A DNA stretch of 64,000 nucleotides, taken from positions 62,001-126,000 of the forward strand of contig CAMAPO010000002.1 in assembly GCA_945860245.1 (NCBI GenBank). Direction: 5' to 3'. Origin of the DNA: Bifidobacterium breve (GTDB lineage Bacteria > Actinomycetota > Actinomycetes > Nanopelagicales > Nanopelagicaceae). The notes under the pieces were generated by a model. That model did not search any database and was not told the origin of the DNA. It saw only the letters and a list, made by a program, of their open reading frames with translations. Position 1 is the stretch's first letter; each line of letters begins with the position of its first letter. A program made the translations under genes and the position numbers. Positions 1 to 64,000 of the stretch are shown here, in pieces.

Positions 1-719
1 CCTGAGTTTGCACCGAGCAGGCATTTTTCTCCGACAGAAATAACTTCTTTTCCGCCACCGCTTAAGGTGCCCATTATTGAAGCGCCACCACCAACATCAC
101 TGCCATCACCGACAACGACGCCCGCAGAGATGCGTCCCTCGACCATCGATGTGCCCAAAGTGCCAGCATTGAAATTAACAAATCCTTCATGCATAACTGT
201 TGTACCTGATGCTAAGTGCGCCCCGAGTCTTACGCGATCAGCATCTGCGATACGTACTCCGGTAGGAATAATGTAATCAACCATGCGTGGGAATTTATCT
301 ACGCCAAATACTGTGACGTGACCAAGTTTCAATTGCAGACCAGCGCGGACTTCCTCAAATCCTTCAACGGCGCAAGGACCAGCAGATGTCCAGACCACGT
401 TAGTTAAGAGACCAAAAATTCCATCCATGACTGCGCCATGTGGCTTTATCAATCGATGAGAAAGTAAGTGAAGGCGCAGATATGCATCTATAGCGTTCTG
501 CGGAGCGTTGGCAAGATCAATTTCTATTGCAACCAACTCACGCTTCACTTTTCGAACTTCATCAAAGCCAACTAGAGATGTAAGTGATTTCTCTGGTTGA
601 CCGGTTAGCGTGCCAAGAGATGGGTTGGGAAACCAAACATCGAGAACTGTTGCGCCAGATAAAGTTGCAATTCCATGCCCAGATGCCAGCGCGGAAGGCG
701 TTTTCTTTGATGAAGACAT
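1..719 (-). CDS. dapD: 2,3,4,5-tetrahydropyridine-2,6-dicarboxylate N-succinyltransferase (DapD), 3' end truncated by window edge
   Basis: Manual reverse-strand translation MSSSKKTPSALASGHGIATLSGATVLDVWFPNPSLG...GVRIADADRVRLGAHLASGTTVMHEGFVNFNAGTLGTSMVEGRISAGVVVGDGSDVGGGASIMGTLSGGGKEVISVGEKCLLGANS; typical actinobacterial DapD left-handed beta-helix repeats. Absent from the ORF track because it is open at the edge. Confidence 0.9.
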   Translation of the reverse strand, partial: MSSSKKTPSALASGHGIATLSGATVLDVWFPNPSLGTLTGQPEKSLTSLVGFDEVRKVKRELVAIEIDLANAPQNAIDAYLRLHLLSHRLIKPHGAVMDGIFGLLTNVVWTSAGPCAVEGFEEVRAGLQLKLGHVTVFGVDKFPRMVDYIIPTGVRIADADRVRLGAHLASGTTVMHEGFVNFNAGTLGTSMVEGRISAGVVVGDGSDVGGGASIMGTLSGGGKEVISVGEKCLLGANS

Positions 720-749
720 GCGATAAGCCTAACCCCTATCCTTTGCCTC

Positions 750-1289
750 ATGCGTATCGCCGTTTACTGTTCTTCCTCTCAGACGATAGATCCTAAATAT
801 ATTGAGTTGGCGCACAATCTCGGCGCGGGCATCGCAACTCGATCCTGGGAATTGGTCACTGGTGGTGGACATATTTCAGCAATGGGCGCCGTCTCGCGTG
901 GCGCGCGAGAATCTGGTGGAAAGACGATTGGCGTTATCCCACAACGATTAGTCGATATCGAGTTTGCAGATAAAGAATGTGATGAGCTCCATGTAGTTGA
1001 TTCGATGCGTAACCGTAAGGCGATGATTGAAGATCTCTCTGATGCCTTTATCGCCCTTCCCGGAGGAATTGGCACGCTAGAAGAGTTATTTGAAATTTGG
1101 GTTGGTCGCTTTCTAAAGTTTCACACCAAACCGGTAATTATCCTAGATCCGTTTGATTTATATGGACCTCTTGCAATTTTAATCGATCATTTAGAAGCAC
1201 ATGGATTTGTAAAACCTGGACAACGAGAACTCTTACACTGGGCCAAAAGTATTGATGAAGCCCTCGATATCGCCGCCGGTCAAAGATAG
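750..1289 (+). CDS. LOG family / TIGR00730 Rossmann fold protein (cytokinin riboside 5'-monophosphate phosphoribohydrolase-like)
   Basis: Motifs VTGGG and ALPGGIGTLEELFEIW (PGGxGTxxE); next to dapD as in other actinobacteria. Confidence 0.9.
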   Translation: MRIAVYCSSSQTIDPKYIELAHNLGAGIATRSWELVTGGGHISAMGAVSRGARESGGKTIGVIPQRLVDIEFADKECDELHVVDSMRNRKAMIEDLSDAFIALPGGIGTLEELFEIWVGRFLKFHTKPVIILDPFDLYGPLAILIDHLEAHGFVKPGQRELLHWAKSIDEALDIAAGQR

Positions 1290-1304
1290 ATTAATAATTT
1301 AACG

Positions 1305-1760
1305 ATGAGCCACAATATTCAGATTTCTGTAAACTTGCCTTGCAGTCGCGAGCGCGCCTGGCAAGCGATCGCCGATTGGGAGGGTCAAGGGCGCTGGATG
1401 TTACAGAGCAAAGTTTGGGTGACTTCAGAAATACGTGAAGGTGTCGGAACCACTATTGCGGCATTTACGGGGCCTTTTTATAAACGATATCCGCTCTTTT
1501 CAAAATTTGGTTTGCTGGACACAATGATTGTTACAAATTGGCAACCACCAACTCGTTGCGATGTCATGCATACTGGCAAAGTATTACGAGGTGCTGGAAC
1601 CTTCGAGCTGGTTGAGATTTCAGAAAATATAACGCAATTTAATTGGTCTGAAGATATTGAGTGTTCTCGCTTGCAATTCTTAGCGATCTACCCATTTTTA
1701 TGGATTGGTGTGCGAATATCACTGGCTCGCCTCTCCACATCGCTGCGCCCACCCGAGTAA
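1305..1760 (+). CDS. SRPBCC family (polyketide cyclase/START-like) protein
   Basis: N-terminus ISVNLPCSRERAWQAIADWEGQGRWM, typical SRPBCC fold. Confidence 0.75.
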   Translation: MSHNIQISVNLPCSRERAWQAIADWEGQGRWMLQSKVWVTSEIREGVGTTIAAFTGPFYKRYPLFSKFGLLDTMIVTNWQPPTRCDVMHTGKVLRGAGTFELVEISENITQFNWSEDIECSRLQFLAIYPFLWIGVRISLARLSTSLRPPE

Positions 1761-1770
1761 CCTTGAACCT

Positions 1771-1965
1771 ATGACCGCGGCCTTATCCCTACCGGATGCC
1801 TTGGCGCAGTTACCGGAAGAAGAACGGATAGTTTTATCGCTTCACTATCTGCGATCACTCCCAAGCCATGAGATTGCACAAATGCTCGGTGTGCCCGAAA
1901 AATCGGTGGTGGCGGTAATGGCATCTGGAAAAGCACGAATTACCGCACTACTTGGCCTAGCTTGA
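1771..1965 (+). CDS. Small sigma-70 region 4 (HTH)-only protein
   Basis: ATG at 1771; MTAALSLPDALAQLPEEERIVLSLHYLRSLPSHEIAQMLGVPEKSVVAVMASGKARI resembles the region 4 HTH of ECF sigma factors; no region 2 encoded upstream. Confidence 0.7.
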   Translation: MTAALSLPDALAQLPEEERIVLSLHYLRSLPSHEIAQMLGVPEKSVVAVMASGKARITALLGLA

Positions 1966-2102
1966 GGCCAGTTCCCCTTCCGATTTCATACCTAGCCCGA
2001 TATGCGAGATACTTATCTTCTGCAAAAACCGTGGCCCATCAAGGCTCACGTATCTAGGGTAATAAATAGCGCACTAAATAGGTAATAAAAGGAGACTTCC
2101 CA

Positions 2103-2282
2103 ATGGCAGCCATGAAACCTCGTACTGGTGATGGACCAATGGAAGTAACTAAGGAAGCGCGCTCGCTAGTCATGCGAATACCGCTCGAAGGTGGGGGACG
2201 CCTAGTTGTCGAGATGAATCCTCAAGAAGCAAATAATCTCAGCGCTGCCCTCGAAGCAGCAGTGGCTTTAATCAAAAAGTAA
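2103..2282 (+). CDS. DUF3117 family protein (59 aa)
   Basis: Manual translation MAAMKPRTGDGPMEVTKEARSLVMRIPLEGGGRLVVEMNPQEANNLSAALEAAVALIKK*; RBS aaaggag upstream; below the ORF track length cut-off. Confidence 0.9.
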   Translation: MAAMKPRTGDGPMEVTKEARSLVMRIPLEGGGRLVVEMNPQEANNLSAALEAAVALIKK

Positions 2283-2352
2283 TTCAATTTAACCCAATTT
2301 CTTACCTGCCAACTGCGCTTTCTGGGCTGGCACTCGCTAGCCTTTGGCAATA

Positions 2353-3885
2353 ATGACCACAAAGACTGCGCCTAAATTTCACTCAAAATTTTCTGCCTCG
2401 CTGCTCAGCCCGATCGAGGTTTCAGTAGATGCGCTCGCAGATGCGCAGGCGATTGCAATCGGCTTCGCAGCAGATTCCAGCACCCCCACGACTTTTGACT
2501 TTCCAGCAAATAGCGCACTGATAAAGAAGTTAGAAAAGTTATTTGATTTAAATTTGCAAGATGAATTGCAATTCTTCTCTGCCACTGGAAAAGCTGGCGA
2601 GTTATTTGAGATTCCGGTTGTATCCGATCAAATGCAAGCCGACCGGATACTTTTACTTGGGCTAGGAGATGCAACCACTCCATCGTTACGCCAAGCAGGT
2701 GCAGCGCTTGGTCGCAAGGGGCGTGGTAAAGCTACAGTTATCTCTTCAATATGCGTGGCAGGTCATGAGCAATTAAAAGCATTTGCCATCTCAGTACAAC
2801 TGGGTGCATATATTTGGACGCAAAAAACTGGAGATCCACAAGAATTACCACAGTTTTTATTCGCTACCGAAAAACCTGAGGTTATATTTGATGCTGGCGT
2901 CATCGCCAGCTCAATTTCACGCACCAGGGATTTGATTCATACGCCTTCAAATATAAAGACTCCGCTCTGGATGGCTAAAGAAGCGCAGAAAATTGCCGAA
3001 GAGAATGGGCTAGAAATTCGAATTCTGGCTGGCAAAGAGTTGGCAGAATTTGGAGGATTACGGGCGGTTGGAAACTCATCTCCTAATCCGGGGCCTCGAT
3101 TTGTAGAAATTTCTTATTGTCCGCGAGGAATGAAAAAGAATCGTGGGTCGCTTGCGCATGTAGTAATTGTTGGAAAAGGAATTACCTTCGATACTGGAGG
3201 CATTTCTCTAAAACGCCCATACGACGCAATGATGGCTATGAAATCAGATATGGCGGGATCTGCTGCCGCACTCGGAGCGATTAGTGCGCTCTCGCATTTT
3301 CAACCACAGATTGAAGTAACGGTTTTGATGATGCTCGCGGAAAATGCGCTCTCTGGAACTGCCCAGCGCCCCAGCGATGTTATTACCCAATATGGAGGAA
3401 AGACCGTTGAAATATTAGATACTGATGCGGAAGGTAGATTGGTTTTAGCTGACGGAATCGCTTATGCAGTTAAGAACATAAAGCCAGATTACATAATTGA
3501 TATTGCCACGTTAACTGGTGCGGCAACTTTAGGTTTAGGACGACAGCACGCCGCGATGTATACGCGCAATGAAAATCTAGCAAAGAATTTTTATGAAGCA
3601 GGGCAGCGTTCTGGTGATCGGGTCTGGCATATGCCACTAGTTGATGATTATCGCCAAGCTTTAGAGAGTCCGATTGCAGATCTAAGCCACGTTAGCGCTA
3701 AGAAGAAATTTAGCGCAGGATCAATTACTGCAGCGCTCTTTTTGGAACAATTTGCAGGAGAACACGCCTGGGTTCACTTTGATATTGCCGGTGTAGCGCG
3801 CAGTGAAGCCGATTCTGGCGAAAACCCTAAAGGCGGAACTGGTTTTGGAGTCCGACTTCTTATCGAATGGCTAACCACACTCTAA
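2353..3885 (+). CDS. pepA: Leucyl aminopeptidase (M17)
   Basis: VGKGITFDTGGISLK, MKSDMAGSAA, NTDAEGR-like ILDTDAEGRLVLADG motifs. Confidence 0.95.
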   Translation: MTTKTAPKFHSKFSASLLSPIEVSVDALADAQAIAIGFAADSSTPTTFDFPANSALIKKLEKLFDLNLQDELQFFSATGKAGELFEIPVVSDQMQADRILLLGLGDATTPSLRQAGAALGRKGRGKATVISSICVAGHEQLKAFAISVQLGAYIWTQKTGDPQELPQFLFATEKPEVIFDAGVIASSISRTRDLIHTPSNIKTPLWMAKEAQKIAEENGLEIRILAGKELAEFGGLRAVGNSSPNPGPRFVEISYCPRGMKKNRGSLAHVVIVGKGITFDTGGISLKRPYDAMMAMKSDMAGSAAALGAISALSHFQPQIEVTVLMMLAENALSGTAQRPSDVITQYGGKTVEILDTDAEGRLVLADGIAYAVKNIKPDYIIDIATLTGAATLGLGRQHAAMYTRNENLAKNFYEAGQRSGDRVWHMPLVDDYRQALESPIADLSHVSAKKKFSAGSITAALFLEQFAGEHAWVHFDIAGVARSEADSGENPKGGTGFGVRLLIEWLTTL

Positions 3886-4511
3886 TGATGATCGATCCGC
3901 ACACTTACGCAGAAAGCTTTCTCCCCGAGGATGAAGTAAAGAGAAATGCGCGCGCTGTTGGTGAAGAGATGGGCGCAACCGATGCGACAGCAGGTACCGG
4001 TGCCTATCTAAAACATTTAGCTCATATTTTATCGGCGCAGTCAGTTGTTGAAATAGGTACAGGCTCTGGTGTTGGTGCGCTCTGGGTTTTAGAGGGCATG
4101 ATGGCTAGCGGCACGCTAACCTCAATAGATAACGAGATGGAACATAGCAATGCAGCCAAGAACTCACTCTTGGATGCCGATATTGCAGCAGCTCGCTTTC
4201 GCCTAATCACAAATCCTGCGATGGAAGTCGTTACCAAATTGGCAGATCGTGCATATGACATGGTCATCTTCCGTCATAACCCAGAAGATTTACCTTTTGC
4301 GATAAATGAAGCACATCGTATTTTGCGTAGTGGTGGAGTATTTGTTATTGATAATTTCTTCGGTGGGGAGAAAGTTTCAGATCCTGCACAGCGCGACCCA
4401 AAGACAGTTGCGCTTCGCGAGGCTGGCAAATCACTGAAAAACCAGGTAGACCTTTGGGTGACTTCGCTCATACCCGTCGGTGATGGTTTGTTACTTGCCA
4501 CAAAATTGTAG
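3867..4511 (+). CDS. O-methyltransferase (Rv1220c-like)
   Basis: VVEIGTGSGVGALWVLEGM SAM-binding motif, COG4122-like; follows pepA. Confidence 0.85.
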   Translation: MANHTLMMIDPHTYAESFLPEDEVKRNARAVGEEMGATDATAGTGAYLKHLAHILSAQSVVEIGTGSGVGALWVLEGMMASGTLTSIDNEMEHSNAAKNSLLDADIAAARFRLITNPAMEVVTKLADRAYDMVIFRHNPEDLPFAINEAHRILRSGGVFVIDNFFGGEKVSDPAQRDPKTVALREAGKSLKNQVDLWVTSLIPVGDGLLLATKL

Positions 4512-4523
4512 GAAGATAGGCAG

Positions 4524-5663
4524 ATGAGTAACTCACATCCATCCAGTACGCCTGGCTCTAATGGGCCATGGTGGATGCCAGCCTCAAAAAATGGCAGATC
4601 CAACCTCATAACTCGGTCCAATGCCATTCTCTTAGCATTCGTTGCTGGCTTGGTCGGTTCAATTTTTGGTGCATCATCATCTGGATCGCTATTTGGGCAC
4701 TCCATAAATCTCTCTCGCACATCGAATTCGATTGAACGTGCACCTGGTTCTGTGGCAGATATTGCAAAGCGGGTAATTCCTTCTGTTGTATCAATTGAAG
4801 CAAGTTCCAAAGATAGTGGTGCAACGGGTACCGGTTTTGTTATTGAAAGTAATGGTTACATCCTTACTAATAATCATGTAATCGCAGAAGCTGTGAAGGG
4901 TAACGGAGCCATTGATGTTACTTTAAATAGCGGACAGAAATACTCCGCCAAGGTCATTGGCCGAGACTCTTCCTATGATCTAGCAGTTCTTAAAATTGCA
5001 GTAACTGGCTTAACTGCTTTGCAATTTGGAGATAGCGATAAAGTCGCAGTAGGAGATTCGGTCATTGCCATTGGTTCACCGCTTGGCCTTTCCGGAACCG
5101 TTACTTTGGGAATTATTAGCGCCAAGAATCGTGCAGTAACTGCAGGAGAGACTGGAAGTGAAAATTCATTTATTAATGCGCTGCAAACTGATGCAGCCAT
5201 CAATCCGGGTAATTCGGGTGGCCCTTTAGTTGATTCAACTGGTTCGGTTATTGGCGTTAACTCAGCGATTGCAACGCTAGGCACCTCCCTTGGATCACAA
5301 AGTGGATCAATCGGATTAGGTTTTGCGATACCAATTAATCAAGCCCGCAAGACCGCTGATCAATTGATTAAAAATGGCAAAGCAACTTACCCAGTCTTAG
5401 GCGTTTCAATTGAAATGAAATTTGATGGAGATGGCGCACTTATCTCCAAAAACGCTAAAGCAATTCTTCCGGGGGGGCCGGCTGCGAAGGCCGGGCTAAA
5501 GCCGGGGGATATCATCACCAAATTTGATGGACGGACGATTGCCTCTGCCGAAGAGTTAATAGTCGCCATTCGCGCTAAGAACGTGGGCGATAAAGTCGAA
5601 CTTACATATACTCGTAATGGTGTTAGCGCTATTGCGATCATCGTATTAAACGCTGGAAAGTAA
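4524..5663 (+). CDS. htrA: HtrA/DegP-like trypsin-type serine protease with PDZ domain, membrane-anchored
   Basis: N-terminal TM segment; catalytic NHVI, DLAVLKI, NPGNSGGPL; C-terminal PDZ (GLKPGDIITKFDGRTI). Confidence 0.93.
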   Translation: MSNSHPSSTPGSNGPWWMPASKNGRSNLITRSNAILLAFVAGLVGSIFGASSSGSLFGHSINLSRTSNSIERAPGSVADIAKRVIPSVVSIEASSKDSGATGTGFVIESNGYILTNNHVIAEAVKGNGAIDVTLNSGQKYSAKVIGRDSSYDLAVLKIAVTGLTALQFGDSDKVAVGDSVIAIGSPLGLSGTVTLGIISAKNRAVTAGETGSENSFINALQTDAAINPGNSGGPLVDSTGSVIGVNSAIATLGTSLGSQSGSIGLGFAIPINQARKTADQLIKNGKATYPVLGVSIEMKFDGDGALISKNAKAILPGGPAAKAGLKPGDIITKFDGRTIASAEELIVAIRAKNVGDKVELTYTRNGVSAIAIIVLNAGK

Positions 5664-5667
5664 AGAT

Positions 5668-5970
5668 ATGTTCTTTGATTTTGGCGCTGGCGAATTATTT
5701 GGTCTCGCCCTTCTTGCAATAATTTTAGTAGGACCAGATCGACTTCCAAGTTTGGCTGTCGACGCCGCAAAATTGGTGAAGAAGATTAAAGCGCTATCTC
5801 AGAGAGCCACATCGGAACTTCGCCAAAATTTAGGTCCAGGTTTTGAAGATCTAAAGCCATCAGATTTGCATCCCAAGAAATTTATTCAAAAACATATCTC
5901 CAACGCTTTAGAAGAAGATGAAGCATCACCTTCGAAATTTAAAGCCAAGATTGACCCAGATTTGCTATGA
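5668..5970 (+). CDS. tatB: Sec-independent translocase TatB
   Basis: N-terminus MFFDFGAGELFGLALLAIILVGPDRLPSLA followed by amphipathic helix; between htrA and mrp. Confidence 0.85.
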   Translation: MFFDFGAGELFGLALLAIILVGPDRLPSLAVDAAKLVKKIKALSQRATSELRQNLGPGFEDLKPSDLHPKKFIQKHISNALEEDEASPSKFKAKIDPDLL

Positions 5971-7088
5971 CAACTCTTGAATTAATTCACCAAGCGCTTG
6001 CTACAGTATCTGACCCTGAACTACATCGCCCACTACCTGATTTAGGAATGGTTGAATCAGTCGCAATAAATGGTTCAGTTGCTGAGCTAAAAATTTTATT
6101 GACGATTTCAGGGTGCCCGATGCAAGATCGCCTCAGATCAGATATTACTGCCGCCGTCATTGAAGTTCCGGAGATTAATGAAGTAGCAATTGTTTTTGGG
6201 GTTATGTCGGAAGAGCAGAGAAATAACGTTAAAAAATTACTGCGTGGCGGACGCGAAAAATTTATTCCCTTCGCCCAGCCAGATTCATTAACACGCGTTA
6301 TTGGAATCGCCTCCGGCAAAGGTGGCGTCGGAAAATCTTCGCTCACAACTAATTTGGCGATATCTGCTGCCCAACGAGGGCTTCGTGTTGGAATTTTAGA
6401 TGCCGATGTTTATGGGCATTCAATACCGCGTTTAATGGGGCTAATGGGACAACGTCCTACCGCGATAGATCAAATGTTTATCCCACTTGAGTCATACGGC
6501 GTAAAAGTTGTTTCAATGGAGATGTTTAAGCCTGAGCGCGCTGATGCAGTTGCGTATCGTGGACCGCTCTTGCACCGCGTCCTTGAACAACTGCTATCTG
6601 ATGCCTACTGGGGAGATTTAGATTTACTTCTGATTGATCTACCACCTGGCACCGGTGATTTAGCAATTTCGCTGGGACAGCTAATTCCTACCTCTGAAAT
6701 TTTAGTTGTCACGACCCCACAAATCGCTGCCGCTGAAGTCGCAGAGCGCGCTGGCCGAATTGCACACCAAATTCACCAACGGGTTATTGGAGTAATTGAA
6801 AATATGTCAGCCTTTCCTTGCCCACATTGCCAAGATGAGATTGCACTCTTTGGCGAGGGTGGCGGAGAAGAGACCGCTGCCCGTCTCTCCACTCTTGTTG
6901 GAAGTGAAGTTTCTTTGCTTGGCAAAGTTCCATTTAGTACGCAGCTGCGCACGGGTGGAGATGATGGGAAACCAATAGTGATTGCCGATCCAGATTCACC
7001 AAGTGCCAAGGCGATATCTGCTATTTCTGAAAAACTAATTGTTAGGAGTAGCTCTTTACTTGGAGTCAGACTCGGGCTTAGCACGTAA
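5967..7088 (+). CDS. mrp: Mrp/ApbC family Fe-S cluster carrier P-loop ATPase with N-terminal MIP18/DUF59 domain
   Basis: SDPELHRPLPDLGMV DUF59 motif; GKGGVGKSS P-loop; PCPHC Cys motif. Confidence 0.95.
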   Translation: MTTLELIHQALATVSDPELHRPLPDLGMVESVAINGSVAELKILLTISGCPMQDRLRSDITAAVIEVPEINEVAIVFGVMSEEQRNNVKKLLRGGREKFIPFAQPDSLTRVIGIASGKGGVGKSSLTTNLAISAAQRGLRVGILDADVYGHSIPRLMGLMGQRPTAIDQMFIPLESYGVKVVSMEMFKPERADAVAYRGPLLHRVLEQLLSDAYWGDLDLLLIDLPPGTGDLAISLGQLIPTSEILVVTTPQIAAAEVAERAGRIAHQIHQRVIGVIENMSAFPCPHCQDEIALFGEGGGEETAARLSTLVGSEVSLLGKVPFSTQLRTGGDDGKPIVIADPDSPSAKAISAISEKLIVRSSSLLGVRLGLST

Positions 7089-7556
7089 ATCTTTTAGTAA
7101 ATCTTCCAATTCATTTCGCATAAAGTCACGGGTTGCAACTTCGCCAAGGGCGATACGTAAGCTGGCAAGCTCGCGAGTTAAATACTCGGTATCTGCGATA
7201 GAACGAGCATTTTGTGCGCGATCTTCATTAAGCGAAATACGATCACGGTCTGCTTGTCGATTTTGGGCAAGCAAAATAAGTGGAGCAGCATAAGATGCTT
7301 GCAGCGACAAGATCAATGTTAAGAATATAAATGGAAAGTCGTCAAAGCGTAAATCGCTCGGTGCGAGTGAATTCCAGAGTACCCAAGAGAAAACAAACCC
7401 TGTCATGTAAACCAGGAATCGCGCAGTGCCTAAGAAGCGAGCAAATCGTTCAGATAGGCGTCCAAAAACTTCGGGATCGTAATTTGGCCGCAGTGATCGG
7501 CGAGATTCGCGAGGAGTATCTAATCCGGTATTGCGAGTGGTTAGTGAACGTGCCAT
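7056..7556 (-). CDS. DUF1003 membrane protein
   Basis: RFARFLGTARFLVYMTGFVFSWVLWN...FPFIFLTLILSLQASYAAPLILLAQNRQ typical DUF1003. Confidence 0.9.
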   Translation of the reverse strand: MARSLTTRNTGLDTPRESRRSLRPNYDPEVFGRLSERFARFLGTARFLVYMTGFVFSWVLWNSLAPSDLRFDDFPFIFLTLILSLQASYAAPLILLAQNRQADRDRISLNEDRAQNARSIADTEYLTRELASLRIALGEVATRDFMRNELEDLLKDLRAKPESDSK

Positions 7557-8905
7557 CAGCGCGCCTCTTCTTCCATTGCTTTATCTAACTCAATATCTTT
7601 TGGATCTACTTCAGTGCCAGTAACATCGGCGAGATCCAGTTTTGGACCAGTTCCTCTAGTTGAATCACGGTGTTCCAGTCGCCAATTTTCCGGCAGCAAG
7701 TGGTCAAGCGCGTCATCAACAGTCACGGCACCGAGTAGACGCTCATTGGCATCGACTACCGGCACAGATAATAAGTTATAGCTAGCTAAGTATGACGAAA
7801 CTTCGTGTAGCGATGCATTGGGATTTAACCCTTGCGTATCGGTATCCACTATCGAACCAAGCAATGTTGAAGGAGGCTCGCGTAATAAACGTTGGTAGTG
7901 GACTAAACCGATATAACGGCCGGTTGGGGTTTCTAGTGGCTGACGACAGACGAATACTTGTGAAGCCAGTGCGGGCGAAACTTCGCGCGAACGTACGCTC
8001 GCCAACGCATCAGCAACTGAATAATCCGCACTCATCACGATAGGTTCAGTAGTCATCATTCCACCGGCCGAATAATCTTCATAAGTCATAAGTCGAAGAA
8101 CATCTTCGGCATCTTCTGGTTCCATAAGTTCAATCAGTGCTTGCGCACGTTCTTCGCCGATTTCGCGCAACAAGTCAGCTGCATCATCTGGATCCATTTC
8201 ACCGAGAACATCTGCTGCGCGCTCACCTTCTAGCTCAGCCATTAAGGCCACACGTTCTGCCTCATCCATTTCTTGTAAAACATCTGCCAAGCGTTCGTCA
8301 TCTAGTGCGCGCGCAACTTCGACGCGGCGTTTAGGGGCTAGATCTTGAATTACCGCGGCTAAGTCGGCGGCGCGTAGATTGCTTATCGTTGAAAGCAAGT
8401 TAGTTACGCCTTGATTGTGTTCGGGCAGAGTGAATCCTGATACTTCTTCCCACGCCACGGTAGAAGTTGCACCTTTGCGGCGAAGTCCGCTGCCTCTTCG
8501 CATAATATGCACGCGATTAATAAACCAATCACCTGTGCGAGTTTGCTCCATACCCATATCTTCAACTACAACTGGTTCGCCATTTTCTAAGAGCGTTATT
8601 GCGCGATCAATTAAATCTCCTAAGACAAGTAATTCACCCGCGCGGGATTCAAAACGGCGCATGTTGACCAGACCAGTAATCACGACCGCGCCAGATTCAA
8701 TGGAAGTAACTCGGGTAATCGGAACAAAGACGCGGCGGCGCAATGGAACTTCAACGACGAGGCCAAGAATGCGCGCAGGTTGGCTATTGGAACGAAGGGT
8801 TGCAACAGCATCGCGTACCTTGCCAACGGGATCTCCATTTGGATCAAAGACTGCGGTTCCTACCAGGCGAGCAATAAATACTCTGTTTATAACGTTGCCA
8901 CTCAT
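7556..8905 (-). CDS. MgtE intracellular N-domain/CBS-domain protein (no MgtE TM domain)
   Basis: Repeated ...EMDEAERVALMAEL...EMDPDDAADLLREI motifs, CBS pair, N-terminal PRC-barrel-like region; adjacent to DUF1003 as in other actinobacteria. Confidence 0.88.
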   Translation of the reverse strand: MSGNVINRVFIARLVGTAVFDPNGDPVGKVRDAVATLRSNSQPARILGLVVEVPLRRRVFVPITRVTSIESGAVVITGLVNMRRFESRAGELLVLGDLIDRAITLLENGEPVVVEDMGMEQTRTGDWFINRVHIMRRGSGLRRKGATSTVAWEEVSGFTLPEHNQGVTNLLSTISNLRAADLAAVIQDLAPKRRVEVARALDDERLADVLQEMDEAERVALMAELEGERAADVLGEMDPDDAADLLREIGEERAQALIELMEPEDAEDVLRLMTYEDYSAGGMMTTEPIVMSADYSVADALASVRSREVSPALASQVFVCRQPLETPTGRYIGLVHYQRLLREPPSTLLGSIVDTDTQGLNPNASLHEVSSYLASYNLLSVPVVDANERLLGAVTVDDALDHLLPENWRLEHRDSTRGTGPKLDLADVTGTEVDPKDIELDKAMEEEAR

Positions 8906-8952
8906 TTTTGGCCTCCCTTCATTGTCTAAGAGTATCGGCTACGGTTACATCT

Positions 8953-9855
8953 ATGTCGCAGCCTTTATCTAGAGATAACCACACTCAGATTCCGGCCCGT
9001 CTAGATTTAATTCGGTTAAGTATTGGAATTTTGGCTATCGGGACTTCAGGGCCACTAATCGCATTGAGCGCTATGCCTATTCTGACTCTCATATTTTGGC
9101 GAAATCTTGGTGGCGCTTTAATCACTGCGCCATTTGCGCTGCGTCATCGCCTAGATCGCACCGGTGCAAAATGGGCAATATTGGCTGGTTTTGCCTTGGC
9201 GTTACATTTTGTTGCATTTTTCTTATCAATGCGCATGACGACAGTAGCGGCCGGCACTGCACTGGTTGCACTGCAACCAATTTTTGCCGCCCTCTTTGTA
9301 AAAATTACTGGTGGCGAAATTCCCTCTCGTGCGTGGCTGGGTATGTTTGTAAGTTTTGCAGGTGTATTACTTATCTCAGGAATTGATCTACAAATTTCAT
9401 TGCGGGCTTTCCTTGGTGATTTGGCAGCGCTTCTTTCGGCGGCACTCGCAGCGGTTTATATTATGTTTGGTGCTCAAGCGCAGCGAACTTTAGAAACATC
9501 AACTTATACTTCAATCTGTTACTTTGTTTGTGCAATAACCGCGCTCCCAATGGCGCTCATAGCCGGAAATGAAATCTTTGACTTCAGTACGCGTGAATGG
9601 TGGCTAGTTCTAGGACTTGTTTTTGGTGCACAAATATTAGGCCACACAATGTTTAACTCTGTTTTGAAGCGTGTATCTCCTGCAGTTGTCTCGTTAATTG
9701 TATTCTTTGAAGTTCCGACAAGTTCGATATTCGCACTTTGGTGGTTAAATCAAAGACCTCCCGCGGGAGTTATTCCAGGGATTGTACTAATTCTAATTGG
9801 GTGCGTACTAGTTGTATTGCGAACCAGACCCACCCGAGTAATGATCGAAGAGTAA
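8953..9855 (+). CDS. EamA/DMT superfamily transporter
   Basis: About 10 hydrophobic segments, two EamA repeats; ATG at 8953. Confidence 0.85.
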   Translation: MSQPLSRDNHTQIPARLDLIRLSIGILAIGTSGPLIALSAMPILTLIFWRNLGGALITAPFALRHRLDRTGAKWAILAGFALALHFVAFFLSMRMTTVAAGTALVALQPIFAALFVKITGGEIPSRAWLGMFVSFAGVLLISGIDLQISLRAFLGDLAALLSAALAAVYIMFGAQAQRTLETSTYTSICYFVCAITALPMALIAGNEIFDFSTREWWLVLGLVFGAQILGHTMFNSVLKRVSPAVVSLIVFFEVPTSSIFALWWLNQRPPAGVIPGIVLILIGCVLVVLRTRPTRVMIEE

Positions 9856-9857
9856 TA

Positions 9858-10703
9858 ATGATTGATCTGCACACACATACGACTGCAAGTGACGGGACCG
9901 ATACTCCGGCGGAATTAATAAATAAAGCCCTTTCTGCTGGAATCAATACTCTGGCAATCACCGATCACGACAGCACATCTGGTTGGAGCCAAGCGATATC
10001 TGCCTTACGACCACCTATGTCACTGGTATTAGGCGCTGAAATCTCTACTCTCACCAAAGAAGGCATTAGCGTTCATATCTTGGGGTTACTTTTTGATGGA
10101 GATGATCGAGATCTGCAAGCAATGTTGGCAGATGCACGAGATACCCGTATCCCACGAATGCGGAAAATGATTGAACTCTTAGCAGCTGATGGCATTGCTA
10201 TCACTATGGAAGATGTAATAGCCGCGACTCCACCCGGTGCAACTATCGGACGCCCACATTTGGCAGATGCTTTAGTAAAAAATAAAATTATCACTTCACG
10301 TGATGAAGCATTTGTAGATTTACTTCACAATGGCTCTAAATACTATGTAACTCACGCCGCCCCTACGCCAGAAGACGCAATTTCTAAGATAAGGAAGGCA
10401 GGCGGAGTTGCAGTGATCGCCCACCCATTTGCATCGCGGCGGGGAGAAATTATTTCCGTGGCGACCTTTTCCTCTCTTGTAGCAGCAGGATTAAATGGAA
10501 TTGAGGTAAATCACCGGGATCATTCGCAGATTGAGCGTGAGCAGTTAAGTCAAATTGCTGATGAGTTAGCTTTAGTAAAAACTGGGTCGAGTGATTACCA
10601 CGGAAACGGTAAACTCAATGCGCTAGGAGAAAATCTCACAGATCCCGCACAATGGGAGCGCCTGGAATCTCAAGCTAATGCACGAAGGGTGGTAAGAAAA
10701 TGA
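9858..10703 (+). CDS. PHP domain metal-dependent phosphoesterase
   Basis: MIDLHTHTTASDGTDTPAELI, ITDHDSTSGW, VIAHPFA, GSSDYHG motifs. Confidence 0.93.
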   Translation: MIDLHTHTTASDGTDTPAELINKALSAGINTLAITDHDSTSGWSQAISALRPPMSLVLGAEISTLTKEGISVHILGLLFDGDDRDLQAMLADARDTRIPRMRKMIELLAADGIAITMEDVIAATPPGATIGRPHLADALVKNKIITSRDEAFVDLLHNGSKYYVTHAAPTPEDAISKIRKAGGVAVIAHPFASRRGEIISVATFSSLVAAGLNGIEVNHRDHSQIEREQLSQIADELALVKTGSSDYHGNGKLNALGENLTDPAQWERLESQANARRVVRK

Positions 10704-11314
10704 GCACAATTGAAGTAAGCACCCTTACATTTTCGATCCAAGCATTCGTAACGCTGCTAGTCATTCTCGATCCTCCAGGTGCGACTCCAATTTTTCTTGG
10801 ATTAGTTGCCGACAAGTCAAAGAGAGAGCGCGTTCAACTGGCTTGGCAAGCAGCTTTGGTATCACTTGTTGTGATTGCATTCTTCTCACTCTTTGGAAGA
10901 TTCATTTTGGAATATATGAATGTTTCGATTGAAGCGTTGCAAGCAGCTGGCGGCTTATTACTTCTCTATGTATCCCTGGAACTCTTGACTGGGCGAGATA
11001 TGGGCGGCGAAGATGGGAAAAATAAGAATATTGCCTTAGTTCCACTAGGTACACCATTGTTGGCTGGCCCAGGCGCGATTGTCGCAACAATGATTTTCGT
11101 GCAACAGATAAAGACTCCGGCACAAAGTTTTGGCTTAATTGCTGCAGTTGTTGGCGTTCATATAGTTATTGCAATTTCACTGATGGCCTCAACAACTATC
11201 TTGGGAATCATAAAAGATGCAGGTGTCACTCTCTTAGCGCGAATTGCTGGATTACTCTTGGCGGCAATTGCGGTACAAATGTTGGTTGATGCGATCAAAG
11301 CGTTCACTGCGTAG
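10700..11314 (+). CDS. MarC family integral membrane protein
   Basis: LLVILDPPGATPIFLGLV, PLLAGPGAIVATM motifs. Confidence 0.9.
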   Translation: MSTIEVSTLTFSIQAFVTLLVILDPPGATPIFLGLVADKSKRERVQLAWQAALVSLVVIAFFSLFGRFILEYMNVSIEALQAAGGLLLLYVSLELLTGRDMGGEDGKNKNIALVPLGTPLLAGPGAIVATMIFVQQIKTPAQSFGLIAAVVGVHIVIAISLMASTTILGIIKDAGVTLLARIAGLLLAAIAVQMLVDAIKAFTA

Positions 11315-11327
11315 TAAGAGATTTCAA

Positions 11328-12140
11328 ATGGATATTCTTTCTACATCAGTTGATCCGCGCGGGCTGTTCGCACCAAAGACAGTAACTTGGCGGATTCATT
11401 CTGATCCAGCAATGGCTGTAGGCGGGATTCGCGCCCTTTTGCAACAAGCCCTACACCCCGATGCGATGGACGGAGTAGCAAAGAACTCTAATTTCCGTGA
11501 AGATGCGTGGGGTAGGTTGCAGCGCACTGGTGATTACGTCTCAACAATTACATTTGGCAGCGCTGACGAAGCTTTTGCTTTGGCAGCGCGTGTTAGAAAG
11601 ATTCATACCTCACTAGGACTTGATGACCCGCACCTGCTGCTTTGGGTACATATGTCGATGGTCGATTCATTTTTAGATGTAGCAATCCGCTCAGGAATGG
11701 TGATGGGCGAAGGCGAGGCCGATCAATATGTCTCGGAAATGGTTCTCTTTGCTCAACTCGTGGGAGTAGATGCCGAAGTTGTTCCCTCGACAGTCAGCGA
11801 AATGCAGAGATACTTTTCCAAGATCTCTCCAGAGCTTTGTGCATCTGATGATGCCAAGCGAGCCGCGCTCTTCTTAACTATTCCGCCACTTCCGACTGCA
11901 GTTCGCTTTGCAACTCCTGCGGCACCTGCATGGGCATCCCTTGCGCTAGTTGCAGCTAGTTCTCTACCTGCATGGGCGCGCTCACTTTATGGAACACCAC
12001 AGCTTCCAGGACAGAATTTTGCAACAGATTTTTCAATGAAAGCGATTAGAAAAACGATTGGCGTAATACCTGATGCAATTCTTGCGCCACCGATTTTTAA
12101 AGCAGCGCTGCAACGCTGGGATTTGGTAAAAGCTAAATGA
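11328..12140 (+). CDS. DUF2236 / oxygenase MpaB family protein
   Basis: ATG at 11328; ALLQQALHPDAMDGVAKNS...DPHLLLWVHMSMVDSFL typical of DUF2236 (latex-clearing/MpaB-like). Confidence 0.85.
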   Translation: MDILSTSVDPRGLFAPKTVTWRIHSDPAMAVGGIRALLQQALHPDAMDGVAKNSNFREDAWGRLQRTGDYVSTITFGSADEAFALAARVRKIHTSLGLDDPHLLLWVHMSMVDSFLDVAIRSGMVMGEGEADQYVSEMVLFAQLVGVDAEVVPSTVSEMQRYFSKISPELCASDDAKRAALFLTIPPLPTAVRFATPAAPAWASLALVAASSLPAWARSLYGTPQLPGQNFATDFSMKAIRKTIGVIPDAILAPPIFKAALQRWDLVKAK

Positions 12141-12802
12141 AGATTATTGCTATAGCAAGTCCAGCTGGGGGAGTAGGGAAAACAACTTTAGCCCATGCAA
12201 TCTCAGTAGCGGCGGCAGAATTTGGGAAGAAAACGCTTCTGATTGATTTAGATCCAGCGGGTGCGCTTACATTTCGCTTGGGTTTTGAAAATCCGCGATT
12301 GACCATCACTGATTACTTAACTGGTACATCACTGAGTGGCGAGCAGTTGAATCTGACCGCCGAAAGGTTTGCATTTATCGCCGCTGATTCGCGCTTAACC
12401 ACTAATTTAAGCGAGGATGCACTTTCCATATTTTTAAATAGCCTTTCCGAGCCTTTTGATCTAGTCGTACTAGATGTTGCTCCATCGCTAACTCAATCTC
12501 TAAAAATGGCACTTTTAGTGGCTGATCACATATTTACTCCGGTAGATGTTTCGTTACATTCGTTGCGCGCTCTGCTCCAATTACGTGCCATCACCGACGC
12601 CCAGGTAACTGCCATTGCGACAGGTGAAGTAAGTGGCAAGGAATTTGCACCCGTTCTGGATGTCTCATTGGTTCGCTCAAGTGAGATAGATGGATTTAGC
12701 AAAGGAACAGTGTCGGTACTAACTGCAGATAAGGATGGAGAAGTTGCCGAGAGTTATAGAAGCGCTACGTACTCTATTTTGGAGTTATTGGGGCTGGAGT
12801 AA
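12137..12802 (+). CDS. ParA/MinD-like P-loop ATPase
   Basis: ASPAGGVGKTTLAHAIS deviant Walker A, DLDPAG; 4-bp overlap with upstream gene. Confidence 0.88.
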   Translation: MKIIAIASPAGGVGKTTLAHAISVAAAEFGKKTLLIDLDPAGALTFRLGFENPRLTITDYLTGTSLSGEQLNLTAERFAFIAADSRLTTNLSEDALSIFLNSLSEPFDLVVLDVAPSLTQSLKMALLVADHIFTPVDVSLHSLRALLQLRAITDAQVTAIATGEVSGKEFAPVLDVSLVRSSEIDGFSKGTVSVLTADKDGEVAESYRSATYSILELLGLE

Positions 12803-12809
12803 GCAGCGG

Positions 12810-14138
12810 CTAAGAAGAGAACTTTTTGGTACGAGTTCGATTGCGCGCAGTGCGCTCATCGGCAGGTTTACTTGCTCTTACAATAGGCTCAGTTTTTTCT
12901 AACTTAGCAGCAGGTTTTTGCTTAGTGATGCGCCCAATTGAACCGGCTGGAATATTTAAAGTTTCATAGAGATGTTCAGAAGATGAGTAAGTCTCTTCTG
13001 GTTCGCCTAGACCTAGAACGAGTGCGGTATCGATCATCTTCCAACGAGCTAAATCATCCCAATCTACAAAAGTGACCGAAATTCCATCAGCGCCGGCGCG
13101 CGCTGTGCGACCGATACGGTGAACATAAGTTTTTTCATCTTCAGGACATTGATAGTTAATAACGTGAGTAATCCCGTCGATATCGATACCGCGCGCAGCA
13201 ACATCGGTTGCGACCAGAACATCAGATTTGCCAGCTTTGAAATCATTGAGCGCTTTTTCGCGTGCACTCTGTCCCAGATCACCGTGGATAGAGGCTGCTC
13301 GGAATCCGCGCTCTAAGAGATCATCTGAAGTCTTCTGACAGGTACGTTTAGTGCGACAGAAGACAATTGTTGGACCTCGTCCTTCTGCTTGCAAAATACG
13401 AGCCAACATTTCAATTTTATCTAGCGCGTGTGCGCGAAGAACGTGTTGTTTAATCCTAGATACGACTGCACCTTCATCTTCATTATCTTGAGTTCTAATG
13501 TGAATCGGTTGATTCATAAAGCGACGAGCTAAAGCGATGATATCTCCAGGCATAGTTGCCGAAAAGAGCATGGTTTGGGCGCGGTTAGGTGTACTTGTAA
13601 AGATTTTTTCTACATCAGGTAAAAAACCAAGATCGAGCATCTCATCTGCTTCATCTAAAACAACGCGTGATACCTCTTTTAATTTCAATTGACCTTGACG
13701 ATATAAATCTAATAAACGCCCAGGAGTTCCAACGACAATTTCAACTCCACTGGCAAGTGCTTCAATTTGTGGCTCAAATGCCCGGCCGCCATAGACAGCT
13801 AAGGTGCGAATGCCGCGATTACCGGTTAATTCATCAATATCTTTGGTTACTTGTACGCAGAGTTCGCGGGTTGGTACAACAACTAATACCTGAGGTAAGC
13901 CTTTCGCGGCAAGTTCTGACCACTCCGAATCTAGTGGAGCAATTACGCGCTCAATAAGTGGAATACCAAAGGCGAGGGTCTTACCCGTACCGGTCTTTGC
14001 TTGACCAATTACATCTCCATCACCTAACGCAATAGGTAGAACCATCTCTTGAATTGGGAAGGGGGAGATAAAACCATGTTCTGCCAGCGCCACTTGTGTT
14101 TCCGGGCGAAGTGGAAGATCTGCGAAAGTGATTGACAC
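12810..14138 (-). CDS. DEAD/DEAH-box RNA helicase (RhlE-like)
   Basis: Q-motif FPIQ, AKTGTGKT, PTRELC, DEAD, SAT, HRIGRTAR; likely GTG start at 14138 just after DUF3107. Confidence 0.92.
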   Translation of the reverse strand: MSITFADLPLRPETQVALAEHGFISPFPIQEMVLPIALGDGDVIGQAKTGTGKTLAFGIPLIERVIAPLDSEWSELAAKGLPQVLVVVPTRELCVQVTKDIDELTGNRGIRTLAVYGGRAFEPQIEALASGVEIVVGTPGRLLDLYRQGQLKLKEVSRVVLDEADEMLDLGFLPDVEKIFTSTPNRAQTMLFSATMPGDIIALARRFMNQPIHIRTQDNEDEGAVVSRIKQHVLRAHALDKIEMLARILQAEGRGPTIVFCRTKRTCQKTSDDLLERGFRAASIHGDLGQSAREKALNDFKAGKSDVLVATDVAARGIDIDGITHVINYQCPEDEKTYVHRIGRTARAGADGISVTFVDWDDLARWKMIDTALVLGLGEPEETYSSSEHLYETLNIPAGSIGRITKQKPAAKLEKTEPIVRASKPADERTARNRTRTKKFSS

Positions 14139-14139
14139 C

Positions 14140-14397
14140 TTAAAGTGCGCCGAAACCAACGCGGCGGTCAGCGGCGACACCAATGTCGACGAAGCCGATC
14201 TTCTCTGCCGCAACAACAATTTCGTGGCCACGTATATCTTGCAAGGCAAGTGTGGTCTTAGCAGCGATTGCAGAAGTTACCGCAGATTTCACATCGGCCA
14301 CCGATGAATTGGTTTCAAAGGCAAGCTCGCCAGAGATATTGGTTATTGCGATGCGGACGTGGGTACTTTGTGCGGCATCAGATTTCTTTGTACTCAT
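14140..14397 (-). CDS. DUF3107 protein (TB9.4-like)
   Basis: VRIAITNISGELAFETNSSVADVKSAV...LQDIRGHEIVVAAEKIGFVDIG...RRVGFGAL; same neighbourhood as Mtb Rv3208A. Confidence 0.88.
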   Translation of the reverse strand: MSTKKSDAAQSTHVRIAITNISGELAFETNSSVADVKSAVTSAIAAKTTLALQDIRGHEIVVAAEKIGFVDIGVAADRRVGFGAL

Positions 14398-14461
14398 ATT
14401 CCTATCCTATCGGCAAAAGACGCCGGTGGATTCTCGAAATTAACGCCTAGAAAAGTTAAAG

Positions 14462-15091
14462 TTATTGATTTCCTGAAAGTGGGAAGCCAGATATACCTCT
14501 CCACATTAAGTTTTCAACTAACTCAACGGCCTGTTGGCGGGTTAGTTTGCTATCACGATCTAGCCAATGGCGAGCCGTTACTTGCGTGTACCCAATAAGT
14601 CCAACGCCGAGCAACATGGCAACTTCTTTAGGCAATCCTGTGTCGTTGGAAATAATCGCGCTCACCGCTGCGGCACAGTCGTATGTCATACGATTTAGCC
14701 TTTCACGAACTTGTGGCTCGACGTTCATATCGCTCTCAAAAAGTAAGCGGAACGCTTCGCCTTCATTCTCAATAAAAGTAAAGTATGCAACCACCGTTGC
14801 GTGCACGCGCATTGAGTTATCTGGCGTTGAAGAAATCGCTTTCTGTAATTCGAATACCAGCGAATCGATGTGTAAATCCAAAACCGCTAGGTATAGATCT
14901 AGCTTGGATGGAAAATGTTGGTAGAGAACAGGTTTGCTTACATTTGCTCGATCTGCAATTTCATCCATCGCCGCTGAGTGGTAACCAGCTGCAGTAAAGA
15001 CTTCAAGGGCTGCGCTTAGTAAAATCGCACGGCGCTCATCACGCGGTAAACGCGCCTTATCACCTTTGGCGTTGGTATCTACGGTAGTCAT
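14462..15091 (-). CDS. TetR/AcrR family regulator
   Basis: N-terminal HTH RRAILLSAALEVFTAAGYHSAAMDEIADRANVSKPVLYQHFPSKLDLY. Confidence 0.93.
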   Translation of the reverse strand: MTTVDTNAKGDKARLPRDERRAILLSAALEVFTAAGYHSAAMDEIADRANVSKPVLYQHFPSKLDLYLAVLDLHIDSLVFELQKAISSTPDNSMRVHATVVAYFTFIENEGEAFRLLFESDMNVEPQVRERLNRMTYDCAAAVSAIISNDTGLPKEVAMLLGVGLIGYTQVTARHWLDRDSKLTRQQAVELVENLMWRGISGFPLSGNQ

Positions 15092-15211
15092 TTCGCATAT
15101 CGTAGAGGTATTACTCGCAATAATGAAAGATTAATTGCAGATGAGAACCATTTGCAGCCTAAGTAAATTATCAAATTGGCGCACATTCGATGGCTACGGC
15201 AGAATAGCGCC

Positions 15212-16408
15212 ATGACAAGTTCACCCATTAAACCGCCAGCGCTAGTCTCACCTGGACCTGCGCTGACAGTCGATGAGGTCCGTCGCTATAGCCGCCATTT
15301 GATTATTCCTGATGTGGCTATGGCAGGTCAGCAGCGCTTGATGAATGCAAAAGTTTTATGTGTAGGGGCAGGTGGATTAGGTTCTCCTGCATTGATGTAT
15401 CTGGCAGCAGCCGGTGTCGGAACAATTGGTATCGTCGAATTTGATACTGTCGATGAATCTAATTTACAGCGTCAGATTATTCACGGACAGAGTGATATTG
15501 GGAAAAGTAAAGCGGAATCTGCCAAAGCAAAAATTTTGGAGATAAATCCTTTTGTAAAGGTTGCTACTCATGAAGTTCGCCTTTATAATTCAAATGTTAA
15601 GGAAATCTTTTCGCAATATGACATCATCGTTGACGGAACTGATAATTTCGCTACTCGCTATTTGGTAAACGATGCTTGTGTATTGCTAAAGAAGCCTTAT
15701 GTCTGGGGATCTATCTACCGCTTTGATGGACAAGCCAGCGTTTTCTGGGCTGAATATGGACCTTGCTATCGCTGTCTCTATCCTGAACCTCCACCTCCAG
15801 GAATGGTTCCAAGTTGTGCAGAAGGTGGCGTTCTTGGAGTTCTCTGCGCCACTATCGGTTCAATTCAAACTACAGAGGCAATAAAAGTTATTACTGGTGT
15901 TGGTGACCCAATGATTGGTTCATTAATGATTTACGATGCTTTGGAAATGTCTTTTAGAAAGATCAAAATTCGAAAAGATCCTAACTGTCCGCTCTGTGGC
16001 GATAATCCAACCCAAACAGATTTACTTCCAGATTATGATGCCTTTTGTGGAGTTCTCTCTGATGCTGCTGAAGTTGCAGTGAAAGATTCAACAATCTCAG
16101 TCACCGAACTTGCCAGCAAAATTGCTGCCGATGAAGGCTTCTATCTTGTTGATGTTCGTGAGCCAAGTGAATTCGAAATTGTTCGCATACCTGGATCTCA
16201 TCTGATCCCAAAACAAGGTTTCCTAGATGGAACCGTACTGGCAACTTTGCCACAAGATAAGCCAATTATTTTGCATTGCAAGAGCGGGGTTCGTTCCGCA
16301 GAGTGTTTAGCAATTCTTAAGGGAGCTGGATTTGCTGATGCAACTCACGTTGCTGGTGGAGTTATAGCTTGGGCAAAACAAATAGATAAGTCGTTACCGG
16401 TTTATTGA
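15212..16408 (+). CDS. moeZ: Adenylyltransferase/sulfurtransferase MoeZ (ThiF/MoeB + rhodanese)
   Basis: RYSRHLIIPDVAMAGQQRL, GAGGLGSP, CxxC pairs (CRCLYPEPPPPGMVPSC; CPLCG), rhodanese active site HCKSGVRS; ATG at 15212. Confidence 0.94.
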   Translation: MTSSPIKPPALVSPGPALTVDEVRRYSRHLIIPDVAMAGQQRLMNAKVLCVGAGGLGSPALMYLAAAGVGTIGIVEFDTVDESNLQRQIIHGQSDIGKSKAESAKAKILEINPFVKVATHEVRLYNSNVKEIFSQYDIIVDGTDNFATRYLVNDACVLLKKPYVWGSIYRFDGQASVFWAEYGPCYRCLYPEPPPPGMVPSCAEGGVLGVLCATIGSIQTTEAIKVITGVGDPMIGSLMIYDALEMSFRKIKIRKDPNCPLCGDNPTQTDLLPDYDAFCGVLSDAAEVAVKDSTISVTELASKIAADEGFYLVDVREPSEFEIVRIPGSHLIPKQGFLDGTVLATLPQDKPIILHCKSGVRSAECLAILKGAGFADATHVAGGVIAWAKQIDKSLPVY

Positions 16409-17274
16409 TGCGTGATTCTTACAACGGTTACCGTGCTCTTCTGGTGCACGCTCACCCGGATGATGAGACTATTAATAACGGCGCGACAATGGCACTTTAC
16501 GCCGCCATGGGTGCGCAAGTAACGCTAATTACCTGCACTCGTGGTGAAGAGGGAGAGATTCTTACTTCTGAGTTAACTCATCTTGCCAGCTCTGCAACCG
16601 ACGCATTAGGCGAACACCGTGAAACTGAACTCGCCAATGCGATGAAGGCCTTGGGAATTACCGATTTTCGTTTCTTGGCACAAGGCGAGGGTAAATATCG
16701 CGATAGCGGAATGATGGGAACTGAAGTAAATAATCGGGCTGATGTTTTTTGGCAGGCCGATTTAGAAGAAGCCGCTGATTATCTAGTAAAAATAATTGAA
16801 GAAATTAAGCCACATATTCTGATTACCTATGATGAAATCGGGGGATATGGACACCCAGATCACATCCAAGCCCATCGAGTTGCGATGCGGGCGAGCGAAA
16901 AATCTATTTGGCAGATTCAGAAAATTTATTGGAACACCATGCCTAAATCTGTGCTAGCCGAGAGTATGGCAAAGATGAAAGAGCTGGGATCTGATTTCTT
17001 CGGTGCAGAAAACGTTGATGATCTACCTTTTGCTAAAGATGATTCTTTTGTTACAACTCTTATTGATGGAAACTCTTATGTAGAAGCTAAGATGGCGGCG
17101 ATGAAGGCACATCACACACAGATTTCATTAGATGGGCCATTCTTTGCACTCTCAGATAATTTGGGGCTACAAGTTTGGGGTAATGAGTACTACACCTTAG
17201 TTAAGGGAGGAAAGTGCGGACCATTTGATGCAAATGGGCGCGAATCCGATTTATTTTCAGGCGTCAATCTCTAA
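16408..17274 (+). CDS. mshB: N-acetyl-1-D-myo-inositol-2-amino-2-deoxy-alpha-D-glucopyranoside deacetylase (mycothiol biosynthesis)
   Basis: LLVHAHPDDETINNGATMALYAAMGAQVTLITCTRGEEGEI ... YDEIGGYGHPDHIQAH close to MshB. Confidence 0.9.
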   Translation: MRDSYNGYRALLVHAHPDDETINNGATMALYAAMGAQVTLITCTRGEEGEILTSELTHLASSATDALGEHRETELANAMKALGITDFRFLAQGEGKYRDSGMMGTEVNNRADVFWQADLEEAADYLVKIIEEIKPHILITYDEIGGYGHPDHIQAHRVAMRASEKSIWQIQKIYWNTMPKSVLAESMAKMKELGSDFFGAENVDDLPFAKDDSFVTTLIDGNSYVEAKMAAMKAHHTQISLDGPFFALSDNLGLQVWGNEYYTLVKGGKCGPFDANGRESDLFSGVNL

Positions 17275-17589
17275 ATGAAATTTCTAGTTGCTCTTGCAGT
17301 TGGAGTTGCTACCGGAGTCGCTGCAGTGTTTCTTCACCACTTTGCTCCTCCTTTTGGTATTGCAATTGCAATTACTGGAACTTTTGCCGCAATCTGGTCA
17401 GTGGGACGTTTCTTCGGAAAACGGATATTTAAGTTGATTGCTGCTATTTCGTGGTTAGCAATCTTTTGGCGAGGTGCATCCTTGGGAGTCGGAAATGAGA
17501 TCTTTATTCAGGGTGACAGAATAGGAAATATCTTCTTACTAACTTCAGTTATCGCCTTATTCGTGGCAATCGCTCTGCCTGCAAATTAA
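17275..17589 (+). CDS. Hypothetical membrane protein (104 aa)
   Basis: ORF abutting mshB (TAA|ATG), 3-4 hydrophobic segments. Confidence 0.65.
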   Translation: MKFLVALAVGVATGVAAVFLHHFAPPFGIAIAITGTFAAIWSVGRFFGKRIFKLIAAISWLAIFWRGASLGVGNEIFIQGDRIGNIFLLTSVIALFVAIALPAN

Positions 17590-18944
17590 CTCCAACTCTG
17601 CCCATCTGGGCCATCATTTACAGCAATACCGGAATTTGACAGTAAGTCGCGCAGGCGATCGCTCTCACTCCAATTCTTATTATTCCGAGCTTGGGCACGA
17701 AGTTGTAGTAGTTCAATCTGCTCGGAGGTAAGTTCGCGAACTGCTGCGGGATGATCTAAATCTAAGCCAAGCACTGAATCTGCATAGAGAAATACTGAGC
17801 GCTTCAATTCAACCGGTACTGAGATATCCTTCTCAATCGCGCGCATTCTCAATAGAACACGGGGCGTATCGATATCTTTTGCAATCGCGCCAGCAATTTC
17901 CGAGTCCTCCAATTGATTTTGATTTTCGCCCCAAGTCGCCATGCAGGTTCGCCAGCGCTTTAAAGTTAAGTTAGCCGCTTCCAGCCCCGCCCACGTTAAA
18001 TCCATTTGTGAGCGGTAGCGATTTTCAAGTAAAGCAAGACGTAAGGCGAGCGGGTCTAACCCGCGCTCTACTAAATCTTTAACAAGAACTACATTGCCAG
18101 CGCTCTTAGACATTTTGCGGCCTTCAAATAGTAAGTGCTCACCGTGCACCCACATCTTTACCGCCTCCTGGCCAATAATTGAATTTGATTGCGCTCGTTC
18201 ATTTTCGTGGTGTGGAAACCGCAGATCTATTCCACCTACATGCAGGTCAATTCTTTTGTCCAGTAATTCAAGAGACATTGCCGTACATTCAATATGCCAA
18301 CCTGGAAAGCCTTTACCCCACGGTGAATCCCAAACCATTTCAGTGCGATTTCCGGCAGATTTCCAAAGCGCCCAATCTGCGTGAAAACGCTTGTCACCTT
18401 CATCGCTGTATTCATAACGATGTCCTGGCTTTAACGAATCCAATTTATTTCCACTGATTGCGCCATAGCTTTCAACTGACCGAGCATCAAAGTAAACCGT
18501 GCCAACTTCAGTTGCATAGGCATGTCCGCTCGCTACTAATTGAGCGATCGATTGCAGCATCAGATCAATAGTTTCACTCGCCCTTGGGTAGGAATCAGCT
18601 GGGAGGATATTAATTTTTGCTAAATCTTGATGGAATTTCTCTTCATATTTGCGGGCGATCTCAAATGGATCTTGCTTTTCTAACTTTGCCTGTTGCAGCA
18701 ATTTATCTTCATCTTGAAAATCTTCAGACATATGTCCAACATCGGTAATATTTTGAATGAAATTAACCTGGCGTCCTTCAAGTCTTAAGACGCGGACAAT
18801 TAGATCGGCAAGTAGAAAAGTTCGCAAATTACCTACGTGAGCATCTCTATATACCGTTGGACCGCAGCAGTAGATATTTACCGAACTTCCATCAACCGGA
18901 ATCACTTTTATTCCACGCGTCAAGGTGTCATAGATTGCGATCAT
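17586..18944 (-). CDS. cysS: Cysteinyl-tRNA synthetase (class I aaRS; CysS-like)
   Basis: CGPTVYRDAHVGNLRTF, WHIECTAMSLELLDKRIDLHVGGIDLRFPHHENERAQS, KMSKS, C-terminal RAQARNNKNWSESDRLRDLL..GIAVNDGPDGQSW. Confidence 0.88.
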   Translation of the reverse strand: MIAIYDTLTRGIKVIPVDGSSVNIYCCGPTVYRDAHVGNLRTFLLADLIVRVLRLEGRQVNFIQNITDVGHMSEDFQDEDKLLQQAKLEKQDPFEIARKYEEKFHQDLAKINILPADSYPRASETIDLMLQSIAQLVASGHAYATEVGTVYFDARSVESYGAISGNKLDSLKPGHRYEYSDEGDKRFHADWALWKSAGNRTEMVWDSPWGKGFPGWHIECTAMSLELLDKRIDLHVGGIDLRFPHHENERAQSNSIIGQEAVKMWVHGEHLLFEGRKMSKSAGNVVLVKDLVERGLDPLALRLALLENRYRSQMDLTWAGLEAANLTLKRWRTCMATWGENQNQLEDSEIAGAIAKDIDTPRVLLRMRAIEKDISVPVELKRSVFLYADSVLGLDLDHPAAVRELTSEQIELLQLRAQARNNKNWSESDRLRDLLSNSGIAVNDGPDGQSWS

Positions 18945-19918
18945 AATTTAACCGATTTATTAGCCAAGACGCGATACACAAACTTATGGTGTGTCCTAAA
19001 CCCCATTGATTGATAGAGCGCAAGAGCTGCACCGTTTTCATCATCTACTTGTAAAGCGACTTTGGTAGCGCCATCATCTTTTGCAGCAGCTAATAAATTA
19101 GCCATCAAAATCTTTGCCACTCCTTTACCCCGAAATGAAGGGCTAACAAATAACCTTGTGACAATTGACCAAGTACCAGCGGTTGCGATTCGCCCAATAG
19201 CAATAAGTTTCCCATCAGATTTCACTACTCCATAGCGAGCTGGATATCGCAGCATTATCTTTTCTAGCGGCTGATCTGAATTTAGCTCTAACCATAATTT
19301 CGATGGGTTATCCATCATTTCAACCACATAGCCAGGATTACTAGCGAGTTCTATTGAGCCGATATCTTTAATCAAGAAATTTGCATCTATCTTTATATTC
19401 CAGCCGACCTGCTCTAAATATCTATCCAATTCATCAAATATAGGCAAAGGAATACTAAAAGTTGGCCTTAGCTTTTTTTCGCGATAGGTACTTATTACTT
19501 CATTGACTGCGGCAGCGAGATCGACTGGAGGATCACCGATTGGGGCAGCGCCAATCGGTAGCACTGAATTAGCGCGCATACTAAATCCATCAGAGATGCG
19601 AAGTCGCCACCTTCCGTAATCGACGATTTCTTCTGCAGGCCACGTAAGATCGGAAAGTTCTTCTAACTCCATAATTCTTGCTGAAAGTGGCGCACCTTTT
19701 CCTGCTAAATCAGGGAGCGGTTTAATCTCGCGCCAAATTGCGATCTCATCTGGTGAAAAGGAGATCGACTGAGATTTAGAATTTATCAATTGCCGCTCAC
19801 TCTGCAAGATTCCGACGATATCCCGAAATCCGCCGCCTGGTTCGCGCAGTCGTATAGTGACGCGTTTGCCGATCGCCCCAAGAAGTAATGAGATGGATTC
19901 TTGGGATGCCTCGTTCAT
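18941..19918 (-). CDS. GNAT family N-acetyltransferase (cg3035/Rv0428c-like)
   Basis: N-terminal GKRVTIRLREPGGGFRDIVGILQS, C-terminal GNAT VSPSFRGKGVAKILMANLLAAAKDDGATKVALQVDDENGAALALYQSMGFRTHHKFVYR. Confidence 0.85.
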   Translation of the reverse strand: MNEASQESISLLLGAIGKRVTIRLREPGGGFRDIVGILQSERQLINSKSQSISFSPDEIAIWREIKPLPDLAGKGAPLSARIMELEELSDLTWPAEEIVDYGRWRLRISDGFSMRANSVLPIGAAPIGDPPVDLAAAVNEVISTYREKKLRPTFSIPLPIFDELDRYLEQVGWNIKIDANFLIKDIGSIELASNPGYVVEMMDNPSKLWLELNSDQPLEKIMLRYPARYGVVKSDGKLIAIGRIATAGTWSIVTRLFVSPSFRGKGVAKILMANLLAAAKDDGATKVALQVDDENGAALALYQSMGFRTHHKFVYRVLANKSVKL

Positions 19919-20015
19919 ATCGATACTTTAATCGGGCAACGACGCCCACGCATGGTTAGAATAGGACCAAAATAAGTTGTACTTTGAGAGTGCTACCAAA
20001 TCTGGAGGTTAGTTC

Positions 20016-20333
20016 GTGACCTATGTAATTGCCCAACCGTGCGTTGACGTGAAGGATAAATCCTGCATTGAGGAGTGCCCAGTTGACTGCATCTATGAAG
20101 GAGCGCGTGCGCTCTATATCCAGCCTGATGAATGCGTCGATTGTGGCGCCTGCGAACCGGTCTGCCCAGTCGAAGCGATTTATTACGAAGATGATATTCC
20201 TTCGCAATGGAAAGACTCCACCAAGATAAATACTGAGTTCTTTGTTGAACTTGGTTCACCTGGTGGCGCTGCCAAAGTTGGCTTGACTAATAGCGATCAC
20301 CCAACAGTCGCCGCCCTTCCGCCTAAAGAATAA
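20016..20333 (+). CDS. fdxA: 7Fe/3Fe-4S ferredoxin
   Basis: GTG start; MTYVIAQPCVDVKDKSCIEECPVDCIYEG...DECVDCGACEPVCPVEAIYYEDD. Confidence 0.96.
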   Translation: MTYVIAQPCVDVKDKSCIEECPVDCIYEGARALYIQPDECVDCGACEPVCPVEAIYYEDDIPSQWKDSTKINTEFFVELGSPGGAAKVGLTNSDHPTVAALPPKE

Positions 20334-20362
20334 TTTAAGCAAAGCCAGCCAGACCTTAGATT

Positions 20363-21436
20363 ATGCGCCAACCACTGCCGGATTTTCCGTGGGATGCGCT
20401 TGCACCGTATGCAGAGAAAGCCCGCGCGCATGCATCAGGGATTATCGATCTCTCACAAGGAACCCCGGTTGATGCAACTCCCGAATTGATTCAAAACGCT
20501 TTGCGCGTGAGTTCTGATTCACCGCGCTATCCGGTAACCGCTGGCACAAAGGAGCTACAAGGCGCTATTCGTAATTGGGCAATTAACCATCTGGGCGCAT
20601 CAGGTGATTTTGATGTGCTTCCTGTCATAGGCTCTAAAGAGTTAGTGGCATGGTTACCGACGGTATTGGAAAGTAAGCAAGTTATCTATCCCGAGGTGGC
20701 TTATCCAACTTATTTAGTTGGAGCACTATTGGCGCAGGCTGAACCTATCGCCGTCGGAGTGGATGCTAAAAGTTGGCCGAGCGCTGATTTTGCTTGGATA
20801 AATACTCCAGCAAATCCGACAGGTCGCGTCCACTCTGAGACTGAACTATGTTCAGCAATTAACTGGGTGCGCAACAATCAAGCAGTTTTGGTCTGCGATG
20901 AGTGCTATATAGATTTTGGTGATACAACAGTTCCAACTTCACTTCTTAAATATACAGACGGTGATAACTCTAATATTTTGGTGGTGCATTCGTTATCTAA
21001 GCGTTCCTCAATGGCTGGCTACCGTGGTGCATTCTTGATCGGTGACTCCAAGTTAATTGCGAAAATTCGTGAAGTTAGAAAACATGCGGGAATGATGGTT
21101 CCGCTACCAATTCAAAATTCTATGGTCGCAGCCCTTAGCGATGAAAAACATGTTGAGGAACAGCGTGCACGTTACAACTCGCGCCGCGCAAATCTAGCGC
21201 CAGCTCTGCAAGAAGCGGGTTTTAAAATTGATGAATCAGCAGCAGGACTTTATATATGGTGCACCCGATCTGAAGATTCATGGAAATCGGTAGATTGGCT
21301 AGCTAGCCTCGGAATTTTGGCTACCCCCGGCACTTTCTATGGACCAAAAGGCGCTTCGCATATTCGCGTCGCTATGACTGCAACTGATGTACAAATCGCC
21401 GATGCCGCAGCACGTATTCGGCAGGCCCTTAAATAA
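20363..21436 (+). CDS. dapC: Succinyldiaminopimelate transaminase
   Basis: Fold-type I PLP aminotransferase (NTPANPTGRVHSETEL, SLSKRSSMAGYRGAF), directly downstream of fdxA. Confidence 0.9.
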   Translation: MRQPLPDFPWDALAPYAEKARAHASGIIDLSQGTPVDATPELIQNALRVSSDSPRYPVTAGTKELQGAIRNWAINHLGASGDFDVLPVIGSKELVAWLPTVLESKQVIYPEVAYPTYLVGALLAQAEPIAVGVDAKSWPSADFAWINTPANPTGRVHSETELCSAINWVRNNQAVLVCDECYIDFGDTTVPTSLLKYTDGDNSNILVVHSLSKRSSMAGYRGAFLIGDSKLIAKIREVRKHAGMMVPLPIQNSMVAALSDEKHVEEQRARYNSRRANLAPALQEAGFKIDESAAGLYIWCTRSEDSWKSVDWLASLGILATPGTFYGPKGASHIRVAMTATDVQIADAAARIRQALK

Positions 21437-22404
21437 TGGCGATCGGCATTTTACTCGTCGGTGGAATGGGTACCCGTTTAAAACCACTGACCAATCAGAC
21501 GCCTAAGCCGATGTTGCCAGTTGCGGGCATGCCAGTGACAGAGCGACAATTACTTGCTGCAAAGAAAGCAGGAATTAACACCGTTATCTTGGCTACTTCT
21601 TATCTCTCGGAAGTATTTACTCCTTACTTTGGTGATGGTTCAAAATGGGGAATGAAATTACTTTATGCAGTAGAAGAGCAACCACTTGGCACAGGTGGTG
21701 CAATACGTAATGCGGCTGCCCTTGTTGACTTTGCTGATTCCGCTGAAGAATTTGTAATACTCAACGGCGATATATTAAGTGGTCACAATATTTCTGCGCA
21801 GCTCGATTTTCACAGGAGAAATCAAGCAGATGCTACGCTTCATTTAATTGAAGTTGCAGATGCCAGGGCATTTGGTTGCGTACCGACAGATTCAAATGGG
21901 AGAGTCTTAGATTTTCTGGAAAAGATGGAGCGCCCAGTCACTAACGCTATAAACGCCGGCTGCTATATCTTCAACTCATCTGTAATTTCACAAATTCCAG
22001 AAAATACAGTTGTCAGTATTGAACGCGAAACCTTTCCCCAATTAGTTAAAAGCGGCCGCTCTGTATTTGGCTATAGCGAGCAGTCTTACTGGCTAGACAT
22101 TGGCACTCCATTTGCCCTCTTTCAAGGCTCCCGCGATATCGTCGGCGAAGGATTTCTAGTCGGCCAAGGAAGCCAAATTGGTGAGGGCTCAGTGATTACT
22201 GGTGGAACATCCATTGGCCAGAGTTCAACGATTGGCGCAAATTGCAGGATCACCAATTCGATTATCGGCGATGGGGTGCAAATTGGTAATAGCTGCACAA
22301 TCTCCGATTCATTTATTCATCATCACTCACAGATCGCGGATAATTCAAAGACTCTCGGAAAATATATTTCACCAACAGAAAATCTGCCGATTTCAGCCCA
22401 ATAA
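21436..22404 (+). CDS. NDP-sugar pyrophosphorylase (mannose-1-phosphate guanylyltransferase-like, with hexapeptide repeats)
   Basis: ILLVGGMGTRLKPLTNQTPKPMLPVAGMPVTERQL; C-terminal IGEGS.I..GTSIGQSS hexapeptides. Confidence 0.9.
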   Translation: MAIGILLVGGMGTRLKPLTNQTPKPMLPVAGMPVTERQLLAAKKAGINTVILATSYLSEVFTPYFGDGSKWGMKLLYAVEEQPLGTGGAIRNAAALVDFADSAEEFVILNGDILSGHNISAQLDFHRRNQADATLHLIEVADARAFGCVPTDSNGRVLDFLEKMERPVTNAINAGCYIFNSSVISQIPENTVVSIERETFPQLVKSGRSVFGYSEQSYWLDIGTPFALFQGSRDIVGEGFLVGQGSQIGEGSVITGGTSIGQSSTIGANCRITNSIIGDGVQIGNSCTISDSFIHHHSQIADNSKTLGKYISPTENLPISAQ

Positions 22405-22470
22405 GTCGATAAATCTGCGTAAAAGAGATGAATTTGAGCGCAATTCTCTGATTTGGGTGCCGCCTTGGAC

Positions 22471-22499
22471 TTGACTAAAAGGGATTACAAGCGTGTAAT
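22471..22499 (+). promoter_or_regulatory. Candidate promoter with overlapping palindrome upstream of whiB2-like gene
   Basis: TTGACT (22471-22476), 17-bp spacer, TGTAAT (22494-22499); perfect inverted repeat ATTACA-AGCG-TGTAAT at 22484-22499. Confidence 0.5.
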
Positions 22500-22562
22500 T
22501 CGTTATAGAGAAGTTACGTTCATATCGAGACGTGACCCCGAAGGTCTTTAGGAGATAAGTCA

Positions 22563-22871
22563 ATGCCGATTCGTCCAGACGCTACACCTACTGGCAATCC
22601 AACAGCCCCTACTGCTGGCCCATCAATCAAATTAGCAAATGGAGAAAATGTTGAACTCTCCTGGCAAGAGCGCGCACTTTGCGCACAGACAGATCCAGAA
22701 GCATTCTTTCCTGAAAAGGGTGGATCGACTCGTGAAGCAAAACGCGTCTGCCTTTCTTGCGATGTTCGCCAAGAATGTTTGGAATATGCGCTCGCACACG
22801 ATGAGCGCTTTGGAATCTGGGGTGGACTCTCCGAACGTGAGCGTCGCCGTTTGAAGCGCCGCCCAGCGTAA
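22563..22871 (+). CDS. WhiB family Fe-S transcriptional regulator (WhiB2/WhmD-like)
   Basis: WQERALCAQTDPEAFFPEKGGSTREAKRVCLSCDVRQECLEYAL...GIWGGLSERERRRLKRR; four Cys and GIWGG turn. Confidence 0.92.
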   Translation: MPIRPDATPTGNPTAPTAGPSIKLANGENVELSWQERALCAQTDPEAFFPEKGGSTREAKRVCLSCDVRQECLEYALAHDERFGIWGGLSERERRRLKRRPA

Positions 22872-22876
22872 CTCTC

Positions 22877-25800
22877 ATGAGTTCACATCGCGTCACTGCG
22901 ATTCTTGTACTTCACGACGGTGCAACTTGGCTGCCCGAAGTTGTAACATCACTTGCTTCTCAGACTTATGAGATAGATCGAATCGTTGCCGTTGATACCG
23001 GTTCGATTGATTCTTCCGCGAAATTAGTTAAAGGTGCACGAATACCAGTTTTATCAATGGATCGTGATACCGGTTTTGGTGAAGCTATTTATCACGCTCT
23101 TTCAACACTTCCTGCAATTGTTGATCCAGAACACGAATGGTTATGGATCATTCACGATGATTTATCAGTTCACCGAAAAGCGTTGGCAAATTTGATTGAA
23201 GAAGTAAAAACTCGTCCGAGCGTAGCAATGGCTGGTCCCAAACTTTTAGGGTGGCATGATCGAACACATCTATTAGAACTTGGAATCAGTATCGCAGCCA
23301 ATGGAAATCGTTGGACCGGTCTTGAGCCAGCCGAATATGACCAAGGACAGCGAGATGGTGTCCACGAAGTTCTTGCAGTCAGCACAGCCGGTGCGCTAAT
23401 TCGCAGAGATATTTTTGAGCAATTAGGTGGCTTTGATCCCAATCTCGATCTCTTTCGCGATGATGTAGATTTTGGATGGCGCCTTTATTCTGCAGGCTAT
23501 GCCGCGATCGCCGTATCTAGCGCTGTCGCATTTCACGCAGAAGCATCTGCAAATGAGCGACGCACCGTTGATGTCGCAGAAGCTTTTTTGCATCGTCCAC
23601 TTTTATTAGATCGACGAAATGCCGCTTATGTTCTCTTATCCAATTCGTCGTGGTGGCGCTTACCTCTCCTGACCGTGCAACTTTTGACGGGCTCAATTTT
23701 TCGTTCAATCGGGTTCTTATTTGCAAAATTACCTGGCTACGCCAGCGATGAGATTCTGGCAGTTGGAACTCTATTTATTCACCCCGGAGAATTATTTGAA
23801 GCGCGGAAAGCAAGACGAGCTCAGCGTTTAGTTCCAGCAGGTATTGCACTGAAGTTCATCCCGTCACGTTGGTCTCAGATTCGACAGTCTCTATCTAGAT
23901 CAGCGGAATGGATACGATCTCAAGTCTTTCCAGATGAAATTAGCGAAATTCGTGATATCTCAATCTTGGATGAGAATTTAGATGAAGAAGATTTATTAAC
24001 CCCGGCTTCAAATCGCAATTGGTTTTCACTGATCAAGCGTCCGCTAGTTGCTTTACCTATATTTCTTTTCTTACTGACTCTTATCTGGTCCCGTAATCGC
24101 TTTGGCTCGCTATCTGGAGGCGCTCTACCTGAACAACCAGCCGGCGTTAGCGATATTTGGAATACTTATTTCAGCGGCTGGCACTCGATCGGGATGGGGA
24201 CATCTGCGGCAGCGCCTACCTGGCTGGCCATGCTTGCAGCACTTGCTGTCCCATTCTTCGGAAATTTAAAGTTATTTATTGTGGTCCTATTCTTACTCAC
24301 TCCACTGTTGATAGCAGGAACGGGATATTTGTTATTACGCAGGCTATCCAATAACCGTTGGTTAACTGCCTGCGCATCTTTACTTTATGCAATTTCACCA
24401 GTTGCAATCTCAGCCATAAATTCAGGTCGCTTAAGTACGGTAGCCACCCTTATCCTGTTGCCACTATTTATAAATGCTTCCCAAGGAATATTTGCCCTTG
24501 ACCAATTTACGTGGCGGCGAATCTTTGGTCTCTCCCTCCTTAGTTCGGTCCTGTTGGCATTTTCACCAATCTTATTAGTAGCTGGCTTTTTATTTAGTGC
24601 TTTTGGAATACATCGTGATTACGCCGCAAGCGAGCGTGGGGTAAATGTAGAACTATTTAATCAACGCTTGTATCGGCGCATAGCGCTAGTAATTACCCCA
24701 TTTCTAATCTGCGCTCCCTGGAGTTTTGAGTTGTTGCTTCAACCAAAACGTTTCTTTATGGACTCGGGATTTCTATTTCCAGGAGGCGGTCCGAACTTAG
24801 CTTTAATGGGAAACCCAGGTGGACCTGGGTCGTTACCAATTTATATAATTAGCCCACTAACTCTTGTTCTTGGTATTTCATTATTTTCTTCCACGAAAGC
24901 TCGTTTTATCGCTGAACTTGGGTTTATCTCGCTACTAGCGGGGATTTTATTGAGCACCGTATCGCTAACTGGCAACGGTTCATCTATAGCAACCCCAATT
25001 TATGCTGGTTCACTTCTGGCTCTGACCACAATTGCTGCAATCAGTGCATCAGTAATTATGCTTGATAAATTACGGGAACGACTGATTACGACAAATATAA
25101 ACTTCCGCCATATATCAGCAGGAATACTTTTGATTATTACTGCGCTATACACGATCACCTCAATCTCTTGGGTAGTAGGCAGTGGCGCTAATTCACCTCT
25201 GCAAAGGGGGAAGAGTGTAGTTCTGCCAGCATTTCTTGCCGTGGAAAGCGATGCCAAAACTATGGTTATTCGCCCACGCGCAAATGGTCAAGAGGTATCT
25301 CTAAATTACTACATAGCTCGTGGTGGCGATGCCACGATTGCACAACCGGATATTGCACCCCCCGATAGAGAACAAATATCTAGCGCGGTACAAGAACTTG
25401 CTGATGGCAGTGGTTTAACTGCGAGTACGACTTTCGCTGTTCATGGAATTAAATATCTTTTCTTAAAGAGTCCAATTGATGAAAATATTACACGCGTTAT
25501 TGATGGCTTAGGAGGTTTTTCTAGGGCATCTTCGACAAGTGCAGGAATTGTCTGGAAAATTTCAGTAAATACAGGAGAAATTCTCTTCACCAATTCTTCT
25601 GGGAAAACCTCGGTAGTTCAGCAGGGCACGCTCGGCATCACCATAAATGAACCAGGTGAATTGACTCTGACTGAAAATTTCAGTCGTGGTTGGAGGGCGA
25701 TGCAAGATGGTTTGCGCTTAGAACGCAAACGTAGTGTCGATGCCATGCCAATATTTATCGTCACTGAGCCCGGTTTGGTGACTTTAATGTATGACGGAAC

Positions 25801-25912
25801 TTCACGCCGTGCCTGGATCTCTTTTCAAATTGTTGTAATAGTCACTGTGATTGTTCTGGCGCTACCTGCAGGACGTCGGCGACGTGAGATCGAAGATGCG
25901 GAGTTAGCATGA
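22877..25912 (+). CDS. Large membrane protein with N-terminal family 2 glycosyltransferase domain (1011 aa)
   Basis: GT-A motifs VTAILVLHDGATWLPEVVTSLASQTYEIDRIVAVDTGS, FDPNLDLFRDDVDFGWRLY; C-terminal many TM segments. Confidence 0.85.
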   Translation: MSSHRVTAILVLHDGATWLPEVVTSLASQTYEIDRIVAVDTGSIDSSAKLVKGARIPVLSMDRDTGFGEAIYHALSTLPAIVDPEHEWLWIIHDDLSVHRKALANLIEEVKTRPSVAMAGPKLLGWHDRTHLLELGISIAANGNRWTGLEPAEYDQGQRDGVHEVLAVSTAGALIRRDIFEQLGGFDPNLDLFRDDVDFGWRLYSAGYAAIAVSSAVAFHAEASANERRTVDVAEAFLHRPLLLDRRNAAYVLLSNSSWWRLPLLTVQLLTGSIFRSIGFLFAKLPGYASDEILAVGTLFIHPGELFEARKARRAQRLVPAGIALKFIPSRWSQIRQSLSRSAEWIRSQVFPDEISEIRDISILDENLDEEDLLTPASNRNWFSLIKRPLVALPIFLFLLTLIWSRNRFGSLSGGALPEQPAGVSDIWNTYFSGWHSIGMGTSAAAPTWLAMLAALAVPFFGNLKLFIVVLFLLTPLLIAGTGYLLLRRLSNNRWLTACASLLYAISPVAISAINSGRLSTVATLILLPLFINASQGIFALDQFTWRRIFGLSLLSSVLLAFSPILLVAGFLFSAFGIHRDYAASERGVNVELFNQRLYRRIALVITPFLICAPWSFELLLQPKRFFMDSGFLFPGGGPNLALMGNPGGPGSLPIYIISPLTLVLGISLFSSTKARFIAELGFISLLAGILLSTVSLTGNGSSIATPIYAGSLLALTTIAAISASVIMLDKLRERLITTNINFRHISAGILLIITALYTITSISWVVGSGANSPLQRGKSVVLPAFLAVESDAKTMVIRPRANGQEVSLNYYIARGGDATIAQPDIAPPDREQISSAVQELADGSGLTASTTFAVHGIKYLFLKSPIDENITRVIDGLGGFSRASSTSAGIVWKISVNTGEILFTNSSGKTSVVQQGTLGITINEPGELTLTENFSRGWRAMQDGLRLERKRSVDAMPIFIVTEPGLVTLMYDGTSRRAWISFQIVVIVTVIVLALPAGRRRREIEDAELA

Positions 25913-27222
25913 GATTTCAGCGCCCCACTCTTATTGTATTGTCCGCAGTCGCAGTCGTTTTAGCCGCTAACGGATTAAGTGCTGGCCTATCAAAGAGTGA
26001 GTTTTCAACAAATTTTCCAGCAGTCGTATGTCCTCCGACTCCAAGTAAGATAACAACTGCAATATCTTTTCCATCAAATAAGACACCATTACGCAAGACT
26101 GGGACAAAGTCACTTTCTTTTGTTCCGGCGCAAACCCTGAGATATATGCAGGCAAAGGCGCCTGTCATAGCTGAATCTCAAGGTGTAACGCCTGTTGTTT
26201 GGCAAATTCGCAAGGGAGTATGGGCTGGTGCAACTATCTGTTCATCGTTACAAAATGAACAATGGTTTGTTGGCGGCACAGCAGATGTCACCAGTAAAGG
26301 TAAAGTCTTAATTGTAAATAGTGGCCTCAGTTCTGCAATCGTTGATTTAGAAATCTGGAATGAAATCGGCGTCCAACCCACGAAGCCAATTACTCTGGAA
26401 GCTAATTCTTATCGTGAGTTTGGGTTAGATTCTCTTGCACCTGGCTCTCGTGAAATTGTTATTCATGCGCTAACGAGATCAGGTCGTGTGACAAGTTACT
26501 TATTGGATGAACGTGGGCGAGGGTTAAAGGCGCTCGGTGGAGATATCATAAACTTTGCCCCCAAAGCCACTAAAGAAATCTATATTCCTGCGGTACCGCA
26601 TACCGTTCGTAAAATTGGTGCAAAATCTGTTGAGCTCGCGCACTCACTACGCTTACTTGTCCCGGGAGAACTAGATGCTCGCGTGACTGTCAATGTTTTG
26701 TCGACTGATGGCAGTTTCATTCCATCCGGATTTGAAAATAAGATCGTAAAAGCTGGATCGGTCGTATCTGTAGTACTTAGCCCAAACCTTCCAACGAGTA
26801 AATTTGGTTTACATATCTCGTCGGATCAGCCGCTTGTTGCCTCGGTGTATTCACAGACCTTTGCGCAGAAGAAAGCGGACTTTATTTGGAGTACATCTGC
26901 TCCAGAATTAACTCCAATCTCCTTGGCAATTTCTGGACTTTCTCCGCAACTTGTTTTCATAGGTGGAACAATCGCTGTTGATATCGAGCTATTCCTAGAT
27001 AAAGGTAAGCGGAAAGTTGTCAAAGTTAGAGGTGATGAGATTGCAACCATCAAAATTCCAGATGGAATTCGGTCAATCACATTTATAAAGGTAGCAAAGG
27101 GAATTTATGGTGCTGGCTTAATCGCCACAAAGAGTGGATACGGATATTTCCCACTATCACCAGGAAGTGTTCTCGCTAAATCTTCAGTACCCCTATCAAA
27201 TATTCGCGTCATAACTCCGTGA
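25909..27222 (+). CDS. Secreted/membrane-anchored protein, DUF5719-like
   Basis: N-terminal hydrophobic segment; downstream of the GT gene with 4-bp overlap, as in other actinobacteria. Confidence 0.65.
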   Translation: MRFQRPTLIVLSAVAVVLAANGLSAGLSKSEFSTNFPAVVCPPTPSKITTAISFPSNKTPLRKTGTKSLSFVPAQTLRYMQAKAPVIAESQGVTPVVWQIRKGVWAGATICSSLQNEQWFVGGTADVTSKGKVLIVNSGLSSAIVDLEIWNEIGVQPTKPITLEANSYREFGLDSLAPGSREIVIHALTRSGRVTSYLLDERGRGLKALGGDIINFAPKATKEIYIPAVPHTVRKIGAKSVELAHSLRLLVPGELDARVTVNVLSTDGSFIPSGFENKIVKAGSVVSVVLSPNLPTSKFGLHISSDQPLVASVYSQTFAQKKADFIWSTSAPELTPISLAISGLSPQLVFIGGTIAVDIELFLDKGKRKVVKVRGDEIATIKIPDGIRSITFIKVAKGIYGAGLIATKSGYGYFPLSPGSVLAKSSVPLSNIRVITP

Positions 27223-27264
27223 CAATCCCAGTTTTTCAGACCGATCCCCACTAGCCTTATAGGC

Positions 27265-27654
27265 ATGAGCAAGTTGGCTAGAACAGGGCGCAGCTGTTCG
27301 CGAGTTAGTTGTAGAAGTCTGGCTTCTATGACTCTGACTTACATTTATTCAGACTCAACCGCAGTGCTTGGCCCTTTAGCAACCTTTTCTGAACCTCACT
27401 CATACGATCTATGTGAAGTGCATGGTAAGCGCCTCACCGTTCCTAATGGTTGGAATGTAATTAAAGAAGAGAGTTCTCTGACAGATATTGGACCAAGTGA
27501 GGACGATTTGATGGCGATCGCCGATGCAGTGCGTGAAGTAGCCAATTTGAATATGTCTCCTGACGGTTCTAACGCCGCAAGCACAGTTAAAAGCGCGAGT
27601 AGCCAAGAAGGACAGATTGGTCGCCGCGGCCACTTGCGGGCGGTTCCCTCTTAA
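27265..27654 (+). CDS. DUF3499 family protein
   Basis: CSRVSCRSLASMTLTYIYSDSTAVLGPLATFSEPHSYDLCEVHGKRLTVPNGWNV. Confidence 0.9.
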   Translation: MSKLARTGRSCSRVSCRSLASMTLTYIYSDSTAVLGPLATFSEPHSYDLCEVHGKRLTVPNGWNVIKEESSLTDIGPSEDDLMAIADAVREVANLNMSPDGSNAASTVKSASSQEGQIGRRGHLRAVPS

Positions 27655-27702
27655 AATTATTCTGGATTAGTAAAATTGCTTGGCTAAAGAGAGAAGCGGA
27701 AT

Positions 27703-29049
27703 ATTTCAATATTTAAGGCGTACGACATTCGCGGATTAGTTGATGTAGAAATTACCGCCGATTTTACCTTTGCTACAGGTGTGGCATTTGCGCGTTTTCT
27801 ACAACAAGAACGCGAACCCGGAACAGTTGTCATCGGTGAAGATATGCGCCAATCATCGCCATCATTTGCAGATGCTTTTTCTGCAGGCGTTACATCGCAA
27901 GGCTTAAATGTAATTCGCATCGGTTTAGCATCTACGGATCTGCTTTATTTTGCAGCCGGAGAATTGAATTTTCCTGGGGCAATGTTCACAGCTAGCCATA
28001 ATCCAGCTGAATATAACGGCATAAAATTATGCTTAAGCGGTGCTCGGCCAATTGGTAAAGAATCTGGACTTCTGGCTATTGAAAGATATGTAACTGAAGG
28101 TTCCCCAATTGACTTTAGAAGCGTCGGCAAAGAACGCAGTGAAGATATGTTAACTGCCTACGTTGATCACCTACTAAGCCTCGTAGATTTATCTGAAATC
28201 CGTCCGCTGAAGATAGTGATTGATGCCGGAAATGGAATGGCTGGACATACTGCCCCGGCAGTCTTTGCTCGCTTAAATTGCGAAGTAATCCCAATGTATT
28301 TTGAATTAGATGGCACCTTCCCCAATCACGAAGCGAATCCGATTGATCCTAAGAACCTTAAAGATCTTCAGAATGCGGTTAAGAAACATAAAGCTGATAT
28401 TGGCCTTGCCTTCGATGGCGACGCCGATCGCTGTTTCTTAGTGGATGAAAATAGTGAATTAGTAAATCCTTCCATCCTTACTGCCTTAATCGCTGATCGC
28501 GAGTTAAAGAAAAACCCTGGTGCAAATATAATTTACAATTTAATTTCTTCTCGTGCGGTCGCAGAGATTGTTGAAGAGCGTGGTGGCAAAGCGATCAGAT
28601 CAAGAGTAGGACATTCTTATATAAAGAAATTGATGGCAGAAACTGGAGCGGTATTCGGTGGTGAGCATTCAGGTCATTTCTATTTTAAAGATTTTTGGCG
28701 CGCTGATTCTGGAATGCTGGCAGCTCTGCATGCAATTGCAGCGCTCGGGGAAGTAAATACTCCGCTCTCCAAATTATTGAAACCTTATAGTCGCTATGTA
28801 TCTAGTGGTGAAATCAACTCGGAAGTTGCTGACTCACAAATATCAATGTCAGCGGTTGAAGCAAAATTTGGAGTAAGTGCCGGCAATGAGGTGGATCACC
28901 TCGATGGCTTGACGGTTAATGGTGATACTTGGTGGTTTAATGTCCGCGCTTCCAATACCGAACCACTATTACGTTTAAATGTAGAAGCCAAGACGCAAGC
29001 GCTCATGGAAAAGATTCGAGATGAGGTGCTCGCCACAATCCGTGGCTAG
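27703..29049 (+). CDS. manB: Phosphomannomutase/phosphoglucomutase; conserved N-terminus requires an AUU start at 27703 (track starts at GTG 27781)
   Basis: In-frame upstream sequence ATT TCA ATA TTT AAG GCG TAC GAC ATT CGC GGA (..SIFKAYDIRG) is the conserved N-terminus; ASHNPAEYNGIK active site; FDGDADRC metal loop; in-frame TAA at 27685-27687 with no ATG/GTG/TTG before 27781. Confidence 0.85.
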   Translation: MSIFKAYDIRGLVDVEITADFTFATGVAFARFLQQEREPGTVVIGEDMRQSSPSFADAFSAGVTSQGLNVIRIGLASTDLLYFAAGELNFPGAMFTASHNPAEYNGIKLCLSGARPIGKESGLLAIERYVTEGSPIDFRSVGKERSEDMLTAYVDHLLSLVDLSEIRPLKIVIDAGNGMAGHTAPAVFARLNCEVIPMYFELDGTFPNHEANPIDPKNLKDLQNAVKKHKADIGLAFDGDADRCFLVDENSELVNPSILTALIADRELKKNPGANIIYNLISSRAVAEIVEERGGKAIRSRVGHSYIKKLMAETGAVFGGEHSGHFYFKDFWRADSGMLAALHAIAALGEVNTPLSKLLKPYSRYVSSGEINSEVADSQISMSAVEAKFGVSAGNEVDHLDGLTVNGDTWWFNVRASNTEPLLRLNVEAKTQALMEKIRDEVLATIRG

Positions 29050-29178
29050 CGTCTAAATAGCCAGTAAGGGTCGGTGGGCGCTAACCTATGCACAGAGCCG
29101 CCTAGCAAAGTAGAGCCCTACGCCTTAGGTAAGCACAGTCCAATCAACTGTTATTTATTACCAATTAAGGAGAACACC
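29050..29178 (+). other. Possible structured 5' leader of sahH
   Basis: 129 nt between manB stop and sahH ATG; complementary segments ACCTA/TAGGT enclosing GTAG-AGCC-CTAC hairpin; no known riboswitch core recognised. Confidence 0.3.
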
Positions 29179-30465
29179 ATGAATTCACCAGTCACATCAA
29201 CACTTCCACGTCATGATATTGCAGATGCATCACTTGCCGCAGAAGGTCGCAAGAAGATCGAATGGGCAGAACGTAATATGCCTGTGCTCGCGCAGATCCG
29301 TGAACGCTTCGAGAAGTCACAGCCATTTACCGGCGTAAGAATCGCTGCTTGCATGCATGTGACAACCGAGACGGCTAACTTGATGCGTGTCCTAAAAGCA
29401 GGGGGCGCAGAAATTGCTCTCTGTGCATCAAATCCACTTTCAACTCAAGATGACACAGCGGCAGCGCTGGTTCACGAATACGGAATTTCAGTATTTGCGC
29501 GCAACGCAGTTGATCGTGATGGTTACTACTCACATATAAATGCGGCACTAGATATCGAACCTCACCAAGTATTTGATGATGGCTGCGACCTCGTCAACAC
29601 TCTTCACACAACTCGTAAAGAACTCCTTCCAAATATCGCCGGTGGTTGCGAAGAAACCACAACTGGTGTAATTCGTCTCAACCAAATGGCAAAAGATGGC
29701 GCACTTACATTCCCAATGATTGCTGTCAATGACACCGATACCAAGCACATGTTCGACAATCGTTACGGAACAGGTCAATCAACGCTCGACGCTGTCTTTC
29801 GTGCGACAAACTTCCTTCTTGCCGGACGCATCGTCGTAGTAGCAGGATTTGGTTACTGCGGTAAGGGCGTTGCAGAACGCGCTAAGGGTATGGGCGCTGA
29901 TGTTGTTGTTACCGAAATCGATCCAACTAAGGCCCTTGATGCCATGATGCAAGGCTTCCGAGTCATGCCAATGCTTGAAGCTGCAAAAGTTGGAGATGTA
30001 TTTATTACTGTTACGGGAAATCGTGATGTATTGCGAGATGAGCACTTTGCGGTGATGAAGGATGGCGCAATTATGGCTAACTCTGGACACTTCGATATTG
30101 AAATCGACGTCGCTTGGTTGGAGCAGAACGCAAAGAAGAAGAATGCCAAGATGCGCCATCAAACTGACGAATATGTGCTGGGCGATGGACGCCGCTTGCT
30201 ACTTCTTGCAGAAGGTCGCTTAGTTAACCTAGGCGCAGCCGAAGGTCACCCGGCATCAGTGATGGATATGTCATTCTCTGATCAAGCGCTGACTGCAGAA
30301 TATCTAGTAAAGGAAGCGAAGAACCTTCCAGCAGGTGTTCATAACGTTCCAACTTATATCGATAAAGAAGTTGCTAGCCTGAAGTTAATCTCTATGGGTG
30401 GCCGTATCGATACCTTAACTCCAGCACAAGATATGTACTTGAACTCTTGGGAGCACGGTAGCTAA
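29179..30465 (+). CDS. sahH: S-adenosylhomocysteine hydrolase
   Basis: RBS aaggag then ATG 29179; [61 protein letters not shown]. Confidence 0.95.
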
Positions 30466-31151
30466 TGACCTTGGTAATGGTCGTCGATGACGACCAGGAT
30501 CTTGCGGAGATGCTCGGCATCGTTTTAACCGGTGCCGGCATCGACGTGGATCTAGTAAGTCGCGGTGATGAGGTGCTGGAGGTCTTTAGAAATAATCCTC
30601 CGGATCTAATTCTGCTAGATGTAATGCTTCCGGGCTTAGATGGAATTGAAGTATGTAAATTAATCCGCGCCGAATCCATGGTTCCAATCGTGATGCTCAG
30701 TGCAAAAGGCGATACCCACGATGTGGTCAGAGGCCTTGAAGCCGGTGCAGATGATTACATGGTCAAACCCTTTAGACACCCTTCAGAACTCATCGCAAGA
30801 ATTCGTACTCGTTTACGTCGTACAAATGCCGATGTCTTAGGGCTACTAACTATTGGGGATCTCGCAATAGATGTAACCGCCCATGAGGTAGTCCGCGGGG
30901 GAAAGAAAATTGCACTCACTCGTTTAGAATTTGATTTGTTAGTCGCTTTAGCAAAAGAACCAGGGCGTGTGTTTACACGCGATGCCTTGCTCAGTGAAGT
31001 TTGGGGCTATCGACATTCAACTGATACACGTTTGGTAAATGTCCACGTGCAGCGGTTACGTTCAAAGATAGAGCACGACCCAGAGCACCCTGAAATCGTT
31101 ATGACAGTGCGCGGAGTTGGCTATAAAGCTGGAGTGATGGGCGGTTCCTAG
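30465..31151 (+). CDS. mtrA: MtrA-like OmpR-family response regulator
   Basis: VDDDQDLAEMLGIVL, DVMLPGLDG, C-terminal winged helix; TAATG overlap with sahH; synteny sahH-mtrA-mtrB. Confidence 0.93.
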   Translation: MTLVMVVDDDQDLAEMLGIVLTGAGIDVDLVSRGDEVLEVFRNNPPDLILLDVMLPGLDGIEVCKLIRAESMVPIVMLSAKGDTHDVVRGLEAGADDYMVKPFRHPSELIARIRTRLRRTNADVLGLLTIGDLAIDVTAHEVVRGGKKIALTRLEFDLLVALAKEPGRVFTRDALLSEVWGYRHSTDTRLVNVHVQRLRSKIEHDPEHPEIVMTVRGVGYKAGVMGGS

Positions 31152-31152
31152 A

Positions 31153-32727
31153 ATGAACCGATTCACTTCCAGGCTAAGTACTTCACTTGCCTCAAAGGTA
31201 ATTGTTTCTACAGTGCTTTTATCTCTTGGCGTCGTTTGGTTAACTGGTTCTGCACTTTATTCGCAACTCTCTGACGGAGTAAGGGAAGTAAATCTAGAAT
31301 CCTCCCTTGCAGAGGCCAGATCTTCATTTTTTAGCGCCCAGTATCAATTCTTGCTTGCTGAAGCCGCTACACCTGCGGTTATCACGAAAGTAGTGCAAGA
31401 TGTAATTGTTTCATCTACAGAGGTCAGCCTGAGCCAAGATAGAAAATCCATTTTCTTAAGCAGATTCGGAAAGCCCTTTAAAATTTCTTTAATAGTGGAA
31501 TCTCCTAATTACACCACATCCACAGATGGTTTAGATATTTCATCCTTCCCAGATGAAGTACGTAAAAATGTTCGTTCGAGTGATTTAGTCGAATATCAGT
31601 ATGCCAAAGTGCGCTATCAAGATCGTGATGACGCCAACGTTTTAATTGTTGGTCGCAAAATTGTGATTCCAAAATCTGGAAATTATGAGATGCATCTGGT
31701 TTATTCGCTAAATAACCAGAACCGGACGCTTTCGATTATCAAGAACGCGCTTCTGCTAACGGGTTTTGCACTGATATTCCTTATTGGATTGATTACTTGG
31801 TTAGTAGTGCGTCAAGTAGTAAAACCAGTTCGTGAAGCAGCGAGCATTGCCCAGAAATTTACCCAAGGTGACTTCTCACAAAGAATGAAGGTAGAAAGCT
31901 CTGATGAAATTGCAACGCTCGGCAGCGCATTTAACGATATGGCACTTTCTTTGGAGTCACAGATCTCTCGCTTGGAAAACTTATCCCGCGTACAGCAAAG
32001 ATTCGTTTCTGATGTATCTCACGAACTTCGAACCCCTTTAACGACTCTACGAATGGCATCTGAAGTCATATATGCTCAGAAGGAAAGTTTTGAACCAACA
32101 ATCGCCCGAAGCTCAGAGCTTCTGGTCGCTCAACTGGATAGATTTGAGAAGCTCCTGGAAGATCTGCTGGAAGTTAGCCGCTTTGATGCAGAAGTTGCGA
32201 TTCTAGAGCCAGTTGATTTTGATCTAATTACCTTGATAGAAAGATGTATTGCAGATGTTCGCGCTAGCGCGCACGATCCTGTTATTTCGATAAATATTGC
32301 TCACGAGTCAGATCATCTGATTATTAAGGCCGATATGCGGCGCGTGGAGCGAATCATGCGGAATCTACTTTCTAATGCACTAGACCATGCCGAAGAAAAA
32401 CCAATAAATGTAACGATAATCTCAACTCGCACCGAAGTCGCTATTGGAGTTCGAGATTATGGAACCGGTATAGAACCTGCAGCTCTATCTCGCATCTTCG
32501 ATCGATTTTGGAGAGCAGATCCATCACGTGCGCGAGTTCGCGGAGGAACTGGACTTGGTCTATCGATCGCGTTGGAAGATGCCCGCTTACACAATGGTGA
32601 ACTTGATGCTTGGGGTTCGCTTGGAGAAGGCGCACATTTTGTTCTTACCCTGCCACGGATTGCGGGCGAGCAGATCGGTGGCAGGCCAATACGCCCACAA
32701 CCTGAGGATTATCCCCAGAATATTTAA
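31153..32727 (+). CDS. mtrB: MtrB-like sensor histidine kinase
   Basis: HAMP, VSDVSHELRTPLTTLRMASEV H-box, NLLSNALDHAE N-box, GTGLGLSIA. Confidence 0.92.
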   Translation: MNRFTSRLSTSLASKVIVSTVLLSLGVVWLTGSALYSQLSDGVREVNLESSLAEARSSFFSAQYQFLLAEAATPAVITKVVQDVIVSSTEVSLSQDRKSIFLSRFGKPFKISLIVESPNYTTSTDGLDISSFPDEVRKNVRSSDLVEYQYAKVRYQDRDDANVLIVGRKIVIPKSGNYEMHLVYSLNNQNRTLSIIKNALLLTGFALIFLIGLITWLVVRQVVKPVREAASIAQKFTQGDFSQRMKVESSDEIATLGSAFNDMALSLESQISRLENLSRVQQRFVSDVSHELRTPLTTLRMASEVIYAQKESFEPTIARSSELLVAQLDRFEKLLEDLLEVSRFDAEVAILEPVDFDLITLIERCIADVRASAHDPVISINIAHESDHLIIKADMRRVERIMRNLLSNALDHAEEKPINVTIISTRTEVAIGVRDYGTGIEPAALSRIFDRFWRADPSRARVRGGTGLGLSIALEDARLHNGELDAWGSLGEGAHFVLTLPRIAGEQIGGRPIRPQPEDYPQNI

Positions 32728-32767
32728 TTAACCTTTCAAAGATTATTTGGCGCTAGAGAATTTAGCA

Positions 32768-33451
32768 ATGAAGAATCTGGTTGAATTAATTTTTCCATCA
32801 AGATGTATTGGTTGCTCACAACTCGGTATATCTATCTGTTCGAGCTGTCGCAAGAATTGGCATCCCCATATTTATCATCGCGAGTTAAAAGTGTTAGGGA
32901 AGAGATACCCAGTAATTTCAGCGATTGAGTATTCAGCTATAGCATCTCGTGTCTTATTGAGAGCGAAAGAAGCAAATCAGGCTGCTGCCGATCAGTTGCT
33001 AATAACTGCGATTACCCATTCGTTGCGATACTTCGTGAAGAACTATGGGACTGGAGATTTAGTCGCAATTCCTTCGCGAAGAACTGCCACAAGAAAGCGA
33101 GGACGCGATTTTATGCAAGAAGTTACCTCATCTGTTGCTAGCTTTGAGTCAGTTAAGACTTTGAAAATATTGCAACATCAGCGGGTGGTAAAAGACCAGT
33201 CCCAATTAAATTCACAGCAGCGATCTAGCAATATTGCAGGGGCTTTTTCTGCGTCCATTGATTTGCCAAATTCGGCAGGTCAAGGGAATATCGGGCCACT
33301 AATTATTGTTGATGATCTCGTCACCACAGGGGCGACCCTGGTGGAGGCGATACGGGCCTTACGTACCGCAGGCTTTACGGTAATTGGCGCGGTAACAGGC
33401 GCTGTCGCTAACCCTTACGATAAGGGGGTTGATTTTCGAAAGGGCACATAA
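32768..33451 (+). CDS. ComF-like phosphoribosyltransferase
   Basis: CIGCSQLGISICSSCRKNW, IIVDDLVTTGATLVEA PRPP motif. Confidence 0.88.
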   Translation: MKNLVELIFPSRCIGCSQLGISICSSCRKNWHPHIYHRELKVLGKRYPVISAIEYSAIASRVLLRAKEANQAAADQLLITAITHSLRYFVKNYGTGDLVAIPSRRTATRKRGRDFMQEVTSSVASFESVKTLKILQHQRVVKDQSQLNSQQRSSNIAGAFSASIDLPNSAGQGNIGPLIIVDDLVTTGATLVEAIRALRTAGFTVIGAVTGAVANPYDKGVDFRKGT

Positions 33452-36124
33452 ATGGCAAAGATTTTTGATCGCATCATGCGGGCTGGCGAAGGAAAAATTC
33501 TTCGCGACCTCAGCAAGATTGTGGATCAAGTCAATTCATTTGAGCCAGTTATCTCTGCACTAAGCGACACTTCATTACGTGCGAAGACTGATGAATTTAA
33601 AGCACGGGTTGCATCTGGAGAATCTCTAGATGTTCTGCTTCCTGAAGCATTCGCTGTGGTTCGCGAAGCAGCACAGCGCACACTGGGCCAGCGCCACTAT
33701 GACGTACAAATTATGGGTGGCGCTGCGATGCATCGTGGAAATATTGCAGAAATGCGCACCGGTGAGGGCAAGACCTTGGTGGCAACTCTTCCTTCATATT
33801 TAAACGCTCTAGCGGGACGTGGCGTCCACGTTGTAACCGTCAATGATTATTTGGCAGAACGCGATAGTGAATGGATGGGTCGCATCCATCGCTTCCTCGG
33901 ATTATCAGTCGGTGTGATCGTAAATAGCATGACTCCATCAGAACGTCGTGCGGCTTATAACGCCGATGTTACATACGGAACTAATAATGAATTCGGCTTC
34001 GACTACTTGCGTGACAACATGGCTTGGACGCTAGAAGATTGTGTGCAACGTGATCACTTTTTCGCAGTTGTCGATGAAGTTGACTCAATTCTGATTGATG
34101 AAGCTCGTACACCTTTGATTATTAGTGGACCTGCAGATAAAGCAACCAAGTGGTATGTCGAGTTTGCCAATATCGCCGATAAGTTACAGCGCAATACTCA
34201 CTATGAAATTGATGAGAAGAAGAAAACAGTTGGAATTTTGGAAAATGGTGTTACAAAAGTCGAAGAAATTCTTAAAATTGGGAACTTATATGAAGCGGCA
34301 AATACCAGCTTAATCGGCTACCTAAACAACTCAGTGCGCGCGAAAGAGTTATTTAAGCGCGATAAAGATTACGTTGTAATGAACGGCGAGCTATTAATCG
34401 TCGATGAACATACTGGCCGTATGCTAGCTGGACGTCGCTATAGCGACGGTCTGCACCAAGCTTTGGAAGCGAAAGAGCGCATCGATATTAAAGATGAGAA
34501 CCAGACTCTCGCAACAATCACGCTGCAGAATTACTTCCGACTCTACGAAACTATATCCGGTATGACTGGTACAGCGATGACAGAAGCATCTGAATTCCAT
34601 CAGATCTACAAGCTCGGAGTTGTTCCGATTCCAACTAATCGTCCAATGGAGCGATTAGATCAGGCAGATTTGGTTTATAAATCTGAGCTTGGTAAATTTA
34701 TGGCGGTTACAAAAGACATTGTGGAACGCCATCGTAAAGGCCAACCAGTTCTAGTTGGTACAGTGTCAGTAGAAAAGTCCGAAGAGTTATCTGCGCTTTT
34801 GAAAAAGTCAGGTGTTCCGCACGAAGTACTCAATGCAAAGCATCACGAACGTGAAGCATCGATCATCGCACGCGCCGGTGTTAGCGGAGCGGTAACAGTT
34901 GCTACAAATATGGCAGGCCGCGGAACCGACATCATGCTCGGTGGTAACCCAGAATTTATGGCAGATTTTGAACTTCAACGTCGTGGTCTTTCACCAGTTG
35001 ATAACGCCACTGAATATGAAGCAGCCTGGCCTGATGAAATTGCAAAACAGAAAGCGGCAGTTGCTAAAGGCCATGAAGAAGTAGTTGCTCTAGGTGGTCT
35101 ATATGTACTGGGAACCGAGCGCCACGAATCACGCCGTATCGATAATCAGTTACGTGGACGTTCTGGGCGTCAAGGCGATCCCGGTGAATCACGCTTCTAT
35201 CTATCGCTACAAGATGAGTTAATGCGTCGCTTCAATTCTGCACTGGTGGAGCGCTTCCTATCTGCTGCTGGCCTTCCAGATGACTCTCCGATCGAGTCCA
35301 AGATGGTCAGTAACGCTATTCGTTCTGCGCAGACCCAAGTGGAAGCGCAAAACTTTGAAATCCGTAAGAATGTTTTAAAATATGACGATGTTATGAACCG
35401 GCAACGTGAAGTAATTTATGGAGAACGACGCCTAGTTCTTGAAGGTGAAGATATCTCGCAGCAGGTTCAGAGCTTTGTTGCAGATACCTTGGTTGCCTAT
35501 GTAAACGCCGAAACCACACAGGGCTATGGCGAAGATTGGGATCTAGATCGTTTATGGCAAGCTCTCAAATTGGTTTACCCAATCTCATTTACTCCAGAAG
35601 AGTTAGTCACTAAGGTCGGATCAATTTCGGCAATTGATGCAGATTATCTAACGGCGCAGATTCTAGAAGATGCAACTCTTGCTTACGAAAAACGTCAATC
35701 CGATCTTAGCGGTGATGTAATGCGCGAGCTCGAACGAAAAGTTTTACTTTCAGTCTTAGATCGTAAATGGAGAGAACATCTATATGAGATGGACTATCTA
35801 CAAGAAGGTATTGGGCTTCGCGCAATGGCCCAACGTGATCCATTGGTCGAGTACCAACGCGAAGGTTACGAACTCTTTGCTGCAATGATGGATGGAATTA
35901 AGGAAGAGTTAGCAAGCCTGGTCTTTAATGTGCAAGTAACTGTCGAAGGTGATGGCTCGCAGGTAAAGGCAGCTGGAATTACTGAAAAGCCATCTGATTC
36001 AACTGGGTTGCAATACACAGCCAGCGATGAATCTGGTATCTCTACTAAGGGTGAGGTTTCACGCAATAGCCAATGCCCTTGTGGTTCAGGTAAAAAGTAT
36101 AAGCGTTGCCATGGTGGCGCTTAA
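33452..36124 (+). CDS. secA: Preprotein translocase ATPase SecA
   Basis: [39 protein letters not shown]-terminal [14 protein letters not shown] zinc motif. Confidence 0.98.
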
Positions 36125-36702
36125 ATTAACTGCAATTCAGTACACAACCATCTCTGATCAACGCCTTCAAAACGAATCACCATTGCGCGCAGTCGATCGC
36201 CAAAGCGCACGGTAATTGTTGATTCACAAATGCCATCTAAAGGTTGACATTGATGGATACTTCGGATTCTACCGATCTCTTTTTGGCTTCCAACTTCTTT
36301 GAGTAATTTCATATAAATCTGCCGATGACACTTGGAAATCAACTGGGCTGGTTGCCGGCGGCCAGCCCAAATTTCAAGGACGCTAACCGCAAATTTCATC
36401 GTCCAAGCATGAATTTCGGGTAGTTCGGTCGCCGAAGTCGGTATAGGTTCAAAACCTGGTTCAAACTCTTCACCAAAAGTGCTTGGAATTAGATAAAGCT
36501 TGGCACGTTGATCAGGAAGCGGCTCTACTTTGCGAGTGACGGCCAATTCTGAAAGCGAGTACAAATCTAACTGAGGATGGCTCCACATCGCCGGATCTTC
36601 ATTGCTTGAGACCAACTCTAAGGTGTGAATCTGGGTCTGTTCTCTATATTTCATATCCATAGCCGCACCTTGAACTCTTTTTTCAAAGATCTCTTCCACC
36701 AA
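36121..36702 (-). CDS. Rv3235-family protein
   Basis: Convergent with secA; C-terminal ...[10 protein letters not shown]...[35 protein letters not shown] resembles the Rv3235 family. Confidence 0.75.
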
Positions 36703-36784
36703 GAGGAGGAGAATTTCTCATCCCAAAGGATGACTGTGGAGTGCGCCTGAGAAAATAATTAGCAATGACATTTAGTACTCCATT

Positions 36785-37384
36785 ATGAATAAATCAGCAA
36801 AAGCTGCCCAGACACGATTAGTCGTTGCCATCGCCCTCTTTGCCGCCGCCGTTATCTCTGCCATGGCACTTACTGCACTTGGTAACCAGAGTGATACTTA
36901 CTGGATCGCAAGCAACTCCCTGATTCCTGGCACACAAATTGCCGAAAGTGATCTATCAGAAATTGAGGTTTCCCTGGGAGAGGCTAGTAACGGCTACCTC
37001 TCTAAAGATGTAATGGTTACAGGTGCATATATAGTGCGCACGATCGAGAAAGGTGAGTTGATTGCGATTGGTTCGGTAAGTGATATTCCAAGTTCGCTGA
37101 AATCTGGGCAAGTGCCAATCTCGATTCGCAGCAGTGATCTTCCTGAAGATATCGAATTAGGGGAGGCGATTAATATTTATTGGGTGCCAGAGGCTATGGG
37201 CATGGAGACACCACAAACTCCAGAATTAGTCATATCCGGGGCGTTTCTTAACTCAATCAACCGCAAAGCTGGAAATTTTGGCAGCGATATTTCTCTCACG
37301 GTATCTATAGAAAATAACGAAATATTTGATTTATTAAAGGCGACAGCATCTGGAAGATTGGTAATAGTACGTTCGAATGGATGA
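36785..37384 (+). CDS. SAF-domain (CpaB/FlgA-like) membrane protein
   Basis: N-terminal TM then SNSLIPGTQIAESDLSEIEV, typical SAF start. Confidence 0.75.
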   Translation: MNKSAKAAQTRLVVAIALFAAAVISAMALTALGNQSDTYWIASNSLIPGTQIAESDLSEIEVSLGEASNGYLSKDVMVTGAYIVRTIEKGELIAIGSVSDIPSSLKSGQVPISIRSSDLPEDIELGEAINIYWVPEAMGMETPQTPELVISGAFLNSINRKAGNFGSDISLTVSIENNEIFDLLKATASGRLVIVRSNG

Positions 37385-38462
37385 AGTTTTACAACCTAGC
37401 ATCATCACTGCGATTGCTGATGCAGAGTTTGAAGGAATGGTGTCAAGCGCGTTCTTTAATAGCGGATGGAGTGTTATTGCAAGGCCACTTGATTTTGCCA
37501 CATTACAGAAAAACCTTGATGAGCAAGTTACCAAAAATATTCTAGTTATCTACTCCGTTGACTTACCAGGCTTTAGCGATGAGCAAATGAAGAAACTCGT
37601 ACGATTAAATATCGCATTCTTTGGCTTTGCCGATGCTGCAGGATCAGCTCGTGGTTTCGCTGAGACCTCTTCACGCCCAAATAATCCTGACGAGCTACTG
37701 GCGTATATTCGCGGAAATATCCGATCGCCACTTTTACGCACTCCTTTGCTGCAGAAAAAGGTAAATCTTAAGGCGAAGATAATTGCTATTGGTTCGGCAG
37801 GGCATCACACGGGTGCGACTACCTTGGCGTTAAATCTGGCACAGGAGTTATCTCTATTAGAAAAGAAGACTCTGCTAATTGATGCCAATTTTTCTGCTGC
37901 AGCGATCGCAACTATCTTAGATCTACGGAAAATTGCAGAAGATGATAAATGGCGAGACCTTTCAGATGACTTATCGGTCGCCGAAGTTACCCAGAGCAAT
38001 ATTGCAGATTTTTCATCACGAGCCATGGATGCTGCCAAATACTTTGATTACATAGTCATAGATCTTGGCTCTCTGCAAAATATTACGAGCGATCTTTCAG
38101 ATCGTAGATGGTCGTCACAAGTCAAGATTTGGGTAAGTCGATTTGCTCAGGAATTATTTATTTCATCGGGTTCAGATCTACTACAAATTAAGCGGCTAAG
38201 TAAACTTTGTAGAGAGCTCTCCGAAATAAAACTTCCAGCGCGTATTTCCATTTTTATTAAGCCTTCAGAGACTTCGGTAAAAAAGGAGATCTGGCAAGCA
38301 GATGACTTCCAATCTTTAAATCTGAAAAAAGTGCAGTATCTGCCAATGGATTCACGGTTGTGTGCTGCGGCACTTAAGGAGCGGACTACGCTCTCTGAGA
38401 TAAACGGAAAAGCTCCTCTGCGCAAGGCCATAGCGGCAATTGCTATACAAATTACAGAGTAA
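37377..38462 (+). CDS. CpaE-like MinD superfamily ATPase
   Basis: IIAIGSAGHHTGATTLALNLAQELSLLEKKTLLIDANFSAAAIATIL; overlaps the SAF gene. Confidence 0.75.
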   Translation: MDEVLQPSIITAIADAEFEGMVSSAFFNSGWSVIARPLDFATLQKNLDEQVTKNILVIYSVDLPGFSDEQMKKLVRLNIAFFGFADAAGSARGFAETSSRPNNPDELLAYIRGNIRSPLLRTPLLQKKVNLKAKIIAIGSAGHHTGATTLALNLAQELSLLEKKTLLIDANFSAAAIATILDLRKIAEDDKWRDLSDDLSVAEVTQSNIADFSSRAMDAAKYFDYIVIDLGSLQNITSDLSDRRWSSQVKIWVSRFAQELFISSGSDLLQIKRLSKLCRELSEIKLPARISIFIKPSETSVKKEIWQADDFQSLNLKKVQYLPMDSRLCAAALKERTTLSEINGKAPLRKAIAAIAIQITE

Positions 38463-38488
38463 GCCACATTTCTTATACCCTTGGTACT

Positions 38489-38881
38489 GTGCGCGCCTAC
38501 CTACCAGTTACAGCAGAAGAGATTTCCGCCTTCGCAAGTAAAGGTGAGATGGAATGTGGCCCGCTGTATGCACCGACAATCAAATTCTTAACTGCCAATA
38601 ACGATATGGATGACGAACAAGGCGAATATATTCTCTCGATGCTTGCAGCAGATGAGGCTATAGAGATGCGCGAAAATTCAGCAAGTCCGGCTTTTATTTT
38701 GGCGCTAGAAATCGCTGACTCACAAGTGGCCGAACACGGTGAAAATTTTGTTAACTTAAAAGAGAATGGTCGCTGGGAAGATGTGCAGTGTGCCTTTTTA
38801 GTTTCACCAGATGGCGAAGAGTTGACCTGGTTTGCTACTCAAGAGATTAATTCGGCACTTCCGCAATGGCTAACGGCTTAA
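38489..38881 (+). CDS. DUF6912-like protein
   Basis: MRAYLPVTAEEISAFASKGEMECGPLYAPT..; GTG start; between SAF/CpaE and pdtaS. Confidence 0.65.
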   Translation: MRAYLPVTAEEISAFASKGEMECGPLYAPTIKFLTANNDMDDEQGEYILSMLAADEAIEMRENSASPAFILALEIADSQVAEHGENFVNLKENGRWEDVQCAFLVSPDGEELTWFATQEINSALPQWLTA

Positions 38882-38884
38882 CTT

Positions 38885-40354
38885 ATGCCGCAATTAGATG
38901 CCTTTCTTCGTGATCGCAGCCCTTTAGGCGCAGATCAAATTCGCAGAATCCGTGAGTTAACAGCGGACTGGCAGCTCCTTGCCGATCTCTCCTTCGCTGA
39001 TCTGATCTTATGGGTTCCGCTAAGAAAAGATTTTAAGAGTTGGCCTACTGGATATATCGCTGTTGCTCATATTCGACCAACAACTGCAGCCACTATCTTT
39101 CCGCAAGATGTAATCGGTGACGAGATTGCTTGGGGTGCGCGGCCACAAATTGATCAAGCGCTCTCAGGTGCAGAAATAATTAGAGATTCACAGCCAGAAA
39201 AAATTGGCGAGATATTAATCAAAGAAGAAACAATTCCGGTAATTTTTGACGAGCAAGTTATTGCGGTAATCGCACGCCACCGCAACGCAGAACTTATGCG
39301 CCAACCAAGCAGGCTAGAGCTAAATTATCGCGAGGTCGCTCACAATGTTTATAGAATGGTTGCAGAAGGAACTTTTCCATATACCGAGAACAGCGAACTT
39401 TTCGACCCAGCAGCTCGTGTAGGAGATGGTCTAATCAGGCTAGATATCAACGGTGTTATTACATACGCCAGCCCAAATGCTAAATCTGCTTTTAACCGAA
39501 TGCGGTGGGCTGGTGAGCTGGAAGGAAATGTGCTTGGAGAAGTTGCGCGTAGCGTCTTGCTAATCAAACCTGAAGCGCACGAAGAGGCCGTAGAAGTAAG
39601 CCTTAGCGGAAAATCTCTACGTCGCGTTGAAATTGAAAATACTGGTGGAACAATTGATTTGCTGGCACTACCGCTTCTAGCCGGAGGAGATCGCATCGGC
39701 TCGATTGTTTTATTACAAAATGTCACAGAGCTAAGGCGTCGCGAGCGGGAATTGGTTACAAAGGATGCCACGATTCGCGAAATTCATCACCGCGTTAAGA
39801 ACAATTTGCAGACCGTATCGGCGTTACTTCGATTACAGTCTCGTCGCATTGAAGATCCAGCAGCAAGTGCGGCGTTAAATGAAGCTGTTCGCCGCATCGC
39901 ATCGATTGCTCTTGTTCACGAAACGCTATCGAGCAGCACCGAAGCATCAGTTGCCTTTGACGATGTCTTAGATCGCCTAGTCACACACGCCCTTGAATTA
40001 AGTCCCAGAATGGGAGAGTTAAAAATTGCTCGCCACGGAGAGCTTGGGTCACTCGATCCACGGATTGCTACGCCGCTTTCATTGATAGTTACCGAATTAA
40101 TTCACAACGCACTCGAACATGGCTTGGCCGAATCAGGTGCAAATTTAACTATAGAAGTATCTCGTTTAGATGGATCCGCGCAGATAGTTATATTTGATGA
40201 CGGGATTGGTCTGCCAGATGGATTTACGATCTTGGAATCTGCAAATCTTGGATTGCAGATTGTCCGGACGCTGACGGAGAACGAGTTAAAAGGAACAATT
40301 AATTTAATTCGAACTAACCGTGGAACCGAAGCGCAGCTAAATTTCCCAATTTAA
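38885..40354 (+). CDS. pdtaS: PdtaS-like sensor histidine kinase (HisKA_2)
   Basis: REIHHRVKNNLQTVSALLRLQSRR and PAS/GAF N-terminus; adjacent to whiB1 as in Mtb Rv3220c-Rv3219. Confidence 0.9.
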   Translation: MPQLDAFLRDRSPLGADQIRRIRELTADWQLLADLSFADLILWVPLRKDFKSWPTGYIAVAHIRPTTAATIFPQDVIGDEIAWGARPQIDQALSGAEIIRDSQPEKIGEILIKEETIPVIFDEQVIAVIARHRNAELMRQPSRLELNYREVAHNVYRMVAEGTFPYTENSELFDPAARVGDGLIRLDINGVITYASPNAKSAFNRMRWAGELEGNVLGEVARSVLLIKPEAHEEAVEVSLSGKSLRRVEIENTGGTIDLLALPLLAGGDRIGSIVLLQNVTELRRRERELVTKDATIREIHHRVKNNLQTVSALLRLQSRRIEDPAASAALNEAVRRIASIALVHETLSSSTEASVAFDDVLDRLVTHALELSPRMGELKIARHGELGSLDPRIATPLSLIVTELIHNALEHGLAESGANLTIEVSRLDGSAQIVIFDDGIGLPDGFTILESANLGLQIVRTLTENELKGTINLIRTNRGTEAQLNFPI

Positions 40355-40377
40355 CTTTAAGCCAATTAGTAAACCAA

Positions 40378-40647
40378 TTAATTTGAGTTATTTTGATCCA
40401 TCATGCGGGCACGATTACGCGCGGCGCGACGCTTAAGCGCACGACGTTCATCTTCTGAAAGTCCGCCCCAAACTCCGGCATCCTGACCGCTCTCTAAAGC
40501 CCAAGATAGGCAAGCATCTTTTACGATGCAGCGATTACAAACTTTCTTCGCTTCTTCGATTTGAGTAATGGCTGGCCCAGTGTTGCCAACCGGAAAGAAG
40601 AGTTCTGGATCTTCATCGCGGCAGGCTGATTGATGTCGCCAATCCAT
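40378..40647 (-). CDS. whiB1: WhiB1-like transcriptional regulator
   Basis: ATG at 40647; MDWRHQSACRDEDPELFFPVGNTGPAITQIEEAKKVCNRC..GVWGGLSEDERRALKRR. Confidence 0.95.
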   Translation of the reverse strand: MDWRHQSACRDEDPELFFPVGNTGPAITQIEEAKKVCNRCIVKDACLSWALESGQDAGVWGGLSEDERRALKRRAARNRARMMDQNNSN

Positions 40648-40791
40648 GACTGAACTCCTTAATAGATAAGACGCAGTAAGAACCAAAGAAACGCAACCCG
40701 GTGCGTAAGTGGACAATTCTCCCTGTTAATAACGATATAAACAAGGATGCAACGGTAAAGATTCCAAATAATTTAGGTGATTTGCATCGCG

Positions 40792-40863
40792 TGCCCCCGA
40801 CAGGATTCGAACCTGTGCACCCGCCTCCGGAGGGCGGTGCTCTATCCCCTGAGCTACGGGGGC
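40792..40863 (-). tRNA. tRNA-Arg (anticodon CCG), CCA not encoded
   Basis: Minus strand GCCCCCGTAGCTCAGGGGATAGAGCACCGCCCTCCGGAGGCGGGTGCACAGGTTCGAATCCTGTCGGGGGCA; full cloverleaf, anticodon loop CTCCGGA. Confidence 0.96.
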
Positions 40864-40940
40864 GCAGGTGTGAGAGAAGGTTATCTAATCTTTCATTCTA
40901 GACCGAGCGTAAAGAGCAAACTCCTGAAAGAATACGAGCT

Positions 40941-41492
40941 ATGACAACATCAACTGCTTACTTTGCAACTGGTTGCTTCTGGGGAGCCGAGCGGCGCTTC
41001 TGGAATTTAGCAGGAGTGCTAAATACCAGCGTCGGATATATGGGTGGTAGCACTCAGAACCCTAGTTACGAAGCGGTTTGCAGTGGCCGCACCGGGCATG
41101 CCGAAGTGGTGCAAGTCGATTTTGACTCTAATTTAATTTCATATCAGCGACTTCTGGAAGAGTTTTGGACGATGCACGATCCAACTTCGCTCAATGCCCA
41201 AGGTGGGGATATCGGTACGCAATATCGCAGCTCAATTTATACGACTACAACCGATCAGATGGATCAAGCGCTCGCTTCTCGCCAGATCTATCAGCACGCC
41301 CTCACTGAATCAGGAATTGGTGAAATTGTTACACAAATTTTGAGCGCTACCGGAGTTACTTATTATTTAGCCGAGGAGTATCACCAAAAGTATTTAGCAA
41401 AGAATCCTAATGGGTATGACTGTCATTCTAGCGCCGGAGTGGCCTTTCCACAGTCGATAAGTAAGTCGATAGCTAACTCGGAGACAAAATGA
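40941..41492 (+). CDS. msrA: Peptide-methionine (S)-S-oxide reductase
   Basis: FATGCFWGAERRFW, GYMGG, YHQKYL. Confidence 0.96.
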   Translation: MTTSTAYFATGCFWGAERRFWNLAGVLNTSVGYMGGSTQNPSYEAVCSGRTGHAEVVQVDFDSNLISYQRLLEEFWTMHDPTSLNAQGGDIGTQYRSSIYTTTTDQMDQALASRQIYQHALTESGIGEIVTQILSATGVTYYLAEEYHQKYLAKNPNGYDCHSSAGVAFPQSISKSIANSETK

Positions 41493-41893
41493 GTAAGAAA
41501 ATTGATTTAAATGAGGAAGAACTCAAGGCGAAGCTAGATCCACTTTCTTATGACGTTCTACGCAATGGTGCAACAGAGCGCCCATTTACTGGTGAATATA
41601 CCGATTCTGAAACTGTGGGGATTTATCGCTGCAAAGCCTGTAACTCCGAACTATTTCGCTCGGAGACTAAGTTTCACTCCGGATGCGGGTGGCCATCTTT
41701 CTATGCGCCAACTGGAGATGATGCCGTTACTTTAATTGAAGATCGATCACTGGCCCCACGCGTGCGCACAGAAGTTAGATGTGCAAGTTGTGATTCACAT
41801 TTAGGCCATGTCTTTGAAGGCGAAGGCTATGACGTCCCAACTGATCAACGTTGGTGCATAAATTCAGTTTCAATGATCTTAGAAGCCAAATAA
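41489..41893 (+). CDS. msrB: Peptide-methionine (R)-S-oxide reductase
   Basis: CKACNSELFRSETKFHSGCGWPSFY, GHVFEGEG, RWCINSVS. Confidence 0.96.
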   Translation: MSKKIDLNEEELKAKLDPLSYDVLRNGATERPFTGEYTDSETVGIYRCKACNSELFRSETKFHSGCGWPSFYAPTGDDAVTLIEDRSLAPRVRTEVRCASCDSHLGHVFEGEGYDVPTDQRWCINSVSMILEAK

Positions 41894-41940
41894 TTTTTTT
41901 GCCCTTTGCCACCTTGCAAGTTACAGGTCCAATGGCGTAG

Positions 41941-41981
41941 TTTTGCAGTCTCTTGCAGGTTTTTTGCAGTCTCTTGCAGGT
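41941..41981. repeat. Tandem direct repeat TTTTGCAGTCTCTTGCAGGT x2 (21-bp period) upstream of lacI-family gene
   Basis: Two exact 20-bp copies at 41941-41960 and 41962-41981, read directly. Confidence 0.9.
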
Positions 41982-42009
41982 TCTACAGAACAGAGGAAGA
42001 GCGAAGTAA

Positions 42010-43023
42010 ATGGCGGGAATTAAGGAAGTTGCGCAAGAGGCAGGCGTATCTACTGCCACTGTTTCGCGCGCTTTGCGTGGCTTCCAACATGTCAATGATG
42101 AAACACGCGCCAAGATTATGGCTGCGGCAGAAAAGCTCAACTACCCAATTGCGCCAGTCCAGAGCAAAGGCGCACTAGGCCGAACAAATAGCGTCGGTGT
42201 TATTGCGCCATATATTTCGCGTTGGTATTTCGCCCAAGTAATTAGCGGGGCAGAACAAGCGCTACGCGAAGCCGGCTTTGATCTACTTCTTTACAACTTC
42301 AGTCAGATGAAGGGGCGCGAGCGTATCTTTCAACATCAACAGTTAAAGGGGCGCGTTGACGCGTTAATTGTCATCAGCCTGCCACCGACTGAAGAAGAGT
42401 TTGATTCCATGCTTAACCTGGGAATTCCGGTATCGCTAGTTGGTATGCATCATAGTAATTGTTCGAGCGTAGCAATTGATGATGTTGCCGCAACACGCAC
42501 CGCTACGCAACATTTGGTAAATCAAGGTCATAAGAAAATCGGCTTGATGTCGGGGCGTCCCGATGACCCATTTAATTTTAGCGTTCCCCAAGATCGTCGC
42601 AAAGGTTTTATGCAAGTACTAGCTGAAAATGGTTTGGAATGGGATCCATCCCGCGAGGTACACGGTGACTTCACAATGAATACCGCATCTCGTGCAATGG
42701 ATGATTTACTCGCTCGCCCAAATCGCCCCACAGCAATTTTCTGCGAATCCGATGAGATGGCATTTGGAGCGATGCAGGCTGCACGGCGCCACGGGTTAAA
42801 AATTCCAGATGATATTTCAATTGTTGGATTTGATGGACATGAGATGGCTGAATATTCAGATCTCACAACGATAGAACAACCCACACAATTAATGGGTGAA
42901 ATGGCGGCCTGGTCGATTATGGAGAGGCTGCGAAAACCGAGCGCTTCCCCCAAATCAATAATTCTTCCTACGACACTTGTAGTGCGTAACTCAACGCGCC
43001 GCCTATCGCCAAACGAGGCGTAA
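42010..43023 (+). CDS. LacI family transcriptional regulator
   Basis: GIKEVAQEAGVSTATVSRALRGFQHVNDETRAKIMAAAEKLNY HTH, periplasmic-binding-like C-terminus. Confidence 0.96.
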   Translation: MAGIKEVAQEAGVSTATVSRALRGFQHVNDETRAKIMAAAEKLNYPIAPVQSKGALGRTNSVGVIAPYISRWYFAQVISGAEQALREAGFDLLLYNFSQMKGRERIFQHQQLKGRVDALIVISLPPTEEEFDSMLNLGIPVSLVGMHHSNCSSVAIDDVAATRTATQHLVNQGHKKIGLMSGRPDDPFNFSVPQDRRKGFMQVLAENGLEWDPSREVHGDFTMNTASRAMDDLLARPNRPTAIFCESDEMAFGAMQAARRHGLKIPDDISIVGFDGHEMAEYSDLTTIEQPTQLMGEMAAWSIMERLRKPSASPKSIILPTTLVVRNSTRRLSPNEA

Positions 43024-43040
43024 ATGGCATACTCGCACTT

Positions 43041-44207
43041 ATGAGCCACGGCCAGATAAGAATTCCTTCTCTTGCCGATCTGCAGACTCACCACAGCGAG
43101 AAATGGCGAGCTTTCTCTAATGACGTTCTGCCTCTGCCTGTGGCAGAGATGGATTTTCCAGTCGCTGAACCTATTCGCCAAATTCTTTCCGAAATGGTTA
43201 CCGCCTCAGATTTGGGATATCTCGGTCCGATTCCAGAGATGGGAGCTTCATTCTCCGGCTTTGCCAAGCGCCGTTGGGGATGGACTTTAAATCCAGATTA
43301 TGTCCGCATTGCAACAGATGTTGGCGTCGCAGTTGTAGAACTACTTCGCATCTTGACCAAGCCTGGGCAGAGAGTTCTTTTTAGCTCACCGGTTTATCAA
43401 AATTTCTATACCTGGATGCGTGAAACCCAAGTTGAGATGGTTGATGTGCCATTTAAAGTTGATGCCGATTCGATTGACGGAACTGGCTGGAGCCACGATT
43501 GGGATGCGATCGAAGCTGCTTACAAAAATGGGATCTCTGTGCATTTACTTTGCAGCCCGCACAATCCTCTGGGCAAGGTTTACAGCCGCGATGATTTACT
43601 GCGAATAACTGCTTTAGCAAAAGAATATGGCGTTGTCATAATTTCGGATGAGATTCATGCCCCGCTTACCTTTAAGGAATTTCCCTTTACTCCCTTCCTT
43701 TCGCTAGGAGAGGATGCCGCCCAGGTTGCTGTAACTGTCACTGCATCCAGTAAAGGTTGGAATACTGCGGGTCTCAAGTGCGCAATTATCGTTTCGCAAA
43801 GTGAAAAAATGCATCAGAAATTAAATGAATTACCTCCGGCGCTGCACTATCGGGCATCACTTTTAGGGGCATTTGCAACTGTTACCGCTTTTGAAAAGTG
43901 TGATGCTTGGCTAGACGAGGCTATTGAAATTTTAGATCAGAACCGAAATTTAATTGCAAACTTAATTTCATCGCGGATTCCAGCAGTTGGATATTGCCCC
44001 CCACACGCTTCCTATCTAGCGTGGCTTGATATGAGTAAATTAGATTTAGGAGAAGACCCAGGTCTGGCCCTCATTGAGCGGGCAAAGGTTGCTTTTAACT
44101 CCGGCCATATTTATGGCTCGGTGGGTAAGAATTATGTGCGTCTAAACTTTGCAACTAGCCCTGCAATTATTACCGAAGCGATCGAGCGCATCGCAAGATC
44201 ACTTTAG
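43041..44207 (+). CDS. MalY/PatB-type C-S lyase (cystathionine beta-lyase-like PLP enzyme)
   Basis: EKWRAFSNDVLPLPVAEMDFPVAEPI, CSPHNPLGKVYSRDDL, ISDEIHAPL, SSKGWNTAGLKCA. Confidence 0.9.
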   Translation: MSHGQIRIPSLADLQTHHSEKWRAFSNDVLPLPVAEMDFPVAEPIRQILSEMVTASDLGYLGPIPEMGASFSGFAKRRWGWTLNPDYVRIATDVGVAVVELLRILTKPGQRVLFSSPVYQNFYTWMRETQVEMVDVPFKVDADSIDGTGWSHDWDAIEAAYKNGISVHLLCSPHNPLGKVYSRDDLLRITALAKEYGVVIISDEIHAPLTFKEFPFTPFLSLGEDAAQVAVTVTASSKGWNTAGLKCAIIVSQSEKMHQKLNELPPALHYRASLLGAFATVTAFEKCDAWLDEAIEILDQNRNLIANLISSRIPAVGYCPPHASYLAWLDMSKLDLGEDPGLALIERAKVAFNSGHIYGSVGKNYVRLNFATSPAIITEAIERIARSL

Positions 44208-44224
44208 CCACTTAAGATATTTCT

Positions 44225-45775
44225 ATGGCACTTGATAAAAAATACGATGCGATCGTGGTGGGGGGTGGCCACAACGGCTTAGTCGCAGCGGCATATCTCG
44301 CCCGTGCCGGCAAGAAGGTAGCGCTTCTGGAAGCTGAAGGTGAGCTCGGGGGAGCCACGACAAGTGCGCGCTCTTTCCCAGAATTTGATGCGCGCTTATC
44401 TCGTTACTCATACCTAGTTTCGCTCTTACCTGATCAAATCGTTGCCGATCTCGGAATAAATTTTAAAACCCTAGAACGTTCTATTGCTTCATACACCCCG
44501 TACACAAATCAGAGTAATGGAGCGCACAGCGGACTTTTAATTTCGCAGAATTGGGATCAACGCACAGCCGAAAATTTCCAAGAGTTAACCGGCTCAGCTG
44601 CAGAAGGCGCTGCCTGGCAACACTTTTACGGGGAAATCGCCGAACTTGCCAGAAGAATTGCACCGTCAATGTTGCAACCTTTAAAGAGCGCAGTAAAGTT
44701 AAAAGAAGAAATTGCCTTACCGCAGACGTGGAAATATTTAATGGAGCAGCCAATTGGAGAAGTGATCCGAGATCGCTTCAGCGATGACTTAGTGCGGGGA
44801 GTCGTATTAACAGATGGGCTAATTGGCACATTTGCTCCAGCAGATGACTTGCAAGCCAATCGCTGTTTTCTCTATCACCTGATCGGAAATGGCACCGGTC
44901 AATGGCGAGTGCCGCAGGGTGGAATGGGTACTCTGGTAATTGAGTTGAGGAGAGTTGCGCTAGCGGCAGGTGTTGAAATTTTACTTAACTCACGCGTAAC
45001 CGAAATAGATAGTGGCGCTAACGGCGTCTCTGTAGGAACCAAATCGGGTGAGAAATACATCGCGCGAGATTTATTATTTGCCGGCGCACCTCAAATTTTG
45101 GCGCAAATTCGTGGAGAAGGTAAGCCGTCATCTCTAGAAGGATCACAGATGAAGATAAATATGTTGTTATCTCGCTTACCAAGGCTTAAATCTGGGATCG
45201 ATCCACGGTTAGCATTTGCCGGAACCTTTCATGTAAATGAAAGTTACTCTCAATTAGAAGCGGCGTATCAAAGTGCTAAATCAGGAAGTATTCCTAGCGA
45301 TTTGCCACTGGAGCTGTACTGCCACACTTTGACCGATCCAACTATTCTCTCTCCAGAGCTAAGCGCACAGGGATATCAAACGCTCACGCTATTTGGACTA
45401 CATACACCTGCTGCCCTCTTTGATAAATCACCAGATGTAGATAAGGCCGCTGTTACGAAAGCGGCAATTGAGAGTTTTAACCAATACCTACTTGATCCGA
45501 TCGAATCTGTTTTAGCGATCTCCCAAGATGGCTCACTTGCAATTGAAGCAAAGTCGCCGCTGGATCTGGAGAGCGATATCGGTCTGCCGCGAGGCAATAT
45601 CTTCCACCGTGACCTAGATTTCCCATTTATTGATACTTCTGGTGCGAATTTAATTTGGGGATCAGAAACAAGCGATAAACATATCTATCTGGCAGGTGCT
45701 GGTGCGCGGCGCGGCGGTGGGGTTAGCGGAATTGCCGGTCACAATGCGGCGATGGCAGTACTCGCCAACGATTAG
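44225..45775 (+). CDS. NAD(P)/FAD-dependent oxidoreductase (phytoene desaturase/PYROXD2-like)
   Basis: DAIVVGGGHNGLVAAAYLARAGKKVALLEAEGELGGATTS dinucleotide-binding motif. Confidence 0.9.
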   Translation: MALDKKYDAIVVGGGHNGLVAAAYLARAGKKVALLEAEGELGGATTSARSFPEFDARLSRYSYLVSLLPDQIVADLGINFKTLERSIASYTPYTNQSNGAHSGLLISQNWDQRTAENFQELTGSAAEGAAWQHFYGEIAELARRIAPSMLQPLKSAVKLKEEIALPQTWKYLMEQPIGEVIRDRFSDDLVRGVVLTDGLIGTFAPADDLQANRCFLYHLIGNGTGQWRVPQGGMGTLVIELRRVALAAGVEILLNSRVTEIDSGANGVSVGTKSGEKYIARDLLFAGAPQILAQIRGEGKPSSLEGSQMKINMLLSRLPRLKSGIDPRLAFAGTFHVNESYSQLEAAYQSAKSGSIPSDLPLELYCHTLTDPTILSPELSAQGYQTLTLFGLHTPAALFDKSPDVDKAAVTKAAIESFNQYLLDPIESVLAISQDGSLAIEAKSPLDLESDIGLPRGNIFHRDLDFPFIDTSGANLIWGSETSDKHIYLAGAGARRGGGVSGIAGHNAAMAVLAND

Positions 45776-45784
45776 GCTTAGCCC

Positions 45785-46909
45785 ATGAATTCTAAAGAGC
45801 CACATCTTCGCCCCGAGACGATCGCCATCACCGCCGGTCGTCCAGAAGTTGGTGCAGATAGCGCACTAAACCAACCAATCTCGCTCAACTCAACTTTTGT
45901 TGCAGGCGGTGCAATTGGTTACGGGCGTTATGGAAATGAAACTTGGACCGCACTTGAAGTTGCGATTGGTGCTCTCGAAGGTGGCAAGACGCTCTCTTAC
46001 TCATCAGGAATGGCGGCGATTAGCGCGGTATTTTCTACGCTGCCAGTTGGTGCAAAAGTTGTAGCCTCCGATCAAGGTTATTCAGGAGTAATGACGCTGC
46101 TTGGGAATTTATCTGCAGCGAAGAAAGTTAGCGTGAAATTTGTAGCAATTGCAGATACCGATCAAGTAATTGCTGCACTCGATGGTGCAGACTTGTTGTG
46201 GCTCGAATCACCGACCAACCCTGCACTTGATGTAGCAGATCTGCCAACTTTGATTAAGGAAGCGAAGACACGTAAGATTCTTGTTGCAGTAGATAACACC
46301 TTTGCTACCGCGCTAATCCAGCAACCACTTGCGATGGGCGCAGACATTGTTATGAATTCGGTAACCAAGTATTTAGCCGGCCACAGCGATGTACTCCTGG
46401 GTTCACTTTCTACAAATGATCCAGCCCACTACAAAGCGCTAGAAGGCGCTCGCAGATTTAATGGTTCAATTCCTGGTCCCTTTGAAGCTTGGCTCGCCCT
46501 GCGTGGTATCCGTACCTTCCCGTTGCGCTTCCAGCGCGCCAGCGAAAATGCGTTGGAAATTGCAAAGCGACTTAACCAGCACCCACTCGTCACTCGCGTT
46601 CGTTACCCCGGCCTCCCAACTGATCCACAACACGCCAAGGCAAAGGCATTTATGAGGGGTTTCGGTGCAATCGTCTCCTTTGAGTACGCTGGCGATGCCA
46701 CATCCACCGATAAAGTTTGCGAATCTTCCAAAATAGTTACTTACGCAACCAGTCTTGGTGGCGTTGAATCTCTCTGGGAGCGCCGCCGTCGTTGGCCGAT
46801 TGAAAGTGCCAGCGTTCCGGAAACGCTAATTCGACTTTCCGTCGGGTGCGAAGATGTTGATGATCTATGGGCAGATATCGATGCGGCGTTGCTCGCTGCT
46901 AAAAAGTGA
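45785..46909 (+). CDS. Cystathionine gamma-lyase/synthase-family PLP enzyme
   Basis: SLNSTFV, YSSGMAAIS, ESPTNPALDVAD, VDNTFATA, SVTKYLAGHSD, SLGGVESL motifs. Confidence 0.92.
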   Translation: MNSKEPHLRPETIAITAGRPEVGADSALNQPISLNSTFVAGGAIGYGRYGNETWTALEVAIGALEGGKTLSYSSGMAAISAVFSTLPVGAKVVASDQGYSGVMTLLGNLSAAKKVSVKFVAIADTDQVIAALDGADLLWLESPTNPALDVADLPTLIKEAKTRKILVAVDNTFATALIQQPLAMGADIVMNSVTKYLAGHSDVLLGSLSTNDPAHYKALEGARRFNGSIPGPFEAWLALRGIRTFPLRFQRASENALEIAKRLNQHPLVTRVRYPGLPTDPQHAKAKAFMRGFGAIVSFEYAGDATSTDKVCESSKIVTYATSLGGVESLWERRRRWPIESASVPETLIRLSVGCEDVDDLWADIDAALLAAKK

Positions 46910-46940
46910 AAAGTTTTCTAAGAAGCGGTATTTTTATCCT

Positions 46941-47093
46941 ATGAAATTACTCCGCCGCCTCCTTGCAGTATTTGCGCTGCTTGCTGTGGCTTTTCAGGCC
47001 GTAGGCAGTTTTCTATCCTGGGCGCAACGCCAAGAGGATGCTCCAGCAGATGCTTGGATTGATGAAGATGAAGATGAATTTGAGGATGCCTAA
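46941..47093 (+). CDS. Small single-TM protein with acidic tail (50 aa)
   Basis: MKLLRRLLAVFALLAVAFQAVGSFLSWAQRQEDAPADAWIDEDEDEFEDA; ATG 46941. Confidence 0.6.
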   Translation: MKLLRRLLAVFALLAVAFQAVGSFLSWAQRQEDAPADAWIDEDEDEFEDA

Positions 47094-47477
47094 TTGGCGC
47101 AAGAAGGTTATATACCTGGCACTTGCAATTTAGGTGCAGGAGAAGTTAGTCGCCGCCGCATGGTTGCGGCAATTGGATTTGTCCTATCACTTTCTGCCTT
47201 CACCGCTTTTGTAACTACTGGCGCTTCACGAGAAACACGTTTAGGAATATTTATCCCATTAATGGTTATGTCTATCGGTTGGGTGCAGTCACGTAAGAAG
47301 TTCTGCTTGGCTTATGGTCTCACTGGTACATTTAATTTTGGCAAGTTGGGGCAGATTTCACGTGTGGTAGATCCGGCCGATCGCGCTGCTGACCGACGAA
47401 CTGCGCTAACAATTTTTGCACAAAGTACGCTTTATGCGGCGGCGTTAACTTTGCTTGTAGTAGCGCTACCTCTGTAA
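47094..47477 (+). CDS. Hypothetical 4-TM membrane protein
   Basis: TTG start abutting previous stop; N-terminal CNLGAGEVSRRR then hydrophobic segments. Confidence 0.6.
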   Translation: MAQEGYIPGTCNLGAGEVSRRRMVAAIGFVLSLSAFTAFVTTGASRETRLGIFIPLMVMSIGWVQSRKKFCLAYGLTGTFNFGKLGQISRVVDPADRAADRRTALTIFAQSTLYAAALTLLVVALPL

Positions 47478-47484
47478 CAGTTGA

Positions 47485-47952
47485 CTACTTTTTCGGAGCG
47501 GGTGGTTTCTCTGTTTGTTGGCTCTTGTTTTTCGCAACGTTAGGTATTTTTGCCGGTGGGGTAGGAGCTATCGGAGGTGAACCAAGGGCTTCAATTGCGG
47601 CATCGCGGGATACCGTAGCGGCAATAACTGCGCTCTCTCTTATGTTCATACTTTGCCGTTTTTGAATTTGAGTTTGGCCGACAGATTTATTCGATTTTGC
47701 ATCGGCTAAGGCCCTATCAATCGCTTCTTTGAAAATCTTATTTATCTCACGTCTATTATTTTCGTAAACTTTAAGCTCTTTGCGAAATTCTTCTAATGCG
47801 TTCTTATAGACTTCTTTGGGATCAATCCTTTTTTGAATAGTTGGCGCAGGCGTCTTACTGTCGGCCGCGGCAGTTGAGATGGAAATCAAGGGCGCAAAAA
47901 ATAGAGCTGTCGCAACAATGGCAACTGGCCTGATTCGCATTTCTAACCTCAC
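47485..47952 (-). CDS. Secreted hypothetical protein, lysine-rich, proline-rich tail
   Basis: Signal-peptide-like MRLEMRIRPVAIVATALFFAPLISISTAAADS; coiled-coil-like middle; convergent with 47094 ORF. Confidence 0.6.
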   Translation of the reverse strand: MRLEMRIRPVAIVATALFFAPLISISTAAADSKTPAPTIQKRIDPKEVYKNALEEFRKELKVYENNRREINKIFKEAIDRALADAKSNKSVGQTQIQKRQSMNIRESAVIAATVSRDAAIEALGSPPIAPTPPAKIPNVAKNKSQQTEKPPAPKK

Positions 47953-48070
47953 TTTTCCGTAAGATAAGTATCAGCCAAAAGGTTGTGAGAACTCGGTGAA
48001 AACACCTACTTGATTGAAATTAACGCCTTGTTCCTTGGCTATTTATGCGCAGGCATGCGAGGCTAACACC

Positions 48071-48754
48071 ATGGCCGAACTAATTCTTATCGTCGATGAT
48101 GAAGCGGGAGTTCGTGAACTGCTGGGAGATGCGCTGCGCATCGCTGGTTTTGAAACAGCAACTGCCCAAGATGGTATGTCTGCCCTGACTGCAATCCGCA
48201 ATAAGAAACCAGATCTGTTGATTATTGATGTCAACATGCCCTTGATGGATGGTTTTGAGTTAGTGGAAAGACTTCGTTCTGTTGGTGATAACACCCCGGC
48301 GTTAATGTTGAGTGCGCGTGCGGATCGAATTGATGTGACGAGAGGGTTGACTCTCGGAGCAGATGATTATGTAACCAAGCCATTTGGACTCGAAGAACTT
48401 TTGCTGCGCGTTAAAGCGATTCTTCGCCGATCCCAGATTTCAGAGACAAGTGAAGCGGAATTGCGCTGTGGCCCAATAGTTATCATTGAATCCAGCCATA
48501 CCGTTAAATTTATTGAAGAGATAGTAGACCTATCTCCAACAGAATTTAGACTTCTTCAGGTTTTAGTAGAAAATAAAAATCGAGTATTGAGTAAGAGTTT
48601 GCTTCTTGATGAAGTCTGGGGCATTACCTTTCAATCTGAAAGCACAGTTGCTGATACCTACATTTCATACCTGCGCAAGAAATTACATAAGGATGGATTC
48701 GAAGGGATTAAGACGGTGCGTGGCGTTGGCTTCGTAATTCAGGAGCCAAAGTAA
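48071..48754 (+). CDS. OmpR-family response regulator
   Basis: ATG 48071; ILIVDDEAGVRELLGDALRIAG, DVNMPLMDG, winged helix SYLRKKLHKDGFEGIKTVRGVGFVI. Confidence 0.93.
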   Translation: MAELILIVDDEAGVRELLGDALRIAGFETATAQDGMSALTAIRNKKPDLLIIDVNMPLMDGFELVERLRSVGDNTPALMLSARADRIDVTRGLTLGADDYVTKPFGLEELLLRVKAILRRSQISETSEAELRCGPIVIIESSHTVKFIEEIVDLSPTEFRLLQVLVENKNRVLSKSLLLDEVWGITFQSESTVADTYISYLRKKLHKDGFEGIKTVRGVGFVIQEPK

Positions 48755-48756
48755 AT

Positions 48757-49968
48757 ATGAAGAAATCTAGTAGCAAGTACGCAGTCATCTCAATCTTTGT
48801 AACCACAATCCTTTCTAGCGTAATTGGCGGATTCGCTTCTATTGATGCAAGAAATTCTGATTTGCAACAGATAGACACATCCATAAACCTCGTTATTGAA
48901 CGTGTAAATGCATATCCAGCAGAGGCAATCGGCGCTGCCATCTTTACCGTAGATGAAGAGAGTTTAGATTTAACTCTCGTTCTCATAACCAAGGAAGGGG
49001 ATGAGACAGTTGTAAGTGAATCCCACCTAATCTACCCAGGTATTAACTCAATGGAGATTGTTAGGAAAGCTATTCTGGCTCCTATCTCTATCAAGAGCGC
49101 GAGCCCATTTCGATTCAGAACGGTGGAAATTGCAGGTGGTGACTATTTAATTATCGCCGCAGATTTAGCTAAAATAAATGCGAATTTAAACAATAATCTA
49201 AAGAATTTAGTTGGCTTTACTCTCACCGCTAATGCCCTGGCAATTTTCATCTCTATTTTCTTGCTACGACGTCATAATCGTGGGTTAGATGCAAAAGCAC
49301 TAGAAAGAATGCAGAGATTCTTGGGTGATGCCTCGCATGAACTGCGGACGCCATTGACGGTAATCAAGGGATATAGCGAGATGCTGAGCAAAGGCCAGAT
49401 GAGCGATGTGGTTGATAGAGCAAGAGCTTTTTCTCGCGTAAATTCTGAGATAGAGCGGATGGAGAATTTGATTCATGATCTGCTGCTGCTTGCCGAACTC
49501 GGCGAGAGCAGGCCAACTACTTTTGAAGAGCTGGAGTTAACAGAGTTAATTCAGGCGCATATCAATGATTTTCAACTCTTTAATAAAGGGCGGAAAATTG
49601 AAATTTCGCTGGAAAGTAATTGCGAAATCAAAGGATCTCGTGAACACTTAAATAGAATCATTCAAAACTGCCTATCTAATATCATCCGTCATACTCCTGC
49701 GGATGCAGCCGTTGCCGTCACACTAAAAAGCAAAGGCAAGAGAGTTAATTTAACTATTGAAGATGCTGGACCTGGTCTTCCAGAAAGCGCCTATCGCACC
49801 GAGATTGCTGCAATGAATCGTTTCGATCCATCGCGTTCGCGCGATAGCGGCGGGTCAGGACTTGGCATGAGTATCATCGCCGCGATTGTGCAAGAACATG
49901 ACGGAAATCTTGAATTACGAAAGAGCGATTTAGGCGGCCTTGCCGTAGTTATCGGATTACCTAAGTAA
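48757..49968 (+). CDS. Sensor histidine kinase
   Basis: DASHELRTPLTVIKGYSEML, NCLSNIIRHTP, GGSGLGMSI; two TM segments. Confidence 0.92.
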   Translation: MKKSSSKYAVISIFVTTILSSVIGGFASIDARNSDLQQIDTSINLVIERVNAYPAEAIGAAIFTVDEESLDLTLVLITKEGDETVVSESHLIYPGINSMEIVRKAILAPISIKSASPFRFRTVEIAGGDYLIIAADLAKINANLNNNLKNLVGFTLTANALAIFISIFLLRRHNRGLDAKALERMQRFLGDASHELRTPLTVIKGYSEMLSKGQMSDVVDRARAFSRVNSEIERMENLIHDLLLLAELGESRPTTFEELELTELIQAHINDFQLFNKGRKIEISLESNCEIKGSREHLNRIIQNCLSNIIRHTPADAAVAVTLKSKGKRVNLTIEDAGPGLPESAYRTEIAAMNRFDPSRSRDSGGSGLGMSIIAAIVQEHDGNLELRKSDLGGLAVVIGLPK

Positions 49969-50886
49969 TTACTTACGCTTTGCGGTTACGACCAAGCTGG
50001 ATACCGTCGCAATCGCCAGTACCCCGACAATCACAGACAAGCTTTGAGTAATTGTAATATCAGGAATTTTAATTCCAGCTATCTCGTGAATATTGACGGC
50101 ATGGAAAGCATGAAAAAAGAGTTTAATTCCGATGAATCCTAAGATTACCGACAGTCCTTTTCCGATATAGATCAAACGCTGCATAAGGCCACCGATTAAG
50201 AAGTAGAGCTGGCGCAGACCCATTAGAGCAAAAATATTTGCTGTGACTACTACATAGACATTTTCGGTCAGCCCAAATATCGCCGGAATCGAATCAAGGG
50301 CAAAGAGAATATCCGTTGCACCCAATGCAAGAAGCGCGATGGTAAACGGTTTTAGACCCTTAGCTCTCAAATACTCTATTAACTTGCTCTCCTTCTCTTC
50401 TTCTTTTTCTTGTGAACCCTCTAAAAATAGATGAACTGCTGTGTAGATCAAGAAGGCGCCAAAGATGAAGAAGACCCACTCAAATTGTTTAATTGCTGCG
50501 GCACCCAAGGTGATCGCGATAATCCGAAAGACTAAAGCAATCAAAATTCCAAAGAGAAGAGCGAGCTGCTTGCTCTTCTCTTCAATCTTTAACCTGCTCA
50601 ATATAATTACAAATACAAATAAGTTATCGAATGAGAGTGAATATTCAGTTAGCCAGCCGGCAAAGAACTCCTGCTGAGTTTGTGCATCAGTCCATGTCCC
50701 GAGATGAATACCAAATGCGATCGCTAGAGATACATATAGAAAGCTCCACAGGGTTGCTTCTTTCAGAGTGGTATTTTGATTGCGTCTTGCCACCGCCCAA
50801 GTGAAGTCAAGGGCGACGATTATTGCCAAGATTGAGGCGGTCAGGATCCAAGCGCTATTTGTAATCACGAGCAGAGCGTAATGCAT
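49969..50886 (-). CDS. TerC family integral membrane protein (Alx-like)
   Basis: FFAGWLTEYSLSFDNLFVFVIILSRL, LFALDSIPAIFGLT. Confidence 0.93.
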   Translation of the reverse strand: MHYALLVITNSAWILTASILAIIVALDFTWAVARRNQNTTLKEATLWSFLYVSLAIAFGIHLGTWTDAQTQQEFFAGWLTEYSLSFDNLFVFVIILSRLKIEEKSKQLALLFGILIALVFRIIAITLGAAAIKQFEWVFFIFGAFLIYTAVHLFLEGSQEKEEEKESKLIEYLRAKGLKPFTIALLALGATDILFALDSIPAIFGLTENVYVVVTANIFALMGLRQLYFLIGGLMQRLIYIGKGLSVILGFIGIKLFFHAFHAVNIHEIAGIKIPDITITQSLSVIVGVLAIATVSSLVVTAKRK

Positions 50887-50910
50887 CGGGAACTAAGGTA
50901 TTTTTAATGC

Positions 50911-53442
<2,532 letters not shown>

Positions 53443-53443
<1 letters not shown>

Positions 53444-53916
53444 TGAAAGGCAAACTTGCAGGAATTTTAGCTATTTCATTGGTACTACTAACTGGATGTG
53501 GAGATAAAGAAGTGAGCGCAACCGCAGATAATTTGCCGACAGTTACAACCAATATGGGTGAGGCTCCAACAATTGGCGCACCGAGCGGAACTCCACCTAC
53601 AACTCTTGTCACCAAAGACATCTTTGTTGGCGAAGGCGCAGAAGCTCAGCCGACTTCTACGATGACAGTTCACTACACGTTGATGACTTGGTCTAAAGGA
53701 GCGCTAATCGAATCTTCTTGGAACAGCGGTTCACCTGCAACATTCCCATTAGCGAATGTAATTGTCGGGTGGCAGCAAGGTATTCCAGGGATGAAGGTCG
53801 GAGGACGACGTTTATTGGTCATCCCACCTGATATTGGTTACGGAGCGCAAGGCAGCGGACCTATTGGTCCAAATGAGACCTTGATCTTCGTAGTCGATGC
53901 GATTGGCGTTGCTTAA
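53443..53916 (+). CDS. FKBP-type peptidyl-prolyl isomerase lipoprotein
   Basis: Lipobox LLTGC; VHYTLMTW, VIVGWQQGIPGMKVGGRRLLVIPPDIGYG. Confidence 0.93.
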
Positions 53917-53978
53917 AAATGGCAATCGCCCGAGGTAACCGCAACACTTGTTGAAGCGCTAGAATAAAGGTGTTGTTT

Positions 53979-54095
53979 TTCGGGGTCGATGTAATTTCGA
54001 ACCGGCAGTTAAAGTCTGCGACCCGGTCAAGGCCATTGACCGGTGGATTGGGTGTAATTCCCGAACCGACGGTTAAAGTCCGGATGAGAGAAAAT
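53979..54095 (+). promoter_or_regulatory. FMN riboswitch (RFN element)
   Basis: cggggtcgatgtaatttcgaaccggcagttaaagtctgcgacccggtc...gaccggtggattgggtgtaattcccgaaccgacggttaaagtccggatgagagaaaa matches the RFN consensus; upstream of ribD. Confidence 0.95.
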
Positions 54096-54104
54096 CAACG
54101 TGTA

Positions 54105-54170
54105 GTCGACGCATGCTTTGTTACTGGTTTTTCCTAACAAAGTTTTAGCGCGTCGGCTCGTACCGTTTTT
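54105..54170 (+). terminator. Candidate FMN-riboswitch expression platform/terminator hairpin
   Basis: GTCGACGC/GCGTCGGC (8 bp, one G-U) enclosing CTTTGTTA/TAACAAAG (8 bp); U-run gTTTTT at 54165-54170 about 9 nt downstream. Confidence 0.6.
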
Positions 54171-54214
54171 CCACCCCGAGATGCAACATCCGTTCTCGAA
54201 TAAGGGTGTTGAAA

Positions 54215-55234
54215 ATGAAGCAAGCGCTAAGTGCAGAAGCTGCGATGGCACACGCCATCGATTGTGCTCGCCTTGGTCTTGGCCAGACATATCCAAATCC
54301 TATTGTGGGCGCAGTTATAACTAACGCAACCGGGGAAGTACTTAGCGAGGGATTTCATCAAGGGGCAGACCACGCCGAAGTGATCGCGATAAATGCCGCA
54401 AAGGAGCTACCGGCAGGATCAATACTTTATATAACGCTAGAACCGTGTAACCATCACGGTAAAACACCACCTTGTGTGGATGCGATTATCAAATCTGGAA
54501 TTAAAAAAGTTGTCTATGCGATTAGTGATCCTAATCCTGCAGCCACCGGTGGAGCAGAGCGTTTGCGCGCTGCCGGAATAGAAGTGAAATCGGGCATTGG
54601 TGAAGAACAAGCGCGTCTAGAAAATCGTGCCTGGCTCACTAAAATGGAACTAGGACGTCCGCGCATTACTTGGAAGATCGCCTCGACTATGGATGGCAAA
54701 GTAGCGGCAAGTGATGGCAGTTCGAAATGGATTACTAGCGAACCCGCTCGCACAGATGTGGCGCGCATGCGCTCGCAAGTCGACGGTATCGTCACTTCAA
54801 CTGCAACAGTTATTGCTGATGACCCCGCAATGACTAGTAAAGGATTTGGCAATAATCCAGTTCGCATCGTTATGGGAAGCGGCGAAATTGCAGCGAAGAT
54901 GCAAATTTTCGATGACGCAGCTGAAACTGTATTAATTAAATCTCGAAACTTCGATGATTTGTTACTGCTAGCCAATAAGCGTGGTTTCAACCAGTTGTTG
55001 ATCGAATCTGGACCAACGCTTGGAACCGCGCTCTTACGCGAGGATCTAATCGATGAAATTGTCTTATTCCAAGCGCCAGCGTTGCTCGGTTCAGGAACGC
55101 CGTCGATTGGCAACCTAGGAATTACAAATGTCTCTGAGCGATTAGATTTTGAAATATCTGATGTAGAGATGATTGGTTCCGATTTAAAGATAACACTTTT
55201 CAAGAGCGCAAACAGCACAGAAGTTGGGCGCTAA
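54215..55234 (+). CDS. ribD: Bifunctional diaminohydroxyphosphoribosylaminopyrimidine deaminase/5-amino-6-(5-phosphoribosylamino)uracil reductase
   Basis: YPNPIVGAVI, HAEV, LEPCNHHGKTPPC, ASTMDGKVA. Confidence 0.96.
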   Translation: MKQALSAEAAMAHAIDCARLGLGQTYPNPIVGAVITNATGEVLSEGFHQGADHAEVIAINAAKELPAGSILYITLEPCNHHGKTPPCVDAIIKSGIKKVVYAISDPNPAATGGAERLRAAGIEVKSGIGEEQARLENRAWLTKMELGRPRITWKIASTMDGKVAASDGSSKWITSEPARTDVARMRSQVDGIVTSTATVIADDPAMTSKGFGNNPVRIVMGSGEIAAKMQIFDDAAETVLIKSRNFDDLLLLANKRGFNQLLIESGPTLGTALLREDLIDEIVLFQAPALLGSGTPSIGNLGITNVSERLDFEISDVEMIGSDLKITLFKSANSTEVGR

Positions 55235-55842
55235 TGTTTACCGGACTTATTCAGGCAATTGGCCGAGTTACTGCGATTGAGCACCAAGAAAGTAGCGCGC
55301 AACTTGTAATTTCGAGCCCAGAAATTGCTAATCAAATTACCCAAGGTGATTCAGTATCTGTAAATGGCGCCTGCCTAACTGTTATCTCGCAAGACAAGTC
55401 ACAATTTGCAGTAGATGTAATGGTACAAACCCTGAAGTTAACGACTACTGGCGCACTTGAAGTTGGCTCTGAGGTAAATCTAGAACTAGCCACTCGCGCT
55501 GCAGATCGCCTAGGTGGCCACATTGTTCAGGGGCACGTAGATGGAATCGCAAATATTGCCGAAATCTCTGCTGACTCACAATGGACTCGTATAGATCTTG
55601 AGATACCAAAGAATTTAATGAAATACGTTGTCGCCCAAGGTTCTATCTGCCTCGAAGGCGTTTCACTTACCGTTGGGGAGTTAAATGATGAAACAAATCA
55701 AATTTCAGTCTGGCTGATTCCAGAAACCCTGGCGCAGACCAATCTTTCAAAGAAGTCACTAGGTGATCATTTAAATATAGAAGTTGATGTTTTGGCCAAG
55801 TATGTAGAAAGACTTATTGTGCGAGGACAGGAAAGCAAATGA
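55234..55842 (+). CDS. ribE: Riboflavin synthase alpha subunit
   Basis: MFTGLIQAIGRV, SVSVNGACLTV, GHIVQGHVDG. Confidence 0.96.
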   Translation: MFTGLIQAIGRVTAIEHQESSAQLVISSPEIANQITQGDSVSVNGACLTVISQDKSQFAVDVMVQTLKLTTTGALEVGSEVNLELATRAADRLGGHIVQGHVDGIANIAEISADSQWTRIDLEIPKNLMKYVVAQGSICLEGVSLTVGELNDETNQISVWLIPETLAQTNLSKKSLGDHLNIEVDVLAKYVERLIVRGQESK

Positions 55843-57032
55843 GCAATCTAGATCAAGTTCTCAGCGATTTTAAGGCCGGCAAATTCATTGTCGTAACCGA
55901 TGATGAAAACCGTGAGAACGAAGCTGATCTGATTCTTTTGGCGGAAAAATCAAACGCTGAAAATATTGGATTTATGGTTCGTTATACTTCGGGGGTTATC
56001 TGTGGGGTAATCACTGCAGAAACAGCTAAGCGCTTAAAACTTCCGCTGATGGTCAAGCGCAATGAAGATAATCACAGCACAGCATTTACCGTCACAGTTG
56101 ATGCGATAGCAGGTCGTTCAACGGGAATTCCCGCGCAGGAGCGCGCCAACACTTTACGGGCGTTGGCTGATATCAATTCTCAACCGACTGATTTTGCGCG
56201 CCCTGGCCACGTCTTCCCGTTGATCTCAGTTGCTGGCGGACTTCACAAGCGCCGTGGTCATACTGAAGCAAGCATCGCCTTATGTGAGCTGTCGGGTTCA
56301 AATTCGGCAGCTGTATTATCAGAATTGGTAAATGATGATGGCTCAATGATGCGTGGTGCCCAGATCACCGAGTTCGCAAATCAACACGGCTTACAAGTTA
56401 TTTCGATTGATCAACTGGCTCGCATCGCCCCAAAGCAATCGATCAATGAAGATTTCGACTTAGATTGGGCAGACCTACCACTCAACGATGTAGATTGGAA
56501 AATTTCTTCATTTATCTCCCCAACCGGAGCAGAGCACGCAGTTCTTAAATTTGGCGCGCAAACCAATATCCAGCCGTTGGTTCGGGTCCATTCAGAATGT
56601 CTAACTGGAGATGTCTTTGGGTCAAAGCGCTGCGATTGTGGTTCACAACTTCAAGAGGCCATGCGCCTTATTGAAGAAAGTGGCCATGGCTACATTATTT
56701 ACTTACGCGATCACGAAGGGCGCGGCATTGGTTTGGTTGAAAAAATTCGTGCTTACGTGCTGCAAGATTCTGGGCAAGATACGGTGCAGGCAAATCTCTC
56801 AATTGGCCAACCAGTTGATGATCGCACATATGAAGATGCGGCAAGTATTCTGCATCGTTTGCAGGTAAAGTCTTTGACGCTTCTGACAAATAATCCGGAG
56901 AAAATTGCTGCAATCAAGGAATCTGGCATCGCCGTAACCGTTGCGCCACTTGAAGTAATTGCCAACAAACACAATCAGAAGTACCTAGAAACCAAGCGAG
57001 ATAAGCTAAATCACGCGTTAGGAGCGCTCTAA
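55839..57032 (+). CDS. ribBA: Bifunctional DHBP synthase/GTP cyclohydrolase II
   Basis: VVTDDENRENEADLI; VRVHSECLTGDVFGSKRCDCGSQL. Confidence 0.97.
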   Translation: MSNLDQVLSDFKAGKFIVVTDDENRENEADLILLAEKSNAENIGFMVRYTSGVICGVITAETAKRLKLPLMVKRNEDNHSTAFTVTVDAIAGRSTGIPAQERANTLRALADINSQPTDFARPGHVFPLISVAGGLHKRRGHTEASIALCELSGSNSAAVLSELVNDDGSMMRGAQITEFANQHGLQVISIDQLARIAPKQSINEDFDLDWADLPLNDVDWKISSFISPTGAEHAVLKFGAQTNIQPLVRVHSECLTGDVFGSKRCDCGSQLQEAMRLIEESGHGYIIYLRDHEGRGIGLVEKIRAYVLQDSGQDTVQANLSIGQPVDDRTYEDAASILHRLQVKSLTLLTNNPEKIAAIKESGIAVTVAPLEVIANKHNQKYLETKRDKLNHALGAL

Positions 57033-57490
57033 TGGCAGGTAATGCACCGCAAATTTCGATTCCACAACTTCCGCACCTAAAGACAGTTGTTATATCCGCT
57101 GCGTGGCATCCCGAAATTTGCGATGCCCTTGTCTCCGGTGCGATACGAGGTTTCCAAGCGGCAGGAATTAGTAACCCAACAACTCGCACAGTTGCAGGTT
57201 CCTTTGAACTTCCATTAGCAGCGCAATTGGCTTTCGATGAAGGTTTTGATCTTGCTGTGATCGTTGGCCTAGTACTTCGTGGTGAGACCCCACACTTTGA
57301 TTATGTCTGCCAGGGCGTTACTCAAGGAGTTATGGATGTCTCACTCAGTCGCTCAAAGCCAATTGGCTTTGGAGTATTAATGTGTGACAACCTGGAGCAG
57401 GCAACTGCCCGCGCCGGTTTACCTGGCAGCACCGAAGATAAAGGCTATGACAGCGCACTTGCCGCACTTAGCGTGATAAATAAAGGTTAA
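57032..57490 (+). CDS. ribH: 6,7-dimethyl-8-ribityllumazine synthase
   Basis: AGSFELPLAAQLAF, GLVLRGETPHFDYVCQGV. Confidence 0.96.
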   Translation: MAGNAPQISIPQLPHLKTVVISAAWHPEICDALVSGAIRGFQAAGISNPTTRTVAGSFELPLAAQLAFDEGFDLAVIVGLVLRGETPHFDYVCQGVTQGVMDVSLSRSKPIGFGVLMCDNLEQATARAGLPGSTEDKGYDSALAALSVINKG

Positions 57491-57493
57491 GCA

Positions 57494-58333
57494 ATGCCGG
57501 AATTACCAGAAGTTGAAACGGTCAGGCGCGGCTTAGAAAAGTTGATCAAGGGTTATACGATCACCGCAGCGCACAACCTTCACCCGCGGGCGCTCAAGCC
57601 AGAATCTATTGCGCCGCTTAAATCTATAAATGGGGCAAAGTTTATCGATATTAAGCGCCGCGGTAAATTTCTCTGGTTTGTCTTAGATCGCCCACAAGTA
57701 TTAGTCGCGCACTTGGGGATGAGCGGACAGTTCTTGATCCATCAGAAAGATCGACCGGAAGCGAAGCACGTGCGAGCTAAATTCGATCTTTCAAAGAATC
57801 TGCGTAAACGCGAACTCGTCTTTAACGATCAACGCACCTTTGGTTGGGTCTCGGTGGAAGAAGTTAGCAACGGTATTCCTACCTCTGCTCAGCACATCGC
57901 CACCGATCCATTTGATCCACTCTTTGATCGCGCTGAAACGATAAATAACTTTGCCAAGCGAAATATTCGCATCAAAACTGCGCTTCTAAATCAAGAGATC
58001 ATGAGCGGGGTCGGAAATATCTATGCCGATGAAACGCTCTGGCGCGCCAAAGTTAATCCAGAGATTTCAACAGCTGATCTGAGTAAGAAGAAAATTGCCA
58101 CGATAATCGATTTCGCTACAGAAGTAATGCAAGAAGCGATCGAAAAAGGCGGCACATCATTCGACGATCTGTACATAGATGTAAACGGCGAAAGCGGATT
58201 TTTCGAGCAATCACTTGCGGCATATGGCCGCACCAATGAGCCTTGCCCGCGATGTGGCGCACCTATCCGCCGCATCACCTTTGGTGCCCGTTCATCTCAC
58301 TTCTGCCCAAGGTGCCAACGCACAGCAAGTTGA
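57494..58333 (+). CDS. mutM: Formamidopyrimidine-DNA glycosylase
   Basis: MPELPEVETVRRGLEK; C-terminal zinc finger CPRCGAPIRRITFGARSSHFCPRCQ. Confidence 0.95.
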   Translation: MPELPEVETVRRGLEKLIKGYTITAAHNLHPRALKPESIAPLKSINGAKFIDIKRRGKFLWFVLDRPQVLVAHLGMSGQFLIHQKDRPEAKHVRAKFDLSKNLRKRELVFNDQRTFGWVSVEEVSNGIPTSAQHIATDPFDPLFDRAETINNFAKRNIRIKTALLNQEIMSGVGNIYADETLWRAKVNPEISTADLSKKKIATIIDFATEVMQEAIEKGGTSFDDLYIDVNGESGFFEQSLAAYGRTNEPCPRCGAPIRRITFGARSSHFCPRCQRTAS

Positions 58334-58363
58334 GCACCTGGATCTAGCCTGTAATCTACGCTA

Positions 58364-60730
58364 ATGAGAATTCCACTTCGCAAAGTCGAAGCAGTATTTC
58401 TAGCACTGGCCACGTTAGCCGTTGGCTTTCCAAGTATCGCCAGTGCCGCCAATCCCGAGACCGTGAAGCTCACCGTTCACTACCAACGCGTTGAGGCAGA
58501 TTACGACTCTTGGAACCTGTGGCTTTGGAAGAATATGGCGACTGGATCTGATGTTGATATAAGTAAAACCGGAGTGCAATTCACCGGCGATGATGCATTC
58601 GGAAAGATTGCCACAGTTGAGATAACCGGCATGGATAAGTTCGATAATTTAGGAATTATCGTTCGTAAGGGTGAGTGGCTCTCTAAAGATGTTCCAGATG
58701 ATCGATTTATAAGTAAATTCGGCACAAATGGAGTTACTGAAATTTGGTTACGTCAGAACGATCCGACTATTCACTACACACTTCCCACAACAGCGGCTCC
58801 AACGGCACCCGACAATAAATTAGCAAAGCTTTATGATTCGGCAGAATTTGCCGCTAAGTACACTTACACCGGCAATGACCTTGGAAACACTTATTCTGCA
58901 GCATCAACCAAGTTCCGAGTCTGGGCACCAACAGCGATTGCGGTAACCCTGGTTACTTATGCAAAGGCAGATTCACCTTTATCTTTAGCTGTTGAAACTA
59001 GAATGAAATCGGATGTAAATGGCACTTGGACTGCCACGCTCGCTGGCGACCAAGAGGGTTTGATCTATAACTACCGTGTCACCTTAGAAGGTCCCACAAA
59101 TGAGGCAGTAGACCCTTATGTTCGTGCCACCACAATAAACGGAACACGCGGAGTCGTAGTTAATTTAGCAAAAACCAACCCCGCGGGATGGAGCAAGTCC
59201 AAGCCGAAATTTAGCGGCAAAGCAACCGATGCCGTCATCTATGAACTTCATGTTCGCGATCTTTCAATGGATTCTTCCAGTGGAATATCGGCAGCAAATA
59301 AAGGAAAGTTCCTCGCCTTCACTGAATTAAATACCAAGAGCGGTGGAGTGCTAACCGGCGTTTCAGCGATTAAAGATTTAGGCGTCACGCACGTTGAACT
59401 ATTGCCGATCTATGATTTTCAATCAGTCGATGAAGCCGCTCCAACATTTAACTGGGGATATGACCCACAAAATTACAACGTTCCTGAAGGTTCTTATAGT
59501 TCAGACCCAACAAAGCCAACTGAGCGAATTACAGAACTAAAGCGCGCCATTCAATCGATGCACTCAGTTGGTCTACGCGTGAATATGGACGTTGTTTACA
59601 ACCACGTTTACAACGCCAGCACATTTAGCCAAAACTTGATCACTCCAGGGTACTTCTTCCGCACCGATGACAGTGGCGCTCTTACCAACGGCAGTGGTTG
59701 CGGTAACGATGTCGCCACAGAGCGTCCAATGGTGCGCAAATTTATTGTGGAATCTGTGAAGTACTGGGCAAATGAATACAACCTTGATGGCTTCCGCTTT
59801 GACTTGATGGGCCTAATGGATATCCAGACAATTAATGAAGTAACAGCTGCGCTAAAAGTGATTGACCCGACAATAATCGTTATTGGTGAAGGTTGGGAGA
59901 TGGGCACCCTTGCCAAAGATCTTCGCGCCAGCCAGACAAATATTTCGAAGTTAAATAACGTTGCACATTTTAATGACCAGATCCGCGATGGGCTAAAGGG
60001 ATCAGTCTTTAAGGCATCCGATACAGGTTGGGCCACGGGAAAACTCAGCGCCGTGGGCGATATCAAACCAGGAATTGTTGGAAACAGCACTTACAACCCA
60101 ATGTTTCTAAATGCATGGAGCACAACAGCGCCTACCCAGTCAGTTAACTACGTGGAATCACATGACAATTTAACTTTGGCAGATAAGTTAACCGCGAGCG
60201 TTAAAGGGATCTCTCCTACCGGCATCGCGCAATTAAGTCAGTTCGCTACATCTGTAGCCTTCTTATCTCAAGGAGTGCCATTTATGCAGGCAGGACAAGA
60301 GTTTCTACGTTCTAAAAATGGTGATGACAATAGTTATAAGTCAGATGACACGACTAATTCGCTCAAGTGGGGTACAAAACTTAAATACAGCTCGACTGTC
60401 AATTATTACAAGGGCTTAATCGCACTGCGCGCGGCACACCCAGCGTTTCGTATAACAACCACTGCTGAGGTGAAGGCAAATATAAAATTCCTCAATGGCT
60501 CCGATACTTTGATCGCATACTCAATCAATGGCAAAGCGGTCGGAGATAAAGCAAAGACGATCGTCGTAATTCACAATGCTGATACTGCTGGTGCTACTTT
60601 TACTCTTCCGAATTCAGGCAGTTGGAACATTCTCGCTAAGGGCTCTCTGATCGGTACGAAGACTCTTCAGGTTTTGAAATCTGGAAAAGTAGTTGTGCCA
60701 GCCCAATCAACAATGGTGCTAAAGCAATAA
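58364..60730 (+). CDS. pulA: Secreted type I pullulanase (GH13)
   Basis: Signal peptide ending IASAA; PUD/CBM41-like LTVHYQRVEADYDSWNLWLW; WGYDPQNYNVPEGSYSSDP; DVVYNHVY; GFRFDLMGLMD; VIGEGWEMG; ESHDNLTL. Confidence 0.93.
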   Translation: MRIPLRKVEAVFLALATLAVGFPSIASAANPETVKLTVHYQRVEADYDSWNLWLWKNMATGSDVDISKTGVQFTGDDAFGKIATVEITGMDKFDNLGIIVRKGEWLSKDVPDDRFISKFGTNGVTEIWLRQNDPTIHYTLPTTAAPTAPDNKLAKLYDSAEFAAKYTYTGNDLGNTYSAASTKFRVWAPTAIAVTLVTYAKADSPLSLAVETRMKSDVNGTWTATLAGDQEGLIYNYRVTLEGPTNEAVDPYVRATTINGTRGVVVNLAKTNPAGWSKSKPKFSGKATDAVIYELHVRDLSMDSSSGISAANKGKFLAFTELNTKSGGVLTGVSAIKDLGVTHVELLPIYDFQSVDEAAPTFNWGYDPQNYNVPEGSYSSDPTKPTERITELKRAIQSMHSVGLRVNMDVVYNHVYNASTFSQNLITPGYFFRTDDSGALTNGSGCGNDVATERPMVRKFIVESVKYWANEYNLDGFRFDLMGLMDIQTINEVTAALKVIDPTIIVIGEGWEMGTLAKDLRASQTNISKLNNVAHFNDQIRDGLKGSVFKASDTGWATGKLSAVGDIKPGIVGNSTYNPMFLNAWSTTAPTQSVNYVESHDNLTLADKLTASVKGISPTGIAQLSQFATSVAFLSQGVPFMQAGQEFLRSKNGDDNSYKSDDTTNSLKWGTKLKYSSTVNYYKGLIALRAAHPAFRITTTAEVKANIKFLNGSDTLIAYSINGKAVGDKAKTIVVIHNADTAGATFTLPNSGSWNILAKGSLIGTKTLQVLKSGKVVVPAQSTMVLKQ

Positions 60731-60749
60731 TTCTTTAAGCTGCGAAAAG

Positions 60750-62192
60750 TTAAGAATCTATCTGATCTTCTAAGAACTCGAGTATCTCTCGCTGTTCTAT
60801 TCCTAAGAATCCATTCTGAGGTACAGCGGCGAGAAGGCTGGAATTTAGACGAGGCGTTGGTCTAATCATTGTGCCCCATTTGTTCTCTAATTCAGCTGGT
60901 GCCTGACGACAACAAGTAGCATCGGGACAGTAAGACTTGTATCGAGTAGTTGAGTCTCTTCCTCGAAAGTACTTTACTGAATCGAAATTTGTGCCGACGC
61001 TAACCGAAAAATCGCCTTGGGCGCTGGATTGGATTCTTGATGTGCACCAATAGGTTCCCACTGGTTTGTCGGTGTATTGATGATAAGGAGTAAATCGATC
61101 TTTAACTGTGAAGACTTTGCGGGCGCTCCAGTTGCGGCAAACAATTTGACCTTCGACTGACCCAAAGACATCTGATGGAAACGCAACATTGTCATTCTCG
61201 TATGCCTTTGAAATAGCCCCACTTTCGTGGACTTTAAGAAAGTGCACCGGTAATTCAAGGTGGACAGTGGCTAAATTAGTAAATCGATGGGCAGCATTTT
61301 CATAACTAACGCCAAAATAGTCGCGCAGGTCTTCAACAGATAATTCTCGCTTAACTTTTGCGTTCTGCAAGAATTCGACGGCATATGATTCTGGCATAAG
61401 TAAAGCACCGGCTAAATAATTTGTCTGAACACGTTGTGATAGATACTCTTTATAATCGCGAGGTGAAGAGTGCTTGAGCACGTGTCCAGCAAGTGCTTGC
61501 AATAAAATAGTACGTGCATCGCGACCTTCTCGCCGCACTGGCAAGTAAATCTTCCCATTCTTTTCATCAGTAATTACACGTGTTGAAGCTGGTAAATCTT
61601 GAACGTAATGCAAAGTAAAACCTAATTTATTGGCAAGCTCGGCTGTTAGCCGCTCTGAAAGCGGACCAGAGCCATGATCAATTTTTGCTAGAAGCGTTCT
61701 CGCTTCTTCTTCTAAATGTGGAAAGTAATTATTAATCCTGCGCATTTCTTGGCGAAGTTCTAAATTCACACGACGCGCTTCTTCAGGCGTGGCTGATCGT
61801 TGCAAATGTAGCCTTTCAACTTCGCGCTGCAGTCCAAGGATGATTTCAATAATGTTGTTGCTAATCGTTTTTCCGATAAAAGCATCTGGCAAACCAAGAG
61901 ATGAGTAAAGGCCACCACGTTGTGCGCGTTCAATTTCAAGTTCATTTGCAGTTCGCTCACTTAAAATTTCGGAATTTAGCAATTGGTTTAAAGAAACACC
62001 GAGCGCTTGTGCAATCTTCTGTAGTTGTTGAATCGGCGGAGTACGTTTTCCATTTTCAATCGCAGAAACTTGTGAGGGTGCTCGCTCGATTGCGCGCGCA
62101 AGAATTTCAAGATTCATTCCCTGCTTGGTTCGCAGCTCGCGAATCCGGCGCCCAACGATCAGCGGATCAAACTCTTTCTCTAGATTGCTCAT
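60750..62192 (-). CDS. ramB: RamB/ScfR-like short-chain fatty acid regulator (XRE HTH + DUF2083)
   Basis: ATG at 62192; [51 protein letters not shown]; long C-terminus with Cys cluster; divergent from aceA. Confidence 0.88.
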
Positions 62193-62237
62193 ATTTAATT
62201 CTTGCACTCGCAGCAGAATAGGGGAAGTTCTATTTTG

Positions 62238-62259
62238 CAGAAATATTGGATTATTTCTG
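62238..62259. promoter_or_regulatory. Perfect inverted repeat CAGAAATA-TTGGAT-TATTTCTG in ramB-aceA intergenic region, candidate operator
   Basis: Read directly; flanks TTTTG on the left and TCAGAAAA on the right partly extend the symmetry. Confidence 0.6.
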
Positions 62260-62314
62260 TCAGAAAAGCCGTGCATTCCCTATACAAGTGCCCAATACTC
62301 AACTTATTGGAGCA

Positions 62315-62338
62315 AAGGGCGCAAAAACCCTTGTTTTT
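62315..62338 (+). terminator. Candidate hairpin AAGGG-CGCAAAAA-CCCTT followed by GTTTTT in aceA 5' region
   Basis: 5-bp stem, 8-nt loop and T-run, 24 nt before aceA ATG. Confidence 0.35.
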
Positions 62339-62361
62339 CACGTCAACAGAAGGAGAACTCA

Positions 62362-63651
62362 ATGAAGAGTCAGATCGGGAGCAACACCCAGCGCGCAGAA
62401 GAATTGCAGAAAGACTGGGATACCAATCCCCGTTGGGCGGGCATCAAGCGTGATTACACCGCTGCAGATGTGGTGCGCCTGCGCGGCTCGATCACTGAGG
62501 ATTCAACCTTGGCTCGACGTGGGGCCGAGAATCTGTGGGATTTACTGCACACCGAGAAATGGGTCGCAGCCCTTGGCGCCCTCACCGGCAATCAAGCCGT
62601 TCAGCAGGTTAAGGCTGGCTTGAAGGCAATCTACCTTTCCGGCTGGCAGGTGGCAGGAGATGCCAACCTTTCAGGTCATACATATCCAGATCAAAGCTTG
62701 TATCCCGCAAATTCGGTTCCGGCTGTGGTGCGCAGAATTAATAACGCTTTGATGCGCGCTGATCAAGTAGAACGCGTTGAAGGTGCGGCAAGCATTGATT
62801 GGCTAGCACCCATTGTTGCCGATGCAGAAGCAGGTTTTGGCGGCCCCTTAAATGCATATGAATTGATGAAGTCAATGATTCAAGCAGGAGCCGCTGGAGT
62901 TCACTGGGAAGATCAACTCGCTTCCGAAAAGAAGTGTGGCCACCTAGGTGGCAAAGTTTTGATTCCTACACAACAACACGTTCGCACGTTAAATGCAGCT
63001 CGACTTGCCGCAGATGTTGCAGGTGTTCCTACTCTAATTATCGCCCGCACCGATGCGCTCGCAGCCGATCTCATTACATCGGATATCGATTCTCGGGACG
63101 CACAGTATGCAACAGGTGAACGCACCAGCGAAGGTTTCTATCGAGTTAAGCCAGGCCTAGATGCAGTTATCACTCGCGGTTTAGCCTTCGCAGAATATTC
63201 AGATCTAATGTGGGTTGAAACTGGTGAGCCAAATATCGAACTTGCCCGTGATTTTGCCAACGCAATACACGCAAAGTATCCAGGGAAAATGTTGGCCTAT
63301 AACTGCTCTCCATCATTTAACTGGAAGCGCCACCTTAGCGATGCGCAGATCGCAACTTTCCAAACTGATTTGGCAGCACTTGGCTATAAATTCCAATTCA
63401 TTACTCTGGCCGGTTTTCATGCTCTTAACCATTCAATGTTTACTCTTGCCAAAGGTTACAAATCTCGCGGTATGAGCGCATATGTCGAACTTCAAGAAGC
63501 CGAATTTGCTAGTGAAGCCGATGGATACACAGCAACGAAACATCAGCGAGAAGTTGGTACTGGTTACTTTGATGCAATCTCAACTGCGCTCAATCCAAAT
63601 AGCGCTACCTTGGCTTTAGCCGGATCCACTGAAAACGAACAATTCCACTAA
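62362..63651 (+). CDS. aceA: Isocitrate lyase
   Basis: RBS agaaggag; ATG 62362; [21 protein letters not shown] catalytic motif; PSFNWK. Confidence 0.97.
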
Positions 63652-63681
63652 TTATTTACCAAAAAGCATAGGGAGAATTAA

Positions 63682-64000
63682 ATGTCACATATTTCAATTG
63701 CCGGAAAGATGCATCCGCGCTTTAACGAGATCCTTACATCGGATGCGTTGGCATTTGTTACTGAGCTTCATGAACTCTTCTCAGGTACTCGAAGTGACCT
63801 ACTGGCTCACAGAATGGTCAACCGCACCCATTTTTCAAATGGTCGCCGGCCAACATTTCTAAAGTCAACGAGCCACATTCGCGAGGATGCCAGCTGGTTT
63901 GTTGCAGGGCCAGGACCCGGGCTAGAAGATCGCAGAGTTGAAATCACAGGTCCAACTGATCCGAAGATGACTTGCAATGCCATGAATTCAACCGCCAAGG
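63682..64000 (+). CDS. aceB: Malate synthase A, N-terminal part (runs off window)
   Basis: Manual translation MSHISIAGKMHPRFNEILTSDALAFVTELHELFSGTRSDLL...THIREDASWFVAGPGPGLEDRRVEITGPTDPKMTCNAMNSTAK. Confidence 0.93.
   Translation, partial: MSHISIAGKMHPRFNEILTSDALAFVTELHELFSGTRSDLLAHRMVNRTHFSNGRRPTFLKSTSHIREDASWFVAGPGPGLEDRRVEITGPTDPKMTCNAMNSTAK

Follow-up and report, generated by a model that had tools for sequence, protein, structure and literature searches.

Comparative evidence for an AUU start codon in the phosphomannomutase/phosphoglucomutase gene manB of the Planktophila clade

The phosphomannomutase/phosphoglucomutase gene manB of the Planktophila clade is very probably translated from an AUU codon, a reading that we base on comparison of the gene among its relatives. 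The gene was studied in a 64-kb window, the whole stretch of DNA analysed, which is part of contig 2 of a 1.39 Mb genome in 47 contigs. The host genome falls in the genus that includes Candidatus Planktophila lacus (order Nanopelagicales, acI Actinomycetota), bacteria that are abundant in freshwater. The relevant features of the window are the following:

27265..27654, + strand: upstream gene, DUF3499 (PF12005, 144 bits), with its stop 48 nt upstream of the manB AUU
27685..27687, + strand: in-frame TAA stop just upstream, read from the sequence
27688..27696, + strand: Shine-Dalgarno-like AGAGAGAAG, with a register of 4-5 nt to ATT and moderate pairing; GAAGGA in the P. lacus group
27703..27705, + strand: predicted AUU start codon of manB, where conservation begins; ATT in 17/17 clade species, ATG at the equivalent codon of the nearest outgroup
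27703..29049, + strand: predicted manB CDS, phosphomannomutase/phosphoglucomutase of 448 residues (NF007088, four PGM_PMM domains)
27781..27783, + strand: GTG, first canonical codon of the manB frame, rejected as start; not conserved in the clade and truncates domain I

The open frame of manB extends from 27688 to 29049, and when it is read from AUU 27703 the four-domain PGM_PMM architecture of the product is complete. The protein scores 703 bits against NF007088, the PMM/PGM equivalog (PRK09542) with a curated cut-off of 618. As the two other relatives encoded in the host genome are GlmM and a larger hexose mutase, manB is the sole PMM/PGM-equivalog gene found there. A DUF5719 gene and a glycosyltransferase gene lie further upstream, and ahcY, mtrA and mtrB lie downstream, the last two named by sequence and gene order only. 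For ahcY, the mechanical ORF begins at GTG 29074, but the true start is likely ATG 29179, which AAGGAG precedes (window 29074-29181). The DUF3499 gene and manB are in the same frame in the window, which fits the idea of a ManB produced as a fusion protein by readthrough from DUF3499; however, this would require readthrough of two stops, and the spacing between the two genes changes frame between species, making a fusion scarcely conceivable.

The preliminary description of this DNA, made from the sequence alone, had reported that the TAA at 27685-27687 is followed by no in-frame ATG, GTG or TTG until GTG 27781, and that a purine-rich AGAGAG precedes the ATT at 27703. Both statements were confirmed, the AGAGAG lying at 27688-27693, 9 nt before the ATT. 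It had also placed the conserved protein N-terminus upstream of GTG 27781 and held that a start at that codon would cut into domain I. These claims were borne out by the PGM_PMM_I match and by the 17 clade species: read from ATT 27703, the match starts at profile position 3 and scores 119 bits, whereas a start at GTG 27781 would drop profile positions 3-27 and lower the score to 97 bits. As no canonical codon precedes it in the frame, GTG 27781 would be the choice of an automatic caller, and translation could be thought to begin there, or at whichever canonical codon comes first in each species, giving an enzyme without its N-terminus. However, the first canonical codon of the frame varies in position by species (residue 12, 13, 27, 33 or 48), the stretch upstream of it is under coding constraint (6, 1 and 22 changes at codon positions 1, 2 and 3, respectively), and the shortened protein would lack an AYDIRG motif whose counterpart in solved PMM/PGM structures is at the N-terminus, so that a canonical start is very unlikely. 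The Tyr and Arg residues of this motif contact the substrate in the P. aeruginosa PMM/PGM.

Start codons were compared across the genus and beyond. The genus search returned a match in 134 of 135 genomes, although in a few the match was to a paralogue or covered just a fragment. A further 80 loci came from scanning named genomes. Start codons were read in the loci cut out; the partial G124 gene (81% identity) stands outside the counts. Among 96 distinct homologous proteins the start codon is ATG in 68, GTG in 10, TTG in one and ATT in 17. The ATT group comprises 17 clade species (the window and 16 others), all of which carry ATT at the exact start codon, preceded by an in-frame stop and no canonical start, and followed by TCA or CCA and then ATH TTT AAR GCN TAY GAY. 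Outside the clade, none of the 79 distinct homologues has ATT and all use ATG, GTG or TTG, a distribution that is more than chance. The 17 ATT proteins form one group in the tree, although the exact node has weak support (0.46); the node that joins this group to two ATG relatives has a support of 0.92. In one of these two relatives, the nearest outgroup (G030, loci L020/L059), ATG occupies the very codon at which the clade has ATT, and one G-to-T change thus explains the origin of the ATT. The AUU start proposed in the preliminary description is supported both by the 17 ATT codons and by this ATG.

The preliminary description had also allowed that an indel, whether an assembly or a sequencing error, might mask an ordinary start codon that lies out of frame, such as TTG 27680. 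The window does come from a draft assembly of 47 contigs. However, the out-of-frame TTG 27680 is not conserved, and ATT together with the missing canonical start is common to all 17 species, including the complete genomes G003 (P. lacus MMS-21-148, NZ_CP016769), G004, G005 and G012 (IMCC26103, CP015604). Because independent assemblies, complete chromosomes among them, share the ATT, an assembly error is excluded for practical purposes, and we regard an indel as extremely improbable.

Conservation was also compared codon by codon around the start. Codons -1 and -2 before the ATT vary freely in the clade: only 6 to 12 of the 17 species share the commonest base at each of positions -6 to -1. Codon 1, in contrast, is the same throughout. 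Elsewhere in manB, a single codon is invariant at just 1 of 22 other invariant Ile positions in the same species; with an empirical chance of 1 in 22, part of the ATT conservation could be inertia. The next near-cognate codon, ATA 27709 (27709-27711), was named in the preliminary description as the other rare option, and it resembles the ATT in being an in-frame AUH codon followed by the conserved FKAYDIRG. However, this third codon is ATA in only 12 of the 17 species and ATC or ATT in the other five, it would stand at a Shine-Dalgarno register of 11 rather than 5, and it is 27703 that the nearest relative's ATG matches in the alignment. A start at ATA 27709 is accordingly very unlikely, much as is one at a canonical codon, and AUU 27703 remains the favoured start.

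The leader of manB offers a putative ribosome-binding site in register with the ATT. In G012, the 16S gene terminates with CACCTCCTTTCT, and the two kinds of leader that occur in the clade, AGAGAGAAG and AAGGAA, both put the anti-Shine-Dalgarno sequence 4-5 nt from the ATT (six leaders tested); among 713 Shine-Dalgarno-bearing genes of G012 the commonest register is 5. The pairing energy at manB is -6.1 to -7.1 kcal/mol, which about 30% of genes equal or better and which 4 to 8% of random positions reach. Thus, the manB site is ordinary and not extended, unlike the strong sites of the staphylococcal type. Folding of the start region gave no conserved RNA structure (4 pairs, no compensatory change; z = 0.75). 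A TANNNT hexamer such as TTTACGATAGCCATATG ends 5-8 nt before the start codon at 24 of the 76 loci whose start is not ATT, which suggests a leaderless mRNA. Leaderless initiation depends strongly on AUG, and a weak AUU could therefore have been acquired more easily in a lineage whose manB has a leader and a Shine-Dalgarno sequence. Among the ATG relatives, TTTACGAT was observed just upstream of manB in L021, L022, L029, L032, L033 and others, ending about 6 nt before the ATG, and it points to a -10 box and leaderless mRNA in the ATG lineages.

To place manB among the genes of the clade, two complete clade genomes (G012 whole; G003 bases 1-1,200,000) were scanned for genes whose coding conservation reaches upstream of all their canonical starts, giving 1,035 scored orthologue pairs in a scan that detects only upstream extensions of at least 8 codons. 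Of 107 raw candidates, clear coding conservation was found only for manB, infC and recX. The strongest case is manB, with the changes given above spread over 51 codons, followed by infC (39 codons; 1, 1 and 9 changes at positions 1, 2 and 3) and by recX, the third clear case outside other genes (29 codons; 1, 1 and 8 changes). The remaining raw candidates lay in rRNA or tRNA, overlapped a neighbouring gene, or were extensions whose length or bias was insufficient for a judgement. In the host genome, infC starts at ATC after AAGGA (L142, G000:C5:69072 onward) and its product has the IF3 domains; the ATC is kept in the genus and in most class members read. An AUC start of infC is already known, and infC therefore serves as a positive control of the scan. 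The coordinates of recX are as follows:

L187:7153-7665 (G012:C1:807153-807665), and G000:C1:766-1295 in the host genome, outside the window: recX, with no canonical start near the N-terminus

The frame of recX opens at the stop codon of recA, with which the near-cognate codon overlaps, as TAATT (AUU) or, in G012, as TAATC (AUC). Of the genus genomes, 56 have the junction pattern, the host genome among them; one exact TAATG junction pattern matched none of the 135 genus genomes, and five outgroup genomes have TAATTTCA in place of TAATTAGC at the junction. The first canonical recX codon is residue 30 in G012 and residue 61 in G003, and the first RecX domain starts at residue 22, so that the canonical codons fall inside or behind that domain. 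The start of recX is thus likely an AUU coupled to recA termination.

Near-cognate starts are known from infC, the autoregulated gene for IF3, which starts at AUU in E. coli and AUA in S. aureus. In Streptomyces, infC has an AUC start and the GTC start of sigR is repressed by IF3 (PMC5472188). The AUU of staphylococcal cvfC1 and the AUA of ccpN are conserved across related species, have extended and strong Shine-Dalgarno sequences and reduce yield (PMC13009471), and the AUU start of E. coli pcnB limits expression (Binns and Masters 2002, as cited in PMC13009471). Both infC and manB have a conserved near-cognate start with a Shine-Dalgarno sequence in the same genome; however, infC encodes autoregulated IF3, whereas ManB is an enzyme of metabolism, and only one clade has the AUU in its gene. 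The pcnB gene shares with manB an AUU start outside infC, but it is an unrelated gene of another phylum whose expression limit is known, while that of manB is only surmised. Like manB, sigR comes from Actinobacteria and has a conserved non-canonical start that annotation overlooked, but it encodes a sigma factor, its codon is GTC rather than ATT, and its repression by IF3 is established, where for manB such repression would follow by analogy. Finally, cvfC1 and ccpN resemble manB in having a non-canonical start with a Shine-Dalgarno sequence conserved across related species, and differ in that the sequence is extended and strong in Staphylococcus and of ordinary strength at manB. As in the IF3-regulated cases, the host genome encodes IF3, and its own infC start is near-cognate.

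By analogy with infC, pcnB, sigR and cvfC1, the AUU may limit ManB synthesis under IF3 control. The AUU very probably arose once, most simply by the G-to-T change in an ATG at the same codon, and has been kept since. The Shine-Dalgarno sequence, in its optimal register, very probably positions the ribosome at the AUU, which initiator tRNA would read as formyl-Met. In the proposed scheme, IF3 would reject the near-cognate AUU more often than AUG, the weak codon would hold ManB synthesis down to a set level, and low IF3 activity would let output increase, as happens with infC itself. Whether the AUU carries regulatory meaning, which the preliminary description called usual for AUU starts, is close to an even question, which we answer with a slight leaning towards yes. 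The competing explanation is that the start, although real, is a nearly neutral change kept because demand for ManB is low. The genomes are small, the Shine-Dalgarno sequence is not unusually strong and the start has no conserved RNA structure, and this explanation has a substantial, somewhat smaller than even, chance of being right; however, ATT is kept in 17 species though ATG is one step away, and known AUU, AUC, AUA and GUC starts are mostly regulatory (PMC5472188, PMC13009471).

Our literature searches found no paper on Planktophila and start codons, and, among the papers listed on phosphomannomutase together with non-canonical starts, no description of the manB AUU. The manB AUU adds a new case to the known class of conserved near-cognate (AUH) starts. 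Few bacterial AUU-start genes are documented, and here a housekeeping enzyme appears to have it fixed across a whole clade of bacteria that are very abundant in freshwater. Depending on the clade member, a caller restricted to ATG, GTG and TTG would cut 11 to 47 residues from ManB; the case also illustrates that comparison alone can reveal near-cognate starts. More speculatively, and with rather low probability, manB, infC and recX may form a small near-cognate-start set through which IF3 activity jointly sets IF3, RecX and mannose-1-phosphate supply; if true, initiation fidelity would be linked to cell-surface sugar metabolism. With close relatives that have ATG at the same codon, the clade provides a natural experiment on what weak starts cost and how they are used.
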